From: Mucilaginibacter gossypii
GTDB taxonomy: Bacteria > Bacteroidota > Bacteroidia > Sphingobacteriales > Sphingobacteriaceae
Length of the DNA: 64,000 nt
Reading direction: 5' to 3'
Assembly: GCF_900100945.1 (NCBI RefSeq)
Contig: NZ_FNCG01000008.1
Location: 1-64,000, forward strand
Position numbers and translations under genes: made by a program. Under the pieces are notes generated by a model. It was not told where the DNA came from, did no database searches, and saw nothing but the letters and a program-made list of their open reading frames with translations. Below are positions 1 to 64,000 of this stretch, in pieces; position 1 is the first letter of the stretch, and the number at the start of each line of letters is the position of its first letter.

Positions 1-2
1 AG

Positions 3-275
3 CAAAATTTCCCGCTTAAATACTTCCTGGGGGATAATGAGAATGCAATCAAAATACAGATATGGTGCGCTTTTATTGCCGATCTTCTAATCAAAATTGT
101 CCAGGTACAACTCAAAAGACAATGGTCTTTCTCTAATCTGAGTTCTATTATAAGACTCCATCTGATGAGTTATATCCACCTATTTAACTTTCTGAACGAT
201 CCGGAGAAACTGTCCGTCATGTCAACAAATCACTCACGGCAACTAAAATTGGGGGGGCTTGGACATCCGCTTTAA
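3..275 (+). CDS. IS4-family transposase, C-terminal fragment (cut by window start)
   Basis: An open frame runs from the window edge to a TAA at 273-275 and gives 90 residues. It begins QNFPLKYFLGDNENAIKIQ and continues with an alpha-helical, basic tail. I recognise this as the C-terminal end of the Bacteroidota IS4-type DDE transposases, in which the FLGDNENAIKIQIWCA stretch is strongly conserved. The DDE catalytic residues would lie upstream, outside the window, so whether the copy is intact cannot be judged here. The element should end shortly after the stop; the stretch near 331-349 is a candidate terminal repeat, but the other end is not available for comparison. Confidence 0.8.
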   Translation, partial: QNFPLKYFLGDNENAIKIQIWCAFIADLLIKIVQVQLKRQWSFSNLSSIIRLHLMSYIHLFNFLNDPEKLSVMSTNHSRQLKLGGLGHPL

Positions 276-655
276 AACCTAAATCCTTCTTTTTATATCA
301 TAATGCAGTCTTTTTATAACAATAACAAACTTTACCGGACAACAGTGAATTTATTTCGGCACCCCATAGGACAGATGGCCGTTTTGCTTAGCATGGCCGC
401 TTAGCGAGTGGGGTGCTGAAACAAGTTCAGCATGACCTTGTTTTTTATTATGTCATGGGCGGCCTATCGAAGCATGTCGGGTAGGGCTCTGCGCGCGACC
501 CTTCGATTGGCTGCATGACATGTTGTAGAATCCAGACTTACGAAGTTTTCAAAACTTCGTAAGTCTTCCCCGGATTTGTCATTTGCCTAAACTATAAAAG
601 GAAATGAAAATACGCTGCGTACAAAATCAAATTCCGCCAATCCAAGAAAAACCGT
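276..655. other. Intergenic region with palindromes, no gene seen
   Basis: This holds the presumed right end of the IS4 element, an inverted repeat with arms at 359-366 and 409-416 (GCACCCCA / TGGGGTGC), and the 33-bp palindrome at 534-566. No convincing open frame was found. It lies downstream of minus-strand hisS, so the palindromes may serve as its 3' end. Confidence 0.5.
534..566. repeat. 33-bp perfect palindrome downstream of hisS
   Basis: Arms AGACTTACGAAGTTTT (534-549) and its exact complement (551-566) flank a single central base at 550. As RNA the central bases could not all pair, but 14-15 pairs would form. It sits about 90 bp past the hisS stop in the direction of hisS transcription and could terminate that transcript, though there is no T-tract on the minus strand. 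It may also be a dispersed palindrome. Confidence 0.7.
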
Positions 656-2032
656 TTAATCCCGGTTCAGTTTTGCTGCAATCTCATCCGCCGTCAATTT
701 TTCCTGAACCCCGCTTGCCATGTCTTTAAATGTCAATAACCCGGTTTGCATTTCATCACCGCCGATAACTACCACATAAGGGATGTTTTTGTTGTTAGCG
801 TACTCCATCTGCTTTTTGATTTTCGCACCTGCGGGATAGAGTTCGGTGTTGATATTATGGCGACGGAGCCGCTGTAATAGAGGTAAGCTATAAAGTTCGC
901 CTTCTTTATCGAAATTGCATATAAGTACCTGCGTGGTTTGATTGCTGCCGGCCGGGAAAAGGTTTAGCTCTTCCAGTACGTCATAGATCCTGTCGGCCCC
1001 AAAGGAGATCCCTGCGCCGGTAAGGCCTTTTAAGCCAAACATGCCGGTAAGGTCGTCATAACGTCCGCCGCCGCCGATACTGCCCATATTTACTTCGTTG
1101 GTTTTCACCTCGAAGATGGCGCCGGTATAATAGTTTAAGCCGCGCGCAAGGGTAATATCCAATTCAAGCTTAGCGGTTTGAAGCGGGCAACGTTCTATAT
1201 AGCCGAAAACGGTTTCTATTTCGTCGCAGCCTTTTAAGCCGATCTCTGATTGGGCTAATGCTTCACGAAGGCTTGCCAGCTTTTCGGTGTTGTTGCCTTC
1301 CAACAGGATAACAGGTTTTAGTTTGTCGATATCGGCATCGGTAAAACCTTTTTCAAGCAGTTCTTTAATCACGCCATCAAGGCCGATTTTGTCAAGCTTA
1401 TCAATAGCTACAGTCAAATCAATGATGTTATCAGCTTTGTCTATAACTTGTGCAATTCCTGATAGTATTTTTCTATTGTTGATCTTTATGCTGAAATTTT
1501 TAAGGCCAAGTTTGGTTAAAGCTTCATCATAGATCATAATAAACTCGGCTTCGTTCAGTAGTGAATCAGAACCTACCACATCCGCATCGCATTGGTAAAA
1601 CTCACGGTAACGGCCACGTTGGGGCCTGTCGGCACGCCAAACCGGCTGCACCTGGAAACGTTTGAACGGAAAAGTGATCTCGTTTTGGTGTTGAACTACG
1701 TAACGGGCAAAAGGCACGGTTAGGTCGTAGCGTAGGGCTTTTTCGGAGATAGCAGGCGCAACAGAATTAGAATTGCGTTCAATAAGTTTTTGTTCGTCAA
1801 CCTTGGCCAGATAATCACCGCTGTTAAGTACTTTAAATATCAGCTTATCCCCTTCTTCGCCATATTTCCCCATTAAGGTTGATGAGTTTTCCATGGTGGG
1901 TGTTTCTATCTGCTGATAGCCATATTTGCGGAAAACGGATTTAATGGTGTCGAAAATATAATTGCGTTTCACCATTTCGGCGGGTGAAAAATCGCGGGTG
2001 CCTTTGGGTACTGATGGTTTAATGGATGCCAT
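656..2032 (-). CDS. hisS: Histidyl-tRNA synthetase
   Basis: Charges tRNA-His with histidine in the cytoplasm (class II aminoacyl-tRNA synthetase). The product starts [15 protein letters not shown], the usual class II HisRS N-terminus. Motif 2 is seen as [18 protein letters not shown] near residue 135, and the HisRS signature [14 protein letters not shown] is present. A C-terminal anticodon-binding domain follows (about residues 365-455). Length (458 aa) fits the family. A longer frame to 2047 would need a TTG start; I chose the ATG at 2032 because the protein homology begins there and a TACATTTG box lies just upstream at 2037-2044. It is monocistronic in this window. Confidence 0.96.
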
Positions 2033-2036
2033 GCGG

Positions 2037-2044
2037 CAAATGTA
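2037..2044 (-). promoter_or_regulatory. Bacteroidota -7 promoter box of hisS
   Basis: On the minus strand TACATTTG matches TAnnTTTG and ends only 4 bases before the hisS ATG. If used, transcription would begin at or next to the start codon, giving a leaderless or nearly leaderless mRNA. No clear TTG -33 element was found at the usual spacing. Confidence 0.5.
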
Positions 2045-2128
2045 CAAAAAAGAGGGCTATGCGATGGATTGTCGTGTCGGTTACTAAGCATGCGGGCCAC
2101 AAGCCGGGAGGCTTGCGGCAGCGATTAA

Positions 2129-2168
2129 AAAAGAGAAGCGGTTTCGCCTGCGAAACCGCTTCTCTTTT
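2129..2168 (-). terminator. Rho-independent terminator, 18-bp stem
   Basis: Arms at 2129-2146 and 2151-2168 are perfectly complementary (AAAAGAGAAGCGGTTTCG and complement) with a 4-base loop. The A-run on one side and T-run on the other make it usable on both strands. It lies 136 bp downstream of the minus-strand gene ending at 2304 and probably ends that transcript before it reaches hisS. Confidence 0.8.
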
Positions 2169-2182
2169 CCCCCTTTGCTAAC

Positions 2183-2276
2183 GCCCGGCTCTTGCCGGGT
2201 GTTGACTATCAAACGGCCTCTGGCCGCCGAAGCCCCGTTATACAGGCCAGAGGCCTGGAAATAGTTGCCACCCGGC
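2183..2276. repeat. Nested REP-like inverted repeat
   Basis: Outer arms GCCGGGTG (2194-2201) and CACCCGGC (2269-2276) enclose inner perfect arms GGCCTCTGGCC (2215-2225) and GGCCAGAGGCC (2245-2255). CCCGGC at 2184-2189 can also pair locally with GCCGGG at 2194-2199. GC-rich, nested and intergenic, it resembles a REP-type element; number of genomic copies unknown. Confidence 0.6.
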
Positions 2277-2303
2277 TGGAGCCGAGCGCCTGCGTAGTTT
2301 TTT

Positions 2304-3353
2304 TTACTTATGTGTATGAAAACTCAGGCTTGTTGCAAAGCCAATGGTAACATACCCATAGCTATCTTCAAAAAACTGGTTGTAATCATCCTGTCCACGG
2401 TAGCCACCGCCAACCATAAGGGCAGCATCAGGCATAAAGGGAAACTGGTAATAGTATTTCAGGCTCACGTTTAAGCGTTTCTTGAAATCAAAGGTTGAGT
2501 AATTATCGTACTTATCGACAATATAGGTAAAGTCGAACCGGATGCGCTGCCAGTTTTGGTATACTTTTTTGTTCTTATCAATAGGGTCGGTATAGGCTTT
2601 GGCGAAGTTGTACATACGACTACCATTAATGCGGATAAAGCCATAATGATCTTTCAAGCCTTCGGACAGGCCAAGGTTGAATAAACCGGCGTGGACCTCT
2701 AAACCCAGGTTATCATAACGGTTGATGATCAGGTCTTTTTTATCGAAGCGTTTACCGCTGTAATAAGTTAAAGTATAAAAGTTGGTGGTGAACTTGCCGC
2801 TATCCCGGTTAAAGCTGCCGTCGGGATTAAGTGATGGTCCGCGTACGCCGTTGGAATGATGCGAGTAACCGAACGAAAAGAACTTTGGATTGTAAGTGTC
2901 CTCGTTCACCCTGAAATACACCGTACCGCCCGGCATAAAGCTTGGCGATTTTACCGGTGCCCCGTGTGAGGCCAGCAGGCGGATCTTCACCCGTGGGGTA
3001 AACACAAAAAAGAAACGCGACTTTGGCGTGCTGAATAAAACGAAGTTCGGCGCCAGGTCGGCAGTGAGCTGGGTTTTTATTTTGTTAAAGTAATCGTTTC
3101 CTCCTTCGGATACACGCAGGTTTTGCTCGTAAATGTAATCAAATGCCCGGTTAATCAGCCGCTTTTTCATCAGTGCGCTGTCGGCCAGTGTATCTGCCGG
3201 GGTAGCTGTGCGGGTATTCGCAGCCGCTGTTAAATTGTCAACAGTAATAAAAAGGAGCAGTAAGCAAATCGCTTTTAATGCAAATGTTAAACTAAAACGC
3301 CGCGTTAAACCAGATTTCTTGAAACCTGGTTTTATAAAATAAAAAGTGATCAA
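2304..3353 (-). CDS. PldA-like outer-membrane phospholipase A family protein (putative)
   Basis: The product (349 aa) has an N-terminal hydrophobic export signal (about residues 20-45) and a body of alternating aromatic and polar strands typical of an outer-membrane beta-barrel. The key clue is SFGYSHHSNGVRGPS near residue 163: HxSNG is the active-site signature of outer-membrane phospholipase A, where the His and Ser are catalytic. The C-terminus is strand-like (YVTIGFATSLSFH), as in barrels. The first codon is TTG at 3353; no ATG precedes the signal sequence in frame, so TTG is likely the start. It stands alone, with a terminator downstream. A role in phospholipid hydrolysis in the outer membrane is inferred from the motif; a barrel of other function is possible. 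Confidence 0.6.
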   Translation of the reverse strand: MITFYFIKPGFKKSGLTRRFSLTFALKAICLLLLFITVDNLTAAANTRTATPADTLADSALMKKRLINRAFDYIYEQNLRVSEGGNDYFNKIKTQLTADLAPNFVLFSTPKSRFFFVFTPRVKIRLLASHGAPVKSPSFMPGGTVYFRVNEDTYNPKFFSFGYSHHSNGVRGPSLNPDGSFNRDSGKFTTNFYTLTYYSGKRFDKKDLIINRYDNLGLEVHAGLFNLGLSEGLKDHYGFIRINGSRMYNFAKAYTDPIDKNKKVYQNWQRIRFDFTYIVDKYDNYSTFDFKKRLNVSLKYYYQFPFMPDAALMVGGGYRGQDDYNQFFEDSYGYVTIGFATSLSFHTHK

Positions 3354-4314
3354 TGTAGTAAGTGTTAAGTACCGATAATGCTTGGGTTATAGTTATTTAT
3401 GATTAATCTTATGTGTTAAAATACGGTTAACCACAATGGCGCAATATTACTTATTATAAGTTTTTGTACACCGGGGGATATGTCAGGACTAAGTAAATGT
3501 ATCCCTAAACACTTTCTTATGACATTGGCCAGAAATTATGAACGTTTGTTGGCTGTTTGTCAATCGGCCCGGCGCCGACGCCGGTATAGTGTTTGCTAAA
3601 GCCCGGGCTTATTTTGCCCCCTGGGCAAAACAACACCTTTCCATCCAGCATTATGGTGGCAGGATTTTGTCAGCACTCCTTATTGTTCATTCTGCTTAAT
3701 CCAAAAAACTTTAAAATCCATTAAAAACAGCGAAAATAAATAGGGTTTTTCAGGCCCGCACATGAAATACCTTTGAAATACTCCTTTAGGTTTTACTAAT
3801 TGATAATCAATTGTTTAAAGTTGTTTCGCTTTGTTTTTTAGGTGGCTGATTACCAATGTGTTTCATAAAAAAGCCGTTCCGCTGTTTCTCTCCCAAAAAA
3901 TGGAACATTACTGTTTTTTAAAAAATACCGGCCGGCGGTTTTTCACTTTTTTGTGGGGAATCAAAAAATTGGGACACCTCATTTGTTACAATCAGGCGCC
4001 CGCTCGATGTTATCCATCTACTATAAAATGTCCATTGTAACCAAGCTTTTACCTCAGTTTTCGCAGGCTTATACTTTATTTTTGCGATAATCGTTTTAGC
4101 ATTAAAAAAAAGCCAATATATTTAGCCCAACCTAAAAAAATGTTCAGTTAATTTGCAATTAAAACGTTTTATCAACATACGCCCTTAAACAGTTTTATAC
4201 TTTTTAAGTCAGATACCTTGTACAAAGCAAAACAATGAAACCAACAGGAGCCGCCGCAACCAACCAACGCTATTTTAATGGCGGTTCTGATACTATAAAA
4301 ACAACTATAATTTT
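3354..4314. other. 961-bp AT-rich divergent intergenic region, no supported gene
   Basis: The region lies between a minus-strand barrel gene and the plus-strand 3-keto-sugar module. A 69-codon TTG-started frame at 3831-4040 and a 44-codon minus-strand frame at 3517-3651 have no recognisable features. A TATTTTTG box at 4077-4084 fits the -7 consensus and could drive the module with a long (about 225-base) leader. Nothing else is supported. Confidence 0.4.
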
Positions 4315-4977
4315 ATGAAAAAAATCATGCTTGGCCTGATGGCCATCCCGGCTTTTTGCCTGTCGGTATCGGCACAAACCAAACTGTTCGATGGGAAAAC
4401 CACCAATGGCTGGCACACCTACTTAAAAAAAGACGTTGTAGGCTGGAAGGTTGTTGATGGTGCTTTGCAACTCGATCCTCAGGCAGCAGAAGGTCATGGA
4501 GATCTGGTTACCGATGGCGAGTACGAAAACTACGAACTTACCTTAGAGTGGAACATTAGCAAAGAGGGTAACAGCGGTATTATTTTCGGGGTGCATGAAG
4601 ACCCTCAATTTGACGCAACTTACTTAACTGGCATGGAAATGCAGGTGCTTGATAATAAAGATGCCAGCGATAACAAAAAAGCCAACCACCTTGCGGGTTC
4701 ATTGTATGATATGATTGCCCCTTCAAAAGATGTATGCAAACCGGCCGGCGAATGGAACAAAGTGAAATTGCGCAAAAAAGATGGTCAGCTTACTTTCTGG
4801 CTTAATGGTACCCAAATTGTTGATGTAAAAATGGGCAGCGACGAATGGAACAAAGTATTAGCTGATAGCAAGTTTAAAAACTGGAAAGGTTTTGCCCAAT
4901 ATCCTAAAGGCCACATTGCTTTGCAGGATCACGGTCACCTGGTTAGCTACCGTAACATTAAATTGAAACAGCTTTAA
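4315..4977 (+). CDS. DUF1080 / 3-keto-disaccharide hydrolase domain protein
   Basis: A 220-aa secreted protein. An N-terminal signal peptide (about residues 1-20, ending SVSAQ) precedes a single jelly-roll domain starting TKLFDGKTTNGWHTY, the hallmark of the PF06439 family. Other family marks are NSGIIFGV, the MEMQVLDN stretch and the terminal LQDHGHLVSYRNIKLKQL. Members cleave 3-keto-glycosides formed by a partner dehydrogenase, in the periplasm or at the surface. The next two genes encode exactly such a dehydrogenase, so the three likely act together on a disaccharide or glycoside. A hairpin at 4986-5018 separates it from them and may lower read-through. The substrate cannot be told from sequence. 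Confidence 0.9.
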   Translation: MKKIMLGLMAIPAFCLSVSAQTKLFDGKTTNGWHTYLKKDVVGWKVVDGALQLDPQAAEGHGDLVTDGEYENYELTLEWNISKEGNSGIIFGVHEDPQFDATYLTGMEMQVLDNKDASDNKKANHLAGSLYDMIAPSKDVCKPAGEWNKVKLRKKDGQLTFWLNGTQIVDVKMGSDEWNKVLADSKFKNWKGFAQYPKGHIALQDHGHLVSYRNIKLKQL

Positions 4978-4985
4978 TATTTTTT

Positions 4986-5018
4986 ATGAACAGGGTACGG
5001 ATATAGTGCCCTGTTCAT
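4986..5018 (+). terminator. Hairpin between DUF1080 gene and GMC gene
   Basis: Arms ATGAACAGGGTAC (4986-4998) and GTGCCCTGTTCAT (5006-5018) pair over 13 bp with one G-U. The downstream tract is only weakly T-rich, so it may be a terminator, an attenuator or an mRNA-end stabiliser between the first and second genes of the 3-keto-sugar module. Confidence 0.6.
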
Positions 5019-5107
5019 ATCTTTATACCATAACTTAAATTGTGTTAACATGCTCCAGGCATGTATAATTTCTCTTCGTATAAGAAAGAAGGATACTTTG
5101 ATATAAT

Positions 5108-6844
5108 ATGAGCGATCTGCAAATTAAAAAATCATCAGCCACCTATGATGTGGTGATTGTTGGTTCGGGTGCCGGCGGGGGTATGGCCGGTTACGTATTG
5201 GCCAACGCCGGGATAAAAGTTTTAATGCTTGAGGCCGGTGCTTACTTTGACCCTGCTAAAGATTCACAACAGTTAAAATGGCCATGGGAGTCGCCGCGCC
5301 GCGGTGCCGGTACTACCCGTCCTTTCGGCGATTTCGACGCTGCCTATGGCGGTTGGGAAATCGACGGCGAACCTTACACAACAAAAGATAAAACAGAGTT
5401 TTTCTGGTTCCGCTCGCGGATGCTGGGTGGTCGTACCAATCACTGGGGCAGGATCTCATTAAGGATGGGCCCGCGTGATTTCCAGGCCAAAGACGGCCTT
5501 ACCGATGACTGGCCAATCACCTATGACGATGTAAAACCATACTATGATAAGGTTGACCGTATGATAGGTGTTTACGGTACTAAAGAAGGTTTGGAGAATG
5601 AGCCGGATGGTATCTTCCTGCCTCCGCCAAAACCGAGGCTTAATGAGCTTTATATAGTAAAAGGTGCTCAAAAAGCAGGTGTTAAAATTATTCCGGGCCG
5701 TGGTTCGGTATTAACAGAAGCTTTACCGGGCAATAAAGACCGTGGCGCATGTTTCTTCTGCGGGCAATGCGGTCGCAGTTGTAAAGTTTATGGTGATTTC
5801 TCGGCATCATCATGTTTGGTAATCCCGGCTATTAAAACCGGTAACTTAAAGGTGATCACCAACGCTATGGTGCGCGAGGTGATAACCAACGCCGAAGGCC
5901 TAGCTGTCGGTGTATCGTACGTTAATAAAGAAGATTTGCAGGAGTACCAGGTTAACGCCAAAACAGTTATCCTTGGTGCAAGCGCAGGCGAATCGGCCAG
6001 GATCTTGCTTAACTCAAAATCGGCCCAGCATCCGGGCGGTTTGGCTAACAGCAGCGGTGTTGTAGGGCATTATCTGCATGACTCAACCGGGTCAAGTGCC
6101 GGTGGTTTCCTTCCTGAATTAATGGACCGTAAGCGTTACAACGAAGACGGTGTTGGCAGTGTGCACATCTACTCGCCATGGTGGTTAGATAATAAAAAAC
6201 TGGATTTCCCTCGTGGTTATCACATCGAGTACGGTGGTGGCTTACATATGCCATCATACGGTTTTAGCGGTGGTATCCAAAACATGAACGGCGTTGTTCC
6301 GGGCCGCGATGGTAAAATGAAAGATGGTGGCGGCTATGGTGCATCATTAAAAGATGACTATCGTCGTTTTTATGGTACCCAGTTTGGTATGGCCGGTCGT
6401 GGTACTGCAATTGCCCGTTATGATAATTATTGCGAAATCGATCCTAACGTAGTTGATAAATACGGGATACCTGTATTGCGTTTCCATTACAAATGGGCAC
6501 CTGACGAAATTAAACAGGCTAAGCACATGCAGGAAACCTTCCAGGAAATTATGCACAACATGGGCGGTGCAATTTATGGTGGACCTCAAGGCCCTGAAAC
6601 CAACTATGGTTTGGAAGCTCCGGGTAAGATCATCCATGAAGTAGGTACTATCCGCATGGGTAACGATCCTAAAAAATCGGCCTTAAATAAATGGTGCCAG
6701 GCGCATGATTGTAAAAACCTGTTTGTGGTTGACGCTGCTCCATTTGTGCAGCAGGGTGATAAAAACGCCACATGGACAATCCTTGCGTTATCAATGCGTA
6801 CTGCAGAATATATTATTCAGGAAAGAAAAAAATTAAACGTTTAA
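5108..6844 (+). CDS. GMC-family FAD sugar dehydrogenase with Cys cluster motif
   Basis: A 578-aa flavoprotein of the glucose-methanol-choline family. The FAD Rossmann motif is VVIVGSGAGGG at residues 15-25. The C-terminal GMC_oxred_C part ends with GDKNATWTILALSMRTAEYI. The active-site His is probably in the HEVGTIRMG region. Residues 215-225 read CFFCGQCGRSC, a C-x2-C-x2-C-x3-C pattern that suggests an iron-sulfur cluster. Known FAD-glucose dehydrogenase alpha subunits carry a 3Fe-4S cluster in the same part of the protein and pair with a small Tat subunit, as here. It has no signal peptide of its own, consistent with export as a hitch-hiker on the next gene product. It probably oxidises the C3 hydroxyl of a sugar for the upstream DUF1080 enzyme; that substrate assignment is inferred. 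Confidence 0.88.
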   Translation: MSDLQIKKSSATYDVVIVGSGAGGGMAGYVLANAGIKVLMLEAGAYFDPAKDSQQLKWPWESPRRGAGTTRPFGDFDAAYGGWEIDGEPYTTKDKTEFFWFRSRMLGGRTNHWGRISLRMGPRDFQAKDGLTDDWPITYDDVKPYYDKVDRMIGVYGTKEGLENEPDGIFLPPPKPRLNELYIVKGAQKAGVKIIPGRGSVLTEALPGNKDRGACFFCGQCGRSCKVYGDFSASSCLVIPAIKTGNLKVITNAMVREVITNAEGLAVGVSYVNKEDLQEYQVNAKTVILGASAGESARILLNSKSAQHPGGLANSSGVVGHYLHDSTGSSAGGFLPELMDRKRYNEDGVGSVHIYSPWWLDNKKLDFPRGYHIEYGGGLHMPSYGFSGGIQNMNGVVPGRDGKMKDGGGYGASLKDDYRRFYGTQFGMAGRGTAIARYDNYCEIDPNVVDKYGIPVLRFHYKWAPDEIKQAKHMQETFQEIMHNMGGAIYGGPQGPETNYGLEAPGKIIHEVGTIRMGNDPKKSALNKWCQAHDCKNLFVVDAAPFVQQGDKNATWTILALSMRTAEYIIQERKKLNV

Positions 6845-6864
6845 CAAGCTAACATAACAATTTT

Positions 6865-7512
6865 ATGAACAGACGTGACTCCCTCAAAGCCCTGGGCTTA
6901 GGAACACTTTCGGCAGGATTATTACTGGAGGCCTGTAAAACCGATACTAAAAAAGGCGCAGAAGAATCAACCACCGCAGCAGCCGGTGACGAAGTAGGTC
7001 GCCAGCCGTTTGAGGTTGAGCGGGATAAAAAACTGCATGCCGACAAGTTTTTCACCACAGCAGAGATGGCAACCATCACTGTGCTTGCCGACATCATTAT
7101 CCCTAAGGATGATAAATCGGGCAGTGCTTCTGATGCCAAGGTGCCTGATTTCATCGAGTTTATTGTAAAAGATATGCCGGATCATCAAACCCCGATGCGT
7201 GGTGGTTTACGTTGGTTGGATTTACAATGCCTTAACCGTTTCGGTAAACCATTTACCGATTGCACAAAAGATCAACAGATTCAATTGATTGACATGATCG
7301 CTTACCCCGCTAAAGCTAAGCCAGAAATGGCACAGGGTGTGGCTTTCTTCAACCGCATGCGTGATCTTACAGCATCAGGCTTTTTCACCAGCGAAATCGG
7401 GGTGAAAGATATTGGCTACGCAGGTAACCAACCCGGCAAGTGGACAGGTGTACCTGATGATATCCTGAAGCATTACGGTATGGAAAATGTGAAGGCTTCG
7501 GCTTCGATGTAA
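6865..7512 (+). CDS. Gluconate 2-dehydrogenase subunit 3 family protein (Tat-exported small subunit)
   Basis: A 215-aa partner subunit. The N-terminus MNRRDSLKALGLGTLSAG has the twin-arginine signature, followed by a lipobox-like LLEAC, so it is probably a Tat-exported lipoprotein. The body (TTAEMATITVLADIIIPKDD, residues 55-75) matches the gamma subunits of FAD-dependent sugar dehydrogenases. It starts 20 bases after the GMC gene, so the two are co-transcribed. It likely carries the folded GMC protein across the inner membrane and anchors it. No cytochrome c subunit is encoded next to it, so the electron acceptor must be encoded elsewhere. Confidence 0.88.
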   Translation: MNRRDSLKALGLGTLSAGLLLEACKTDTKKGAEESTTAAAGDEVGRQPFEVERDKKLHADKFFTTAEMATITVLADIIIPKDDKSGSASDAKVPDFIEFIVKDMPDHQTPMRGGLRWLDLQCLNRFGKPFTDCTKDQQIQLIDMIAYPAKAKPEMAQGVAFFNRMRDLTASGFFTSEIGVKDIGYAGNQPGKWTGVPDDILKHYGMENVKASASM

Positions 7513-8119
7513 GAAAAAACATGTCATAGATGAGGGACGACGAAGCAATCTAGTAGCTATTCGGTGCGGATCTGTTTCCGTGCGGCTGCCATGCTGCGCT
7601 CAAAATGACATGGAGGTTATTCTTGCGCCCGTTTGCAACGAATGCTTAACTTGGGTTTGCGTTTATGACGCAACTGGCGATACAATCGCCGAACCATATT
7701 AAGCGCCCGTTGCAAACGGGCGCAAGTTTTTTTTAAGATTACTTTTCAATTTAACTCCTACGGCTCCACGCCAAATGCGGATAAATTTACCGCCAGCTTC
7801 CCCCCTTTTGCTTCCTTATAATTGAAGTTTAAAGTGATGTAAAGGCTTGATTATTAACAATAACTACAGGCGTGGAAAACTGGTGTATTTTATCCGATGA
7901 TCCTTTAAAAACATTGCTGAATGTTATAAAGAGCCTTTTCGTGGATAATATAAGCCACTTTTTGGACAATTTGCTAAAGTTTTAGAATCATGGCTTAACC
8001 TATTTTTGTTGCATAGGCTTGGCGTATCCAGCACTGCTGATATGGTAATCTATGGTAATTGCTATTATTTGCACCACCGGTTTAACGGTGTATGAAAAGC
8101 GTTTAACATATCCCCAATT
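7513..8119. other. 607-bp intergenic region with structured repeat
   Basis: It holds the 105-bp three-way-junction inverted repeat (7622-7726) and, before it, short phrases (GACGAAGCAATCT, TCAAAATGACATGG) resembling dispersed Bacteroidota repeats. From about 7740 to 8119 it is AT-rich with no supported gene; promoter signals for the downstream dehydrogenase should lie here but none is clear. Confidence 0.5.
7622..7726. repeat. 105-bp inverted-repeat element with three-way-junction fold
   Basis: Perfect 19-bp arms (7622-7640 and 7708-7726, beginning CTTGCGCCCGTTTGC) enclose a second stem (7644-7649 with 7699-7704, continuing 7654-7657 with 7692-7695). That stem branches into two small hairpins: TGCGT/ACGCA (7658-7662, 7668-7672) and GGCGAT/ATCGCC (7676-7681, 7685-7690). 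The fold is far more ordered than a simple terminator. A T8 run follows the right arm (7727-7734), so it can also end transcription of the 3-keto-sugar operon. Confidence 0.75.
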
Positions 8120-9238
8120 ATGGCCATAATATGCAAGGCAGCTATTGCCAATGGAAAGGGTGGTTTTTCGGTACAGGATATTGTGGTGAATGAACCGAAA
8201 GAAGATGAAGTGCTGGTTAAAATAAAAGCGGCGGGACTTTGCCATACCGATCATGACTCATTGAGCTGGGGAAAGCAGCTCATTATAGGTCATGAAGGCG
8301 CTGGTATTGTGGTTGCTGTTGGGAAAAATATTAGCAGTGTACTACCCGGGGATAAGGTGATCTTAAACTGGGCCATGCATTGCGGCAAATGCTTTCAGTG
8401 CCTGGAGGGTAACCTGCATTTGTGTGAAGTAGCCTCGCCGGTTGCAGCCGGCGGCAATGGCTACACTCCGGGCCATGCCTGTCTCGACGGAACAACTTAC
8501 AATGGTGAACCTATTTTAAGGTCTTTCAACATAGGAACAATAGCCGGATATACTTTGGTAAAAGAATCTGCTGTGGTAAAAAACACATCGGAAACCATGT
8601 CATTCCCTGCTGCAAGTATCATCAGCTGTGGGGTGATGACAGGCTATGGCTCAGTTGTAAATGCAGCCAGGCTAAAAGCATGTTCATCGGCAGTTGTATT
8701 GGGAACCGGCGGTGTAGGCCTTAATGTAATACAAGGTGCAAAAATTGCCGGCGCGGGTATGATCATAGCTATTGATATTAACCCTACCCGGCTTGAAATG
8801 GCTGTTAAGTTTGGTGCAACACACACTATTTTAGCCACGAAAGATGATATAGGCCTGCTTAAAGCCGCCGAAGAAGTAAAAAAACTTACGGGTGGGCGCG
8901 GGGCAGATTACGCTTTTGAATGCACTGCCATCCCCGAATTAGGTGCAGCCCCCTTAGCAATGGTGCGCAATGCAGGTACGGCCGTACAGGTAAGCGGGAT
9001 TGAACAGGATATCACTATTGATATGCGCCTTTTTGAATGGGATAAGATTTACCTTAACCCGCTTTATGGTAAGTGCCGCCCGCAAATTGATTTTCCGGAT
9101 ATAGTACAACATTATACCAGCGGGCACTTATTACTTGAAGAAATGATTACACATACATATTCTATAAACGAACTTGATAAAGCTTTTGACGACATGCTGA
9201 AATGCAGGAATGCCAAAGGGGTTATCGTGTTCGACTAA
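8120..9238 (+). CDS. Zinc-dependent alcohol dehydrogenase, class III-like
   Basis: A 372-aa medium-chain dehydrogenase/reductase. Catalytic zinc ligands lie in GLCHTDHD (about residue 39) and GHEGAG (about 59). The structural zinc loop CGKCFQCLEGNLHLC has the four expected cysteines. The NAD-binding motif is VLGTGGVGLNVIQGA near residue 190. The layout is that of class III (formaldehyde/S-hydroxymethyl-thiol) dehydrogenases, but the sequence is divergent enough that the true substrate is open. The downstream esterase starts 8 bases after its stop, recalling the S-formylglutathione hydrolase that accompanies class III enzymes, so a detoxification pair is plausible. Confidence 0.85.
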   Translation: MAIICKAAIANGKGGFSVQDIVVNEPKEDEVLVKIKAAGLCHTDHDSLSWGKQLIIGHEGAGIVVAVGKNISSVLPGDKVILNWAMHCGKCFQCLEGNLHLCEVASPVAAGGNGYTPGHACLDGTTYNGEPILRSFNIGTIAGYTLVKESAVVKNTSETMSFPAASIISCGVMTGYGSVVNAARLKACSSAVVLGTGGVGLNVIQGAKIAGAGMIIAIDINPTRLEMAVKFGATHTILATKDDIGLLKAAEEVKKLTGGRGADYAFECTAIPELGAAPLAMVRNAGTAVQVSGIEQDITIDMRLFEWDKIYLNPLYGKCRPQIDFPDIVQHYTSGHLLLEEMITHTYSINELDKAFDDMLKCRNAKGVIVFD

Positions 9239-9246
9239 AAAAGCTC

Positions 9247-10044
9247 ATGCCATTTAAAACAACAGAAATTTCCAATCCGCAATATGAAAGTAATCAGCTA
9301 CGGTTTATAACCGTAAAAACGCCCAATCTAAAAGGCCGTGGTGATATCTGTTTATATGTACCGCCGGGTGCTAACAAGAATGAGGTTTTGCCCATTGTAA
9401 TATTACTGCACGGTGTATATGGCAGCGCCTGGAGCTGGGCTATGAGCGCAGGCGTTCATTTAAAAACCAATGCACTTATTGAAAAAGGCGAATTGCCAAG
9501 AATGATATTGGCCATGCCGTCAGACGGGCTTTGGGGCGACGGATCGGGATATTTACCGCACAGTGGCTTTAATTTTGAGCAATGGATTGCCGACGATGTG
9601 CCTACTGCTGTAATGGAGAATATCCCCGGCGCAACACCAAACTCGCCGCTGTTTATAGCTGGCTTATCTATGGGAGGCTTCGGTGCCTTAAGGATAGGCG
9701 CAAAATACGGGCATAAGTTTAAAGCCATTGCCGGGCTGTCGTCTATAACAAGCCTGCCACAGATCAAACTTTTTGCCGGCGAGCCCTTAAAAACCTATGC
9801 ACAGGATATTGTGGACGATGAAGATGTGTTTGCAACATTTAAAAAATACAGGGCCCAGCTGCCGCCTGTTCGGTTTGATTGCGGTATAAATGATTTGCTG
9901 ATTAACTATAATCGTGACCTGCATAAAAAGCTGGATAAGGAAAAGATCCCTCATATTTATGAAGAAAACCAGGGTGGACACGAGTGGTCATACTGGGCAA
10001 AACATATTATTTCAACCCTTAAATTTTTTGCCGGTAAGCTGTAG
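9247..10044 (+). CDS. Esterase D-like alpha/beta hydrolase
   Basis: A 265-aa serine hydrolase of the PF00756 esterase family. The nucleophile elbow GLSMGGFGALR is near residue 140; the acid is probably in DCGINDLL and the His in GGHEW near the C-terminus. HGVYGSAWSW forms the oxyanion region. There is no signal peptide, so it is cytoplasmic. A longer frame starts at 9202 inside the dehydrogenase gene; I prefer the ATG at 9247 because MPFKTTEIS leads directly into the conserved domain and keeps a normal 8-base spacer. Family members include S-formylglutathione hydrolase and feruloyl or trehalose-type esterases; the neighbour argues for the first or a related thioester. Confidence 0.8.
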   Translation: MPFKTTEISNPQYESNQLRFITVKTPNLKGRGDICLYVPPGANKNEVLPIVILLHGVYGSAWSWAMSAGVHLKTNALIEKGELPRMILAMPSDGLWGDGSGYLPHSGFNFEQWIADDVPTAVMENIPGATPNSPLFIAGLSMGGFGALRIGAKYGHKFKAIAGLSSITSLPQIKLFAGEPLKTYAQDIVDDEDVFATFKKYRAQLPPVRFDCGINDLLINYNRDLHKKLDKEKIPHIYEENQGGHEWSYWAKHIISTLKFFAGKL

Positions 10045-10197
10045 ATAAGGCAGTTAATATAAACTAACGACTGGCTTGTAATGTGCGAATATCATTATTT
10101 TGTCAGTTTTAATTAGGCATATATACCATTATTGCACTTCGTAACGTTTATCTACTTTGTAGGTTAACGCCTGCAAATAGTGATAAGGTTTAGGTTT

Positions 10198-10230
10198 AAA
10201 GCCCCCAAGCAGCGAGTGCAAGGGGGCTTT
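10198..10230. terminator. Bidirectional terminator between convergent genes
   Basis: Arms AAAGCCCCC (10198-10206) and GGGGGCTTT (10222-10230) with a 15-base loop lie between the plus-strand esterase and the minus-strand gene ending at 10238. A T-rich tail follows on both strands, so it can serve both. Confidence 0.8.
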
Positions 10231-10237
10231 TATTTTG

Positions 10238-11134
10238 CTAAAGGTCACACAACACTTTTACAGGGTATTTTTTATCGCCAAATATTCTGAGGCGTTTTTC
10301 TAAATCAAGAAATTCTGCTTCGAGATCTTCAAAAGTACTAAGTCCGCTTAGTGAACCAGACTTTTTTAGCCCAGGCAACATTTTTAAGGTGCCGATACTT
10401 TCAAGCTTGCTATTGAAGCTTGTTAGATTTTTATGATTTATGCTAAATTGAACAATGCCAAAAAAGAAATTGCAATTTCCTCCCTCTTTTTCAAAGTTCC
10501 AGACACGTTCAATTCCTGGCTGCAGTGCCCTGGTTTCTGATTGATCGTAACCGGTGCCCATCTTTCTGCCAATTATCTCACTGTTTAGTAAATTGGCCAA
10601 AGTAGGTTTTTCTTTTGCTCGATAGGTTGTCAACGCAAAACGATAATCACATGCGCCGCGGTGTTGGATAATATCGATACAGATAATCACCCTATAACTG
10701 TCGTCGATATGCTTAAAGGTTAGTGCTGTATCTGGCTTAAAGTATAAGTTTGTAATGGTTCGGTATGTTTTAGGTGCTCTTATCTTAACGTTTTCCAGGG
10801 ATATCTTTTTCCAGAATCGTTCAAGTTGGTTGTGCCGGGCTTTCCCTTCGTTTACAGAACTTTCGGTCCAAATCGCGACGCTGATGCCTTTGTCAATCAT
10901 TCTCTTTACAAGGGATAATATTTCAGCATTGATTTTCCCGATTTCCCAGTATGCTAAGGCACAGGCTGTGATATAAATTTCGTTGTCATAATCGTCAAAA
11001 TGGCTTAATTCCATCACCGGAAATTTGTCTTTGATGAGTTCAAAATCAACCTTACTGTCATATAGGTCCATAATGCCCCAATAAGTATCATGAGCAAGAT
11101 CTCCGTCAATTATTTTTACCCCGTCGGTAGCCAT
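10238..11134 (-). CDS. Hypothetical protein, no recognised domain
   Basis: A 298-aa cytoplasmic-looking protein with no signal peptide or membrane segment. It begins MATDGVKIIDGDLAHDTYWG and has an aspartate-rich early part (SHFDDYDNEIYI near residue 45). Composition is mixed alpha/beta, and it ends with a helical, charged segment (TFEDLEAEFLDLEKRLR, about residue 265). I do not recognise the family. It is a single gene flanked by a convergent esterase and a divergent Gre-like gene. DGD and HFDDYD might hint at a regulatory or immunity-type protein, but that is only speculation. The frame is intact and codon use looks like the neighbours. Confidence 0.75.
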   Translation of the reverse strand: MATDGVKIIDGDLAHDTYWGIMDLYDSKVDFELIKDKFPVMELSHFDDYDNEIYITACALAYWEIGKINAEILSLVKRMIDKGISVAIWTESSVNEGKARHNQLERFWKKISLENVKIRAPKTYRTITNLYFKPDTALTFKHIDDSYRVIICIDIIQHRGACDYRFALTTYRAKEKPTLANLLNSEIIGRKMGTGYDQSETRALQPGIERVWNFEKEGGNCNFFFGIVQFSINHKNLTSFNSKLESIGTLKMLPGLKKSGSLSGLSTFEDLEAEFLDLEKRLRIFGDKKYPVKVLCDL

Positions 11135-11227
11135 ATAATTTATGTTGTTAAAGAACTGCTAAATAAAGAACTATTATTAACTGATGTTAGCCTTTTCCCT
11201 ATTTTCGTTTTTTATTTGATTTAGTAG

Positions 11228-11680
11228 ATGAGCGATTTGAAGAAAGAATTACACCAGTTATGTGTTAATCACGTGCGTAAAATTATGGAAGCCACAGAGC
11301 TTGCCATAGCCGATGCGCAAAAGTCGTCGACTGATGATACTAAAAGCAGTGCGGGCGATAAATATGAAACCGGGCGCGAAATGGCGCAGCAGGAAACCAA
11401 CCGCAATATGGCGCAGCTAAATGAGGCAAACAAGCTGTTGGTTGCCTTAAACCGGATTGGTACCACCGGTGCCCCGGTACATGCGGAACCAGGTAGTGTG
11501 ATAATTACCAATAACGGCAATTTTTACCTGGCCATTAGCGCCGGTGTTTTGACACTCAATGGCAAAACATTTTTCGCGGTTTCGCCCGCATCTCCAATAG
11601 GCAATTTACTTAACGGCAAAAAAGCCGGAGATGAGTTTGCGCTAAATGGAAAACGCTATAAAATTGAGTCGGTTGTTTAG
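11228..11680 (+). CDS. GreA/GreB C-terminal-like protein with N-terminal helix
   Basis: A 150-aa protein in two parts. Residues 1-70 are helical and charged (KYETGREMAQQETNRNMAQ), suitable for a coiled coil. Residues 110-150 (SPASPIGNLLNGKKAGDEF, then YKIESV) match the C-terminal FKBP-like fold of Gre elongation factors. It lacks the full acidic-tip coiled coil length of GreA (about 158 aa with a different layout), so it may bind RNA polymerase without cleavage activity. In public genomes relatives are often mislabelled 3-oxoacyl-ACP synthase. It stands alone, divergent from the 10238 gene. Confidence 0.65.
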   Translation: MSDLKKELHQLCVNHVRKIMEATELAIADAQKSSTDDTKSSAGDKYETGREMAQQETNRNMAQLNEANKLLVALNRIGTTGAPVHAEPGSVIITNNGNFYLAISAGVLTLNGKTFFAVSPASPIGNLLNGKKAGDEFALNGKRYKIESVV

Positions 11681-11991
11681 GTTTTTAATACCGATTTATC
11701 TTCGGAAAATAACTTTATGTTACTTTAATATTAAAAAAATACGGGCGGCCCATTCTTTCTATATTTATTTTACGAAAACACTATATTTTCAAAACAAAAC
11801 GGATTGGCCTTTGTATTAATGGGTTGGCTTTCACCATTTATTTCCTCAAAAGGGTCAAAAAAATAATTTTTTTTAAAATAAAAGCACTCATTCACATAAA
11901 CATGCAGTAATCATCAAATATCTATTACTATATTTGATGTTAACAAAACGTGGGTAATTAACAAAGCATGCCCATTAAAAACTAAATATTA
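11681..11991. other. 311-bp AT-rich leader and promoter region of the RRM gene
   Basis: No gene seen. It is very AT-rich, with A-runs and T-runs around 11860-11880, and ends with the inverted repeat at 11912-11939 that overlaps a -7 box. This suits the control region of a highly or conditionally expressed RNA-binding protein. Confidence 0.45.
11912..11939 (+). promoter_or_regulatory. Inverted repeat overlapping -7 box of the RRM gene
   Basis: Perfect 10-bp arms CATCAAATAT (11912-11921) and ATATTTGATG (11930-11939) are separated by 8 bases. The right half contains TATATTTG (11929-11936), a good -7 element 55 bases before the ATG. A repressor bound to the repeat would block the promoter. If transcription started further upstream, the same sequence would form a leader hairpin instead. 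Confidence 0.5.
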
Positions 11992-12369
11992 ATGAACATA
12001 TTCGTAGGAAGTCTTCCTTTTTCTTTAGGGGAAGCCGATTTAAAGCAGCTTTTCGAAGCTTATGGTGAAGTTAACTCCGTAAAAATTATTATTGACAGGG
12101 AATCAGGAAGAAGCAAAGGGTTCGGATTCATTGAAATGGCAGATGATGAGGCAGCACAACAAGCTATAAGCGGCCTAAACGGTTCTGAAGTTAAAGGAAG
12201 ATCAATTGCAGTAAGCCAGGCAGAAGAGAAAAAACCAGGCGGCGACCGCAGAAGCAGCGGCGGCGGTTACGGTGGTGGTAACCGTGGCGGCGGTGGTTAT
12301 GGTGGCGGCAACCGCGGTGGCGGTGGCGGCTATTCAAGAGATAACCGTGGCGGCGGCAAAAGCTGGTAA
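11992..12369 (+). CDS. Glycine-rich RRM RNA-binding protein
   Basis: A 125-aa protein. Residues 1-75 form one RNA recognition motif: RNP2 is IFVGSLP (3-9) and RNP1 is KGFGFIEM (about 43-50). Residues 80-125 are a low-complexity tail of glycine, arginine, tyrosine and asparagine, with repeated GGGYGGGNRGG blocks. This layout is common in cyanobacteria and Bacteroidota, where such proteins act as RNA chaperones, often induced by cold. The tail is encoded by a repetitive GGN-rich tract that could vary in length between strains. A single-gene unit with a hairpin at its 3' end. Confidence 0.93.
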   Translation: MNIFVGSLPFSLGEADLKQLFEAYGEVNSVKIIIDRESGRSKGFGFIEMADDEAAQQAISGLNGSEVKGRSIAVSQAEEKKPGGDRRSSGGGYGGGNRGGGGYGGGNRGGGGGYSRDNRGGGKSW

Positions 12370-12381
12370 AAATATAACCTG

Positions 12382-12418
12382 AAGTAAAGTACCGGGCTTT
12401 TAGGTCGGTATTTTACTT
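12382..12418 (+). terminator. Terminator hairpin of the RRM gene
   Basis: Arms 12382-12394 and 12406-12418 pair over 13 bp with one G-U wobble; the loop is 11 bases. It begins 12 bases after the stop. The T-tract is partly inside the right arm, so termination may be less than complete. Confidence 0.6.
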
Positions 12419-12522
12419 TAAGTATTGCATCTATAATCTACCTTCAGGAAAACAACTTATTTAGGGATTTTTTGCCTACGCAAACCTCTATGCCCTATTA
12501 TTGCTCCGGACAGGTTCTTTTA

Positions 12523-13731
12523 TTATTGCATTTTTTGTGGGAGCCTTACCTCAAATACAGTCCCTTGGCCAGGTTTTGAGTAGATATTGATTGACCCTTT
12601 AAGGGTTTCGATCAGATGTTTTACTAATGCCAGCCCAAAACCAAATCCTGCTTCGCCGGTTGTTCCTGTTGTTGAAGCTGCATTGCCTTTCAGTATTTTT
12701 TCGATAGCTTTTTCATCTATGCCGACACCACTGTCCTTCACCTGGATTTGCAGTATATGGGTATGGTCGTTCGGTTCAAGGCTCAAATCTGCATTAACAT
12801 AACCGCCAGCCGGAGTAAATTTTATGGCGTTTGAGATAAGGTTCCCTGTTATTTGTAACAGTTTATTCCGGGCAAAGGGAATCCGCTCCGATTCGGATGT
12901 GGTTGTAACCGTAAGCATAATGTTTTTATTGCGGGCTTGCGGAATAAAAAGCCGTTCAATTTTATCTTTAAATACAAGCAGGTTAAATTCCGCCCCATTG
13001 GATATGGGTTTATGATCGTTTTTATCAGCACTCAGGATCTCATCTGCAAGCTCCAGTATCGATCGCCCGCTTTTATGGATCAGGTTGGTAAACTCCAGCA
13101 CCTCTTCTATCTGGTTTGACTCCCCCTGTTCGCTGATCAACTGGGCGAGGCCGATGATTCCGCTTAAAGGCCCGCGGATATCGTGAGCTACCTTTTTTTG
13201 TATTTCGCTGGCTTCAGCAAGCTTACTTTTTAGTTTGTTAATTACTTTCAGGTCTTTTAACCTGCTTAGTATTTCATTGGCAATGATCTTTAAAAGTTCA
13301 ACCTTTTCGGGTGTGAGTTCCTTAACATTTTTATCAAGCACACATAAGGCCCCGATATTATGATCGTCGCCTACCTTTAGCGGTATGCCATAATAATATC
13401 TTAATTTGGGCCCGTCGGTTACATAAAATTTATCCCGGAAACGTTCGTCATTCCGCAAGTCTTCAACCTCAAAATATTCTCCGTCTATAATAGTATACTG
13501 ACAAACCGAATCCTCACGGGGCATTTGTTCAATTTCTAAACCATGACCACTGATACTCCATTGTGTATAGGAGTCGATAAGATTAACCAGCGAAACCTCC
13601 GTGCCGGTAACTTTGGCTGCCAGCTTAGCCAGGTCCTTAAAACTGTCTTTGTGTTCGGTATAATCAAGATCAAATTCCGAAAGGCTTAAAAGCCTTTCCA
13701 TCTCATTGTCAGGGATTGGCGGGACAGGCAT
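12523..13731 (-). CDS. GAF-domain sensor histidine kinase (cytoplasmic)
   Basis: A 402-aa kinase without membrane segments. Residues about 25-165 form a GAF domain (SLVNLIDSYTQWSISGHG, then IGALCVLDK). The HisKA helix carries the phospho-acceptor in VAHDIRGPLSG (His183). The ATPase part shows NLISNAIKFTPAGG (N box), DSGVGID (G1) and GFGFGLALVKHLIE (G2). No receiver domain or response regulator gene is adjacent, so it is an orphan kinase that probably senses a small ligand or redox state in the cytoplasm. It is divergent from the dienelactone hydrolase gene. Confidence 0.92.
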   Translation of the reverse strand: MPVPPIPDNEMERLLSLSEFDLDYTEHKDSFKDLAKLAAKVTGTEVSLVNLIDSYTQWSISGHGLEIEQMPREDSVCQYTIIDGEYFEVEDLRNDERFRDKFYVTDGPKLRYYYGIPLKVGDDHNIGALCVLDKNVKELTPEKVELLKIIANEILSRLKDLKVINKLKSKLAEASEIQKKVAHDIRGPLSGIIGLAQLISEQGESNQIEEVLEFTNLIHKSGRSILELADEILSADKNDHKPISNGAEFNLLVFKDKIERLFIPQARNKNIMLTVTTTSESERIPFARNKLLQITGNLISNAIKFTPAGGYVNADLSLEPNDHTHILQIQVKDSGVGIDEKAIEKILKGNAASTTGTTGEAGFGFGLALVKHLIETLKGSINIYSKPGQGTVFEVRLPQKMQ

Positions 13732-13945
13732 ATTAAATATATATTGGTAATTGTTATATACGTGTTTTTACCCAAATAAGATTCAGTAGATAATAAACAG
13801 GTGTGCATTAAATTTTAGGTAAGTGTGTATACATTATCATAAATTTATGCCGGTTAATCACATTATCCCTCGCGCAACTAAAACTGTATTATCAACGTAA
13901 TTGTTTTAATGCACAACAGCATTCATTAACATAAAATTGAACCAT

Positions 13946-14791
13946 ATGAAAAAACTGCTCTTATTAACATTATTTATCAGCTTAACCACTATAACTTTTG
14001 CGCAGCGCAAAGTAGTTTGCTGTAGCAATCCATCGGCAACACAGCAGTTTGCTATGCTGGCCTCCGACACCCGGTTCAAAATGTCGCACAAAAATCCTTT
14101 GCCAATCCGCTTTCAAAGCAGTATCGGCGAGGTCATCACCTACAAAACGCCGGATGGTAAACAGGCATCAGCATTTTTCATGAAAGCCAAAAAGCCTACT
14201 AATAATTATTTATTGGTGATACACGAATGGTGGGGCCTTAATGACTATGTAAAAAAAGAATCGGAAAAGCTATATAATGACCTGGGTAACGTCAACATCA
14301 TTGACCTCGACCTATACGACGGCAAGGTAGCTACCACACGCGAAGACGCGGGGAAATTTATGCAGGCGGTAAATGATGACAGGGCCCGTGCTATAGTAAA
14401 CGGAGCCATAGCATATGCCGGCCCCAAAGCACATATTGCTACTATTGGCTGGTGCTTTGGCGGCGGGTGGAGTTTACAAACCAGCTTACTTGCGGGTAAA
14501 AAGGCGGTAGCTTGCGTAATGTATTATGGCATGCCCGAGCAGGACGTAAATAAACTAAAAACCTTAAACGCCGATGTGCTGGGGAACTTCGCCAATAAAG
14601 ATCAGTGGATTAACCCTAAGGTTGTAGCTAAATTTGATGCTGATATGAAAGCCGCCGGAAAAAAGGTTTACCTACACCAGTATGATGCCGACCATGGTTT
14701 TGCAAATCCGAGCAATCCTATTTATAACAGCGATGCTACGAAGGACGCATATGCAAATACGCTGGAGTTTTTAAAGGCAAGATTGAAGTAA
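13946..14791 (+). CDS. Secreted dienelactone hydrolase family protein
   Basis: A 281-aa alpha/beta hydrolase with a signal peptide (MKKLLLLTLFISLTTITFAQ). The nucleophile elbow is IGWCFGGGW, with Cys in place of Ser as in dienelactone hydrolases. The conserved HEWWGLNDY stretch (Glu partner) is near residue 92, and the catalytic His is in DADHGFANP near the C-terminus. The first in-frame codon at 13937 is TTG; the ATG at 13946 begins a clean signal peptide and is preferred. Periplasmic hydrolysis of a lactone or ester is likely; the substrate is unknown. A terminator follows at 14816-14847. Confidence 0.88.
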   Translation: MKKLLLLTLFISLTTITFAQRKVVCCSNPSATQQFAMLASDTRFKMSHKNPLPIRFQSSIGEVITYKTPDGKQASAFFMKAKKPTNNYLLVIHEWWGLNDYVKKESEKLYNDLGNVNIIDLDLYDGKVATTREDAGKFMQAVNDDRARAIVNGAIAYAGPKAHIATIGWCFGGGWSLQTSLLAGKKAVACVMYYGMPEQDVNKLKTLNADVLGNFANKDQWINPKVVAKFDADMKAAGKKVYLHQYDADHGFANPSNPIYNSDATKDAYANTLEFLKARLK

Positions 14792-14815
14792 ACAAAATTA
14801 ACCGTGCAGTGTTGT

Positions 14816-14847
14816 ATGGGGCAAGCTTTAGCATGCCCCATTTTTTT
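14816..14847 (+). terminator. Rho-independent terminator
   Basis: Arms ATGGGGCA (14816-14823) and TGCCCCAT (14834-14841) with a 10-base loop, then a T-run to 14847. It ends the dienelactone hydrolase transcript 25 bases after the stop. Confidence 0.85.
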
Positions 14848-14872
14848 GTAACATTGCATAAAATTTATCTAT

Positions 14873-15835
14873 TTGACACGCTCTGCTAAAAAGGTTGTTT
14901 CATATCTTCTTAAGGCCGGTATATTGATAATTGCAGGGTGGTTTATTTACCGGCAGTTCAACAAAAAGAATAACGACCTAAAGCAGTTTGAACATTTCGC
15001 ATCGCAAATAAGTACTACCCATGTTGTTATTGTTATGGGGCTGGTGGTTATGTTGATGTTTTTAAACTGGTTTCTGGAGGCGCTTAAATGGCGCTATGTA
15101 ACCAAAGCATTAATCAATATTTCATTATGGGAAGCCGTTGAGGCTGTTTTTTGCGGCCTTACCTGGGCTGTAACCACACCGAACCGGCTGGGCGAATATG
15201 GCGGCCGCGTTATGTTTTTGCCGCCCCGCAAACGTATTCCGGGCATTTTTGCCATGGGCGTAGGTTCATTTAGCCAGGGTTCGGTAACCAATGTTTTGGG
15301 CGTAATAGCCATGATCTGGTTTGTAGTCAATTTCATTCATGCCAATTTATTGCTGGCCTGGGGGGTAGTTGCTATCGGCGTTATAATTGTAGCTATGCAG
15401 CTGATATTTTATTTTCATATCAACTGGGCGGTTACTTTGCTTGACAGGGTTCCGTTCATTAAAAAATATCATCGCTTTTTTGAAGTAATGGGCCGGTATC
15501 ACACCCACGAGCTTATCAAGATCATGGGTTTTAGTATTGCGCGGTATATCACCTTTTCAATGCAGTATTTTCTGGTTTTTCAGTTGTTGATGCCGCATAT
15601 GGCTGTTGTATCCATGATGCTGATGCTGATGCTGTTTTTTGTGGTATCGTCAGCCATCCCATCGCTTGATCTTTTTGATATTGGTGTACGCGGATTTACT
15701 GCTTCGCACCTGTTTGTGTATGTGACAGATCAAAATATCGCCGTAATAGCCGGTGTATCGTCAATATGGCTTATTAATTTATTTATTCCTGCTATTTTAG
15801 GATCGTTGTTTGTTTTAAAACTCAAATTCTTTTGA
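14873..15835 (+). CDS. Flippase-like membrane protein (LPG synthase TM / UPF0104 family)
   Basis: A 320-aa integral membrane protein with about 8 hydrophobic segments, the first at residues 12-24. Conserved family features include the polar motif TTPNRLGEYGGRV near residue 100, where an NRxGE stretch is typical. Members resemble the membrane half of lysylphosphatidylglycerol synthase and are thought to move lipid-linked substrates. The start is TTG at 14873: the upstream frame closes at a TAA (14849-14851) without an ATG, and the first internal Met would remove TM1. The next gene, a glycosyltransferase, overlaps by 4 bases, so the pair probably makes and translocates a glycolipid. Confidence 0.82.
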   Translation: MTRSAKKVVSYLLKAGILIIAGWFIYRQFNKKNNDLKQFEHFASQISTTHVVIVMGLVVMLMFLNWFLEALKWRYVTKALINISLWEAVEAVFCGLTWAVTTPNRLGEYGGRVMFLPPRKRIPGIFAMGVGSFSQGSVTNVLGVIAMIWFVVNFIHANLLLAWGVVAIGVIIVAMQLIFYFHINWAVTLLDRVPFIKKYHRFFEVMGRYHTHELIKIMGFSIARYITFSMQYFLVFQLLMPHMAVVSMMLMLMLFFVVSSAIPSLDLFDIGVRGFTASHLFVYVTDQNIAVIAGVSSIWLINLFIPAILGSLFVLKLKFF

Positions 15836-16962
15836 CCGCGCTGATTAGTATTATTTCATTATTTTCCATAGGGCTTTATGTGCTGTTGCTGATCTATCTC
15901 CGGATAGGCTGGGCAAAGGTCACAATCCCTCCGGTTATCGCCCAAACATTTAGCACCAAAGTTACTGTGCTTATTGCGGCCCGTAATGAGGAAGAGAAGA
16001 TCCACCTTACCATTGAAGATATTTTGGCCCAGGATTATCCCAAACACCTGGTAGAGGTCATCATTGTTGACGATCATTCAACAGATAATACTGCGGCCAT
16101 CATCAGCAGTTATGCGGCACAGGGCGTAAAGCTATTGCAGCTTAAGCTTGGCGAAACACTTAACTCCTATAAAAAGAAAGCGATAGCCGAAGCCATTAAA
16201 CTTTCAACAGGCGACTTAATGGTAGCAACAGATGCTGATTGCCGCATGGGTAATCAATGGCTGCGTACTATAGTTGGCTTTTATGAGCAGCATGACCTGG
16301 TTATGATTTCTTCGCCGGTAACTTATTTCCAGGAGCAATCGGTGTTTGAGCGCATGCAAACGCTTGATTTTTCATCGCTTATTGGTATGGGGGGCGCGTT
16401 TTTAGGTCATGGTTTTGCTGCCACCTGTAATGGGGCAAATTTTGCTTATCGTAAAGATGTATTTTATGAAGTTGGCGGTTTTACCGGCATTGATGACCTG
16501 GCTTCGGGCGATGATGAACTTTTATTGCACAAGGTTGGAGAGCGTTATCCCGGCAAGATAGGCTTTTTAAAACGGCGCGAAGCAATTGTATATACCCACG
16601 CAAAGCCTAATTTAAAAGAGTTTATACAGCAAAGGCGCCGCTGGGCATCAAAATCAACCAAGTACAAAAATAAAAAAATGGTTGCCTTTGCGCTTAGTAT
16701 CTGGCTGTGTAATTTTATGCTATTGCTAACCGCCGTGCTGGGTATTTTCGATATCTGTTTCCTGAAATTGTTTTTGCTTACTATCGGAATTAAATATGCG
16801 ATAGACTTGTTATACATGACACCGATCATGAACTTCTTAAAACGGCGCGAACTGCTGCTGTACGTAAGCTTCGTTTTGCCGCTTAATATCCTTTATTTCG
16901 TTATTATCGGTTTTTTAGGGAAAAATAAGAAGTATGCCTGGAAAGGCAGAATCGTTAAATGA
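15832..16962 (+). CDS. Membrane-bound family 2 glycosyltransferase
   Basis: A 376-aa enzyme with one N-terminal membrane helix (residues 2-22), a GT-A domain and two to three C-terminal helices. Motifs in order: VIIVDDHSTDNT (about residue 76), ATDADC (the DxD-like metal site, about 130), SGDDELLLHKV (acidic base region), and QRRRWASKS (the Q-x2-RW motif of processive GT2 enzymes). The start is a TTG whose last two bases form part of the TGA stop of the upstream gene (TTGA), which argues for translational coupling. Likely product: a polysaccharide or lipid-linked glycan, acceptor unknown. Confidence 0.88.
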   Translation: MTALISIISLFSIGLYVLLLIYLRIGWAKVTIPPVIAQTFSTKVTVLIAARNEEEKIHLTIEDILAQDYPKHLVEVIIVDDHSTDNTAAIISSYAAQGVKLLQLKLGETLNSYKKKAIAEAIKLSTGDLMVATDADCRMGNQWLRTIVGFYEQHDLVMISSPVTYFQEQSVFERMQTLDFSSLIGMGGAFLGHGFAATCNGANFAYRKDVFYEVGGFTGIDDLASGDDELLLHKVGERYPGKIGFLKRREAIVYTHAKPNLKEFIQQRRRWASKSTKYKNKKMVAFALSIWLCNFMLLLTAVLGIFDICFLKLFLLTIGIKYAIDLLYMTPIMNFLKRRELLLYVSFVLPLNILYFVIIGFLGKNKKYAWKGRIVK

Positions 16963-17101
16963 GCTAAAAGCTCAAGGCTAAAAGCATAAAGCTGAAATTG
17001 GGGCTTAACCAAAGCAGATCAGATGTACTGGATTTAGTGATAAGAGGCTCGTAAGCTTTATGCTTTCGGCCTTCAGCTTTCTGCTTTGAGCTTTCGGCTA
17101 T
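16962..17101. repeat. Iterated-phrase inverted repeat (AAAGC type)
   Basis: The left part (16962-16994) repeats the phrase AGCTAAAAGC; the right part (17052-17101) carries complementary copies (GCTTTCGGC and similar), with one extra copy. They can form a long imperfect hairpin that starts at the stop codon of the glycosyltransferase gene. It may act as terminator or mRNA stabiliser. Confidence 0.6.
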
Positions 17102-17183
17102 CTAAATGTAAAGAAAGCCGTCCTTATTGCTAATTGCACCTATTTAAGCGATATTTAGCCTGTACACATGAACTATTAACACA

Positions 17184-18392
17184 TTGGCCGAAATTACACC
17201 AGCAAAACGCACCTGGCATGTTTTTAAGCATAATAAAATTGCTTTAAGCGGGCTTGCATTTATCCTGCTTACGCTGCTTGTTGCGATACTGGGCTACCTC
17301 ATTATGCCCGATGATACGCCCCTGGCCAATAATATGATCATACAGCTTAGTATAAAAAAGCCAGGCTCAACCTATATGATGTTAAAGCTCAGGAAAGCGG
17401 AGGCTGTTGATACTGTAAATTTGTTCAGCAGGATGCTGTATGGGCAGCCATCGTTTTATAAAGAAGTTCCTGTTACGGGGTATCATTTCGTTAAAGATTC
17501 TATTTACGTTAACGGATATATTGGCGATGAAGATAAGCCCGAGAAAAAAGCCTACAATATTTTTGAGGTAATGACCGGGCAAAAGCCGGTTTATAAAAAC
17601 GGGAAGGTTATTTTTAATTATAACGGCCAAACAATTGCCCTGCCTGCAACCCCGGCTGTTTATCAAACGTTTGAAGCCCGCTTACGGGAGGAGAATATCG
17701 GGGCTAAAACCTTTTTACTTGGTACTGATGGTTATGGCCGGGATATGCTGAGCCGCCTGCTGCTGGGTACACGGATCTCGCTCGCTGTTGGTTTGATGTC
17801 TGTTATCATCAGTATGCTGCTGGGCGTAACTGTAGGGGCTGTAGCGGGTTATTTTGGAGGATGGGTTGATTCCTCATTAAGCTGGCTGATGAATATTTTA
17901 TGGGCACTGCCTGCCCTGTTATTGGTGATCGCCATATCATTTGCGCTGGGTAAAGGATTATGGCAAATATTTATAGCCGTTGGCCTTTCCATGTGGGTTG
18001 AAGTGGCGCGCCTGGTGCGCGGCCAGGTAATGGGCCTTAAACAGGTGGAGTACATTGAGGCCGCACGTGCATTGGGTTTTAGCAACAAGCGTATTATAGC
18101 TAAACATATTTTGCCTAACATAACCGGGCCAATACTGGTTTTGGCCTCCTCAAATTTTGCCTCGGCTATACTTTTAGAGGCGGGGCTTAGCTTTTTGGGT
18201 TTTGGCGCACAACCGCCTATGCCAACCTGGGGCGGCATGATCAAGGAGCATTATGGATATATTGTTATGGACTCAGCTTTTTTGGCTATCATTCCTGGTA
18301 TGGCCATTATGCTGCTGGTTTATGCTTTTAACCTGGTAACCGTTGGCTTGCGCGATGCCTTTGATATAAAATCACAAAGTACTCGTATTTAA
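17184..18392 (+). CDS. Oligopeptide ABC transporter permease (OppC/DppC type)
   Basis: A 402-aa inner-membrane permease. TM1 is at about residues 20-42, followed by a large extracytoplasmic insert (45-170) not found in the E. coli proteins (about 300 aa) but usual in Bacteroidota. The transport core follows with five more helices. The EAA loop that contacts the ATPase is EAARALGFSNKRIIAKHILPN; the GTDGYGRDMLSRLLLGTR entry motif is typical of this family. Start is TTG at 17184, since the frame closes at TGA 17169-17171 with no ATG between. No ATPase or binding protein is adjacent, so its partners are elsewhere. Confidence 0.88.
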   Translation: MAEITPAKRTWHVFKHNKIALSGLAFILLTLLVAILGYLIMPDDTPLANNMIIQLSIKKPGSTYMMLKLRKAEAVDTVNLFSRMLYGQPSFYKEVPVTGYHFVKDSIYVNGYIGDEDKPEKKAYNIFEVMTGQKPVYKNGKVIFNYNGQTIALPATPAVYQTFEARLREENIGAKTFLLGTDGYGRDMLSRLLLGTRISLAVGLMSVIISMLLGVTVGAVAGYFGGWVDSSLSWLMNILWALPALLLVIAISFALGKGLWQIFIAVGLSMWVEVARLVRGQVMGLKQVEYIEAARALGFSNKRIIAKHILPNITGPILVLASSNFASAILLEAGLSFLGFGAQPPMPTWGGMIKEHYGYIVMDSAFLAIIPGMAIMLLVYAFNLVTVGLRDAFDIKSQSTRI

Positions 18393-18432
18393 AAATTATT
18401 TCCTCTATTTTAGTCAGCGTACTTATATCAAT

Positions 18433-19671
18433 ATGCTGAATGTAGACGACGGTTCCGGCGAAGACGAATTGATCAGGCTTTTGCTCAAACGGCAGTCGGA
18501 ATTAAATTCTTTATTGGAAATAACGCGGGCCATAAACAAAAATACCGCTACTCCTATTCTCATTCAAATGCTGGAAGTTATTCTGCAAAACTATTTGCAG
18601 GTAGGTAAACTCAGGTTTTTGATTGAAAAGGATGATAAATTTGCCTGTATAGCCAAGTATGGCGGCGACGTTGAATCATCGGTAGTGCTGGCCCGTGCGT
18701 GTAAAAAGCTGAGTAAAGTTAAAGCGCCTATAGCTATTGCCGGGCATCGCGACCCCCTCCTTAAAAAATATAATTACTTTATCCCTGTATATCACAAAAG
18801 CAAAGCTCTTGCCTATGCCCTTATCGGCGATTTTAATACCTCGGGCGAGATGCTTAACAATGATCTCAATTTCATCCAAACGCTGATGAACGTGATCATT
18901 GTGGCGCTTGAAAATAAAAAACTTTTCCGCGAACGGCTGCAATCAGAACGTTTTTTGCGCGAGATGGAGCTTGCGGTGGAAGTGCAGAATATGCTGATCC
19001 CCATGCGTGAACATAAAGATGATAGTGTGGAGATTGGGGCTAAGTATCTTCCGCATCAAAACATCGGCGGTGATTATTTTGATTTTATCCGCCTTAATGA
19101 GCATGAGTTTTTATGGTGTATTGCCGATGTATCGGGTAAGGGTATTTCGGCTGCTTTGCTGATGGCCAATTTCCAGGCCAGCCTGCATGCCTGGGCGGCG
19201 GTTGAGGATGATTTGACCAATATTATTGACCGTTTAAATAAGATTGTACTCAGCAATACCAAAGGCGAACGGTTTATCACCCTGTTCCTTGCGCGATATA
19301 ATCAAAAAAAACGGCGGCTTAATTATATCAATGCGGGGCACAACCCAACTATACTTTATTCAGAAGGCGGTGCCATTCCACTTAAACTGGGTACCACCAT
19401 GATTGGGGTTTTTGAAGATCTGCCTTTTTTAAACGAGGGCGAAGTTGATGTGGAGCCCGGCAGCCTGATCTTTAACTATACAGATGGGCTCATGGATTTT
19501 GAATCGCCCAGCACCAAAATATGGAATGAGGATAAATTACTTGATTTTGTGCTTGCGCATGGCGAGCTATCGCCCGATAATTTTAACCAGGCGCTGTTGG
19601 ATTATTTGAGCAACGTTTATAAAAGCAAGCCCATTGATGATATTACCCTGCTTACGCTAAAAATTTTTTAA
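18433..19671 (+). CDS. SpoIIE-type PP2C serine phosphatase with GAF-like N-terminus
   Basis: A 412-aa protein. Residues about 20-165 look like a GAF-type sensor domain joined by a helical linker (ENKKLFRERLQSERFLREMELA) to a PP2C/SpoIIE phosphatase. Metal-binding motifs are NIGGDYFDF (about 215), DVSGKGISAALLMA (about 235), NAGHNP (about 298), NYTDGLMDFE and the final DDITLLTLK. Such RsbU-like enzymes dephosphorylate anti-sigma-factor antagonists. No STAS or anti-sigma gene is adjacent, so its target is unknown. Cytoplasmic. The gene starts 40 bases after the ABC permease and may be co-transcribed with it. Confidence 0.9.
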   Translation: MLNVDDGSGEDELIRLLLKRQSELNSLLEITRAINKNTATPILIQMLEVILQNYLQVGKLRFLIEKDDKFACIAKYGGDVESSVVLARACKKLSKVKAPIAIAGHRDPLLKKYNYFIPVYHKSKALAYALIGDFNTSGEMLNNDLNFIQTLMNVIIVALENKKLFRERLQSERFLREMELAVEVQNMLIPMREHKDDSVEIGAKYLPHQNIGGDYFDFIRLNEHEFLWCIADVSGKGISAALLMANFQASLHAWAAVEDDLTNIIDRLNKIVLSNTKGERFITLFLARYNQKKRRLNYINAGHNPTILYSEGGAIPLKLGTTMIGVFEDLPFLNEGEVDVEPGSLIFNYTDGLMDFESPSTKIWNEDKLLDFVLAHGELSPDNFNQALLDYLSNVYKSKPIDDITLLTLKIF

Positions 19672-19745
19672 GTAAAGGATGCGTTAACTACATGTTGAAA
19701 AACACATCATACTAATTGTTTTACTAACACGTTTACAACTCTTAT

Positions 19746-19753
19746 TATATTTG
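19746..19753 (+). promoter_or_regulatory. -7 promoter box of rnhB
   Basis: TATATTTG matches TAnnTTTG and ends 4 bases before the rnhB ATG, as at hisS. The transcript would have almost no leader. No TTG is found at the preferred -33 spacing. Confidence 0.5.
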
Positions 19754-19757
19754 CCGG

Positions 19758-20354
19758 ATGTTATCAGCCAGGTACCAGTACGAATTTTTGGAAGCAGGAT
19801 GCGATGAAGCGGGACGAGGATGTTTGGCCGGGCCTGTTTTTGCCGCCGCAGTTATTTTACCGCCTGATTTTGATCATCACCTGCTGAACGATTCTAAACA
19901 AGTTACCGAAGAGATAAGGTACCAGCTTCGGGCCGAAATTGAGGAAAAAGCGGTGGCTTATGCCGTAGCATCTGTTGATAATCTGGAGATAGATGAGATC
20001 AACATTCTTAATGCATCATTCCTGGCGATGCACCGGGCTATCGAAAAATTACATCTTGAACCCCAGTTTCTGATCATCGACGGCAATCGCTTCAAAAAAT
20101 ACCGGAACATCCCACATGAGTGTATTATACAAGGCGATGGAAAATATTTCAGCATAGCGGCCGCATCTATCCTGGCTAAAACCTACCGCGACGATTATAT
20201 GATGCAAATAGCGGCCGAACACCCGGAATATGAATGGCATACCAACAAAGGCTATCCAACTATAAGGCATCGTGAAACCGTAATGAAGATTGGTTTTACG
20301 CCCTATCACCGCCGTACTTTCAGGGTAACCGACCCGCAGTTAAGTATTTTTTAA
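19758..20354 (+). CDS. rnhB: Ribonuclease HII
   Basis: A 198-aa RNase HII that nicks RNA in RNA-DNA hybrids and removes misincorporated ribonucleotides. The catalytic motif [13 protein letters not shown] is at residues 15-27 (Asp and Glu metal ligands). Further conserved parts are LNDSKQV (about 41), LIIDGNRF (about 107, third Asp) and [12 protein letters not shown] (about 134, fourth Asp). The C-terminal YPTIRHR and YHRRTF elements are standard. Length fits. A terminator hairpin follows at 20365-20387. Confidence 0.96.
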
Positions 20355-20364
20355 TGAAGTTTTG

Positions 20365-20391
20365 AATACCACGTTCAGGATGGTATTTTTG
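20365..20391 (+). terminator. Terminator of rnhB
   Basis: Arms AATACCA (20365-20371) and TGGTATT (20381-20387) with a 9-base loop are followed by more T residues. It lies 10 bases after the rnhB stop. The stem is short, so strength is moderate. Confidence 0.6.
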
Positions 20392-20411
20392 TTAAAAACC
20401 AAATTCACCGT

Positions 20412-21626
20412 TTGAAGATCCTAATTTTAACACATCGTGTACCATTTCCGCAGAATGGCGGTTACGCTATTGTGGTTTGCAATACTATAAAAGGGTTGAT
20501 TGCACTTGGGCATGAAGTTGCATTGGTGGCTTTAAACGGGAAAAGATATCATGGTAGTGTACAAACAGGCGAAGATGAGCTGATGCAGAAGATCAGGTAC
20601 ACATCATATGACATTAACATCAATATATCTGTACTTGATTCCATAACTAACCTGTTCAGAAAAAAATCAAACGATGTTGATCGTTATTACAATGCCGAAT
20701 TTGAAAAACTCCTGCTGCGCGAATTGCGCCAGACGTCGTACGATGTTATCCAGTTTGAAGGCCTGTTTGTAACGCCTTACCTGGCCGCTATGCGTAAGCA
20801 TACCAAAGCCAGGTTAATTTACCGGTCGCATAATATTGAACACCAGGTATGGATGAGGCTGGCACAACGAAAAAGCGACCTGTTTAAGAAGTGGTACTTG
20901 CATTTGCTGGCCCGCCGGGTGAAAGATTATGAACTGCAGCAGCTTAATAAATTTGATGCCATTGCTGTATTTACCAATGAAGATAAAAAAACGCTGTTAT
21001 CATACGGTGTTACCATTCCGGTTGATATTTTTCCAGTAGGTATTTCCCTGACCGATTATAAGCCTGATTATAATAAAACGGAGTTCCCAAGTTTGTTTTT
21101 TTTAGGGTCGTTGGATTGGATGCCCAACCGGGAGGGGATTGAATGGTTTATTGAGAATTTTTATAAAGATCTTACCGAGGGCGACCTCCGTGTAAAATTT
21201 TATGTTGCCGGGCATAACATCCCCGATAGCTTTGATGAGTACGAAGCGATGGGAAAGATCTTTATCCAGGGTGAGGTTGACGATGCTTCTGAGTTTGTGA
21301 ACAGTAAGGCTATTATGGTGGTGCCCTTGCTTTCAAGCGGTGGCATGCGGGTTAAAATAGTAGAGGGTATGGCAATGGAAAAATGTATTATCTCAACCTC
21401 ATTAGGTGCCGAAGGCATCAATTTTACCAATGGCACTAATATCCTTATTGCTAATAACCGGCAGGAGTTTTATGATGCCATTGAACGCTGTATTACCGAC
21501 GAAGAATTTTGCCGTAATATTGGCCTCAACGCCCGCCGTTTAATTGAAGAACAGCACGATGTGCATGTAATAGCACCGGGCCTTGTTGCTTTTTATCAAA
21601 GCCTGAACGTTGATTTACCTGAATAA
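20412..21626 (+). CDS. Family 4 glycosyltransferase
   Basis: A 404-aa GT-B enzyme. The N-terminal Rossmann half begins MKILILTHRVPFPQNGGYA, the usual start of GT4 proteins. The C-terminal half has VDDASEFVNSKAIMVVPLLSSGGMRVKIVEGMAM (seen in parts from about residue 290), the nucleotide-sugar donor site, where the E of the ExxxxxxE region lies in KIVEGMAM. The start codon is TTG at 20412. It is isolated from other polysaccharide genes, so its acceptor is unknown. Cytoplasmic or loosely membrane-bound. Confidence 0.88.
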   Translation: MKILILTHRVPFPQNGGYAIVVCNTIKGLIALGHEVALVALNGKRYHGSVQTGEDELMQKIRYTSYDININISVLDSITNLFRKKSNDVDRYYNAEFEKLLLRELRQTSYDVIQFEGLFVTPYLAAMRKHTKARLIYRSHNIEHQVWMRLAQRKSDLFKKWYLHLLARRVKDYELQQLNKFDAIAVFTNEDKKTLLSYGVTIPVDIFPVGISLTDYKPDYNKTEFPSLFFLGSLDWMPNREGIEWFIENFYKDLTEGDLRVKFYVAGHNIPDSFDEYEAMGKIFIQGEVDDASEFVNSKAIMVVPLLSSGGMRVKIVEGMAMEKCIISTSLGAEGINFTNGTNILIANNRQEFYDAIERCITDEEFCRNIGLNARRLIEEQHDVHVIAPGLVAFYQSLNVDLPE

Positions 21627-21706
21627 GGGATTCCCTATGCCGTTGTTGGTGTGACAATAATTTCTCCGCTGCTGCCGCCAACTGGAAACTGCCACTGCCA
21701 ACTAAC

Positions 21707-22678
21707 CTACTGTTGCTGTTGTTGCTGCTGCTGTTGAATGATCTCCATATATCGCTGATAGCTGTTTTTAGGAAATTCGGCTACCGCGTGCATAGCCGGC
21801 GATTCGTGGGTTTTATCCTCAAAAACAATAGTATCTGCATCGTCAACAATTACTGACACTTCCAGCTTGTGGCCGTAGGCGCCTTTATAAACACCTTTAA
21901 CCGGCGAACAATCTGAAAAATTGCGGCCCACAGCCAGGCGTACGTGGGTTTCATTGGCAATACAGTTATTTGTAGGGTCGATGCCAAGCCAGCCATAGTC
22001 GGGCACATACACTTCGGCCCAGGCATGGGTTGCGCCTTCGCCGCGCATAGCGCTGCTATGGGTGCAGATATAGCCGCTTACATAACGGGATGGTATTTTA
22101 AGCTGGCGGAGCATCACCATTAAAATATGGGCAAAATCCTGGCAAACGCCGGCTTTAAGCTTCCATACTTCATCCAGTGTAGTTTCAACCGTGGTAACAC
22201 CTTTGATGTACTCAAAGTTTTTGTAAACCCAGCCGCAAAAACGAAGTGCTATCTGAAAGGGAGTTTCATCTTTACGCCGTTCCTGCTCAACTATTGCCTG
22301 TAGCTCGGGCAGGCCTTCAAAATATTCCTGCTTTAAAAAATCAATATAGGGCACCATGTATTGAAGGCGCTTAAGATCTTCCCATTGCTGCTCCGGAAAA
22401 ATATCATTAACCGGAAGGGGGCGCTGTCGGGTAATGACAACCAGCTTTGAGTTTATAACCAGCATGTTGTGCTGGTTGCTGTAGGTGAAACTGCCAACCT
22501 CGTTGCCATAGTAGTCGGTATGAGTATCAACTACCGGGTTGCCGGTTATACTTAGCTCCTGTTTTACTACTTCCTGGTATTCATCTTTTATCGGGAACAG
22601 GATGATTTGGTTGGCGCTGTCACGAACAGGGCCTTCATAAGTGTATTTGGTGATATGTTGGATCTTAAATTCAGGCAT
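21707..22678 (-). CDS. Transglutaminase-like protein with C-terminal polyglutamine
   Basis: A 323-aa protein. The N-terminal beta-rich part (residues 1-110, starting MPEFKIQHITKYTYEGPV) is the BTLCP-type domain found before bacterial transglutaminase cores. The catalytic triad is visible: Cys in KAGVCQDFAH, His in ATHAWAEVYVP, Asp in LGIDPTNN. The last nine residues are glutamines encoded by mixed CAG/CAA codons. It is the last gene of an operon with a circularly permuted ATP-grasp and an alpha-E protein, a trio that recurs across bacteria and is thought to make or process a peptide. It is likely cytoplasmic (no signal peptide). Confidence 0.9.
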   Translation of the reverse strand: MPEFKIQHITKYTYEGPVRDSANQIILFPIKDEYQEVVKQELSITGNPVVDTHTDYYGNEVGSFTYSNQHNMLVINSKLVVITRQRPLPVNDIFPEQQWEDLKRLQYMVPYIDFLKQEYFEGLPELQAIVEQERRKDETPFQIALRFCGWVYKNFEYIKGVTTVETTLDEVWKLKAGVCQDFAHILMVMLRQLKIPSRYVSGYICTHSSAMRGEGATHAWAEVYVPDYGWLGIDPTNNCIANETHVRLAVGRNFSDCSPVKGVYKGAYGHKLEVSVIVDDADTIVFEDKTHESPAMHAVAEFPKNSYQRYMEIIQQQQQQQQQ

Positions 22679-22700
22679 TGTTTTAATTTTTTAATTTGAG

Positions 22701-22754
22701 GATTTGAAAATTTGAAAATGAAAAGATAGACTGGCATTTTCAAATCTTCAAATC
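22701..22754. repeat. Iterated-phrase hairpin between alpha-E and transglutaminase genes
   Basis: Arms 22701-22720 (GATTTGAAAATTTGAAAATG) and 22735-22754 are complementary at 19 of 20 positions, with a 14-base loop. Each arm is itself two copies of a TTTGAAAA phrase. It lies inside the operon, so it may set the relative expression of the last gene. Confidence 0.7.
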
Positions 22755-22774
22755 AAAACATCTTCAAATTGTGA

Positions 22775-23710
22775 TCATGAATTAGCAAAGTAATGTTGGT
22801 TTAATGAATTGCCTATGCCGTATAGCTCACTCCTGATCTGGGTGAGGAACAAGTGCAAGCCCTCCTGTTTGATACTTTTTACCGAACTATACTTTATGCG
22901 GCTTTGCAACCGGCCTATCTGAAACGACATTTCCCTGTAGTCATCGGCATTGCTGTCATTCTTCAATCTGTCGAAATAACGCTGAATATTATTTACCGAA
23001 TAAATAACCGAGCGCGGAAAATCGTTGTTCAGTACAACCTGTTCCAAAACGTTTTCGGCCTCAAAACCTTCTCGGTATGTTTTTAAATACAGCTCGTAGC
23101 CACCCAATGAAAGCAGCAGGTGTTTCCAGTAAGTGGTATCAGTAAGCAGATCGGGGTTATCACTTATCGAGCTGAATTTAGTATCCAAAATATCAACCGA
23201 CTGGATGGCCCGCTCCAGGTATTTGCCAATGTTCATAAAGGCACGGCCTTCGCCGCGCTCCATAGTGATCTCCACCGTGCCGTAATAAAGCATTACTTGT
23301 TTTATCAGCACGTCCAGTACCCCTATCGGGTCTTCCCGGTGCAGGGCGCGTTCCAGTCGCGGATCTTTTACGGTGTGGTAATATTCATTCAGGCATTGCC
23401 AAAGGTCTTTGGTGATGTGCTCCTGTACACCGCGGGCGTTTTCTCGTGCCAGTGTAATGATGTTGAGTATGGAATTAGGATTGTTTTTCCCGGTAACCAT
23501 ATACTTTAAAACCGACCGGCTGTCGTTGTCCAGCTTTTCGGCTTCGCCGGCGTTTAGTCCTGCAAAAATCCTCATTACGGGCTCCCAGGTAAATTCCTGC
23601 ACCGTATCCTGCGATGAGGCATAATTAATTTTGAGCATCCGCAGCATACCATCGCTGCGCTCAATGTAACGGCTTAACCAATAAAAACTTGCTGCAACCC
23701 TGCTTAACAT
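22775..23710 (-). CDS. Alpha-E domain protein (DUF403)
   Basis: A 311-aa all-helical protein starting MLSRVAASFYWLSRYIERSDGMLRML, the characteristic N-terminus of the alpha-E family. Conserved internal parts include LGGYELYLKTYREGF and VLEQVVLNNDFPRSVIYSV. No signal peptide or membrane segment. It lies between the circularly permuted ATP-grasp gene and the transglutaminase gene, all on the minus strand. In comparative genomics alpha-E proteins accompany these enzymes and are predicted to belong to a peptide-ligation system; the biochemical role is not settled. Confidence 0.9.
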   Translation of the reverse strand: MLSRVAASFYWLSRYIERSDGMLRMLKINYASSQDTVQEFTWEPVMRIFAGLNAGEAEKLDNDSRSVLKYMVTGKNNPNSILNIITLARENARGVQEHITKDLWQCLNEYYHTVKDPRLERALHREDPIGVLDVLIKQVMLYYGTVEITMERGEGRAFMNIGKYLERAIQSVDILDTKFSSISDNPDLLTDTTYWKHLLLSLGGYELYLKTYREGFEAENVLEQVVLNNDFPRSVIYSVNNIQRYFDRLKNDSNADDYREMSFQIGRLQSRIKYSSVKSIKQEGLHLFLTQIRSELYGIGNSLNQHYFANS

Positions 23711-23805
23711 ATGATCTGAATTTCGGAATTAGGATGTTCAATTTCGGATTTACTTAGCTCCGCATCCTTCTTATTTTTTATTTTGATTTAAAAGCCTTTT
23801 ACCTT

Positions 23806-25254
23806 TCAGGCTAACACCCACGTGTCCTTACTGCCGCCACCCTGCGAACTGTTTACCACCAGTGAACCTTCTTTTAACGCCACACGGGTTAGGCCGCCGG
23901 GGACTATCTCAATGCCATCGGGGCCGTACAGCGCGTATGGCCTTAAATCAACCCTGCGTGGCTTTAGTTCGCCCTGCATGTAACATGGCGCCGCCGAAAG
24001 GCTGATGGTTGGCTGTGCTATGAAGTTACGTGGATCTTTCAGGATTTCCTTTTTATATTCATCTATTTCCTGCTCGCTTGCTGCATGCCCCATCAGCATC
24101 CCGTAACCGCCGCTGCCATTGGTTTTTTTAACCACCATTTTATTGAGGTTTTTAAATACCATTTCGCGTTCATCCGGATTGCCTAACTGGTGTGTTGGCA
24201 CGTTTTTGAGTATGGGTTCTTCGTTTAGATAATAGCGGATCATATCGGGCACATAGGCATAAACTGCCTTATCGTCGGCGACGCCTGTGCCTGTAGCATT
24301 TACTATGGCTACATTGCCTTTACGGTAAGCTCCCATAAGGCCTGCTACTCCAAGCATACTTGCCGGGTTAAATACCAGGGGATCGAGAAATTCATCGTCC
24401 ACCCGGCGGTAGATCACGTCAACCTGTTGCAGCCCGGTGGTGGTTTTCATGTACACTTTATGGTTGTTCACTACCAGGTCGCGTCCTTCTACCAATTCAA
24501 CCCCCATCAGGCGGGCCAGCGTGGTATGCTCAAAATAGGCCGAATTATAAATACCCGGCGTAAGTAAAACAATAGTTGGGTTATGGATCTGCCGGGGTGA
24601 AAGCGCCAGCAGGTTTTTATATAGTATTGACGGATATTCGGTAACGCTGCGCACACTGCATTGAGGTAGCAGGTCGGGAAACAAGCGTTTGGTGATCTCC
24701 CTGTTCTCGAGCATATAACTTACGCCCGATGGGGTGCGCAGGTTATCTTCAAGCACGTAAAAAGTGCCGTCTTCATCACGGATAAGGTCGATGCCCGAAA
24801 TATGTACATAAATATCATAAGGCACCTGGAGCTGGTACATCTCGCGCAGAAAGTGCGGACACGAATAAATAATATCAATAGGTACTATGCCGTCCTTTAC
24901 AATAAACTGATTGTGGTATATATCCTTCAGAAACAAATTAAGCGCATTAAGGCGCTGCTTAATGCCTCGCTCAACAAAAGCCCATTCATCGGCAGTGATG
25001 ATACGGGGGATAATATCAAAAGGAAAGATCTTTTCAATGCCTTCGCCGCTGTTATAAACGGTAAAGGTGATGCCCTGGCTCATGAAAAGGCGCTTGGCAA
25101 GCTCCTCCTTTTTGTTCAGGTCGTCGGCCGATTCCTTCGAAATGTAGTCTATAACTTTACGGTAATGCTCCCGAACATTAGCATCCAAGCCATACATTTC
25201 GTCCCAAACATTATCAATTGGGCTGTATTTGTCAAAATAAGCTGATTCTTCCAT
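23806..25254 (-). CDS. Circularly permuted ATP-grasp type 2 protein
   Basis: A 482-aa protein, first gene of the three-gene operon. It starts MEESAYFDKYSPIDNVWDEMY. Family marks include VPIDIIYSCPHFLREMYQLQVP, DGTFYVLEDNLRTPSGVSYMLENR (in parts) and the glycine-rich NGSGGYGMLMG (about residue 385), the nucleotide loop. It ends VNSSQGGGSKDTWVLA. The family (DUF404/DUF407) is predicted to ligate amino acids or peptides using ATP. Position with alpha-E and transglutaminase supports a peptide synthesis and trimming pathway. Confidence 0.9.
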   Translation of the reverse strand: MEESAYFDKYSPIDNVWDEMYGLDANVREHYRKVIDYISKESADDLNKKEELAKRLFMSQGITFTVYNSGEGIEKIFPFDIIPRIITADEWAFVERGIKQRLNALNLFLKDIYHNQFIVKDGIVPIDIIYSCPHFLREMYQLQVPYDIYVHISGIDLIRDEDGTFYVLEDNLRTPSGVSYMLENREITKRLFPDLLPQCSVRSVTEYPSILYKNLLALSPRQIHNPTIVLLTPGIYNSAYFEHTTLARLMGVELVEGRDLVVNNHKVYMKTTTGLQQVDVIYRRVDDEFLDPLVFNPASMLGVAGLMGAYRKGNVAIVNATGTGVADDKAVYAYVPDMIRYYLNEEPILKNVPTHQLGNPDEREMVFKNLNKMVVKKTNGSGGYGMLMGHAASEQEIDEYKKEILKDPRNFIAQPTISLSAAPCYMQGELKPRRVDLRPYALYGPDGIEIVPGGLTRVALKEGSLVVNSSQGGGSKDTWVLA

Positions 25255-25452
25255 GAAAAAATTACAATAAATTAAAAATTGACAATCAGTTATCTTTCAG
25301 AATTGTAATTTATGAAGTGTTTTTGATAAAAAAGCAAATTATTTTGAAATTTTTGAAGATATTTTAATCAAATTTTCAATTCATGGTGATTTTTAAAATA
25401 TAATTCTTGTGTTTGTCGGGTCGTTAATGTAAAAATGACCGCCTTTAACGTA

Positions 25453-26310
25453 TTAAACAAGGGCATTCAATTCTCCTCCCGCTTTCCTAAAATCCGAAGG
25501 GTTCATACTTCTGTATTTTTTAAAAATGCGGTTCAGGTGGCTTTCATCATTAAAACCAAGCTCGTTGGCAATTTCAACCATACGCATGTTGCTGTGCAGT
25601 AAACGGTTCTCAATCAGCTTCAGTTTGTAATTGATGATATACTGCTGCATACTTTCGCCGGTATGTTTTTTAAAATACTGGCCAAGGTAGTTTTCAGAGA
25701 TTCCCGCTTTATCGGCTATGACTTTAGCTTTTAGTTTTTCGGGGAAGTAGATGTTGGCCTGGATGTATTGCAGGATATCAAGCGTTTTTTCTTCGGTGTT
25801 CTCACTAACTTCATCGGGCATGCTCATAGCCACATTACGGGCGGCGATTACTATAACCGTATTGATATATTGCTGCAGGAGCGCTTTACTGTAAAGCCCT
25901 TTTTTTTCTTTTTCACTGATGATGGCCTGCATAATGGGTTTTACAACGGCTTTGTCTTCATCGGTTTTTAATATGCATCCCGGTGCCTGGCCTGCGTTTT
26001 TTAGCAGAAAATTGAGATGCTCGGCTGTTTCGCTGCTAAGGCCGCGATCTTTAATGTAAAGTGGGTTGAAACGGATAAACAGGAACTGTGTTTCGGTTAG
26101 TATCTCAAAATAATGTGAATCATTAGGTGTAAGTAAAAACAGGTGACCGGGTTTATAGGTAAACTTGCTTTTGTTTATGCACTGCTTTCCGGTGCCGCTT
26201 ATGATATAAATAAACTCGAAAAAGCTGTGTGAGTGTTCGCTGCGGGGACAGGCGCTGAGTGGTTCGCGCAAAACAACTTCAAAAGGCTGGTATAAATTAT
26301 CTTTTACCAT
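25453..26310 (-). CDS. AraC-family transcriptional regulator (cupin + HTH)
   Basis: A 285-aa regulator. The N-terminal half is a cupin-type ligand domain (HSHSFFEFIYIISGTGKQC, about residues 26-45, in parts). The C-terminal 100 residues hold two helix-turn-helix units: AGISENYLGQYFKKHTGE and ELGFNDESHLNRIFKKY. The frame extends to a TTG at 26325, but the ATG at 26310 (MVKDNLYQPF) is the better start. It is divergent from a quinone oxidoreductase gene with an inverted repeat in the gap, so it probably regulates that gene, itself, or both. Confidence 0.9.
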   Translation of the reverse strand: MVKDNLYQPFEVVLREPLSACPRSEHSHSFFEFIYIISGTGKQCINKSKFTYKPGHLFLLTPNDSHYFEILTETQFLFIRFNPLYIKDRGLSSETAEHLNFLLKNAGQAPGCILKTDEDKAVVKPIMQAIISEKEKKGLYSKALLQQYINTVIVIAARNVAMSMPDEVSENTEEKTLDILQYIQANIYFPEKLKAKVIADKAGISENYLGQYFKKHTGESMQQYIINYKLKLIENRLLHSNMRMVEIANELGFNDESHLNRIFKKYRSMNPSDFRKAGGELNALV

Positions 26311-26337
26311 AGTGTAAATGTACAAATGTTACGAGGG

Positions 26338-26372
26338 ATTGTACAAGGAATATGGCTGCCTCCTTGTATAAT
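26338..26372. promoter_or_regulatory. Inverted repeat in the AraC / oxidoreductase divergent gap
   Basis: TACAAGGA (26342-26349) and TCCTTGTA (26361-26368) are perfect 8-bp arms 11 bases apart, extendable to 12 with one mismatch. It directly precedes and overlaps a TATAATTTTG promoter segment (-7 box TAATTTTG at 26369-26376). A likely operator for the divergent AraC regulator, although AraC sites are more often direct repeats. Confidence 0.45.
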
Positions 26373-26399
26373 TTTGTATTGTAATTAAACAACAACACA

Positions 26400-27407
26400 A
26401 TGGAAACTCAAAATACAACAATGCAGGCCCTTATCGCTCCTGAAGCAAATGCGCCTTTCACAATAACCGCAGTTGACCGCCCAATTGCCTCCAAAGGCCA
26501 GGTACTGGTGCGTATTATAGCCAGCGGCGTCAGCGTATTGGACAATAAGATCCGTACCGGTAAAGGGGGGCATGCCAGGCAGCCCTTACCTGCAATTTTA
26601 GGGATGGACTTTGCCGGCATAGTTGAAGCAGTTGGTGCTGATGTAAATACTTTTAAACCTGGCGATGAAGTGTATGGCCTTGCAGGTGGTATTGGTGGGC
26701 TACAGGGTACTTACTCGGAATATGCTGCCTTTGATGCAGACCTGCTTGCTATTAAAACATCTCACTTAAGTTTCAGACAGGCGGCTTCGATGCCGCTTAA
26801 CTTTATCACTGCCTGGGAGGGCCTTGTAGACAGGGCAAATGTACATGAGGGACAAAAAGTGCTGGTACATGGTGGTGCCGGAGGCGTTGGCCATTTAGCG
26901 GTTCAGGTAGCGAAAGCCTTTGGTGCGGACGTATATGCTACCGGCAGCGCGGCCCAACAGCAATATATTGAAAGCATTGGCGCTACTTTTATCGATTACC
27001 GCGCCACAACAGTTGACGAATATGTGAACAATTATACTAACGGCGAAGGGTTTGACATTGTATATGATACCCTGGGCGGAGCCACTTTAGATGCATCATT
27101 TAATGCGGTACGTTATTATACCGGTCATGTGGTAAGCTGCCTGGGTTGGGGTGAGCATAAGCTGGCGCCCTTATCATTCAGGGGAGCTACATATTCCGGA
27201 GTGTTTACTTTGATGCCGATGCTCACCGGTAGAGGGCGCAAACATCATGGTGAAATTATGCAGGAGGCTACAAAGCTTGTTGAAGCCGGCAAAATTGTTC
27301 CGCTGGTAGATGAGCGTACATTTACATTGGCTACGGCCAATCAAGCCCACGAGATATTAGAGAATGGTAAGGCGAACGGTAAGTTGGTGATTGATGTTGC
27401 TGAGTGA
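26400..27407 (+). CDS. Quinone oxidoreductase-like medium-chain dehydrogenase
   Basis: A 335-aa NADPH-dependent oxidoreductase. The N-terminal GroES-like part has ILGMDFAGIVEAVG and PGDEVYGL; there is no zinc-binding Cys cluster, as in the zinc-free quinone reductase branch. The cofactor site is VLVHGGAGGVGHLAVQVAKAFGA (in parts, about residue 150). It ends NGKANGKLVIDV, typical of the family. It probably reduces quinones or alpha,beta-unsaturated carbonyls in the cytoplasm. It is divergently arranged with an AraC regulator, and a -7 box lies 24 bases before the ATG. Confidence 0.9.
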   Translation: METQNTTMQALIAPEANAPFTITAVDRPIASKGQVLVRIIASGVSVLDNKIRTGKGGHARQPLPAILGMDFAGIVEAVGADVNTFKPGDEVYGLAGGIGGLQGTYSEYAAFDADLLAIKTSHLSFRQAASMPLNFITAWEGLVDRANVHEGQKVLVHGGAGGVGHLAVQVAKAFGADVYATGSAAQQQYIESIGATFIDYRATTVDEYVNNYTNGEGFDIVYDTLGGATLDASFNAVRYYTGHVVSCLGWGEHKLAPLSFRGATYSGVFTLMPMLTGRGRKHHGEIMQEATKLVEAGKIVPLVDERTFTLATANQAHEILENGKANGKLVIDVAE

Positions 27408-27457
27408 GGTGGTTCGCCCTTAAATAAGATGACCGCTCAGTTTTCAAAGCCCGGTAT

Positions 27458-27922
27458 TTAAAACGGCCTGAATAACGGGCGGCTGATCAGCGGCGAAAAC
27501 GACCAGGGGATGGAACTTAAAATAACCAGCAGGGCAATGGTTAGCCAAATGGCCGTGGTTTTAAATTTGTCCTTATCAAGTGTTTTTCGTTTGGCTTTTG
27601 ATGAGGCAATGGTAATCAGCGTAATGCCGATCAGCATCATGGTAACGTGCTCCATGCCAAAAAACCTGATCTGCCGCTCGTGCACCGCCTCTTTAAAATG
27701 GCTGATGAAATAATTGGCTATCGGGCTGATGAAATACAGCCAGAGCCCAATAGTTAGCTGGATATGGGCAATGTTGGTGGTAATAACCCGTAAGCGGTCG
27801 TCAAATTTTGAATAACTTTTGTTAGTAAGCCATCCGCTGTAGGCGCGATAAAGGGCAAAAAGCAAGCTGGCCAAAACAAACCAGCGCGTAAGGGAGTGTA
27901 ATGCTAAAATAAAAGCGTACAT
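27458..27922 (-). CDS. Four-helix membrane protein, unknown function
   Basis: A 154-aa protein with four hydrophobic segments (about residues 5-27, 48-68, 88-107 and 125-145). Histidines sit at helix ends or inside: LHSLTRW, NIAHIQLT and GMEHVTMM, a pattern that could bind haem, as in small cytochrome b-like proteins. This is not proven by sequence alone. It lies on the minus strand with a small secreted protein gene upstream (51-base gap). Confidence 0.7.
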   Translation of the reverse strand: MYAFILALHSLTRWFVLASLLFALYRAYSGWLTNKSYSKFDDRLRVITTNIAHIQLTIGLWLYFISPIANYFISHFKEAVHERQIRFFGMEHVTMMLIGITLITIASSKAKRKTLDKDKFKTTAIWLTIALLVILSSIPWSFSPLISRPLFRPF

Positions 27923-27973
27923 ATATTATATGTATGACGATCGGCAAAGGAAAAGATTTTATCCGAAATAAAA

Positions 27974-28672
27974 TTATTTCGATGCCGATCCCCTTATATA
28001 AATTTCACCGGGTTTATCAGTTGAGTGCCTTCCGGCAATAGGGCCTTTGCGGGCTTCAGGCACCAGCATCCATATATTGATCGTTACATCTGGCGACCCA
28101 TCTTTATTCTTTTTCCAGGTTAGGTTTATTTCGTTGATGTCCTGCGCCGAAATGAGCATACTTTCATCGTCAACAAAATAGCCGTCAACAGCAAATCTCA
28201 CTTTACCACTTACTCCAAATCTCCTTTTTATATCGTCACAGGTATTTGTTTCAATTTTCACTCCTTTTTTAAGGGTTATCGTTATTATACCAAACCTGCT
28301 TAGGTTGGCAAGGTTTGCCGGAGCGTCCTTTTCTTTAAAAATTGTCAACCAGGCAACATCATTTGGATTTATATGGCCGAGACCGGCAATGATTTTGAAG
28401 TTAACAATGATTGATGGCTGCCATTCCTTTGCATCAGGTAAATGCCTGTATAAGGAATCGCCGGGAGACTTGGGTTGGTAGCTTTTATATGTAGTTGTGT
28501 CTTTAAACGAGGGGCTTTGATTGGGGTTTAACAAAGCTTTGCCGGTATCTGGCTTTGCCTGCAAAGGTTGAGCTGATTTGCTTTGCGGCGGTGGCGTTTG
28601 AGGTAGGGCTGCCTGGGCAAAAGCGGTAATTCCATAAAATAAACACACTAAAACAGCCAAGAGATTTTTCAT
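27974..28672 (-). CDS. Secreted protein with TonB-receptor-plug-like segment
   Basis: A 232-aa exported protein. The signal peptide is residues 1-20 (ending AFAQA), followed by a proline- and lysine-rich linker to about residue 75. Residues about 100-140 (NPNDVAWLTIFKEKDAP, LSRFGIITITLKKG) follow the pattern of the plug domain of TonB-dependent receptors (I-x-D-V/I-x-x-I-x-x-x-K-D...G-V-I-x-I-x-T-K-K-G). No barrel follows, so it is a plug-like module on its own. Function unknown; it could bind a TonB/ExbBD partner or be a remnant domain used for another purpose. Confidence 0.65.
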   Translation of the reverse strand: MKNLLAVLVCLFYGITAFAQAALPQTPPPQSKSAQPLQAKPDTGKALLNPNQSPSFKDTTTYKSYQPKSPGDSLYRHLPDAKEWQPSIIVNFKIIAGLGHINPNDVAWLTIFKEKDAPANLANLSRFGIITITLKKGVKIETNTCDDIKRRFGVSGKVRFAVDGYFVDDESMLISAQDINEINLTWKKNKDGSPDVTINIWMLVPEARKGPIAGRHSTDKPGEIYIRGSASK

Positions 28673-28732
28673 GTTGTGATTTTACGGATAAGATGCAGGC
28701 GCTGTGTAATTTCCATAAATTATTCAAATTAT

Positions 28733-29113
28733 TTATAACGGGTTAGTAATCCACCATGTATTTCCGAACGGATCTTTTACCCCTGCACTCCTGCCGTATG
28801 GTTGATCGGCCGGCGGCATAATGCTTTCGGCTCCGCTATCAATGGCCTTCTGGTAAGTTTCGTCACAGTTTTCTACATATACAAACATACCTGCATTTTG
28901 CTGTTGATATGTATCGGTACAATCGGCAAACATGATGGTGCTGCCATTGATGTTAACCTCGGCGTGCATAATGGTGTGTTCATCGCGCATGGTTTTAAAC
29001 TGTTCAGTCGCACCAAAAACCTTTTGGGTAAACCCGATAAACTGAGCGCCGTTTTTAACAATGAGATAAGGCATAACAGCCTGGTAATTTTCGGGAATGT
29101 TTATTGTTGCCAT
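28733..29113 (-). CDS. VOC-family protein (glyoxalase/PhnB-like)
   Basis: A 126-aa vicinal-oxygen-chelate fold protein. MPYLIVKNGAQFIGFTQKVFG (in parts, residues 13-33) and the final KDPFGNTWWITNP are the two betaalphabeta signatures of PhnB-like members. The metal site is not obvious: HAEVNINGSTIMFAD gives one His and the last Glu is replaced. The start is ATG at 29113; a longer frame lacks homology. It lies 60 bases downstream of the broken AraC gene, a common pairing in Bacteroidota. Confidence 0.85.
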   Translation of the reverse strand: MATINIPENYQAVMPYLIVKNGAQFIGFTQKVFGATEQFKTMRDEHTIMHAEVNINGSTIMFADCTDTYQQQNAGMFVYVENCDETYQKAIDSGAESIMPPADQPYGRSAGVKDPFGNTWWITNPL

Positions 29114-29173
29114 AATTTGTTTTTTTCTCAAAATTAGCTGTCCCCCTGTTCTCAAAATTGTAAAAACCGGACA

Positions 29174-30153
29174 TTATGTGTTCCGGTATTCAGTTCCCTC
29201 AGCCTTGCCTGAAAAATAAAAGCCCGGATGATAGCCAGTAAACTCCTTCACGTCATGAATAAAGTGCGATTGGTCATAATACCCGCATTCCAGCGCTATC
29301 TGCGTTAATGTTTTATCCGTATTGTATTGCCTTAACGCATCCTGGAGGCGCGTGAGCCGCATATAGGTTTTGGGGCTAAAGCCCGCGGACTCCTTAAATC
29401 TACGGTCAAACTGCCGTGCCGATAAATTATAGGCATCAGCCAGTTGAGCAACCGTTCTGTATTGTTTATTATGGATCACATTCCTGATCGCTACCGCTAT
29501 GCGATCGTCTTTTAACACATTTTGACGTAACCGGGCTATTAAAAATGCAGACAGGATCTCTGCCCGTTTATAGTTATTTCCGGCTAACATGATTTGCTCT
29601 TCCAGCTCCCGGCCGGGCCGGCTTAAAAATGTGTCGAAATCAAATGCGAGGTTACTGGTTTGGCTGCTGGGGATATTAAAAAAATAAGGCACGGCAAAAG
29701 GATAAATATAGGCGCCAAAAATGCCAAAGCTTTCGGTTGTTATAAACCTGCGGTATTGTGTAGTTTGAAATTGAATGCCTGATAAGCTTGGGCTTTGCTC
29801 ATTCTTCTCCTTCAATTCATTAAACGACGAACGGTAGTGAAATACCAATTCGGCACAGGCATCAGCAACAGAACGATAAAATAGGCGCCAAAAATGCCAA
29901 AGCTTTCGGTTGTTATAAACCTGCGGTATTGTGTAGTTTGAAATTGAATGCCTGATAAGCTTGGGCTTTGCTCATTCTTCTCCTTCAATTCATTAAACGA
30001 CGAACGGTAGTGAAATACCAATTCGGCACAGGCATCAGCAACAGAACGATAAATATATGACGAATGATCCGGCGCCAGCTCATGCTCCAAAACCCAGTAA
30101 AATCTTACATAAGGTTTAAGCTCGGCCGGTGGCTGGATAGTGAAATAGCGCAT
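29174..30153 (-). pseudogene. AraC-family regulator broken by a 173-bp tandem duplication
   Basis: The N-terminal half (MRYFTIQPPAELKPYVRFYW, a DUF6597-type sensor domain) is read from 30153 and the AraC helix-turn-helix half (AYNLSARQFDRRFKESAGF and ALECGYYDQSHFIHDVKEF) from a different frame ending at 29174. Between them the block 29708-29880 is repeated exactly at 29881-30053. The copy length, 173, is not a multiple of three, so the frame shifts at the junction after GIFGAY. Removing one copy restores an uninterrupted 268-residue protein. As it stands, only a truncated N-terminal peptide (113 aa) or an N-terminally cut fragment could be made. The downstream VOC gene was probably its target. 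Confidence 0.88.
29708..30053. repeat. Perfect 173-bp direct tandem duplication
   Basis: Copies 29708-29880 and 29881-30053 begin ATAGGCGCCAAAAATGCC and appear identical throughout. The outer borders share GATAAATATA (29701-29710 and 30045-30054), while the junction reads GATAAA then ATAGG, one T short. Recombination between the 10-bp border repeats would give a 174-bp unit, so one base was lost at the junction. Confidence 0.92.
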
Positions 30154-30156
30154 CGT

Positions 30157-30190
30157 TCTGATTTGGGATTTCGGATGTTCGATTTCGGGA
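30157..30190. repeat. Copy of an ATTTCGG phrase repeat
   Basis: The phrase GGATTTCGGATGTTCGATTT is closely related to the stretch at 23707-23745 and, in inverted orientation, at 31176-31213. All three lie in intergenic gaps. Function unknown. Confidence 0.5.
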
Positions 30191-30280
30191 TTAAATAAAT
30201 TTAGGATTTTTATTTAAAAGAAAACCATCCGCCAGTTTAGTTATTATTCCTTCACTATTTGAAAAATGTTCAATCCGTCC

Positions 30281-30583
30281 TCAATCACCTATAATTATAA
30301 AACCCTCCTGAACCTCTTTAAAACGAGCGAGCACCCGGCTTAATATTGCACGCTTACTCAGAATACTATTGTTTAATGTTAACAAAAATCTCTGAATCAG
30401 TGATATCATAAGCCAGATATGATTTGCATATATCCGCGTTGTCCCATAAGGATCAATTGTTACCCCTGTTGTCTTTTTTAAACTGGACAATACCGGCTCT
30501 AAAGTTTCAATGTCCGTTTCATCTAACTCAAATAGTTTTTGACTGAGGTGGATATCATTTATATCATAAAAATCCAGAGGCAT
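30281..30583 (-). CDS. Hypothetical 100-aa protein downstream of YoeB
   Basis: A small protein beginning MPLDFYDINDIHLSQKLFELDE, acidic at first and then hydrophobic and basic (IWLMISLIQRFLLTL near residue 57). I do not recognise a family. It starts 38 bases after the YoeB-type toxin gene and on the same strand, so it may be the third gene of that operon. No signal peptide. It might be an accessory or immunity factor, but nothing in the sequence shows this. Confidence 0.6.
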   Translation of the reverse strand: MPLDFYDINDIHLSQKLFELDETDIETLEPVLSSLKKTTGVTIDPYGTTRIYANHIWLMISLIQRFLLTLNNSILSKRAILSRVLARFKEVQEGFIIIGD

Positions 30584-30621
30584 TTTATTTCAGGATAACT
30601 TTTCTCCCAAGATGTGGGATA

Positions 30622-30888
30622 TTATTTCGTATAATGAAACCTAAGTGAGTAAACAGTTACAATATGGTCTTCTACTTTGTAAACAATACGATGTTCCTGG
30701 TTAATGCGTCTTGACCATGCACCCGAAAGGTTGTGTTTTAGTGCTTCAGGTTTACCTATACCTTTGAACGGATCAATTTGTATTGCCTGGATCAATTGAC
30801 GAATCCGTTTAAGGATAATGATATTTCCGCTCTTCTTCCAGTATTCGAGATCAGTCAGCGCTTCGTCAGTAAAATTTATAGTTTCCAT
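30622..30888 (-). CDS. YoeB-type mRNA interferase toxin
   Basis: An 88-aa RelE-superfamily toxin. Key features match YoeB: FTDEALTDLEYWKKS at the N-terminus, GIGKPEALKHNLSGAWSRRINQEHRIVYKV (in parts, residues 43-70) with the catalytic Glu in GKPE and Arg in SRRI/EHR, and the C-terminal LRFHYTK with the His-Tyr pair. YoeB cleaves ribosome-bound mRNA at stalled codons. It overlaps its upstream antitoxin gene by 13 bases. The antitoxin is not of the usual YefM/Phd type. Confidence 0.9.
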   Translation of the reverse strand: METINFTDEALTDLEYWKKSGNIIILKRIRQLIQAIQIDPFKGIGKPEALKHNLSGAWSRRINQEHRIVYKVEDHIVTVYSLRFHYTK

Positions 30889-31097
30889 ATATCATCAAGG
30901 TTAAGTTTGGTGACTTTACCTTGATGCTCTTGCTCAATTGATTTTTGCAGATGCTGAGCATTTGCTTCTGAAGAAAGCAAGTAAGCAGTATCATCCGTTA
31001 TTTCACTCGTTTTATAATCAACATGCAGGGCATCCAAAAAAATCCGGATTGCAGTTTCCTGATCTGCATCTGCAGGATGTATGGTTAATGTTGTCAT
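30876..31097 (-). CDS. Putative antitoxin of the YoeB toxin (non-YefM type)
   Basis: A 73-aa acidic protein beginning MTTLTIHPADADQETAIRIFLDALHVDYK and ending KLNLDDIWKL. Position and overlap with the toxin gene mark it as the antitoxin. It has no Phd/YefM signature; the N-terminus (a short strand, then helix) and disordered-looking acidic C-terminus fit small antitoxins that wrap a RelE-fold toxin. It likely also represses its own promoter. A strong TTTG-N20-TATATTTG promoter ends 4 bases before its ATG. Confidence 0.8.
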   Translation of the reverse strand: MTTLTIHPADADQETAIRIFLDALHVDYKTSEITDDTAYLLSSEANAQHLQKSIEQEHQGKVTKLNLDDIWKL

Positions 31098-31101
31098 ATA
31101 T

Positions 31102-31133
31102 CAAATATACCCGTTTTTATTTCAACCGTCAAA
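31102..31133 (-). promoter_or_regulatory. Complete Bacteroidota promoter of the YoeB operon
   Basis: Read on the minus strand: TTTG at the -33 position (31133-31130), a 20-base spacer, then TATATTTG (31109-31102), 4 bases before the antitoxin ATG. Both elements match consensus, so this is one of the best promoters in the window, and the transcript should be nearly leaderless. Confidence 0.7.
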
Positions 31134-31214
31134 TCTGTCTAAAATACAACCCGATACAGCCCCTGCAAATAATGAGGCAAATCCGAAATCAAAATCCCTA
31201 ATTCCGAAATTCTC

Positions 31215-33032
31215 TTACAACCCTTTCGTTATCGCTTCGTAAACCACATCCTGGATCCTCGGCCTGATATTAAGGCTGCCCAATTTACTGGCCACCGAGG
31301 GGTTCACCCTGTTTGACAGGAATACATATACCAGGTTATATTTAGGATCAACCCAGATACAGGTGCCTGTAAAACCGGTATGTCCAAAAGCCTGATCTGA
31401 CGCCAGTTTTGAAGGATAGTGTCTTTCGGCTATCGGGTCCCAGCGGTCAAAACCCAGTCCGCGGCGGCTCACCGGCGATTGTTTGGAGGTGAACAGGTCA
31501 ACAACCTCCGGCTTAAAATATTGGGCACCGCCATAACTCCCCTTGTTTAAAACCATCTGGTATAATATGGCCACATCATTGGCACTGCCAAATAAACCGG
31601 CATGCCCGGCAACGCCACCCAAAAGCGCTGCTGTTGGGTCATGTACATATCCATCCAGTAATGACATGCGGTACTCCTTATCATTTTCGGTAGGGATTAT
31701 CCTGTCGGGCGTAAAGCGGTATAAGGGTAAGAAGCCTGCAGTTTGCATTCCCAGCGGAGTATAAAAATGCTGCTGTACATAAATGTTGAGCGGCACAGCA
31801 GTAATGTTTTCAACAACCTCCTGCATAAATAGCATGCTTACATCACTATATACGTACTGCCCCCTTGTTTTCAGCGGCGAATTCAGCATATCGGGCAGCA
31901 TTACATCTTTATAATAGTCTTTGCGCAGGTAATAATGATCAGATACTTTTGTGGGGTAAGCAGCAGACGAATCGGTACTGTGATCAGTTGGCTTTACCTT
32001 TTCAAATGACTGGATATCGGGGATCAGGCCCGCCTGGTGCAACAGCACTTCGCGGATCCGGATGTCGTTTTTATTGCTTTTACGGGCAAGAGGGATATAA
32101 TCGCCAAGAGTTTTCTCCAGGCTTAGTTTACCCTGGTCGGTAAGCTGCATGGTTTCCATAGTAGTTGCCGATACTTTGGTCATAGAAGCAAGGTCAAAAA
32201 TATCGGTCAGCTTGTCTGGGATCACATTATCATAGGTGTGATAACCGTAAGCTTTATTAAATATCACCTTACCATCTTTAGCAACCAATACCACACAGCC
32301 GGGAGTGGCATGCTCGCGAATGGCTTCCTGCGCTATTTTATCAATACCCTGCAGGTTCGCTGCATTGATGCCGGCCTCTTCCGGTACGGTGTACTGAAGA
32401 CGGGTTTTATCGGTAATAAAACCCATCCCGGTTTTATACACAGCGCTATAGTTTTTTGTTAATTTTTGCGAAATGCCTATGCCTCCAAATATGGCCTCGG
32501 CACTGTACATGGCCGATACTTGAGATACCCGCTCTGTCCAAACTATCGGGGCGGTAACCACATCAAGCTTGCTTAGTACTGAGCCGTTTCCAAAGGCAGC
32601 GACAATTACATTCTTATTTTTTTGGTTAGAGCTGATAAAGTCGATCAAATCCGGGTTACCCAGATCGGCATCATTTACCTGTACTATGATAGTGTTGTAA
32701 AACTTCAGATCGGAGGTAAGGTTGGCCAGCGTTTTATTACCTGAATAGGCTGCGCCATCAAACAGATCAACCTTGTTATATTTATTTAACAGGCTGTCAA
32801 AAACAGTAGCATACTGGTTACTAAAATGCACACTGGCAATTTTCAAATCCTCCAGCTTTTGCAGGGGGACTAAATAAGAGGCATTGTTAAGCAGCACGGT
32901 TGAGCTCCCAACCAATCTTTCTTCGGCAATGAAGGCCTGCCCTGTTAATGGCGGGTTTTGCGCGCAAGCGGTATTAAATAATGCAAACCCTAATAGTACT
33001 AAAGGAACACGGCCCCATTTATTTTTTATCAT
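31215..33032 (-). CDS. Beta-lactamase-fold serine hydrolase with GH3 C-terminal-like N-domain
   Basis: A 605-aa exported protein. The signal sequence (residues 1-25) ends in NTACAQ. Residues about 40-200 (STVLLNNASYLVPLQKLEDLKIASV) match the C-terminal alpha/beta domain of GH3 glycosidases. Residues about 230-600 form a class C beta-lactamase-like domain: SMTKV (S-x-x-K, catalytic), YSDVS (Y-x-N-like) and GHTGFTG (K/H-T-G-like). Bacteroidota often encode GH3-beta-lactamase fusions near 1000 aa; here the catalytic GH3 barrel is missing. It is preceded by an amidohydrolase gene that overlaps it by 14 bases. Possible role: trimming of peptide side-chains or muropeptides. Confidence 0.82.
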   Translation of the reverse strand: MIKNKWGRVPLVLLGFALFNTACAQNPPLTGQAFIAEERLVGSSTVLLNNASYLVPLQKLEDLKIASVHFSNQYATVFDSLLNKYNKVDLFDGAAYSGNKTLANLTSDLKFYNTIIVQVNDADLGNPDLIDFISSNQKNKNVIVAAFGNGSVLSKLDVVTAPIVWTERVSQVSAMYSAEAIFGGIGISQKLTKNYSAVYKTGMGFITDKTRLQYTVPEEAGINAANLQGIDKIAQEAIREHATPGCVVLVAKDGKVIFNKAYGYHTYDNVIPDKLTDIFDLASMTKVSATTMETMQLTDQGKLSLEKTLGDYIPLARKSNKNDIRIREVLLHQAGLIPDIQSFEKVKPTDHSTDSSAAYPTKVSDHYYLRKDYYKDVMLPDMLNSPLKTRGQYVYSDVSMLFMQEVVENITAVPLNIYVQQHFYTPLGMQTAGFLPLYRFTPDRIIPTENDKEYRMSLLDGYVHDPTAALLGGVAGHAGLFGSANDVAILYQMVLNKGSYGGAQYFKPEVVDLFTSKQSPVSRRGLGFDRWDPIAERHYPSKLASDQAFGHTGFTGTCIWVDPKYNLVYVFLSNRVNPSVASKLGSLNIRPRIQDVVYEAITKGL

Positions 33033-34650
33033 ATACTTTAACTCCGTTTATATAGGTTTGGGTCACTTTGGTTGCCGGGATCTCGCTGCCTTTTACTTTC
33101 ATAATATCTTTATCCAGTATCACAAAGTCGGCGTATTTACCGGGTTCAATGCTGCCTTTTTCTTTTTCTTCAAAATTGGCTTTGGCTGCCCAAATGGTCA
33201 TTCCCTTTAATGCTTCAATCCGGGTCAGGGCGTTTTCAGGTTGAAAACCACCTTCCGGGAAACCTTTCAAATCTTTGCGCTCAACCGCTGCATAGAACGT
33301 ATAAAGCGGATTAATGTTCTCAACCGGGAAATCGGTACCCAAAGGGATCCAGCCGTTTTGCTTTAACAATTGTTTATAGGCATAAGCTGTTTTAAGCCGT
33401 TCGGGGCCCAGTCTTTTACCGGCCCAGTACATATCCGATGTCGCGTGCGTAGGCTGTACCGATGGGACAATACTGTATTGGCCAAACATGTCCAGGTCTT
33501 GCGGCGATACTATCTGCGCATGCTCGATACGCCACCTCAGGTCGTTTTTGCCTTTTAAATTAGCCGCATAAATCTTAAGCATTACCCGCACTGCCGAATC
33601 GCCAATGGCATGGGTACACATCTGGAAACCGCGGGCCGCTATTTTTGGAGCTATTTCTTCAAAATGCTTTGGGTTACTCAACAAAAAGCCGCTCCATTTG
33701 GCCGAGTCGGCATAGGGTTTTAGCAGGCAGGCCCCTCTTGAACCGAGGGCACCATCGGCATAAACTTTAAAAGCCCTTACATTTAAACGGGGCGTTTTAA
33801 TAATTCCCTTCTTAAACAGGTAGTCATAATTCTCCTGTCGGTCGGCCAGCATCACATACAGGCGCATTTTCAGGTCGCCTTTATTTTGCAGCTCGGCAAT
33901 GGTGTTTACCATGGTATAAGGTAGCCCGCAATCATCAACTGTAGTTAAGCCAGCGGCAAAACAATTTTTCTGTGCCGATAGCAAGGCTGTATCTATAATA
34001 GCAGCCGTAGGTTCAGGGATTTTACGGGTAACTATACCTACCGCGTTGTCAACCAAAATACCGGTAAGTTTCCCGTTACTGGTTTCTATTTCGCCGCCAT
34101 TAATGGTTTGCCCCGGTTTAACACCGGCAATGTTCAGTGCGGCCTGGTTAGCTATTGCGGCGTGCCCGTCTACACGGCTAAGGATCACCGGCCTCATCGG
34201 GAACAGCGAATCCAGCTTTGCCTTATCGGGGAAATGTTTATTTGTCCAGTCGTTTTGGTCCCAGCCATTACCAATGATCCAGCCATCGGTATTACGTTCG
34301 GAATAAGCTTTTACCGAGTCAATAATTTCGGGCCAGCTATGGGTGCCTACCAGGTTTACTTCCTGCAGGCCCATACCATATTCATAAAAATGGGCGTGGG
34401 CGTCAATAAAGCCGGGATAAACCGCGGCGCCTTGCGCGTCAACTACTTCGCGGGCGTTGTATTTTTGTTCAAGGGAATCGGCATTGCCTACTGCAAGTAT
34501 CTTTCCTCCGCTTACTACAAATGCGCTTGCTGTTGTAAAATTGCTATCTACGGTGTAAACAACCGCGTTTTTTACCAGCATATCGGCATTGTATTCCTTT
34601 TGTTTGCAGGCTGCTGCCAGTAATAGCAGCGCGGGCAATAGTCTCTTCAT
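33019..34650 (-). CDS. YtcJ-like metal-dependent amidohydrolase, lipoprotein
   Basis: A 543-aa enzyme of the amidohydrolase superfamily 3. The N-terminus MKRLLPALLLLAAACKQ is a lipoprotein signal with lipobox LAAAC. The metal-binding motif is GFIDAHAHFYEYG (about residue 82); later ligands include CTHAIGDSAVR and RIEHAQIV, and the final Asp is in LGTDFPVE. The SIEPGKYADFVILDKD stretch closes the composite domain. It is the first gene of a two-gene operon with the beta-lactamase-fold hydrolase. Substrate unknown; it would act in the periplasm or at the outer membrane. Confidence 0.88.
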   Translation of the reverse strand: MKRLLPALLLLAAACKQKEYNADMLVKNAVVYTVDSNFTTASAFVVSGGKILAVGNADSLEQKYNAREVVDAQGAAVYPGFIDAHAHFYEYGMGLQEVNLVGTHSWPEIIDSVKAYSERNTDGWIIGNGWDQNDWTNKHFPDKAKLDSLFPMRPVILSRVDGHAAIANQAALNIAGVKPGQTINGGEIETSNGKLTGILVDNAVGIVTRKIPEPTAAIIDTALLSAQKNCFAAGLTTVDDCGLPYTMVNTIAELQNKGDLKMRLYVMLADRQENYDYLFKKGIIKTPRLNVRAFKVYADGALGSRGACLLKPYADSAKWSGFLLSNPKHFEEIAPKIAARGFQMCTHAIGDSAVRVMLKIYAANLKGKNDLRWRIEHAQIVSPQDLDMFGQYSIVPSVQPTHATSDMYWAGKRLGPERLKTAYAYKQLLKQNGWIPLGTDFPVENINPLYTFYAAVERKDLKGFPEGGFQPENALTRIEALKGMTIWAAKANFEEKEKGSIEPGKYADFVILDKDIMKVKGSEIPATKVTQTYINGVKVYDKK

Positions 34651-34777
34651 AAAGTAATTGTATGTTTATTGTAATTGTATTAAACCACAAAAGTATATAC
34701 AACTATCAAATCATAAAGTTATGCCTTCAAATATTTAATTTAGCATCGAAATAGAAATTGGAGGGAATTTTTTTTAG

Positions 34778-36637
34778 ATGTCAGACATTATTCAGCTTTT
34801 ACCGGATGCCGTTGCCAACCAGATTGCCGCGGGCGAAGTAGTTCAGCGACCGGCTTCTGCGGTAAAGGAATTGGTTGAAAACGCTATTGACGCAGGTGCG
34901 GATAAGATACAGCTTATTATTAAAGATGCCGGTAAATCACTGATCCAGGTTATTGATAATGGCTGCGGCATGAGCCTTACCGACGCCCGCATGTGCTTTG
35001 AGCGTCATGCAACTTCAAAAATACGCAAGGCCGAAGATCTGTTCGCTATTCGTACCATGGGTTTCAGGGGCGAGGCCATGGCATCTATAGCGGCTATTGC
35101 CCAGGTAGAGCTGAAAACCCGCCGCCATGAAGACGAACTGGGCAGTTGTATAACTATTGAAGGCTCCGAAGTAATAAGCCAGGAACCATGTGCTGCCAAC
35201 GCGGGCACATCGATATCCATAAAAAACCTGTTTTATAATACCCCTGCCCGCCGTAATTTTTTAAAGAGCAACCCGGTAGAGATGCGCCATATTATTGACG
35301 AGTTTCAACGGGTGGCCTTGGCACATCCCGAAATTTTTTTCACCCTTCACCATGATAGCCAGGAAGTTTATCATTTGCCGGGCACCACACTTAAACAAAG
35401 AATAGTACACCTGTTTGGCAATAATTATAACCAGCGGCTGGTACCTGTTGAAGAAGATACAACCATTATTAAGCTGCGTGGATTTGTAGGGAAGCCCGAG
35501 TTTGCGCGCAAAACCCGTGGCGAACAGTTCTTTTTTGTAAACAATCGCTTCATCCGCGATTCGTACCTTAATCATGCTGTAACTACGGCGTTTGAAGAGC
35601 TATTGCCCGATGATTGTTTTCCGTTTTATGTGTTGTTCATCGATATCGACCCTTCAAAAATTGATATCAACGTACACCCAACCAAAACCGAGATCAAATA
35701 CCAGGATGAAAAGGCTATTTATGCCATAATCCGGTCGGCAGTGAAGCGGTCATTGGGCAGATATAATATTACGCCCAGCCTGGATTTTGACCAGGAAAAC
35801 AGTATCGAGCACCTGATAACCCCCAAGCCGTTTGAGGAGATCATCGCCCCTACTATTTCCTTTAATCCAAACTTTAACCCCTTTGCCGATAAAGCAGAAA
35901 AACCCAGGCAGGAGCATCCATTTTTAAGAGAGAGCGGGGGTTATAAAAAAGACCCTATTCCACAAAACTGGGATACTTTGTATGAGATCAGCAAAAAGGA
36001 AACCCTTTTTCAGCACGAGATCCACGAGGAAAAAACCATAGCGGTTGATGAGCAGGATGTAAGTAAACCAAGCGAGCGGCAACTGTTCCAGATCCATAAC
36101 CGGTTTATTCTGTCGCAAATAAAATCGGGCTTTATGCTCATTAACCAGCAGGCCGCGCATGAGCGTATTTTGTACGAACGCTTTTTACAGCAGCTGCAAA
36201 ATCATTCGGGGATGAGCCAGCAAAGCTTATTTCCGCAGTCGGTAACACTAAACGGTGCCGATTTTGAGTTATTGAAAGAGCTTTTGCCTGATATCCGGTC
36301 GCTGGGTTTTGATATCCGCGAATTTGGAAAAAACACCGTGGTCGTGGAGGGGATCCCGGCCGAACTGAACAACGTTGGCGAGCATGAGCTTTTAGAACAT
36401 TTACTGGAAGGTTTTAAAAACAATATGGCCATCCTTAAATTAGATAAACGGGATAACCTGGCCCGGTCACTGGCCCGTAACGGCGCTATTAAATCAGGAA
36501 CCAAGCTATCCCTGGAGGAAATGAACCAGCTTATCGACCAGCTTTTTGCCTGTGAATCACCTAACCAGGCATTGAATGGTAAGCCCGTAATCAGTACCTT
36601 TACGATGAACGAATTAATGGAACGATTTGAAAAATAG
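34778..36637 (+). CDS. mutL: DNA mismatch repair protein MutL
   Basis: A 619-aa MutL. The N-terminal GHKL ATPase is clear: IAAGEVVQRPASAVKELVENAIDAGA (in parts, residues 17-42), DNGCGM, and GFRGEAMASIAAI. The C-terminal dimerisation domain follows a linker at about 340-430. The endonuclease metal motif DQHA-x2-E-x4-E is changed here to N456-Q-Q-A-A-H-E462-R-I-L-Y-E467, so the first Asp and His are lost; the later CPHGRP-type motif is also absent. It may therefore act as a matchmaker rather than a nicking enzyme. Followed after 18 bases by rhomboid genes. Confidence 0.95.
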   Translation: MSDIIQLLPDAVANQIAAGEVVQRPASAVKELVENAIDAGADKIQLIIKDAGKSLIQVIDNGCGMSLTDARMCFERHATSKIRKAEDLFAIRTMGFRGEAMASIAAIAQVELKTRRHEDELGSCITIEGSEVISQEPCAANAGTSISIKNLFYNTPARRNFLKSNPVEMRHIIDEFQRVALAHPEIFFTLHHDSQEVYHLPGTTLKQRIVHLFGNNYNQRLVPVEEDTTIIKLRGFVGKPEFARKTRGEQFFFVNNRFIRDSYLNHAVTTAFEELLPDDCFPFYVLFIDIDPSKIDINVHPTKTEIKYQDEKAIYAIIRSAVKRSLGRYNITPSLDFDQENSIEHLITPKPFEEIIAPTISFNPNFNPFADKAEKPRQEHPFLRESGGYKKDPIPQNWDTLYEISKKETLFQHEIHEEKTIAVDEQDVSKPSERQLFQIHNRFILSQIKSGFMLINQQAAHERILYERFLQQLQNHSGMSQQSLFPQSVTLNGADFELLKELLPDIRSLGFDIREFGKNTVVVEGIPAELNNVGEHELLEHLLEGFKNNMAILKLDKRDNLARSLARNGAIKSGTKLSLEEMNQLIDQLFACESPNQALNGKPVISTFTMNELMERFEK

Positions 36638-36655
36638 CCCCAGGCTAAATTATAT

Positions 36656-37381
36656 ATGAACGGATACAATCAATCGCCTTTTGCTAACCTTACACCTGTT
36701 GTTAAAAACCTGTTGATTATAAATATAATATGCTTTTTGCCATTTGTATTGTTTGGGCAATTTTATGAGGCCAAAATAGTACCATTGTTAGGCGGCTTTT
36801 ATTTTAATTCGCCTTATTTCAAGCTATGGCAAATCATTACTTACATGTTCCTGCACGGGGGGTGGGGCCATATTTTCTTCAACATGTTTGCCTTGTTTTC
36901 TTTTGGCCCTATTGTAGAATATGCTATCGGCTCAAAAAAGTTTTTTAACCTCTATTTTTTATGCGGAATAGGGGCAATACTGTTTCAAATTGCGGTACAG
37001 GCCATAGAGGTGCATGGTATAACCGGCAGCTTTACCATTGCCCATCCCTCACTTCAGTCATCATATGCAGAATATGGCGAAAATGCTGAAAAACTTATTG
37101 ATATTTATGCGACACCGATTGTGGGGGCATCGGGAGCAATATTTGGTTTGCTGATTGCTTTTGGCATGCTGTTCCCAAATCTTGAACTGATGATATTGTT
37201 TATACCTGTGCCTATCAAGGCAAAATATATCATTCCTGTATATGTAGTGATAGAATTATTTTTAGGGGTAAAGCAATTTTCCGGAGATTCGGTGGCGCAT
37301 TTTGCACACCTTGGCGGTGCGCTTATCGGGTTTTTATTAGTTAAAATTTGGCGATTACAACGGCCAAACAATTTTTATTAA
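36656..37381 (+). CDS. Rhomboid intramembrane serine protease (first copy)
   Basis: A 241-aa protein with about six membrane helices. The catalytic Ser is S159 in GASGAIFG and the His is H218 in FAHLGGALIGF, the Ser-His dyad of rhomboids. The HGGWGHIFFNMFALFSFGP segment (about residues 62-80) supplies the conserved N/H on helix 2 and the partner Arg/Glu region. It cleaves transmembrane substrates within the inner membrane. It starts 18 bases after mutL and is followed by a second rhomboid gene, so all may share one transcript. Confidence 0.92.
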   Translation: MNGYNQSPFANLTPVVKNLLIINIICFLPFVLFGQFYEAKIVPLLGGFYFNSPYFKLWQIITYMFLHGGWGHIFFNMFALFSFGPIVEYAIGSKKFFNLYFLCGIGAILFQIAVQAIEVHGITGSFTIAHPSLQSSYAEYGENAEKLIDIYATPIVGASGAIFGLLIAFGMLFPNLELMILFIPVPIKAKYIIPVYVVIELFLGVKQFSGDSVAHFAHLGGALIGFLLVKIWRLQRPNNFY

Positions 37382-37414
37382 TAACAGTAGTTATCTTTGT
37401 AATACAGCTTTATT

Positions 37415-38287
37415 ATGAGCACCCTTTGGCAAAATATCCACTACAAAATGCTGCGCTCCGGCAATAGGCTGAACCTGCTTATCGGCATTAATGTGATTGT
37501 TTTTTTAGCTATCAGGATACCGGCAGTAGTTGAACAATTGCTGACTCATTTTGATAACAGCTCCATTTTATTTTACGCCAATAAGTATCTGAATATGCCG
37601 GCGTACCTGCCCGATTTGCTGAAGCGTTTTTGGACGCCTTTAACCTATATGTTCATGCATGCAGGTATACTTCATATCCTGTTCAATATGCTTTGGCTTT
37701 ATTGGATGGGGCAGATATTTGAAGAGTACCTTGGTAATAAACGTACTATAGGTTTATACTTAATGGGCGGCCTGGCCGGTGCTTTGTTATACCTGCTGGC
37801 CTTAAACCTGCTGCCTGCATTTACCAGTGCTAACGCTGCACAGAACAGTACTATTGTTGGTGCATCGGCCAGTGTTATGGCTATTGTTGTGGCAACAGCC
37901 ACACTGTTGCCCAACTACACCATATCATTAATTTTATTTGGGCCGGTAAAATTAAAATGGCTGGTATTTGTAATCCTGGTTATTGATTTTTTGGGTATAG
38001 TTGGTGCAAACGCGGGCGGCGAAATTGCACACCTGGGTGGTGCTTTAATGGGGTTTGTGTATATTAAGCAATTACAAAAAGGCCATGATTGGGTGGGCGG
38101 AATAGCCGGGCTGTTTAAACGGAAACCCAGGTTAAAAGTGGTTTCAAATAATATGGGCAAAAACGCATCCGACTACCCGCGCCAGGAAGAAGTTGACCGT
38201 ATTTTAGACAAAATATCGCAATCGGGCTATAATAGCTTAAGCAAACAGGAGCGGGAAATTTTATCGCGTGCAAGCAAACAGGAATAA
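37415..38287 (+). CDS. Rhomboid protease (second copy) with cytoplasmic tail
   Basis: A 290-aa paralogue of the preceding gene. The active-site serine is in VGASASVMAI and the His in IAHLGGALMGF. The helix-2 motif is HAGILHILFNMLWLYWMG. Unlike the first copy it carries a 60-residue soluble tail rich in Lys, Asp and Gln ending ILSRASKQE, resembling the C-terminal tail domain found in Bacteroidota rhomboids. Starts 33 bases after the first copy. Tandem copies may act on different substrates. Confidence 0.92.
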   Translation: MSTLWQNIHYKMLRSGNRLNLLIGINVIVFLAIRIPAVVEQLLTHFDNSSILFYANKYLNMPAYLPDLLKRFWTPLTYMFMHAGILHILFNMLWLYWMGQIFEEYLGNKRTIGLYLMGGLAGALLYLLALNLLPAFTSANAAQNSTIVGASASVMAIVVATATLLPNYTISLILFGPVKLKWLVFVILVIDFLGIVGANAGGEIAHLGGALMGFVYIKQLQKGHDWVGGIAGLFKRKPRLKVVSNNMGKNASDYPRQEEVDRILDKISQSGYNSLSKQEREILSRASKQE

Positions 38288-39397
38288 ATGATAAAAAAAA
38301 AGCAAAGTATTTTTAGCAGGGTGTTGTTATGGATAAACCTGTTTTTCTGTTTTGCTTTACTAATAGGATATTTAGCCCCCTCGGTTGATCCGCGCAAGTA
38401 TTGGTTATTCGCTTTCTTCGGCCTTGCCTATCCTCCTATACTGCTGGTTAATATAATCATGATGCTGTATTGGCTGCTGCGCAAGCGCTGGCAGTTTTTA
38501 TTTTCGCTGGTCAGTATTTTAATTGGCTGGGGAGTACTTAATAACAATATCGGGTTCAGATTTAAATCAAGTTTTTCGTTGCCCCCCGGGCTCAACGTTG
38601 TACATGTCATGACGTACAACGTGCATAACTTTAAACATTTTGGCTTCAATAACGATATATCAACCAAGCATGAAATCCTGGAGATCATCAATAATGAGCA
38701 GCCGGATGTGATAGGGTTCCAGGAGTTTTATACCCGAAATAAAGGGCAGTATGAAACACGCGATTCGATCAACAAAATATTAGGCAGCAATAACTTTTAC
38801 TTTGAACCCTTTAGTTTTAACAGCCGCGAAGCCATTGGCATGGCTATCTTTTCGAAATTCCCTATTCTATCAAGAGGGATGATCCGCCTTGCGGCCGACA
38901 GAACATCTGGCAACCAGTGCTTATATGCTGATATAAAAAAGGGGGATAAAATTTTCAGGTATTATAATATCCACCTGCAATCCATCAATTTTGACCCCGA
39001 TGATTATAAATATATCGACAGCGTATCAAAAAAAGGAAAAACCGACATTAAATCAACCAAGCGCCTGGGGAGCAAGCTTAAAATAGCTTTTATGAAAAGG
39101 GCCGAGCAGGTTTTTAAAGTAAAGGCGCATGCTGCCCAATGTCCATATCCTTATATTATAGCCGGTGATTTTAATGATACCCCATCGTCATTCGCGGTTA
39201 ACCAAATGGCCAAAGGCTTAAACAATTCATTCCGCGAAAAGGGATCAGGCTTAGGGCGCACATATAACGGCGACTTTCCCAATTACCAGATAGATTACAT
39301 TATGAGCAGCCCGCAATTCTCAGTTTTCAACTACAAGGTGATCGAGAAAAAACTTTCAGACCATTATCCTTTACGCAGCGATCTCGTACTGAATTAA
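38288..39397 (+). CDS. Membrane-anchored endonuclease/exonuclease/phosphatase family protein
   Basis: A 369-aa protein. The first 100 residues hold three hydrophobic helices; the rest is an EEP catalytic domain. Catalytic motifs in order: MTYNVHNF (Asn), GFQEFYTR (Glu, metal ligand), IAGDFNDTPSS (Asp and Asn), DYIMSS and LSDHYPLRSDL (terminal His). Family members cleave DNA, RNA or phosphoesters such as sphingomyelin or inositides. The gene starts directly after the rhomboid stop. The orientation suggests that the catalytic part faces the periplasm or cytoplasm, not settled by sequence. Confidence 0.88.
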   Translation: MIKKKQSIFSRVLLWINLFFCFALLIGYLAPSVDPRKYWLFAFFGLAYPPILLVNIIMMLYWLLRKRWQFLFSLVSILIGWGVLNNNIGFRFKSSFSLPPGLNVVHVMTYNVHNFKHFGFNNDISTKHEILEIINNEQPDVIGFQEFYTRNKGQYETRDSINKILGSNNFYFEPFSFNSREAIGMAIFSKFPILSRGMIRLAADRTSGNQCLYADIKKGDKIFRYYNIHLQSINFDPDDYKYIDSVSKKGKTDIKSTKRLGSKLKIAFMKRAEQVFKVKAHAAQCPYPYIIAGDFNDTPSSFAVNQMAKGLNNSFREKGSGLGRTYNGDFPNYQIDYIMSSPQFSVFNYKVIEKKLSDHYPLRSDLVLN

Positions 39398-39471
39398 CAT
39401 AGGTCATTGCTCTTCGTTTGTAAAAATAAACCTGAAAGCCGGCAGGCAGTAACTTAAAATTGAAAAAATCG

Positions 39472-39479
39472 TAAGTTTG
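39472..39479 (+). promoter_or_regulatory. -7 promoter box of cysS
   Basis: TAAGTTTG matches TAnnTTTG and ends 5 bases before the cysS ATG. With hisS and rnhB this is the third housekeeping gene here with a near-leaderless arrangement. Confidence 0.45.
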
Positions 39480-39484
39480 CGCTC

Positions 39485-40951
39485 ATGCAACAAAATTTGT
39501 TTGTTTACAACACTTTAACCCGTAAAAAAGAATTATTTAAGCCCATTAACACGCCGCATGTTGGCATGTATGTTTGCGGGCCTACTGTTTATAGTGATGT
39601 TCACTTAGGCAACTGCCGTACTTATATATCTTTCGACCTTATGTTCAGGTACCTTACAGCTATTGGCTACAAGGTGCGCTACGTGCGTAATGTGACCGAT
39701 GCGGGCCACCTTGAAGGTGATGCCGGCGACGAGGGTGAAGACAAAATTGCAAAAAAGGCCAAGCTTGCACAGCTTGAGCCAATGGAGATAGTGCAAAAAT
39801 ACACCGTTGGCTTCAGGGATGTGATGAGGATCCTAAACAACCTGCCGCCAAGCATTGAGCCCACAGCTACCGGCCATATTATTGAGCAGATAGAAATGGT
39901 GAAGGAAATACTTGCCAGGGGCTATGCTTACGAGGTAGATGGTACCATTTATTTTGATGTTGAAAAATATAACAAAAGCCAGGATTATGGCATATTAAGC
40001 GGCCGTAATCTCGAAGATCTTTTAAATAATACCCGCACACTTGGCGGTCAGCAGGAAAAACATGGTAAGCTTGATTTTGCCCTGTGGATAAAAGCCAAAC
40101 CCGAACACCTGATGAAATGGCCTTCGCCATGGGGTGTGGGCTTTCCGGGCTGGCACCTGGAATGCTCGGCCATGAGCCAGAAATACCTGGGCAGCCACTT
40201 TGACATTCATGGCGGCGGGATTGATCTTGTGCCAACGCACCATACCAATGAAATTGCCCAAAACGTAGCTTGCTGCGGTACCAACCCGGCTAATTACTGG
40301 GTGCATACCAATATGCTTACGGTAAACGGCCAAAAAATGTCGAAATCATTAGGTAACAGCTTTCTGCCGCATGAACTGTTCAGCGGTGAAAATTCGATAC
40401 TAAATAAAGGCTACAGCCCCATGACGGTAAGGTTTTTCATGCTGCAGGCCCATTACCGTAGTACGCTTGATTTTGGCAACGAGGCTATGGAGGCATCCGA
40501 AAAAGGGTTTAAACGCCTTATAAACGCCTTCACCCTGCTTACCGATGGATTAAAAGCCTCTGCCACTACCGAAGTTGAAATAGCACCATTAATGGAGCGT
40601 TGCTATGCGGCTATGAACGATGATTTTAACAGCCCGGTTTTAATAGCCGAGCTTTTTGAAGCATCGCGCATTATCAATTCGGTATATGATGGTAAATTGA
40701 AAATTGATGCCGCTAACCTTGAACAGTTAACCGCGCTTATGAATTTATTTGTGGTTGATGTACTGGGTTTACAAAATGAGCAGGCGGCTAATGACGATCT
40801 GCCAAAGGTGTTAAACTTTATTGTCGATCTGCGCAGCGGTGCTAAAGCCAATAAGGATTATGCCACGTCGGATAAGATCCGTGATGGTTTATCACAGATA
40901 GGTTTCCAGCTAAAAGATAGTAAAGAAGGTACCACCTGGAGCAAAGCCTGA
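39485..40951 (+). CDS. cysS: Cysteinyl-tRNA synthetase
   Basis: A 488-aa class I synthetase. It starts MQQNLFVYNTLTRKKELFKP. The HIGH-like motif is in YVCGPTVYSDVHLGNCRTY (residue about 38), with the first zinc Cys; further zinc ligands are in GWHLECSAMS and the GGGIDLVPTHHTNE stretch. The KMSKS loop is GQKMSKSLGN (about 282). The anticodon-binding DALR-like part is C-terminal. Length and layout fit the family. It converges with a minus-strand secreted protein gene that ends only 15 bases away. Confidence 0.96.
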   Translation: MQQNLFVYNTLTRKKELFKPINTPHVGMYVCGPTVYSDVHLGNCRTYISFDLMFRYLTAIGYKVRYVRNVTDAGHLEGDAGDEGEDKIAKKAKLAQLEPMEIVQKYTVGFRDVMRILNNLPPSIEPTATGHIIEQIEMVKEILARGYAYEVDGTIYFDVEKYNKSQDYGILSGRNLEDLLNNTRTLGGQQEKHGKLDFALWIKAKPEHLMKWPSPWGVGFPGWHLECSAMSQKYLGSHFDIHGGGIDLVPTHHTNEIAQNVACCGTNPANYWVHTNMLTVNGQKMSKSLGNSFLPHELFSGENSILNKGYSPMTVRFFMLQAHYRSTLDFGNEAMEASEKGFKRLINAFTLLTDGLKASATTEVEIAPLMERCYAAMNDDFNSPVLIAELFEASRIINSVYDGKLKIDAANLEQLTALMNLFVVDVLGLQNEQAANDDLPKVLNFIVDLRSGAKANKDYATSDKIRDGLSQIGFQLKDSKEGTTWSKA

Positions 40952-40966
40952 TAACAGGCCATGATT

Positions 40967-41641
40967 TTAAAGTGAGTTGTAGTAGCTGAATAATTTAGCT
41001 AAGGCAGCATCGCTTTTGAAATTAACTTTGTTGGTTTTGATATACTCCTGCATTTTATCGCCCTTGTCGCTCATTGCTGCGAGGATGGTTTTTTGCGACG
41101 GCCGGACCCGGGTCATTTGGTTATTGGCAAAAAGGTAATAGCTGTTGGCCGTCATGAAGGTTTTGGTGGTTACCTGCGAAGCAAAACCCGTTGACTCAAG
41201 TACTTTTTTCTTGTAATAACGGAGCAGTTTTACCCTTCCGTCTCCCACTACCTGGTAAAAAGTTTTTGGGGTTTGATCATCCACAGCCGGGAAGCCGCTG
41301 CTAAAGTTCATATCCGTTTGGTCACTTTCTTCAAGCGCAATGCCTTTTACTGAAAAACCCTTCACCGGGTCAACAAAGGCCTGTACCGATGAATCCCGGG
41401 GGCTCTTAAATAAAAGTTCATCCGCGTAAATATTATAGTTCAATATTGCATTAGCTGTTTTGCCGTTAACGAAATAAACAGTGCCATTCAGCCAGTTATC
41501 AGTAAGGAGGGCGCTGCCTTGTATGCCATCATTGGTTTTAAGATAATATGGACGGCCGGTATAGTCAGAAAGATATTGCGCTTTTGCCTTTACACACAGC
41601 AATAAAAGTACAAATACGCAGTATAGCTTATACTTTTTCAT
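40967..41641 (-). CDS. Secreted protein of unknown function
   Basis: A 224-aa protein with a signal peptide (MKKYKLYCVFVLLLLCVKAKAQ). The mature part begins YLSDYTGRPYYLK. It seems largely beta-rich and has the helical end DKGDKMQEYIKTNKVNFKSDAALAKLF (in parts), a segment also common in Bacteroidota secreted hypothetical proteins. I do not recognise an enzyme motif. It is a single gene, convergent with cysS. Confidence 0.8.
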   Translation of the reverse strand: MKKYKLYCVFVLLLLCVKAKAQYLSDYTGRPYYLKTNDGIQGSALLTDNWLNGTVYFVNGKTANAILNYNIYADELLFKSPRDSSVQAFVDPVKGFSVKGIALEESDQTDMNFSSGFPAVDDQTPKTFYQVVGDGRVKLLRYYKKKVLESTGFASQVTTKTFMTANSYYLFANNQMTRVRPSQKTILAAMSDKGDKMQEYIKTNKVNFKSDAALAKLFSYYNSL

Positions 41642-41918
41642 TAAAGCAATTTATATTGATTTAAACAAAAACAGGTTAATTGGGTTATGAAGTTAAGTGT
41701 TTTTTTATTCAACTTCATTATTAAGTAAATTTAAATATTTACGCGTATTTTATATGATCAAACCCGCGCTCTGCAATTATTTGCCCATATCTTCGTTTCA
41801 GGATAAAACAAAAATAATGCAATTGTTAAATTATGCTATGCTGTATAATGCATTTTGACTATTGCGTTTCCGACTTAAAATTTATTACTAAATTGCTCCC
41901 TAAAACCCGAATATAAAT

Positions 41919-42782
41919 ATGAAGAAAATAATATTAGCTGCTACATTTATTGGTTATAGTGCTTTTGCCCTGGCGCAGGACGCTGTTAATGTAAACAAGG
42001 TAGTTAGTGTTGAACAAGCTTTTGATAAGTTAGTTGAACGTAAAGGAATAAAAGATGGTTTCCTGGCAGTTGCCGATCCAGATGGCATCATATTTAAGCC
42101 CGATGTAGTAAAGATTGTTGATTTTTATAGTAAGATTGATAAACAGGCCGGCAAGCTTAGCTGGCAGCCCAAATTTGCCCGGATCTCGGCCAATGGCGAC
42201 CTGGCTTTCACCGCGGGCCCCTATGTATATCAAAACGGCAAAACTGATGATGATAAGGTGTTTGGCGATTACGTATCTATCTGGCGTACTAACGCCGATG
42301 GTAAATTAAAGTTACTCATCGACCTTGGTATCCAGCATCCTGAAGCTGAGGAAGAAGTTGTTACCGATTTTAAAGAGCCCGACCCGGCGCACCGTTCAGG
42401 CCCAAGTAAGGATCCATTCGGCGCCAAAAATGTTATTATTGGTACCGATAAAACATTTAATCATGGGTTAACATTGTCGGCTATGGCCAGCTATAAGGAG
42501 TTTTTAAGCCCCGAAGGCCGCTATTATTTCCCCGGCTTTCCGCCAATGACGGGAACCGATGTGGTGATGAAATTTATCAATAACGAAGCCATCAGCATCA
42601 CTGCCGAAACTACCGATGGTGGCCGCGCCGCGAGTAATGACCTTGCTTATACCTATGGTCACGCCCGCATTACCAAAGGCAATGTTGTAGGCAACTACAA
42701 TTATGTAAGGGTTTGGGAAATTGACAAAACAAAAAAATGGAATATCCTTCTTGAGATTTTCTCACCTATTGAGAATGAATAA
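41919..42782 (+). CDS. Secreted protein with two NTF2/SnoaL-like halves (DUF4440-like)
   Basis: A 287-aa exported protein; signal peptide residues 1-19 (ending ALAQ). The sequence divides into two related halves: VEQAFDKLVERKGIKDGFLAVADPDGIIFKP and, later, SYKEFLSPEGRYYFPGFPPMTG, each followed by strands with FTAGPYVYQ or YTYGHARIT and a final tryptophan (SIWRT, RVWEI). This is the pattern of tandem NTF2-fold (DUF4440) proteins. The pocket ligand is unknown. It is followed by a nested inverted repeat. Confidence 0.8.
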   Translation: MKKIILAATFIGYSAFALAQDAVNVNKVVSVEQAFDKLVERKGIKDGFLAVADPDGIIFKPDVVKIVDFYSKIDKQAGKLSWQPKFARISANGDLAFTAGPYVYQNGKTDDDKVFGDYVSIWRTNADGKLKLLIDLGIQHPEAEEEVVTDFKEPDPAHRSGPSKDPFGAKNVIIGTDKTFNHGLTLSAMASYKEFLSPEGRYYFPGFPPMTGTDVVMKFINNEAISITAETTDGGRAASNDLAYTYGHARITKGNVVGNYNYVRVWEIDKTKKWNILLEIFSPIENE

Positions 42783-42784
42783 CC

Positions 42785-42913
42785 ATTGTCTGAATCAGAA
42801 TTTGCAGAATTTTAAAATTAACAGAATAAAAAAGGCCTTGTAAACTAAATTACAGGGCCTTTCTTTTGACATTCTAAAAATTCTTTAATTCTGCAAATTC
42901 TGATTCAGACAAT
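42785..42913. repeat. Nested inverted repeat with inner terminator
   Basis: Outer arms of 27 bp match perfectly (42785-42811 and 42887-42913, beginning ATTGTCTGAATCAGAATTTG). Inside lies a terminator-like hairpin, AAAGGCC...GGGCCTTT (about 42831-42862). The element fills the whole gap between convergent genes and its right arm touches the stop codon of the MoxR gene. It can end transcription from both sides. Confidence 0.8.
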
Positions 42914-43875
42914 CAAAACAACTGCTCAATAATATCAGCTGCTGATAAGCCTTCGGCTTCTGCATGATAGCTGCGCACTATACGGTGGCTTAAAATAGGT
43001 TTGGCCACTGCCTGTACATCTTCAATATCGGGCGAGTATTTACCGTTAAGTACCGCGTGGCATTTAGCACCTAATACTAAAAATTGCGATGCCCTTGGTC
43101 CTGCGCCCCAGCTTAGCAAACGGTTAATTTGTGGTGTGGCAAACTCGCTGTTTGGACGGGTTTTGGACACCAGTTTCACCGCGTACTCCATCACATTATC
43201 GGTAACCGGAATATTGCGCACCAGTTGCTGAAAATAGATGATCTGCTGGGCATTTAATATTTTATTTACTTCTGCTTTATTAGTACTGGTGGTGTTTTTA
43301 ACAACCAGCAGTTCCTCTTTAAATGAAGGATAGCTGAGCGCTACGTTAAACATAAACCTGTCCAGCTGTGCTTCGGGCAGTGGATAAGTACCTTCCTGCT
43401 CAATAGGGTTTTGGGTAGCCAATACAAAAAAGGGCTGTGCAAGTTTGTGTGTTACGCCTGCTGCGGTAACCGCTTTTTCCTGCATGGCCTCAAGCAGGGC
43501 TGCCTGCGTTTTTGGCGGTGTACGGTTTATCTCATCGGCCAGGATAATGTTTGAAAAAACCGGGCCGTGGATAAATTTAAAATTGCGGTCCTCACCTAAT
43601 ATTTCAGAGCCAATGATGTCTGAAGGCATCAGGTCGGGCGTAAACTGGATCCTTTTAAAGTCAAGGTCAAGCACCTGCGATACCGTTTGCACCAGCAGGG
43701 TTTTTGCAAGCCCGGGCACACCAACCAATAAACAATGCCCGTTACTGAAAATAGAGATCAGCACAAATTTTATCACTTCATCTTGGCCTACTATTACTTT
43801 ACCTATTTCGGCACGTATTTGCTGGTAGGCCTGTTTTAAAGCGTTTGCGGCTTCTACATCAGAGCTGTGTTGCAT
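42913..43875 (-). CDS. MoxR-family AAA+ ATPase
   Basis: A 320-aa ATPase. The Walker A motif is GVPGLAKT (about residue 53), Walker B is IILADEINRTPPKTQAALLEAMQE (about 117, in parts), and the sensor region ATQNPIEQEGTYPLPEAQLDRF is typical of MoxR. The C-terminal lid is helical. MoxR proteins act as chaperones that help assemble metal-containing or VWA-domain complexes. It follows a SurA-like PPIase gene by 4 bases; the usual DUF58 and VWA genes are not seen next to it, so the role here may be in cell-envelope folding. Confidence 0.93.
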   Translation of the reverse strand: MQHSSDVEAANALKQAYQQIRAEIGKVIVGQDEVIKFVLISIFSNGHCLLVGVPGLAKTLLVQTVSQVLDLDFKRIQFTPDLMPSDIIGSEILGEDRNFKFIHGPVFSNIILADEINRTPPKTQAALLEAMQEKAVTAAGVTHKLAQPFFVLATQNPIEQEGTYPLPEAQLDRFMFNVALSYPSFKEELLVVKNTTSTNKAEVNKILNAQQIIYFQQLVRNIPVTDNVMEYAVKLVSKTRPNSEFATPQINRLLSWGAGPRASQFLVLGAKCHAVLNGKYSPDIEDVQAVAKPILSHRIVRSYHAEAEGLSAADIIEQLF

Positions 43876-43879
43876 AAAA

Positions 43880-45349
43880 TTATTTAGATGATGATTTGGT
43901 TTTGGTCTCCGGGATTACGGGCGATGGATTGGTATTTACCCATTTCTTCAACACATCATACGCCTGATATTCTTTATCAATTTTAATGAAAGTTTCCTTG
44001 CGCCGTTTTTCGAACCATTGAGATACCGTTCTGTTAACCTTATCATTATAGGCATACTCCTTAAGTTTAGGGAAATCCTGCTCTAAATTAGCTTTATGGG
44101 CATTTGTGGCCGATTTAAGCATCAATATTTTGTAGCTCTTTTTACCATCGGCGCCGGTAAACAGATCGGGTTTTGAAATGCTGCCGATTTTCATCGTATC
44201 GGTAATAAGCGCCACTTTAGGATCAAGTTTATCAGTAGGGATAAATGTTGAACGGCTTTGTACGTCTTCGGCATTGAGCATCATACCACCGTTGTATTTA
44301 GTGTCTTTATTGTCTGAGTAATAGGCTGCGGCGCTTGAAAAATCGACACCTACATTTTTGTCTTTTATAAGTAAGTTGTAAATACTATCGGCTTTTGCTT
44401 TCGCCCTATCCAAACTGGCCTGCGTAACAATGGGTGTAATGAGAATATGCCTTACGTGAACCTGTTCGCCGCGGCGCTCAATCACCTGTAAAAAGTGGAA
44501 CCCAAAATCCGTTTCAAACACCGGGGAAATTTCACCGGCTTTTAACTTGAAGGCGTTTGCGGTAAATTCCTTCACAAAAGTAGTACGGTCGGCAAAACCA
44601 AGGTCGCCTCCTTCGGGCGCAGAACCCGGATCCTGCGAATAAAGCCTGGCCAGTGTACCAAAGTCTTCGCCTTTTTTTACACGCTGCCTTAACTCTTCGG
44701 CCTTAGCTTTATAAAGGTCTTTTTCTTCTTTTGTTAACTTAGGCTGAAAAACAATCTCACCAACTTCAACTTCTTTATTAAATGAAGGCAAGCTGTCCTT
44801 AGGGATTCCATCGTAATATTTTTTAACATCCTGAGGGGTAACATTCAGCTTCTCGGTAATGTGCTGCTGCATTTTTTGAGCAACCATCTGCTCTTTCAGG
44901 TCGGGCCTGATCTCATCTTTGTACTGGATAACCGAACGGCCTAAAAATGCTTCCAGTTTTTCCTGCCCGCCCGCGCGCTGCGTCATTTCACGCATACGGC
45001 GGTCAACGTTGGCATCAACATCTTCTTCCTTTACTTCAATACTATCAATTGCGGCTTGCTGGGCAAGCAGTTTTTGGGTTAACAAAGTTTGTAAAATACG
45101 GGCTTTAACGGATGGATCAGGTTGGTTTCCCTGCACCAGGAAGTTAGCGTACGACAGTTCAATGTCTGATAGCAGTATCGGGCTGTTACCAACTACCGCT
45201 GCAATTTTATCAAGCGTTTTGCCGGATGTGGGGGCAATAACCGAATCGGCTTTAACCAGTTTTTTTGCTGCTGTATCTGATGCTACCTGTGCCTTTGCAA
45301 ATGTTATTGTTAAAATAAAACTTAGTACTAATACTCCTAACTTTCTCAT
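43880..45349 (-). CDS. SurA-like periplasmic peptidyl-prolyl isomerase
   Basis: A 489-aa protein with a signal peptide (ending FAKAQ). The N-terminal part (VVGNSPILLSDIELSYANFLVQG, about residues 52-74, in parts) is a SurA_N chaperone domain. Two parvulin domains follow: VGEIVFQPKLTKEEKDLYKAKA (about 195-300) with GGDLGFADR, and VRHILITPIV (about 305-400) with YNGGMMLN. It probably escorts outer-membrane proteins through the periplasm. It is the first gene of an operon with MoxR. Confidence 0.92.
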   Translation of the reverse strand: MRKLGVLVLSFILTITFAKAQVASDTAAKKLVKADSVIAPTSGKTLDKIAAVVGNSPILLSDIELSYANFLVQGNQPDPSVKARILQTLLTQKLLAQQAAIDSIEVKEEDVDANVDRRMREMTQRAGGQEKLEAFLGRSVIQYKDEIRPDLKEQMVAQKMQQHITEKLNVTPQDVKKYYDGIPKDSLPSFNKEVEVGEIVFQPKLTKEEKDLYKAKAEELRQRVKKGEDFGTLARLYSQDPGSAPEGGDLGFADRTTFVKEFTANAFKLKAGEISPVFETDFGFHFLQVIERRGEQVHVRHILITPIVTQASLDRAKAKADSIYNLLIKDKNVGVDFSSAAAYYSDNKDTKYNGGMMLNAEDVQSRSTFIPTDKLDPKVALITDTMKIGSISKPDLFTGADGKKSYKILMLKSATNAHKANLEQDFPKLKEYAYNDKVNRTVSQWFEKRRKETFIKIDKEYQAYDVLKKWVNTNPSPVIPETKTKSSSK

Positions 45350-45488
45350 GTAACGCTGTTATACTAAATAAAACGGGATAGTTAACCCGTTAAAAACTAC
45401 GAATTTCGGTAAAATTTATTAATTATAACCGAACAAATATTTTCTGCAAAACCAACCGGCTATAATTGTGCTAATATGCCTATAAAGC

Positions 45489-46121
45489 TTGAAACCGTTT
45501 AACTACTTTTGGTTAAAATTTGTTAAAGTGAAAGTTGAGAACCCCGCCGCGTTTCGTTTTTTGTTAGAGGATGAACTTTACCTGCTCAATGCAGATAAAC
45601 TGTTATATGATAAAATTACTGAATCCGAACTTCCTGCGGCAGTACCACTATCTCCTGTAACTGAAAATGCCAAACCGGCGCCGGTAACCATTGTTCCATC
45701 TTTAACTCCTGAACCTCAGGTAGTAATAAAAACGCCGGTTGATGAATTTAAGTATTTGGGTAAAAACTTAAAGAACTTTTTGGTGCTAACATGGTATAAA
45801 AATGCCGGGTTTATAATGGCCGAACATTTAACCGCCCTTGAAAACATCTTGAAGCGTAAAGAACTTAACCCCGACGACGTGGCGATATTCAATCTGGCAA
45901 ATTACAGTGAAACCAAATTCAGTCAGTTAAAAACATTTTTTAAACCAACCAAGGTACTTGTTTTGGGCGGGGATGCTCTGCCACAGGACATAAAGGTGCT
46001 TAAACCTAATAAACCGGTAACCTCAAACGGGATCACTGTGCTTTACAGTTATTCATTTGATGAAATGATGGATAATGTGGATTACAAAAAAACCTTTTGG
46101 GAGTTGGTTAAAACATTATAA
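45489..46121 (+). CDS. Hypothetical protein, possibly HolD-like
   Basis: A 210-aa protein. The N-terminus MKPFNYFWLKFVKVKVENPAAF leads to a proline-rich linker (LPAAVPLSPVTENAKPAPVT, residue about 50). The C-terminal half contains LVLTWYKNAGFIMAEHLTAL and VLVLGGDALPQDIKVLKPN, ending DYKKTFWELVKTL. The last part resembles the small DNA polymerase III psi subunit, which also ends in a short helix with KxxLW, but the match is weak. The start is TTG at 45489; no ATG is available in frame before residue 110. It is followed after 22 bases by rdgB, with which it may be co-transcribed. Confidence 0.65.
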   Translation: MKPFNYFWLKFVKVKVENPAAFRFLLEDELYLLNADKLLYDKITESELPAAVPLSPVTENAKPAPVTIVPSLTPEPQVVIKTPVDEFKYLGKNLKNFLVLTWYKNAGFIMAEHLTALENILKRKELNPDDVAIFNLANYSETKFSQLKTFFKPTKVLVLGGDALPQDIKVLKPNKPVTSNGITVLYSYSFDEMMDNVDYKKTFWELVKTL

Positions 46122-46143
46122 ATAAAACACGCCAATAAGATAT

Positions 46144-46728
46144 ATGCAGCAATTAGTTTTTGCTACCAATAACCGCCATAAGCTTGATGAGGTTTCGGCC
46201 AAGCTCAATGGCGCTATCCAATTACTAACCCTGAACGATATTGGTTGTCATGATGATATTGAGGAAACAGGTACAACTTTTAAAGCTAATGCTTCCATCA
46301 AAAGTCACCATGTGTATGCCGAATATAAGCTTAACTGCTTTGGCGATGACAGCGGGCTGGAAATTGACGCCCTGAACGGAGAGCCGGGCGTATACTCGGC
46401 CAGGTATGCTGGCGCCCATGGCAATCATGCAGCAAACATCAGTAAAGTGCTCGATAATTTGAAAGGCGAAACTAACCGTAAAGCTCGCTTTCGCACGGTA
46501 ATTTCATTGATATGGAACGGCGAGGAGTATTTTTTTGAAGGCACTGTTGAAGGTAGCATCCGGCAGGAGTTAAGCGGGAGCGGCGGTTTTGGTTACGACC
46601 CCATTTTTGAGCCCGAAGGATACGACATTACCTTTGCCGAGATGAGCATGGAAGAAAAAAATGCCATCAGTCACCGGGCAAAAGCTATGGAACGCTTGAT
46701 CGCTTTTTTAAATAAAGCCGGTGAATGA
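46144..46728 (+). CDS. rdgB: Non-canonical purine NTP pyrophosphatase (RdgB/HAM1)
   Basis: A 194-aa enzyme that hydrolyses ITP, dITP and XTP to monophosphates, keeping them out of nucleic acids. Family motifs: FATNNRHKLDEVSAKL (residues 5-20), ETGTTFKANASIKS, FGDDSGLEIDALNGEPGVYSARYAG (in parts, about 66-90), and GSGGFGYDPIFEPEGYDITFAEMSMEEKNAISHRAKAM (in parts, about 140-180). Length and order fit. It is cytoplasmic. Confidence 0.95.
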   Translation: MQQLVFATNNRHKLDEVSAKLNGAIQLLTLNDIGCHDDIEETGTTFKANASIKSHHVYAEYKLNCFGDDSGLEIDALNGEPGVYSARYAGAHGNHAANISKVLDNLKGETNRKARFRTVISLIWNGEEYFFEGTVEGSIRQELSGSGGFGYDPIFEPEGYDITFAEMSMEEKNAISHRAKAMERLIAFLNKAGE

Positions 46729-46905
46729 CCGCTTTAAAGCATCAGCCTCAATTTTAAGCTTAGCACTTTACCATACGGAAGTTTACCGGTTGTGAGGGTT
46801 TTTTTCTGTTTGGTAAAACGTTAAACTAAGCTTATTCGATATTCGTGGCATAAACGAAACCTTGCCGGCATATCCCCCGTAAAATAGAGCTATAAGGAAT
46901 AACCT

Positions 46906-47073
46906 ATGAACATTATTAAGCAAATCGGTAAAATTTTATCGGAAAGGGATACTAACCCTAAGTTTATTAATAGCCTTAAAAAAGTGCGGGAAGCCGACCA
47001 GATTGCCGAATCAATCAGTAAAAGGCTAATTGAATTAGAAAAACGCGCCCGCCAGCAAGCGGTGAATTTATAA
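46906..47073 (+). CDS. Small helical protein of 55 aa, unknown
   Basis: A short frame preceded by AAGGAAT 8 bases before the ATG, a better ribosome-binding site than most here. The product, MNIIKQIGKILSERDTNPK through RARQQAVNL, is charged and helix-forming with a heptad-like middle (LKKVREADQIAESISKRLIEL, in parts). No membrane segment. It is not recognised. It lies between rdgB and a lipoprotein gene; the flanking 46755-46834 inverted TAAGCTTAG pair may be part of its upstream control. Confidence 0.6.
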   Translation: MNIIKQIGKILSERDTNPKFINSLKKVREADQIAESISKRLIELEKRARQQAVNL

Positions 47074-47123
47074 TTACATACTTTGGCAGGATTTATGCTA
47101 TTTATGCATAAAAATATACTGTC

Positions 47124-47606
47124 ATGAAAAAGTTAATTCAGACCTCAATCGCAATCTTTTCACTTGTTTTGGTCATTTCGGCCTGCTCGTCAACCAAAAG
47201 CACAACTACGTCTAATGTATCGCGCGGTAAATTTGTTGGTACCTGGACCTGCAATAATGTAAGTTATGACGGCCTTGTACAAAATGCAGTACAGAGCGTA
47301 TTTGATCAGGCTCCACCCGAAGCCTTTGTTGGCAGCACATGGAAGCTCACCAACAGCGGTAATGGTATCTACACTTTAACCAACGGAACATCGCAAACCA
47401 TTTTCTGGTCGGTTTATAACGGTGGTACAACCGGTACCCAATTCCAGTTCAAAAAACTTTATGAAGGGGATAAAGCCAAAAACGTATCAGAAGGATATCG
47501 TTTGGATATTGCCAGTAACGATGGCTCAACCATGACCCTGAAATCGCCCGTTACTGTAGGCAACAGTACCGGATATATAGTTTATTCGTTTACTAAAAAC
47601 CCTTAA
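47124..47606 (+). CDS. Lipoprotein of unknown function
   Basis: A 160-aa protein with a lipoprotein signal; the lipobox is VISACSS (Cys near residue 21). The mature part reads RGKFVGTWTCNNVSYDG early and YIVYSFTKNP at the end, consistent with a small beta-barrel or lipocalin-like fold (GTW-x-C motif). No enzyme motif seen. Single gene; an iterated-phrase inverted repeat follows. Confidence 0.8.
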   Translation: MKKLIQTSIAIFSLVLVISACSSTKSTTTSNVSRGKFVGTWTCNNVSYDGLVQNAVQSVFDQAPPEAFVGSTWKLTNSGNGIYTLTNGTSQTIFWSVYNGGTTGTQFQFKKLYEGDKAKNVSEGYRLDIASNDGSTMTLKSPVTVGNSTGYIVYSFTKNP

Positions 47607-47610
47607 TTGA

Positions 47611-47757
47611 GGATAAATGTAAAAGGCGAAAGGTTAAAGGTTTCCTTTCCAGCTGATAAAACGAAAAAGGCGAAGTTCGGAATATCTCAAACTTCGCCTT
47701 TTTCATTTTCAGCGCGAGGCCAAACCTTTCACCTTTTACCTTTATCCTTTCACCTTC
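47611..47757. repeat. Nested inverted repeat with inner terminator
   Basis: Imperfect outer arms (about 47611-47645 and 47721-47757) are made of GGATAAAGG, GTAAAAGG and GAAAGG type phrases. The inner hairpin has perfect 14-bp arms, AAAAAGGCGAAGTT (47664-47677) and its complement (47690-47703), with a T-run. It lies between convergent genes, the same layout as at 42785-42913. Confidence 0.7.
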
Positions 47758-48891
47758 TTACTCGGCTGGTGCAAATTTTAAGCATACCGGGTTGCCAATA
47801 TCAACTCTGATACCTGTTTGGGCAAGTTTGCCGGTGTTTTGATCTATTTTGAATACCCACATGTTATCGCTGTTCTGGTTAGCTACTATCAGGAAATTAC
47901 CTGTTGGGTCGATAGCAAAATCGCGTGGGTTTTTGCCATAGGTGGACTGGCGCGCTACAAAAGTAAGCAAACCTGTTTCCTGGTTAACAGCATAAATATT
48001 GATCTCGTTGGTTTCCAAACGGTTTGAAGCATACAGAAAACGGCCATCGGGCGACAGGTGGATAGCTGCACCTGCAGTTTGGCCGGTAAAGCCATCTGGC
48101 AGCATGGTAATGGATTGTTTTTGTTTTAGCTTACCATTATTGTAATCAAACGCAATTACGTTCGATCCCATTTCGGTTACCAGGTAAACAGTCTTTTTAT
48201 CGGCCGAAAATTCCAGGTGCCTTGGGCCTTCTCCTGCGGTAACACTTACAAAGGCTGGTGTAGCGGGTACAATACGGGGCTCTTTTGAAGGACGGTAGCG
48301 GTAAACATTTATTTTATCGGTGCCAAGGTCATTATACAATACATATTTTTCATCGGGTGTAAGGACCGCCATATGCGCGTGAGCAGATTCCTGCCTTTCC
48401 TTGTTTATGCTATGGCCATCATCATGTACCGTTTGAATTCCGTTAGCTATAGAACCATCTTTATTTAAAGGCATTACCGCAACGTTGCCGCTTGAGTAGT
48501 TAGCTATGATCAGGTTCTTTTGTGCTTTATCAACAGAGATGTGACATGGATCGGCGCCCAGTGTTGATTGCTTGTTGATAAAAGTCATTTTGCCTGTTTT
48601 GGGCTCAAATGAAAATGCGCTCACCTCGCCTTTAGGCAGTTCGTTAACCGCGTAAATAAATTTATTATTGGCGCTTAACGTTAAATACGACGGATTATTT
48701 ACGCCATCAATTTCACTGAGATAAGCCAGTTTGCCGGTTTCGGCATAAAAACGGTATACCACAATACCTTTACTTTTGCCGGTGGTATAAGTACCAACCA
48801 CCAGGTCGAAAGTTTTAGGCCCTGTTTTTTTATTTTGTGCAAATGTTAGCGCCGGTGAAAGCATAGCTATGATCAAAAGAAATTTCTTCAT
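47758..48891 (-). CDS. Lactonase-family seven-bladed beta-propeller (exported)
   Basis: A 377-aa protein with a signal peptide (ending TFAQ). Repeats of the PF10282 family run through it: LVVGTYTTGKSKGIVVYRF, NNKFIYAVNEL, GADPCHISVDKAQKNLIIANYSSGNVAVMPL (in parts), GPRHLEFSADKKTVYLVTE, and NPRDFAIDPTGNFLIVANQNSDNMWVF (in parts). The family includes 6-phosphogluconolactonase, but an exported copy cannot be the pentose phosphate enzyme; it may hydrolyse a sugar lactone outside the cytoplasm. A candidate user is the product of a periplasmic sugar dehydrogenase like that at 5108. Confidence 0.88.
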   Translation of the reverse strand: MKKFLLIIAMLSPALTFAQNKKTGPKTFDLVVGTYTTGKSKGIVVYRFYAETGKLAYLSEIDGVNNPSYLTLSANNKFIYAVNELPKGEVSAFSFEPKTGKMTFINKQSTLGADPCHISVDKAQKNLIIANYSSGNVAVMPLNKDGSIANGIQTVHDDGHSINKERQESAHAHMAVLTPDEKYVLYNDLGTDKINVYRYRPSKEPRIVPATPAFVSVTAGEGPRHLEFSADKKTVYLVTEMGSNVIAFDYNNGKLKQKQSITMLPDGFTGQTAGAAIHLSPDGRFLYASNRLETNEINIYAVNQETGLLTFVARQSTYGKNPRDFAIDPTGNFLIVANQNSDNMWVFKIDQNTGKLAQTGIRVDIGNPVCLKFAPAE

Positions 48892-49021
48892 GGGTGATTA
48901 TATAAGGTCTATTTAATTAATTCACAAATAGCAAAAATACTGACAATCATATAGCTTTAAGCTTTATGTATTCAGCTTAGCCTTACAATTATTGCTGTGC
49001 AAGATAACAAAATAGACAAAA

Positions 49022-49051
49022 AAAATGCCCCGCTGTTTAACGGGGCGTTTT
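49022..49051 (-). terminator. Terminator of the pseudouridine synthase gene
   Basis: GCCCCG (49027-49032) pairs with CGGGGC (49041-49046) across an 8-base loop, and the A/T flanks extend the stem. On the minus strand a T-run follows. It lies next to the stop at 49053. Confidence 0.8.
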
Positions 49052-49052
49052 A

Positions 49053-50474
49053 TTATTTCATCAGGTGTTTTAACTGGATCACCTCTTTTTCATCAAGGTA
49101 ACGCCAGCGGCCACGCGGAAGATCCTTTTTGGTAAGGTTTGCATAAACCACCCTGTCCAGTTTTACCACTTCGTAGCCCAGGTGCTCAAACATACGGCGC
49201 ACAATACGGTTTTTGCCGCTGTGGATCTGGATCCCAACTTCACGTTTTGATCCACCGGCTACATATGATACCGCGTCGGGCTTAATTACGCCATCTTCCA
49301 GCTCAAGGCCGAAAGTTAATTTATTCAGGTCGCCCTGGGTTAAGCTTTTGCTCAGTTCAACCTGGTATAATTTAGTAATGCTGTTACGCGGGTGCGATAG
49401 CTTATCGGCCAAATCACCATCGTTGGTCATTAATAATAAACCGGTGGTGTTACGGTCAAGACGGCCAACGGGGTAAATACGCTCGCGGCTTGCCTTTTCA
49501 ACCAGGTGCATTACGGTACGGCGCTCCTGCGGATCATCTGTAGTTGTGATATAATCCTTTGGCTTATTTAACAATACATAAACCATTTTCTCGCGTTTCA
49601 GCGTTTCGCCGTTATATTTAATAGTATCCTTAAACGGATCAACTTTGGTACCTAATTCTGTTACCACTTCGCCGTTTACAGAAACTACGCCCGCGGTAAT
49701 CAGTTCATCGGCCTTACGGCGTGAACAAATACCCGCGTTTGATATGTAACGGTTCAGGCGGATCAGCCCATCGTCTTCTGATTTTTTAGCTGGAGAATTT
49801 TTACGCCCGCGCATGGTTTTAGGGGCATCCTGTTGGTTTTCCCTGTCATGCGGTCTATGTGCCGGTCTTTCGCCAAATGGTGATTTCTCTTTAAAACCGC
49901 CTTCGCGTTTTTTGAAGCCGCCCTCGGTTCCTCTTGGTGCAAATTTACGTTCGCCCCCTGCATCACCGCCAAAGCTTCTTTTAGGCTTGCCCTCAAAGCT
50001 GGCTGATGAACGGGTACGTGGAGATGAGTAAGGTTTCTTTTCGCCTTGTGATTCGCCGCCAAAGCTTCTTTTCGGCCTGTCGTTATCGCCGGTTGTTGGC
50101 CTGCCGCTGTAAGGTTTACGCGGGCCGCCACTAAATGACTTCCTTTCGCCTGCGCTGTCGCCGCCAAAATTTCTTTTTGGCCTGTCGTCGCTGTCGGAAG
50201 CAGGCCTGCCAGAGTAAGGCCTTGGCTTAGCGCCTGATCTTTTAGCGCCAGATGATTCCCCGCCCCTAAAATTGCTTTTGGGCTTATCGTCACTGAACCT
50301 GTTGCTTTGGAATGTTTTTTCCGGTCTGGAAAGTATTTTTTTCTCTCCGTTTGGAGTAGCTTTACCTTTTGGGGTTGATGCTGATTTTTTTGGTCGGTCG
50401 TCGGATCTTGAACTCCTTGATGACGACTTTCCGGGTTTGTCGTCGCGACTACCTGCTGGTCTCTTAAATACCAT
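49053..50474 (-). CDS. RluB/RsuA-type pseudouridine synthase with long basic repetitive N-terminus
   Basis: A 473-aa protein. Residues about 235-465 are a complete rRNA pseudouridine synthase: an S4 RNA-binding domain (RLNRYISNAGICSRRKADELI), then the catalytic core with VGRLDRNTTGLLLMTNDGDLA, where the Asp of GRLD is the catalytic residue, and the RMFEHLGYEVVKLDRV stretch. The first 230 residues are low-complexity, rich in Lys, Arg, Gly, Ser and Pro, with several copies of DRPKRSFGG(D/E)-like units. Such disordered basic tails may hold the enzyme on rRNA. The expected site is 23S U2605-type, inferred from the RluB resemblance. A TAACTTTG -7 box is 35 bases upstream. Confidence 0.88.
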   Translation of the reverse strand: MVFKRPAGSRDDKPGKSSSRSSRSDDRPKKSASTPKGKATPNGEKKILSRPEKTFQSNRFSDDKPKSNFRGGESSGAKRSGAKPRPYSGRPASDSDDRPKRNFGGDSAGERKSFSGGPRKPYSGRPTTGDNDRPKRSFGGESQGEKKPYSSPRTRSSASFEGKPKRSFGGDAGGERKFAPRGTEGGFKKREGGFKEKSPFGERPAHRPHDRENQQDAPKTMRGRKNSPAKKSEDDGLIRLNRYISNAGICSRRKADELITAGVVSVNGEVVTELGTKVDPFKDTIKYNGETLKREKMVYVLLNKPKDYITTTDDPQERRTVMHLVEKASRERIYPVGRLDRNTTGLLLMTNDGDLADKLSHPRNSITKLYQVELSKSLTQGDLNKLTFGLELEDGVIKPDAVSYVAGGSKREVGIQIHSGKNRIVRRMFEHLGYEVVKLDRVVYANLTKKDLPRGRWRYLDEKEVIQLKHLMK

Positions 50475-50508
50475 AATTTTTTGTTTAGCGCTTTCGCAGC
50501 GTGAGGGT

Positions 50509-50516
50509 CAAAGTTA
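50509..50516 (-). promoter_or_regulatory. -7 promoter box of the pseudouridine synthase gene
   Basis: TAACTTTG on the minus strand fits TAnnTTTG, 35 bases before the ATG at 50474. No good -33 element at the usual spacing. Confidence 0.4.
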
Positions 50517-50645
50517 CGCTTTTTTGCCAATTTTTATCTAAAAAGATCAAAAAAATATCCTCTTGCAAAATCGCCGTTTAAACGGTTTTAAACACCGTTT
50601 TTGAACCAAAAACCAACTCTAAAAAAGTTAGCAAAACGGTAAGTA

Positions 50646-50677
50646 TTTGATTATGTGATCTGTATAACCTACCTTTG
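50646..50677 (+). promoter_or_regulatory. Complete Bacteroidota promoter of the lytic transglycosylase gene
   Basis: TTTG (50646-50649), a 20-base spacer, then TACCTTTG (50670-50677). Both elements and the spacing match the primary sigma factor consensus of the phylum. The expected start site is about 50683, giving a leader of about 38 bases. Confidence 0.7.
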
Positions 50678-50720
50678 CAGCACATTCTACCAAATGTATA
50701 GTTAAATGATAGGAAAAGAA

Positions 50721-51491
50721 ATGATTAAAAAACACTTACTTACGTGCTCCGTAACACTGGTGCTGGTTCTCATTTCAGAGCTTAATATTTTCGGTACAAC
50801 GATCATCGAAAAGGCTGCAAAAGTGGCAACTTTAAGCACCCGAACCTCAGATTTTATTTTTCTCAAAAGCTCAAAGGCAGTTGCTTACAACTTTGCCAAT
50901 GAGGCTTTACCAGTTAATGACGCAAGGGTTACGCGTAAACTCAACAAATCGCTCAGGCAGCATGACTTTAAAAGTGTGCAGAGCAATGTATTGCACAGGA
51001 AAGCCGAGCTATGGTTTCCGATCATCGAGCCCATTTTAAAGTTTTACGGTATCCCGGAAGATTTTAAGTACATCCCTTTGGTTGAGTCGGGCCTAAAATC
51101 GGGCACATCACCAAAAGGAGCGTCGGGTTTTTGGCAATTTATGCCGGGTACTGCACGTACCTACGGACTTAGAGTAGGCCATGGTGTTGATGAGCGGAAA
51201 AACCTTCGCAAATCAACTATTGCAGCCTGCAAGTATATCAAAGAACTATACGATGAATTTAACAGCTGGACACTGGCGGCTGCCGCTTACAACAATGGCT
51301 CGATCAAATTAGCGCGCGCCATTAACAGGCAAAATGAAGATAACTACTTCCGCATGAAGCTGAACCGCGAAACCGGTTCATATGTTTACAAGCTAATTGC
51401 CATGAAAGCTATTATCGAGCAGCCAAAAGAGCACGGGTATGATAATTATTTTTATATCCCGCCTGCATCACAGTTGTTAGCGATTAATTAA
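50721..51491 (+). CDS. Lytic murein transglycosylase (SLT/MltD-like catalytic domain)
   Basis: A 256-aa enzyme. A membrane or signal helix (MIKKHLLTCSVTLVLVLISEL) precedes a soluble SLT domain: FKYIPLVESGLKSGTSPKGASGFWQFMPGTARTYGL (in parts, about residues 115-150), with the catalytic Glu in VESG, and AAAAYNNGSIKLARAI near 195. It cleaves peptidoglycan glycan strands in the periplasm. There is no LysM domain, unlike MltD. A frame to 50706 exists, but AGGAAAAG 5 bases before the ATG at 50721 favours the later start. Confidence 0.9.
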   Translation: MIKKHLLTCSVTLVLVLISELNIFGTTIIEKAAKVATLSTRTSDFIFLKSSKAVAYNFANEALPVNDARVTRKLNKSLRQHDFKSVQSNVLHRKAELWFPIIEPILKFYGIPEDFKYIPLVESGLKSGTSPKGASGFWQFMPGTARTYGLRVGHGVDERKNLRKSTIAACKYIKELYDEFNSWTLAAAAYNNGSIKLARAINRQNEDNYFRMKLNRETGSYVYKLIAMKAIIEQPKEHGYDNYFYIPPASQLLAIN

Positions 51492-51545
51492 TGACAGGTA
51501 ATCATACTGTAAATTAATTAAAAGATTACATTACGGAGCACTTTG

Positions 51546-51581
51546 AGGCCGGTCATCCACAGTGGATGATCGGCCTTTTTT
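51546..51581 (+). terminator. Terminator upstream of uvrA
   Basis: Arms 51546-51559 and 51563-51576 (AGGCCGGTCATCCA and its near-complement, one G-U) with a 3-base loop, then a T-run. It ends the lytic transglycosylase transcript and leaves uvrA on its own promoter. Confidence 0.85.
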
Positions 51582-51584
51582 GCT

Positions 51585-51592
51585 TATATTTG
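51585..51592 (+). promoter_or_regulatory. Likely -7 promoter box of uvrA
   Basis: TATATTTG just after the preceding terminator fits TAnnTTTG and would give a leader of about 110 bases. No clear -33 partner. No SOS-like box was recognised. Confidence 0.4.
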
Positions 51593-51706
51593 TAGCAAAC
51601 TGTTGATGGTTTAAGCCAAAAATTTTAGGAAAGCAGCGTTTTGTAAAAAACTGGTAACTATAATAATTAGCTTCAAACAATGTCAATAAATCCATATTAA
51701 TAAAGT

Positions 51707-54553
51707 ATGAGTACAAAACCTCTTGTTGACCTGGGCGAGCAAAGTGAAGTTGAAGTTTATGGTGCCCGGGTGCATAACCTGAAAAATATAGATGTTTCTT
51801 TTCCTCGCAACCAATTGGTGGTAATTACCGGCTTGAGCGGCAGCGGCAAGTCATCATTAGCATTTGATACTATTTACGCCGAAGGCCAGCGCCGTTATAT
51901 GGAAACATTTTCGGCCTACTCACGCCAGTTTATGGGTGGGATGGAGCGGCCGGATGTTGATAAGGTGTCGGGCCTGAGCCCTGTTATTGCTATAGAGCAA
52001 AAAACCACCAGCAAAAACCCGCGTTCCACCGTAGGTACTATTACCGAAATCTATGATTTTATGCGTTTGCTCTTCGCCCGTGCGGGTGATGCTTACTCGT
52101 ATTCCACCGGCGAAAAGATGGAACGCATGAGCGAAGACCAGATCCTGAAAACCATCAGCGAAAAATTTGACGGGCAGCCGGTTAATATCCTGGCCCCGGT
52201 GGTAAAGGCACGTAAAGGCCACTACCGCGAATTGTTTGAATCCATCCGCAAGCAAGGATTTTTAAAAGTTTGGGTAGATGGCGCCATTGCCGATGTTGAA
52301 CCCAAAATGCAGGTTGATCGTTATAAGATCCATGATATTGATATTGTGGTTGACCGCCTCGTGGTAAGCGAGAAGGACAGCAAACGTTTATATACTTCTG
52401 TACAACAGGCTTTAAAAATTGCCAAGGGCATTATCCGTATTGCAGATAAGGACAATAATGTATCCTATTATAGTAAGTACCTCATGGACCCGGTTTCGGG
52501 CATCTCGTATGATGAACCTCAGCCTAATACATTCTCGTTTAACTCACCTTATGGTGCCTGCGAAAAATGTAACGGCTTGGGCTATATTTTTGAGGTGGAT
52601 GAAGCTTCGGTAATTCCCAACCCGAAACTGAGCATCATGAACGGCGGTTTAGCCCCTATTGGTGAATACCGCGAAACATGGATCTTCCAGGTGTTGAAAT
52701 CGCTGGCTAAAAAGTATGAGTTCTCGCTCTCAACCCCTATCGAAAAACTGAACCGCGATCAGTTGGATATGATCCTGAACGGCGCACCCGAAACATTGAG
52801 CGTTGCTGTTGAATATAACAAATGGAACGTTCAAAGCTACCAGATCACTTTTGAAGGTATTATCCGCATGCTGGAGGAACAGCAGGAACGCCGCAACGAT
52901 GAAGGAATGGACGATATGGAGAACTATCGTGTACTCCGTACCTGCCCGGTTTGCGAAGGTGCAAGGCTCAAAAAAGAGTCGCTGCATTTTAAGGTAGATG
53001 GTAAAAATATTTTCGAGCTGGCCTGTATGGATATCAATCACCTGCAGGAATGGTTTGATGGCCTGGAAGACCGCCTTAACGAGCGCCAGAATGTGATTGC
53101 TAAAGAGATCCTGAAAGAGATCCGCGCACGTATAGTGTTTTTACTGGATGTGGGTTTGAGTTATTTAACGCTTGATCGTACTGCTAAAACCCTATCGGGC
53201 GGTGAAGCACAACGGATCAGGCTGGCTACACAAATTGGTTCACAGTTGATGAATGTGATGTACATTTTGGATGAGCCAAGTATCGGTTTGCACCAACGCG
53301 ATAACGAACGTTTGATCAACGCCCTTAAAAATCTGCGTGATTTAGGAAACACAGTACTGGTTGTTGAGCACGATAAAGACATGATCCTGGAAGCCGACCA
53401 CGTAATTGACATGGGCCCGGCAGCCGGTGTACATGGTGGCCAGGTTGTTGCCGAAGGTACTCCGGCGCAGCTAATGGAAAAGCATACGCTTACCACTTCA
53501 TATATCAATGGCGAGCGGGAGATTGCGGTGCCCAAAAAACGTCGCGAAGGTAATGGAAAAACCCTGAGCCTGAAAAAAGCTACCGGTCACAATCTTAAAA
53601 AAGTATCGGTCGATTTCCCTTTGGGTAAACTAATCGGCATAACCGGTGTATCGGGCAGCGGTAAATCAAGCCTGATTACTGAAACTTTATATCCTATTTT
53701 AAATCATCATTTTTTTAGGGCGAAGAAACAACCGCTGCCTTATGAAAAAATTGAGGGGTTAGAGCATATTGATAAAGTAATTGAGATAGATCAAACACCA
53801 ATCGGCCGTACACCGCGCTCAAACCCTGCCACTTATACCGGGGTGTTTTCGGACATCCGCAATCTGTTCGTGGCACTACCGGAATCAAGGATCAGGGGAT
53901 ATAAACCAGGTCGTTTCTCGTTTAACGTAAAGGGCGGCCGTTGCGAAACCTGCCAGGGTGCAGGCATGAAGGTAATTGAAATGAACTTTTTGCCCGATGT
54001 GCAGGTACCTTGCGAAGAGTGCGGCGGCAGGCGTTACAACCGCGAAACGCTGGAAGTGCGTTACCGGGGCAAGTCCATCAGCGATGTGCTGGATATGAGC
54101 ATTGAGGACGCTACGCCATTCTTTGAACACATTCCATCTATCTATCGTAAAGTAAAAACGCTGAACGATGTAGGTTTGGGGTATATCACCTTAGGCCAGG
54201 CCTCAACCACGCTATCCGGCGGCGAAGCACAGCGTGTTAAACTGGCTACCGAGCTATCTAAAAAAGACACAGGAAACACCTTTTATATATTGGATGAACC
54301 TACTACAGGTTTACACTTTGAAGATATCAACGTATTGTTAGGTGTACTTAACCAATTGGTTGATAAAGGCAATACTGTTTTGGTAATTGAACATAATCTT
54401 GATGTTATTAAAGTGGCCGACCACGTAATTGACCTTGGCCCGGAGGGCGGTTCGGGCGGCGGTAATATCCTGTTCTCGGGCACGCCTGAAGGTTTGTGCA
54501 AAGTAAAGAACAGTTTTACAGGTAAGTTTTTGAAAAAAGAAATGGGGTTATAA
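51707..54553 (+). CDS. uvrA: Excinuclease ABC subunit A
   Basis: A 948-aa damage-recognition ATPase of nucleotide excision repair. Two ABC modules are seen: Walker A ITGLSGSGKSSLAFDTIYAEGQRRY (in parts, residue about 40) and ITGVSGSGKSSLITETLYP (about 645). ABC signatures are LSGGEAQRIRLATQIG and LSGGEAQRVKLATELS. Zinc modules: CEKCNGLGY / CPVCEGARL and CETCQGAGMKVIEM / CEECGGRRYN. Length is standard. It forms UvrA2B complexes on damaged DNA. A 21-bp terminator follows. Confidence 0.97.
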   Translation: MSTKPLVDLGEQSEVEVYGARVHNLKNIDVSFPRNQLVVITGLSGSGKSSLAFDTIYAEGQRRYMETFSAYSRQFMGGMERPDVDKVSGLSPVIAIEQKTTSKNPRSTVGTITEIYDFMRLLFARAGDAYSYSTGEKMERMSEDQILKTISEKFDGQPVNILAPVVKARKGHYRELFESIRKQGFLKVWVDGAIADVEPKMQVDRYKIHDIDIVVDRLVVSEKDSKRLYTSVQQALKIAKGIIRIADKDNNVSYYSKYLMDPVSGISYDEPQPNTFSFNSPYGACEKCNGLGYIFEVDEASVIPNPKLSIMNGGLAPIGEYRETWIFQVLKSLAKKYEFSLSTPIEKLNRDQLDMILNGAPETLSVAVEYNKWNVQSYQITFEGIIRMLEEQQERRNDEGMDDMENYRVLRTCPVCEGARLKKESLHFKVDGKNIFELACMDINHLQEWFDGLEDRLNERQNVIAKEILKEIRARIVFLLDVGLSYLTLDRTAKTLSGGEAQRIRLATQIGSQLMNVMYILDEPSIGLHQRDNERLINALKNLRDLGNTVLVVEHDKDMILEADHVIDMGPAAGVHGGQVVAEGTPAQLMEKHTLTTSYINGEREIAVPKKRREGNGKTLSLKKATGHNLKKVSVDFPLGKLIGITGVSGSGKSSLITETLYPILNHHFFRAKKQPLPYEKIEGLEHIDKVIEIDQTPIGRTPRSNPATYTGVFSDIRNLFVALPESRIRGYKPGRFSFNVKGGRCETCQGAGMKVIEMNFLPDVQVPCEECGGRRYNRETLEVRYRGKSISDVLDMSIEDATPFFEHIPSIYRKVKTLNDVGLGYITLGQASTTLSGGEAQRVKLATELSKKDTGNTFYILDEPTTGLHFEDINVLLGVLNQLVDKGNTVLVIEHNLDVIKVADHVIDLGPEGGSGGGNILFSGTPEGLCKVKNSFTGKFLKKEMGL

Positions 54554-54589
54554 GCATTAATCAAAACTTCATAAGTTTATCTCTTAACG

Positions 54590-54639
54590 TAAAACCAAAA
54601 CAACATGTACAGAAACTTGTACATGTTGTTTTGGTTTTA
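54590..54639 (+). terminator. Long perfect terminator hairpin of uvrA
   Basis: Arms of 21 bp (54591-54611 and 54618-54638, AAAACCAAAACAACATGTAC... and complement), extendable by one pair, with a 6-base loop. It lies 37 bases after uvrA. The right arm ends in TTTT, and its TTTTGG may also supply the -33 element of the next gene. Confidence 0.85.
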
Positions 54640-54662
54640 TACCTTTATAAAAACTAATTTGA

Positions 54663-54917
54663 ATGGAGATCACAACTTACACTGCCTTCAGGCAGCAACT
54701 AAAATCTTTTTTAGATAAGGTGCGGAATGATCATAAGCCTTTGGTAGTGACAAGTGCCAATGCCGAAGATATTGTTGTGATATCGAAAGCTGATTACGAA
54801 AGCATGGAGGAAACTTTCTATCTTTTAAAAAGCCCTAAAAATGCAGAAAGATTACTTCATGGTATCCAGGAATATGAAAAAGGTTTAGGCAAGGAAAGAA
54901 AGCTACTTGAAGAGTGA
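54663..54917 (+). CDS. yefM: YefM/Phd-family antitoxin
   Basis: An 84-aa antitoxin beginning MEITTYTAFRQQLKSFLDKV with the Phd/YefM signature VVTSANAEDIVVISKADYESMEET (in parts, residues 28-52) and an acidic, flexible C-terminus. It neutralises the YoeB toxin encoded next and represses the operon. The two genes overlap by 4 bases (GTGA). Confidence 0.92.
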   Translation: MEITTYTAFRQQLKSFLDKVRNDHKPLVVTSANAEDIVVISKADYESMEETFYLLKSPKNAERLLHGIQEYEKGLGKERKLLEE

Positions 54918-55168
54918 AGATAATTTTCCAAAACCCTGCATGGGAAGATTACCTTTATTGGCAAACGACAGATAAATCTATTTTAAAGAAGATCAACTCT
55001 CTTATCAAAGAAATAGAACGAACTCCATATGAAGGAAGTGGAAAGCCCGAACCTTTAAAACATAATTTAGCTGGCTGGTGGTCGCGCCGGATAAATCTCG
55101 AACACAGGCTAATTTACAGAGTAGAAGCAGACGCGATATTTATTCTGCAATGCAGATATCATTATTGA
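54914..55168 (+). CDS. yoeB: YoeB toxin (mRNA interferase)
   Basis: An 84-aa toxin with a GTG start overlapping the antitoxin stop. Motifs are as in YoeB: FQNPAWEDYLYWQTTD, GSGKPEPLKHNLAGWWSRRINLEHRLIYRV (in parts) and final CRYHY. Glu of GKPE, Arg of SRRI/EHR and the His-Tyr pair are all present, so it should be active. It cleaves mRNA in the ribosomal A site under stress when the antitoxin is degraded. It is about 50% identical by eye to the YoeB encoded at 30622, but its antitoxin belongs to another family. Confidence 0.94.
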   Translation: MKIIFQNPAWEDYLYWQTTDKSILKKINSLIKEIERTPYEGSGKPEPLKHNLAGWWSRRINLEHRLIYRVEADAIFILQCRYHY

Positions 55169-55213
55169 TTATATTTTCCCTTTCCGTAGCTTTATCGTTT
55201 AAACAACACCCTC

Positions 55214-57001
55214 ATGAAAAAAATACTACTCATGCTATTCATAGCAGGTTCGTTTGCAGCCTGTAATCAACCTAAATCAACAGACACCGCCAGCGGCATT
55301 CCAGCCAATAAGGATCTCGCCAAAGTTTTTGAAGATTATTTTCAGGACGGCTTAAAACTTTACCCGCTTAATGCAACCTACATTGGCGACAGGCGCTATA
55401 ATGACTTGCTACCTAACGATGGCTCTGCTGAGTTTTTGAAAAAGGCGCATGATTATAACTCGGTTTACTTGTCGAAAGTGAAAAACTTTGACCGCGCAGA
55501 ACTGAACGAAGACGATAGGCTATCATACGATATATTTACCTACGAGGAGCAACTGGCCCTTGATAATTTCAAGTATCATTTTGAGTACATGCCTTTTAAC
55601 CAGTTTTATGCCCTGCCAATTACCATGGGGCAGCTGGGCTCGGGCTCTGGCGCGCAGCCCTTTAAAACGGTTGTTGATTATAACGACTGGCTGAAACGTT
55701 TATCTGCTTTCCAGATCTGGGCGGATACCGCCATCTCCAATTTTAACAAAGGCATCAAAACAGGCGTAGTACTGCCAAAATCGTTAGTTGTTAAAATGAT
55801 TCCCGAAATGCAAGACCTGGTATCAAAAGATGTAGAAAAAAGCCTGTTCTACGGACCTGTTAAGAATATGCCGAAGGATTTTTCGGACGCTGATAAAAAA
55901 CAGCTGACGGAGGCTTATAAAAAAGCGATAACTACCATAGTTAACCCAACCTACCAAAAACTGGCCGATTACCTGAAAAATCAATACCTGCCCCACGCAC
56001 GTGCAACCTCGGGTTTTTCATCCCTGCCGGATGGTACTGCTAAATACACCTATTTAGTTAAACAACAAACTACTACCGATAAAACTCCGGAAGAAATTTA
56101 CCAATTGGGTTTGAAAGAAGTTGCCCGGATCCGTGGCTTAATGGATAGCATCAAAACCAGTGTTGGCTTTAAGGGCGATTTGAAGGCGTTTTTTGAATAC
56201 ATGAAAACCGACCCTAAGTTTACTCCTTACAAAACCCCGAAGGATGTACTTGATGCTTTTGAAAACATTCACAAACGCATGGAGCCAAACCTGAAAAAAA
56301 TGTTTAACCATGTGCCTAAAACCCCTTTCGAGATCAGGCAAACCGAAGCCTTCCGCGCGGCATCGGCCAGTGCCGAATATAACCAGGGTTCGGCAGATGG
56401 TACCCGTCCCGGTATTTTTTACGTGCCGATATTAGATGCCACTAAGTTTAACACCACATCGGGCATGGAATCGTTGTTTTTGCATGAAGCAATTCCTGGT
56501 CACCATTATCAGATTTCGTTAACCCAGGAAAACGCTTCATTGCCAAAATTCCGTCGCTTTGATGGCGGGGAAACAGCCTATGTAGAAGGCTGGGCGCTGT
56601 ATTGCGAATCATTAGGTAAAGAGCTTGGCTTATACACCGATCCGTACCAGTATATGGGCGCGTTAGGCGATGAGATTCACCGTGCCATCCGTTTGGTGGT
56701 TGACGTAGCCATCCACACCAAAGGAATGACCCGTGAGCAGGCTATTAAATATATGATGGATAACGAAGCTATCAGTGAGCAAGGTGCAACTGCCGAAATT
56801 GAACGTTATATGGCTATCCCCGGCCAGGCATTGAGCTACAAAATAGGCGCACTCAAAATCCGCGAACTGCGTACCAAATATGAAAAACAGTTAGGCAGCA
56901 AGTTCAATATCGCCGAATTTCATGACCAGGTGTTAAAAGATGGCGCTATGCCAATGGCGGTTTTTGAGGCTAAAATGGATGCCTGGGCTGCGAAGAAGTA
57001 A
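55214..57001 (+). CDS. DUF885-family lipoprotein, putative metallopeptidase
   Basis: A 595-aa protein with lipoprotein signal MKKILLMLFIAGSFAACNQ (Cys17). The family hallmark FLHEAIPGHHYQISL (about residue 418) has H-E-x-x-x-H-H, a zinc-peptidase-like site, followed by a Glu-rich GGETAYVEGWALYCESLG. Further conserved parts are YMDNEAISEQGATAEIERYMAIPGQALSYKIG (in parts). DUF885 enzymes are thought to be exported metallopeptidases. It sits on the outer-membrane or inner-membrane surface. The next 480 bases contain repeats and the IS110 element. Confidence 0.88.
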   Translation: MKKILLMLFIAGSFAACNQPKSTDTASGIPANKDLAKVFEDYFQDGLKLYPLNATYIGDRRYNDLLPNDGSAEFLKKAHDYNSVYLSKVKNFDRAELNEDDRLSYDIFTYEEQLALDNFKYHFEYMPFNQFYALPITMGQLGSGSGAQPFKTVVDYNDWLKRLSAFQIWADTAISNFNKGIKTGVVLPKSLVVKMIPEMQDLVSKDVEKSLFYGPVKNMPKDFSDADKKQLTEAYKKAITTIVNPTYQKLADYLKNQYLPHARATSGFSSLPDGTAKYTYLVKQQTTTDKTPEEIYQLGLKEVARIRGLMDSIKTSVGFKGDLKAFFEYMKTDPKFTPYKTPKDVLDAFENIHKRMEPNLKKMFNHVPKTPFEIRQTEAFRAASASAEYNQGSADGTRPGIFYVPILDATKFNTTSGMESLFLHEAIPGHHYQISLTQENASLPKFRRFDGGETAYVEGWALYCESLGKELGLYTDPYQYMGALGDEIHRAIRLVVDVAIHTKGMTREQAIKYMMDNEAISEQGATAEIERYMAIPGQALSYKIGALKIRELRTKYEKQLGSKFNIAEFHDQVLKDGAMPMAVFEAKMDAWAAKK

Positions 57002-57479
57002 AAAGAAAATTGCTATAATACAATGCGTCATTGCACGAAGGAATCCCCGACCTACAGAGCGAATCTGCATAGTTTGGGATTGCTTCGTGCCTTATAATGA
57101 CGTGATTGTAAGTTGTTGATTATTAAGTATATTTTTCTTGATGGATTTTATAACATGGGCGTTGCCTGCGGCCCGGGCTTTCCGTTGCAAGTCCTCGCCT
57201 TTCCCGCCCGCAACCCCATTGCGCGCTCCGGGCTTTACACTGCAATCCCTCCTATGTTTACATCTAATATTATTGTAATGATTTTATGAGTGAAAAGAGT
57301 GAGAGCACAGCAATCCCAAACAGCCTTGAGCATGTTGAGCGTTAGATATAGCCTCACTCCTTTACTTTTTTGAGTTTGAACAGAATGTAAGGAATACGAC
57401 CAGGCAGTATATCCAGGATAACCAACAGGAGGAAAAACGAAGAAAGGTTTTCACTTATAACAGTTAAAAACTTTGATCA
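57002..57479. other. Intergenic region with REP-like repeats and IS110 left end
   Basis: It starts with an inverted repeat (57026-57047 and 57076-57102, CGTCATTGCACGAAG type), a known style of Bacteroidota repeat. A GC-rich block (57155-57246) follows, then the IS110 non-coding leader. No protein-coding frame is supported. Confidence 0.5.
57026..57102. repeat. CGTCATTGC-type inverted repeat
   Basis: CGTCATTGCACGAAGGAATCCC on the left pairs imperfectly with GGGATTGCTTCGTGCC...GACG on the right. The same GTCATTGC motif recurs inverted at 58661-58668 / 58699-58706, on the other side of the IS. Confidence 0.6.
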
Positions 57480-58520
57480 ATGGCAAGCAGATTATTAAAA
57501 CAAGTAGTAGGTATTGATGTGGCTCAAAAAGAGCTGGTGGTTTCTATCGGCAAGATGGATGAGCAGGCAGTTATAACAGTTTATGCGAACAAGATTTTTC
57601 CAAACAATGAAAAAGGATTTGCAAACCTGGAAGTATGGATAAACAAGCAAAGCATCCCCCAATATCCATTAAGATATGTAATGGAGGCCACAGGTGTATA
57701 CCACGAGCGCCTTGCTTATTATCTGGCCGGCAAAGGGTATGCTGTAAGTATTGTCATGCCCAACAAGATCTCAAACTTCTTCAAGACACTGGAGATCAAA
57801 ACAATTACCGATAAATCAATGTCTTTTGCCATAGCCATGTTCGGACTTGAAAAGAAACTGGATAACTGGGTACAACCCAAAAGGGTGTTCAGGACCCTGC
57901 GGCAGATAACCCGTGAAAGAGAACAACTTATTGCAGAAAGAACCATGATCAAGAACCAGCTACATGCTGAACAGTCCGAAGCTTTTCCGGGGGAAGATAC
58001 TATCCGCAGAATGATGGACAGGATAAAGATGATTGGTGAACAACTTAAAGAAATACTTACTGAGATTAGAACAGCTGTAGCACAGGACAAACATTTAAAA
58101 CAAACACTGGCTACCATTACCACTATTCCTGGAGTCGGCTTATTAACGGCCACTGTGATCATAGCCGAAACAAACGGCTTTGAGCTGATCAGGAGTAAAA
58201 AGCAGCTGACCAGTTACGCCGGGCTGGATGTCAGGGAAAAAGAATCCGGCTCATCCGTTAAGGGCAAACCCAAGATATCTAAAAGGGGGAACAAGCATTT
58301 ACGAAAAGCCATGCACTTACCTGCATTAGCGGCCATAAGACATTCAGAAAGATATAAAGCTATATTTGTCCGGATCGTATCCCGAAATAGCGTGAAAATG
58401 AAAGCTACTGTAGCAGTACAAAGAAAATTATTGGAGATGGTATACACTATATACAAAACCAACAAACCATTCGAAAAAGACTACCTTCAACAGAATGCAC
58501 ACATATCCGAAAATAGTTAG
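57480..58520 (+). CDS. IS110-family transposase
   Basis: A 346-aa recombinase of the DEDD/Tnp20 type, full length. The RuvC-like part has GIDVAQKEL (D13) and YVMEATGVY (E69). The expected D-x-x-D pair reads D110-K-S-M113, so the fourth acidic residue is not where it usually is. The C-terminal Tnp20 domain holds TIPGVGLLTATVIIAE and GLDVREKESGSSVKGKPKISKRGNKHLRKA (in parts), including the candidate catalytic Ser. Such enzymes are guided by a structured bridge RNA. The gene is not broken, so the copy may be active unless the Met113 change matters. Confidence 0.92.
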   Translation: MASRLLKQVVGIDVAQKELVVSIGKMDEQAVITVYANKIFPNNEKGFANLEVWINKQSIPQYPLRYVMEATGVYHERLAYYLAGKGYAVSIVMPNKISNFFKTLEIKTITDKSMSFAIAMFGLEKKLDNWVQPKRVFRTLRQITREREQLIAERTMIKNQLHAEQSEAFPGEDTIRRMMDRIKMIGEQLKEILTEIRTAVAQDKHLKQTLATITTIPGVGLLTATVIIAETNGFELIRSKKQLTSYAGLDVREKESGSSVKGKPKISKRGNKHLRKAMHLPALAAIRHSERYKAIFVRIVSRNSVKMKATVAVQRKLLEMVYTIYKTNKPFEKDYLQQNAHISENS

Positions 58521-58521
58521 A

Positions 58522-58546
58522 GCAGTCGCTTCAATTGAAGGACTGC
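58522..58546 (+). terminator. Hairpin after the IS110 transposase
   Basis: GCAGTC-G-CTTCAA pairs with TTGAAG-GACTGC, 12 bp with one bulged G. It begins 1 base after the stop. It may end the transposase transcript or belong to the right end of the element. Confidence 0.5.
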
Positions 58547-58730
58547 CCTAAACAGGCTAACATAAAGCTGCCTAAGACTCAAAAATAAAAAATAACTTTT
58601 GCATATCAACACAGAATCTAACGCGGCCCACGCGCAACACCGTTAAAATATATTTTACATGTCATTGCTTTTTTTTAGGGTTTCCCTGATGGGTACTCGC
58701 AATGACGCGTTTAGTTTTTAGATCTATCTA

Positions 58731-59615
58731 TCAACTAAACACCGCCAGCACTCCGAAATAAACCAGCATACAACCCGAGCTGATGAAATTCATACGCATG
58801 GCGTTTTTAAAATTAGCGTTGGCTGTCGATCGCCCTACTTTATAAAACCAATAATTAAAAAAGAAAAATATTGGCGCGGCGCATACTATAAAGAAATAAA
58901 AGTTAAGCATCATCCCAGCCAGGTGCCAATACCAGTAAGAAAGGGCTATCCCCGCGGCAAACAATACGCCCGAAAAAATAAAGGAGCCTTTGTAGCCTAA
59001 AACGATACTAAGCGTTTTATCGCCCCGCCTGCTGTCTTCTTCATGCTGATAAACCTGGGTTAAGGGGTATGATGCCCCAATGAGGCAGGAGCTGATAGCC
59101 CCCGGAATAATCAGGCCTAAATCCCAATGACCAAACAGGCTCGTACCGGTCAAAGCGGTATAGGTGGTGTAATAAATAAAACATCCCTGGAAAATAAACA
59201 CCGTTAAAAAACTGATAATCGGATATTTTTTTAACCGGGTAGCAGGATGGCTGTATAATTTTGACATAATGCCATAAATGAGCACCGCAAAGGCAAACTC
59301 CCAGCTAATGATAAAGCCAAGCAAAAACGCAATAACCTCCAGCAGAATGGAAAAATAATACAGGCTGAGATCCACTTCGGGCGGTTTGGCTAACAGGGCA
59401 ATGCTATCTTCATCCTTATCAAAATAACTGTTATAGCCATTGCTGGCCGGGAAAGCAAGGAAATGCCATATAAAAAATACAAGTACGGCTGTTGAAGCTT
59501 TCACCACATCGGCCTGGCTAAAGGCAAACAGGTACACCGGCAGCAAAAAAACAGAAAACACAAACCTTAAATGCGCAAATGCCGACCGGGTAGGGATAAA
59601 TTGTTTAAACTTCAT
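58731..59615 (-). CDS. UbiA-family prenyltransferase
   Basis: A 294-aa membrane protein with about 8 helices. The two acidic signatures of UbiA enzymes are present: N-x-x-x-D type NGYNSYFDKDEDS (about residues 60-72) and a second YQHEEDSRRGDKT (about 190-202). They bind Mg-prenyl diphosphate. The family attaches isoprenoid chains to aromatic or quinone precursors. It is not a classic UbiA, MenA or haem farnesyltransferase by its motifs, so the acceptor is open. It is divergent from the YceI/type III PKS operon and may prenylate the product of that polyketide synthase. Confidence 0.88.
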   Translation of the reverse strand: MKFKQFIPTRSAFAHLRFVFSVFLLPVYLFAFSQADVVKASTAVLVFFIWHFLAFPASNGYNSYFDKDEDSIALLAKPPEVDLSLYYFSILLEVIAFLLGFIISWEFAFAVLIYGIMSKLYSHPATRLKKYPIISFLTVFIFQGCFIYYTTYTALTGTSLFGHWDLGLIIPGAISSCLIGASYPLTQVYQHEEDSRRGDKTLSIVLGYKGSFIFSGVLFAAGIALSYWYWHLAGMMLNFYFFIVCAAPIFFFFNYWFYKVGRSTANANFKNAMRMNFISSGCMLVYFGVLAVFS

Positions 59616-59645
59616 GGCGTGTTTTTACATTATAATTACTGCCGG

Positions 59646-59664
59646 AGGCAACATCAGGTTGCCT
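59646..59664. promoter_or_regulatory. Small inverted repeat between ubiA-like and YceI genes
   Basis: AGGCAAC (59646-59652) and GTTGCCT (59658-59664) with a 5-base spacer lie midway in the divergent gap. A candidate operator serving both directions, or a leader hairpin of the UbiA gene. Confidence 0.35.
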
Positions 59665-59719
59665 GATTATGGTTATAAACATACAACCTTAAGTACAAAA
59701 TTCCTTCAGTATAAATTAT

Positions 59720-59727
59720 TATGTTTG
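59720..59727 (+). promoter_or_regulatory. -7 promoter box of the YceI / polyketide operon
   Basis: TATGTTTG matches TAnnTTTG and is 18 bases before the YceI ATG. It is the probable promoter of the whole plus-strand operon. No TTG -33 element at the right distance. Confidence 0.5.
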
Positions 59728-59745
59728 AAACAGCGTTAATGTAAC

Positions 59746-60273
59746 ATGAATAAGAAAATTTATATAGTTGTACTTTTAATTTTCGCGACGACAGCGGGCT
59801 TCGCGCAAACGGTATCTAAATCAGATATCAGCTTTAAGATTAAAAACCTTGGCTTTAATGTCGGGGGTACCTTCGGCGGTTTGCAGGCCGATATTAAGTT
59901 TAAGCCTAATGACCTGGAGGGCAGCTCTATTGAAGCGTCAGTGTTATCCAGCACTGTTAATACCGATAACGAAAGCCGCGATAGGCATCTTAAAAGCGAA
60001 GATTATTTTGACGTAATTAAATATCCAAAGATCACGCTAAAGTCAGTTTCCTTTAAACGTAAAAGCGGGAGCAACTATACCGGTAATTTTAACGTAACTA
60101 TAAGAGATAAAACAAAGTTGATTGAAGTACCTTTTACGTATACGGAATCAGGTAATACAGCACAACTGAAAGGAAACTTTATGATTTTGAGGACAGATTT
60201 TGGCATAGGCGGCAAAAACCTGATCCTTTCAAATGAGGCCAATGTTTCGGTTGAGGCGGAGATCAGCAAATAA
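59746..60273 (+). CDS. YceI-family lipid-binding protein (periplasmic)
   Basis: A 175-aa lipocalin-like protein. Signal peptide residues 1-20 (ending GFAQT). Family motifs: SDISFKIKNLGFNVGGTFGGLQADIKF (in parts, 25-52), ASVLSSTVNTDNESRDRHLKSEDYFDV (in parts), KYPKITLKSVSFKR, and the final FGIGGKNLILSNEANVSVEAEI. YceI proteins bind polyprenyl chains such as those of isoprenoid quinones in their barrel. As the first gene of an operon with a type III PKS, an FAD oxidoreductase and a methyltransferase, next to a UbiA prenyltransferase, it could carry the lipid product across the periplasm. Confidence 0.92.
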   Translation: MNKKIYIVVLLIFATTAGFAQTVSKSDISFKIKNLGFNVGGTFGGLQADIKFKPNDLEGSSIEASVLSSTVNTDNESRDRHLKSEDYFDVIKYPKITLKSVSFKRKSGSNYTGNFNVTIRDKTKLIEVPFTYTESGNTAQLKGNFMILRTDFGIGGKNLILSNEANVSVEAEISK

Positions 60274-60291
60274 AACGCTTAATCATTTTTA

Positions 60292-61401
60292 ATGGAGAGT
60301 TGCATTAGTGCTATCGGGATAGCAAATCCCGCCAATCGGATTGCCCAGCAGGATATTTACCATTTCATGGCTAACGCCTTTGGGCTGGATGCAACCAATG
60401 CAGCAAGATTAAAGGGGATTTATGACCATTCCGGAATTGATTACCGCTATTCGGTAATTCCTGATTTTGGCTATCGGGATGCGGCAGATTTCACCTTTTT
60501 TGAACAGTCGGCAGGGCTCGAACCATTCCCTGACACACAGAAAAGGTTAAAGCTTTACGAAAAGGAAGCTATCGCCATAGCTGTAAATGCCGCAAAAAGC
60601 TGTCTTCAAAAATTTGGAGATGACATTACCGGCAGCATTACACACCTGGTAACCATTAGCTGTACGGGTATGCACGCACCTGGGATTGATATCGAACTTG
60701 TGGACCGGCTGCAGCTAAACTGCGATACCGAACGTACCTGCATCAACTTTATGGGCTGCTACGGTGCCATAAACGGGCTCAAAGTAGCCGACTATATCTG
60801 CCGCGCCGATGCCGGTGCCAAAGTGCTTGTTGTTAGTGTAGAGCTTTGTACGCTTCATTTTCAAAAAGTGAATACGCTGGATAACTGGGTTGCTAATTCG
60901 CTATTTTCAGATGGGGCTGCTGCCGTTTTGGTCGAAAATACGGCCAATCGTTTAGGCAGCGGCAATTACTTTTTACTCAAAAACTTCTATTCAGAATTTG
61001 TTACTGAAGCACGTAATGAGATGGGTTGGTATGTGGGCAACACAGGTTTTGAAATGAAACTCACCTCCAAGGTATCCAAGCAAATTAAGAAACATATCAA
61101 ATCACTTACCCAGCGCTTTTTGCAAAAGGCCAAAACTAAGATGGATGATATTACTGCTTATGCTGTTCACCCCGGCGGGCGCACCATTTTAGAAGCAGTG
61201 GAAGACGCCCTGGAATTACCTGAAGAAAGCAACGCCTTTGCTTACCAGGTTTTGCAGGAGTACGGTAATATGTCGTCGGCCACAATTTTGTTTGTACTGG
61301 ATAAAATGCTGAAGGCAGGTAACCTGGTCGATCAAAAGATCCTGAGTTTTGCCTTCGGTCCGGGTTTAACCGTTGAAGGGATGATACTTGAAATGCATTA
61401 A
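60292..61401 (+). CDS. Type III polyketide synthase (chalcone/alkylresorcinol synthase fold)
   Basis: A 369-aa homodimeric thiolase-fold enzyme. The Cys-His-Asn triad is seen at C156 (NFMGCYGAINGLK), H293 (AVHPGGRTIL) and N326 (EYGNMSSATI), so it should be active. The C-terminal GFGPG loop reads AFGPGLTVEGM. It condenses malonyl-CoA with a starter, usually a fatty acyl chain in bacteria, to give alkylresorcinols, pyrones or related rings. It lies 18 bases after YceI and 6 bases before the FAD oxidoreductase gene. Chain length of the starter cannot be predicted. Confidence 0.93.
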   Translation: MESCISAIGIANPANRIAQQDIYHFMANAFGLDATNAARLKGIYDHSGIDYRYSVIPDFGYRDAADFTFFEQSAGLEPFPDTQKRLKLYEKEAIAIAVNAAKSCLQKFGDDITGSITHLVTISCTGMHAPGIDIELVDRLQLNCDTERTCINFMGCYGAINGLKVADYICRADAGAKVLVVSVELCTLHFQKVNTLDNWVANSLFSDGAAAVLVENTANRLGSGNYFLLKNFYSEFVTEARNEMGWYVGNTGFEMKLTSKVSKQIKKHIKSLTQRFLQKAKTKMDDITAYAVHPGGRTILEAVEDALELPEESNAFAYQVLQEYGNMSSATILFVLDKMLKAGNLVDQKILSFAFGPGLTVEGMILEMH

Positions 61402-61407
61402 GCCATC

Positions 61408-62532
61408 ATGAGCGATGTAATTGTAATTGGCGGGGGCCTGGCCGGGTTGTTTAACGCCATATTGTTGAACGGTGCCGGTCTGAAGGTTACAGTTATTGAA
61501 AAAAAGACTTACCCCATGCACCGCGTTTGTGGTGAATATATCTCGAACGAGGTGATCCCTTTTTTGTCTTCGTTGGGCATCGACCTTGATGAACTAAACG
61601 TTGCCCGGATCAACAGGCTGGAGGTAACAGCAGCATCTGGTACCAAACTTTCGCAAAAGCTTGACCTGGGCGGTTTTGGTTTAAGCAGGTTTACTTTCGA
61701 TAATTTTCTGTACCAAAAAGCCCTCGCCGAAGGAGTTGATATTTTAACAGGCACACGGGTGGAGGATATTCGTTTTGCTGGCGAAAAATTTGAAGTGGTA
61801 ACTCCCGGCGAAACATTAACAGCCCCGTTGGCTATCGGCTCGTTTGGTAAACGATCCAACCTCGATCAAAAACTTAAACGACCGTTCTTTTATAAACGCA
61901 GCCCATACCTGGCCGTAAAATTCCATTTGCAGATGGATTTCCCACAGGACCTCATCCAGCTTAATAATTATAAAGACGGCTATTGTGGGGTAAGCAAAAC
62001 CGATGGCGACAGGTATTGCATGTGCTATATGGCCCATCGTGATGACCTGCGCAAGTATGGTACTTTACAGGCTTTAGAAGAGAACGTGATCCGCAAAAAC
62101 CCTTACCTCGATGAGATCTTTCGTAACGCCAGGTTTTTACTGGATAAACCTGAAGTGATCAACGAAATCTCCTTTGAGAAAAAAGCGCCTGTTGATAATC
62201 ATATCCTGATGAGCGGAGACACCGCCGGGATGATAGCCCCACTTTGCGGTAACGGCATGACCATGGCCATTCATTCGGCCAAAATCCTTTCCGAAAAGAT
62301 CATTACACACTATAAACCGGGCAGCTTTAATCCTGAAAAGCGCGCCAGCCTTGAGCAGGATTATGCCCAAAGCTGGAACAAACAGTTTGCGCAAAGGCTT
62401 TGGGTTGGCCGGCAGTTACAGCGTTTGTTTGGCAACGATAACATGACGGCCCTTACTTTAAATACGCTCAATCACCTGCCTTCTGTTGCACAATACCTGA
62501 TAAGTAAAACTCACGGCCAACCATTTGTATAG
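61408..62532 (+). CDS. FAD-dependent oxidoreductase (geranylgeranyl-reductase/FixC-like)
   Basis: A 374-aa flavoprotein. It begins VIVIGGGLAGLFNAILL with the GxGxxG dinucleotide motif, followed by CGEYISNEVIPFL. The second FAD motif is GDTAGMIAPLCGNGMTMAIHSA (in parts, near residue 270). The family includes monooxygenases that hydroxylate aromatic rings and saturase-type reductases. Between a type III PKS and a methyltransferase, ring hydroxylation is the likeliest role, as in the srsABC phenolic-lipid system of Streptomyces; reduction of a prenyl chain is the alternative. The 6-base gap to the PKS shows co-translation. Confidence 0.88.
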   Translation: MSDVIVIGGGLAGLFNAILLNGAGLKVTVIEKKTYPMHRVCGEYISNEVIPFLSSLGIDLDELNVARINRLEVTAASGTKLSQKLDLGGFGLSRFTFDNFLYQKALAEGVDILTGTRVEDIRFAGEKFEVVTPGETLTAPLAIGSFGKRSNLDQKLKRPFFYKRSPYLAVKFHLQMDFPQDLIQLNNYKDGYCGVSKTDGDRYCMCYMAHRDDLRKYGTLQALEENVIRKNPYLDEIFRNARFLLDKPEVINEISFEKKAPVDNHILMSGDTAGMIAPLCGNGMTMAIHSAKILSEKIITHYKPGSFNPEKRASLEQDYAQSWNKQFAQRLWVGRQLQRLFGNDNMTALTLNTLNHLPSVAQYLISKTHGQPFV

Positions 62533-62550
62533 TTCAGGCGTATATATTAT

Positions 62551-63249
62551 ATGCCCGATTTAAGTTACCGTACCGATATGCTGGAGATCATGGATGATTT
62601 TGATCTCCCATCAGCCGAAATAAACCCAGTGCTTGAAGGTTTGGGAAAGATGAATGCCTTGTTTGGTGGTCATAAAAGCATCATCGGCTCGTTGAAAAAG
62701 CTTCCCATCTACAATGGTTATTCGGTAATTGATTGGGGCTGTGGAGGAGGAGACACCCTGATAGCTATTGCTAAATGGGCCGAAAGCAAGCAAATCGATC
62801 TTAACTTAAACGGCGTTGACGCAGCACAGGCTGCTATTAATTATGCCCGAAAACAGGCAATGGATTATAACAATATTAATTTTATCCAAGCCGATGTTAT
62901 TGACGAAGCATATCTCATTAAACCGGCTGATGTGATCATTTGCAGCCTGTTTACACACCATTTTGATGATGACCGCTGGATTAAGCTCATCAAAAACATG
63001 CAAGCCTCGGCACAAAAAGGAATTATCATTACCGACCTGCACCGTCACTGGCTTTTATATCATGCCATAGTGTTTATAACCCATGTTTTTACCCGTAGTG
63101 CCATGGCCCAAAATGATGGTCCGCTTTCGGTTAAGCGCGGTTTTAAAAGGTACGAATTGTTAGCTTTATTAAAAAAAGCACAAATTGATAATTTTAAATT
63201 AACATGGCGCTGGCCTTTCAGGTGGGAGTTAATCATCTATAAATCGTAG
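62551..63249 (+). CDS. Class I SAM-dependent methyltransferase
   Basis: A 232-aa methyltransferase. SAM motif I is VIDWGCGGGDTLIAIA (about residue 58), and motif II/III parts are GVDAAQAAINYAR and ADVIICSLFTHHFDD. The C-terminal end includes ITDLHRHWLLYHAIVFI, typical of the small-molecule methyltransferases linked to type III PKS genes in Bacteroidota. It is the last biosynthetic gene of the operon, 18 bases after the oxidoreductase. O- or C-methylation of a phenolic lipid is likely. Confidence 0.9.
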   Translation: MPDLSYRTDMLEIMDDFDLPSAEINPVLEGLGKMNALFGGHKSIIGSLKKLPIYNGYSVIDWGCGGGDTLIAIAKWAESKQIDLNLNGVDAAQAAINYARKQAMDYNNINFIQADVIDEAYLIKPADVIICSLFTHHFDDDRWIKLIKNMQASAQKGIIITDLHRHWLLYHAIVFITHVFTRSAMAQNDGPLSVKRGFKRYELLALLKKAQIDNFKLTWRWPFRWELIIYKS

Positions 63250-63258
63250 CTTTACGCT

Positions 63259-64000
63259 ATGAATTTGCGTGTACTGGTTTTAACAACCTCGCTTGGCGTG
63301 GCAATTACGCTCTCGGCCGTTAATTTTTATTTTCAGCATAAATGGTACGATGTAATGGTTACTTTCTCGGTGGCCCTTGGTGTAAGTTACTTCGTTTTTT
63401 ACTACCTCATCGAAAAATACATCTACTCCCGTATCAAGCTAATTTACAAACTGATCCATAACCTGAAATTAGGACGCGACCTTAGAGATGCCCTTGGAGA
63501 ACACGTGAGCGCCAACCCCATTGCCGATGTAGAGCAGGAGGTTAAGGAATGGGCAAAACAGAAAAAGACCGAGATAGACGAACTCCGCAAACAGGAAAAA
63601 TTTCGCCGTGATTTTTTATCCAATATCTCGCACGAGTTTAAAACCCCGCTATTTGCTATCCAGGGTTACATTGAGGCCCTGCAGGATGATGATTTTGATG
63701 ATAAGGAAATGGCCCGCCAGTTTTTGGAAAAAGCTTCAAAAAATGTTGACCGGCTAAGCTACCTGATCAAAGACCTTGATGAAATTTCCAAACTTGAATC
63801 GGGCGAGATGCCTATTAATTACACTAAATTCAAGATCAACGACCTGATCAAAGAGGTTTTTGAATCATTGGAGATCAAAGGCAAGCAGTACCACATTAAA
63901 CTTATATTTAAGCAAAAGTACGATGAGCCTATTGTAGTGAATGCCGACAGGGAAAAAATAAGACAGGTGCTCGTGAACCTGATAGATAATTCGTTTAAGT
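63259..64000 (+). CDS. Membrane sensor histidine kinase, cut by window end
   Basis: The first 247 residues of a PhoR-type kinase. Two membrane helices (about 5-25 and 33-52) flank a very short extracytoplasmic loop, so it has no large sensor domain. After a helical linker (EVKEWAKQKKTEIDELRKQEKF) the phospho-acceptor is in FLSNISHEFKTPLFAIQGY. The ATPase N box starts at VLVNLIDNSFK where the window ends. It begins 9 bases after the methyltransferase gene, so it may belong to the same transcript and could report on membrane state. A response regulator gene may follow outside the window. Confidence 0.92.
   Translation, partial: MNLRVLVLTTSLGVAITLSAVNFYFQHKWYDVMVTFSVALGVSYFVFYYLIEKYIYSRIKLIYKLIHNLKLGRDLRDALGEHVSANPIADVEQEVKEWAKQKKTEIDELRKQEKFRRDFLSNISHEFKTPLFAIQGYIEALQDDDFDDKEMARQFLEKASKNVDRLSYLIKDLDEISKLESGEMPINYTKFKINDLIKEVFESLEIKGKQYHIKLIFKQKYDEPIVVNADREKIRQVLVNLIDNSFK

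What the first reader, a model, noticed from the sequence alone, without database searches (positions are those of the whole stretch)
58731..63249. Type III PKS locus joined to UbiA prenyltransferase and YceI lipid carrier
Seen: intact Cys-His-Asn type III PKS, then FAD oxidoreductase and SAM methyltransferase with 6-18 base gaps, preceded by YceI; a UbiA enzyme with both Asp-rich motifs is divergent. Known: in Streptomyces srsABC and in mycobacterial type III PKS operons, a PKS, a flavin hydroxylase and a methyltransferase make methylated phenolic lipids and quinones; YceI binds polyprenyl quinones; UbiA attaches prenyl chains to aromatic rings. Inference: the locus may make a polyketide-derived isoprenoid or alkyl quinone exported or bound by YceI, an alternative electron carrier or membrane lipid. 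I know of no characterised pathway combining all five.
Basis: partly seen in the sequence, partly recalled or inferred. Interest (0 to 1): 0.75.

Follow-up and report, generated by a model that had tools for sequence, protein, structure and literature searches.

The report
Bacterial prenylated polyketide lipid gene set
A small set of genes, found across hundreds of Bacteroidota species, pairs an enzyme that builds an aromatic ring with a membrane enzyme that probably hangs an isoprenoid tail on it, pointing to an uncharacterised membrane lipid or quinone.

Summary
UbiA (58731-59615, -), YceI (59746-60273), type III PKS (60292-61401), FAD enzyme (61408-62532) and SAM methyltransferase (62551-63249) are intact, with 6-18 bp gaps, and the PKS keeps Cys156-His293-Asn326. 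One detail is only partly right: the UbiA Asp motifs are variants (NSxxDxD and QxxxD).

In 395 Bacteroidota genomes, 26 carry this PKS type and exactly the same 26 carry this UbiA, including several where the two are unlinked. In the window's family UbiA occurs in 61 genomes; all 61 have the PKS, and 61 of 66 PKS genomes have UbiA. All 80 best UbiA loci from named genomes sit beside the PKS, at least 65 as UbiA-PKS-MT-FAD. YceI is a recurrent but optional neighbour. The histidine kinase downstream belongs to a phosphate-uptake block.

Most likely the set makes a C-prenylated, methylated and ring-oxidised polyketide phenol or quinone, that is the known PKS-MT-FAD lipid pathway (hierridin, PkQ, srs) with a prenylation step added. 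The product, the starter unit and any respiratory role are inferred, not shown. I found no description of this set in the open papers held.

The parts
58731..59615 (-). UbiA-superfamily membrane prenyltransferase, unclassified subfamily, 294 aa, variant metal motifs NSxxDxD / QxxxD
   Evidence: PF01040 75 bits; AF2 pLDDT 96.4; VIA Z 23.0, rmsd 3.3 over 271 residues to Archaeoglobus UbiA 4tq4; motifs; distinct from the genome's MqnP-like, CtaB and EboC UbiAs
59616..59745 (.). 130-bp divergent intergenic region; contains TATGTTTG at 59720-59727 (fits the Bacteroidota TAnnTTTG -7 motif, from own knowledge) and a hairpin at 59646-59664
   Evidence: sequence read; hairpin; regulatory role not tested
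59746..60273 (+). YceI-family protein with N-terminal signal-like sequence (MNKKIYIVVLLIFATTAGFA), candidate periplasmic isoprenoid-lipid binder; optional component
   Evidence: PF04264 103 bits; PDB matches to polyisoprenoid-binding proteins 5w2x etc., E 2e-13
60292..61401 (+). Type III polyketide synthase, 369 aa, C156-H293-N326 triad
61408..62532 (+). FAD-dependent oxidoreductase of the geranylgeranyl-reductase/UbiH/flavin-halogenase-like superfamily, with CGE motif (HRVCGEYIS); probable ring hydroxylase
   Evidence: TIGR02032 96.5 bits, below its cut-off of 158.8; invariant motifs
62551..63249 (+). Class I SAM methyltransferase (PRK06202-like), probable ring C- or O-methyltransferase
   Evidence: NF004851 141.5 bits, below its cut-off of 243

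Best explanation
This is a conserved Bacteroidota pathway that makes a prenylated polyketide phenol or quinone lipid. Steps, most of them inferred: (1) the type III PKS extends an acyl-CoA starter with malonyl-CoA and cyclises it to a resorcinol-type ring; (2) the membrane UbiA enzyme transfers a prenyl group from a prenyl diphosphate to that ring; (3) the FAD enzyme hydroxylates or oxidises the ring, giving a hydroquinone or quinone; (4) the methyltransferase methylates ring carbon or oxygen; (5) in some lineages, including this one, a periplasmic YceI protein binds or carries the lipid product. Shown here: intact enzymes, the strict PKS-UbiA co-occurrence, the operon structure, the UbiA fold. 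Inferred: order of steps, substrates, product, physiological role. Wide vertical conservation in single copy suggests a membrane lipid or redox carrier rather than a strain-specific antibiotic.
For: UbiA and this PKS type occur in exactly the same 26 of 395 phylum genomes; in at least six of these (G271, G577, G361, G341, G353, G385) UbiA is not next to the PKS, so the link is not mere synteny. The FAD enzyme is present in 26/26 and the MT in 24/26. In the family, all 61 UbiA-positive genomes have the PKS and 61 of 66 PKS genomes have UbiA. 80/80 UbiA loci from named genomes have the PKS adjacent, and 65 show exactly UbiA-PKS-MT-FAD on one strand. The related FAD (about 44% identical) and MT also accompany a PKS in loci without UbiA but with FabA-like, ketosynthase and PPTase genes, so FAD and MT most likely act on the ring and UbiA is the added tailoring step. 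UbiA fold confirmed. MT-FAD-PKS operons are known to make alkylresorcinol lipids (PMC10896814) and polyketide quinones (PMC9927152). The own genome has separate MqnP-like, CtaB and EboC UbiAs. YceI relatives in the PDB are named polyisoprenoid-binding.
Against: No product, substrate or expression data. The UbiA metal motifs deviate from canonical, so prenyl transfer is not certain. Five PKS-positive family genomes lack UbiA (G195, G151, G111, G172, G090), so the PKS product can be made without it. Two genomes lack the MT. The FAD enzyme also resembles geranylgeranyl reductases, so it might reduce a prenyl chain. No polyprenyl synthase or acyl-activating gene was identified as a conserved neighbour.
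Confidence: 0.62

Rival explanations
1. The locus makes a non-prenylated alkyl phenol or alkyl quinone like PkQ or hierridin; the UbiA-fold enzyme does something else to it (cyclisation, transfer of another group) or serves a coupled but separate step.
For: UbiA metal motifs are variant, QxxxD for DxxxD. PKS-MT-FAD sets persist without UbiA in five family genomes and in FabA/ketosynthase-linked loci. PKS-MT-FAD alone makes alkyl lipids in Planctomycetota and Actinobacteria (PMC10896814, PMC9927152).
Against: All 61 family and 26 phylum UbiA genomes have the PKS. The only solved close folds are prenyl or phosphoribosyl transferases of polyprenyl substrates. Motif variation also occurs in the genome's own CtaB.
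Confidence: 0.2
2. A prenylated polyketide is made, but the FAD enzyme is a prenyl-chain reductase (geranylgeranyl-reductase-like) and the product is a phenolic lipid with a saturated isoprenoid chain, not a quinone.
For: Best NCBIfam profile is the geranylgeranyl reductase family TIGR02032, 96.5 bits.
Against: Below the TIGR02032 cut-off of 158.8 bits. The same FAD family sits with PKS and MT where UbiA is absent, where there is no dedicated prenyl chain to reduce. Flavin halogenases and monooxygenases rank higher among solved relatives.
Confidence: 0.1
3. YceI and the downstream histidine kinase are passengers; only UbiA, PKS, MT and FAD form the system.
For: The kinase is followed by PhoU_div and PHO4 phosphate genes and is absent near all 80 Chitinophagaceae-type loci. 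YceI is adjacent only in the window's sub-clade within the family and in 9/80 other loci.
Against: YceI recurs near the operon more often than its genome density predicts (9 observed, 1.07 expected, P 1.4e-6), in at least three different positions. It stays next to the PKS in three genomes that lack UbiA. An isoprenoid-binding-protein gene is also reported in a T3PKS operon of Saltatorellus ferox (PMC10896814).
Confidence: 0.5

Closest known systems
hidABC (hierridin) and the Planctomycetota MT-FAD-T3PKS operons (PMC10896814, PMC8086630)
   Same: [quoted passage not shown] the Planctomycetota PKSs make alkylresorcinols.
   Different: No UbiA gene as a regular partner. One cyanobacterium (Raphidiopsis mediterranea) has a prenyltransferase gene in such a cluster, judged there to be a horizontal acquisition. 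Sequence relation of the MT and FAD enzymes to HidA/HidB not tested here.
pkqABC / srsABC polyketide quinones (PMC9927152)
   Same: T3PKS followed by methyltransferase and oxidoreductase; product a lipid benzoquinone used in low-oxygen respiration.
   Different: Alkyl tail from the PKS starter, no prenyltransferase reported. SrsB is ICMT-like (own knowledge), whereas the locus MT is a class I SAM enzyme.
Plant T3PKS plus UbiA-type prenyltransferase pathways (cannabinoids, daurichromenic acid; PMC8309193)
   Same: A type III PKS makes the resorcinol ring and a membrane UbiA-type enzyme prenylates it.
   Different: Plant, plastid enzymes; not homologous as a gene set; different oxidative tailoring.
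Bacteroidota T3PKS-MT-FAD loci with FabA-like, ketosynthase and PPTase genes (L061-L063, L139)
   Same: Homologous FAD (about 44%) and MT (about 34-38%) enzymes next to a T3PKS.
   Different: PKS only about 30% identical, and UbiA absent; fatty-acid-type genes sit in the same cluster.

Membership tests
Type III polyketide synthase | CHS-fold N and C domains with Cys-His-Asn triad | tested here: met
   PF00195/PF02797; C156/H293/N326 invariant and aligned to PKS18 triad
PKS18-type long-chain acyl tunnel | Small or hydrophobic tunnel residues (S143, C205, N208, A209, L266, L348 of PKS18, PMC6274091) | tested here: inconclusive
   C205 kept as C186, but A209 is F190, L266 is W246, N208 is H189, L348 is S328; starter length cannot be read from this
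UbiA prenyltransferase superfamily | Nine-helix UbiA fold | tested here: met
   AF2 pLDDT 96.4; VIA Z 23.0, rmsd 3.3, 271 aligned to 4tq4
UbiA prenyltransferase superfamily | Canonical NDxxDxxxD and DxxxD metal motifs | tested here: not met
   Motifs read NSxxDxD and QxxxD; D66, D68, Q190, D194 invariant in 60/60. CtaB in the same genome also departs from the canonical pattern.
UbiA prenyltransferase superfamily | Transfers a prenyl group to an acceptor | not testable with these tools
   needs biochemistry
hidABC / pkqABC type operon | T3PKS, methyltransferase and FAD oxidoreductase in one operon | tested here: met
   gene order differs (PKS first)
hidABC / pkqABC type operon | Long-alkyl resorcinol or quinone product | not testable with these tools
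   no chemistry available
Geranylgeranyl reductase family TIGR02032 | Score above the curated cut-off of 158.8 bits | tested here: not met
   96.5 bits
DpgA (NF042429) | Score above the curated cut-off of 425 bits | tested here: not met
   149.8 bits
YceI polyisoprenoid-binding family | YceI domain above the Pfam cut-off | tested here: met
   103 bits against 23.7
YceI polyisoprenoid-binding family | Binds a polyisoprenoid lipid | not testable with these tools
   inferred from relatives in the PDB

The most novel reading that the evidence does not exclude
The gene set makes a previously unknown class of bacterial prenylquinone whose ring is built from malonyl-CoA by a type III PKS rather than from chorismate, and it serves as a second, conditional membrane redox carrier beside menaquinone in a large part of the Bacteroidota, handled in some lineages by a dedicated YceI protein.
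Probability: 0.22. Interest if true: 0.85.

Novelty: new variant of a known kind. Interest (0 to 1): 0.57.

Why it matters
If the product is a prenylated polyketide quinone, many common soil and freshwater bacteria carry an uncharacterised membrane lipid, possibly a second respiratory quinone made without the shikimate route. The set also gives compact microbial T3PKS-UbiA pairs comparable to the plant cannabinoid-type route, and one gene deletion plus lipid mass spectrometry would test it directly.

Tried and rejected
Rejected: the downstream histidine kinase as a pathway regulator (it heads a PhoU_div-PHO4 phosphate block and is absent near the operon elsewhere). Rejected: the UbiA being the menaquinone or heme enzyme (the genome has separate MqnP-like and CtaB proteins). 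Considered: UbiA as an accidental neighbour; rejected by co-occurrence where unlinked. Considered: reading starter length from PKS18 tunnel residues; mixed, so left open. Tried: a second PDB search with a relative's PKS to align ArsC or ArsB and test the Trp281 resorcinol marker; ArsC was not among the matches shown, so the residue could not be placed. Tried: literature search for T3PKS with UbiA or YceI in Bacteroidota; nothing found in the open-licence library, which lacks most subscription journals. Neighbours of unlinked UbiA genes were inspected: methyltransferase-like genes lie next to UbiA in the f9 loci examined (match below the Pfam cut-off) and in G341 (L120-L123), but the f5 and f10 loci share no such gene, so no further pathway member is claimed. 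Sequence search of the PDB with the UbiA profile gave no hit; only fold comparison worked.

Full report
OBSERVATION. The window lies in a 7.1-Mb genome (45 contigs) of unnamed species; relatives place it in the Bacteroidota. The five genes are present, intact and in the stated order and strands. Pfam confirms UbiA, YceI, chalcone/stilbene synthase N and C domains, an FAD-binding enzyme and a SAM methyltransferase. Gaps are 18, 6 and 18 bp in the YceI-PKS-FAD-MT run, and UbiA is divergent across 130 bp. The PKS triad is C156-H293-N326, invariant in relatives and aligned with C175-H313-N346 of mycobacterial PKS18. One detail needed correction: the UbiA metal motifs are variants, NSxxDxD and QxxxD, with D66, D68, Q190 and D194 invariant in 60 relatives.

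CONSERVATION. In 201 genomes of the same family, 66 carry an orthologous PKS at 39% identity or more, counting one split by a contig end. UbiA of this subfamily occurs in 61 genomes, all of which have the PKS; no UbiA was found in the 135 genomes without it (Fisher P 4e-46; phylogenetic non-independence makes this P value optimistic). Five PKS genomes lack UbiA: G195, G151, G111, G172, G090. In G055 and G020 UbiA is present but on another contig. Twenty-kilobase neighbourhoods show UbiA, PKS, MT and FAD together across the family, with three different arrangements.

Across 395 genomes of the phylum, the strong PKS type (E at most 1e-128) is in 26 genomes and the strong UbiA type (E at most 1e-80) is in exactly the same 26. 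In at least six of them UbiA lies elsewhere in the genome. The FAD enzyme is in all 26 and the methyltransferase in 24. These 80 are the closest to one Chitinophagaceae query, so they are taxonomically biased. The search profiles were built from PKS-linked UbiAs, which could favour linked copies; the whole-genome searches partly guard against this, because they would have reported equally similar UbiAs in PKS-less genomes.

A maximum-likelihood tree of 63 PKSs puts the UbiA-associated ones in one group apart from PKSs linked to FabA-like/ketosynthase/PPTase genes or to an ICMT-type methyltransferase. Two UbiA-less PKSs (G172, G090) are nested inside it, and support for the whole group is modest, 83/50.

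WHICH NEIGHBOURS BELONG. UbiA, PKS and FAD are the core, with MT nearly so. YceI is adjacent in the window's sub-clade only (L036-L038, L040-L042, L044-L046). YceI genes are common (3-10 per genome), but they lie within 6 kb of the operon in 9 of the 80 named loci against 1.07 expected (P 1.4e-6; related species not removed), in different positions. YceI also stays beside the PKS in three genomes that lack UbiA. It is therefore a recurrent optional partner. The histidine kinase 9 bp downstream is followed by PhoU_div and PHO4 phosphate genes and is absent near the 80 other loci, so I exclude it.

MECHANISM. The UbiA protein has a high-confidence UbiA fold (pLDDT 96.4; VIA Z 23.0, rmsd 3.3, 271 aligned to Archaeoglobus UbiA 4tq4, with soluble prenyl synthases next at Z about 14). 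It is not the genome's MqnP-like, CtaB or EboC protein. Homologues of the FAD enzyme (about 44% identity) and of the MT also sit beside a different T3PKS in loci that carry FabA-like, ketosynthase and PPTase genes and no UbiA. That contrast suggests that FAD and MT work on the aromatic ring in both settings, while UbiA adds a prenyl tail in this one. Known PKS-MT-FAD operons make alkylresorcinols and methylated derivatives (PMC10896814) and lipid quinones that act in low-oxygen respiration (PMC9927152). I therefore propose a prenylated, methylated, oxidised polyketide phenol or quinone. Starter length is undecided: of the PKS18 tunnel residues listed in PMC6274091, C205 is kept but A209 and L266 become Phe and Trp. 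The order of steps, prenyl chain length and physiological role are not shown.

COMPARISON. The trio is like the hid/pkq/srs operons in gene content; sequence membership of the MT and FAD enzymes in those families was not tested. The UbiA addition is the difference. A prenyltransferase in a hierridin-like cluster has been noted in one cyanobacterium (PMC8086630), and plants pair T3PKS with UbiA-type prenyltransferases in cannabinoid-type routes (PMC8309193). A gene for a lipid/isoprenoid-binding protein in a Planctomycetota T3PKS operon (PMC10896814) parallels the YceI link. I found no paper describing the Bacteroidota set, but the library holds open-licence papers only.

VERDICT. Observation confirmed. 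The functional link of UbiA to the PKS set is strong, the YceI link moderate, and the quinone and electron-carrier reading open. New variant of a known kind; interest 0.57.

Noticed in passing
window 57480-58520: IS110-family transposase gene (PF01548/PF02371) next to the UbiA gene, between it and a DUF885 gene.
   Followed up: no
window 54663-54917 and 54914-55168: Phd/YefM-YoeB toxin-antitoxin pair downstream of uvrA.
   Followed up: partly
window 63259 onward; L036:13259-16054: Histidine kinase, PhoU_div and PHO4 phosphate block conserved next to the locus in many family genomes but not elsewhere.
   Followed up: yes
L061, L062, L063, L139: A second Bacteroidota T3PKS-MT-FAD set clustered with FabA-like, ketosynthase and PPTase genes; its product may be an alkyl analogue.
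   Followed up: partly
L059, L060, L064, L065, L137, L138: T3PKS next to an ICMT-family methyltransferase (BpsAB-like pair), in four genomes of the window's genus and in two genomes of other families.
   Followed up: no
f24 genomes, e.g. L113, L114: PKS lies 10-13 kb from a contig end in many genomes, suggesting a conserved place near a repeat such as an rRNA operon; these PKSs have a different, FAD_binding_3-type oxidoreductase and a distant unlinked UbiA.
   Followed up: partly
L219: A record labelled Williamsia sp. MAG carries the Bacteroidota UbiA-PKS operon, probably a misbinned contig.
   Followed up: no
G562 and G385 (L105, L111): Both f10 genomes keep PKS, UbiA and FAD but lack the methyltransferase family, so their product may be unmethylated.
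   Followed up: no
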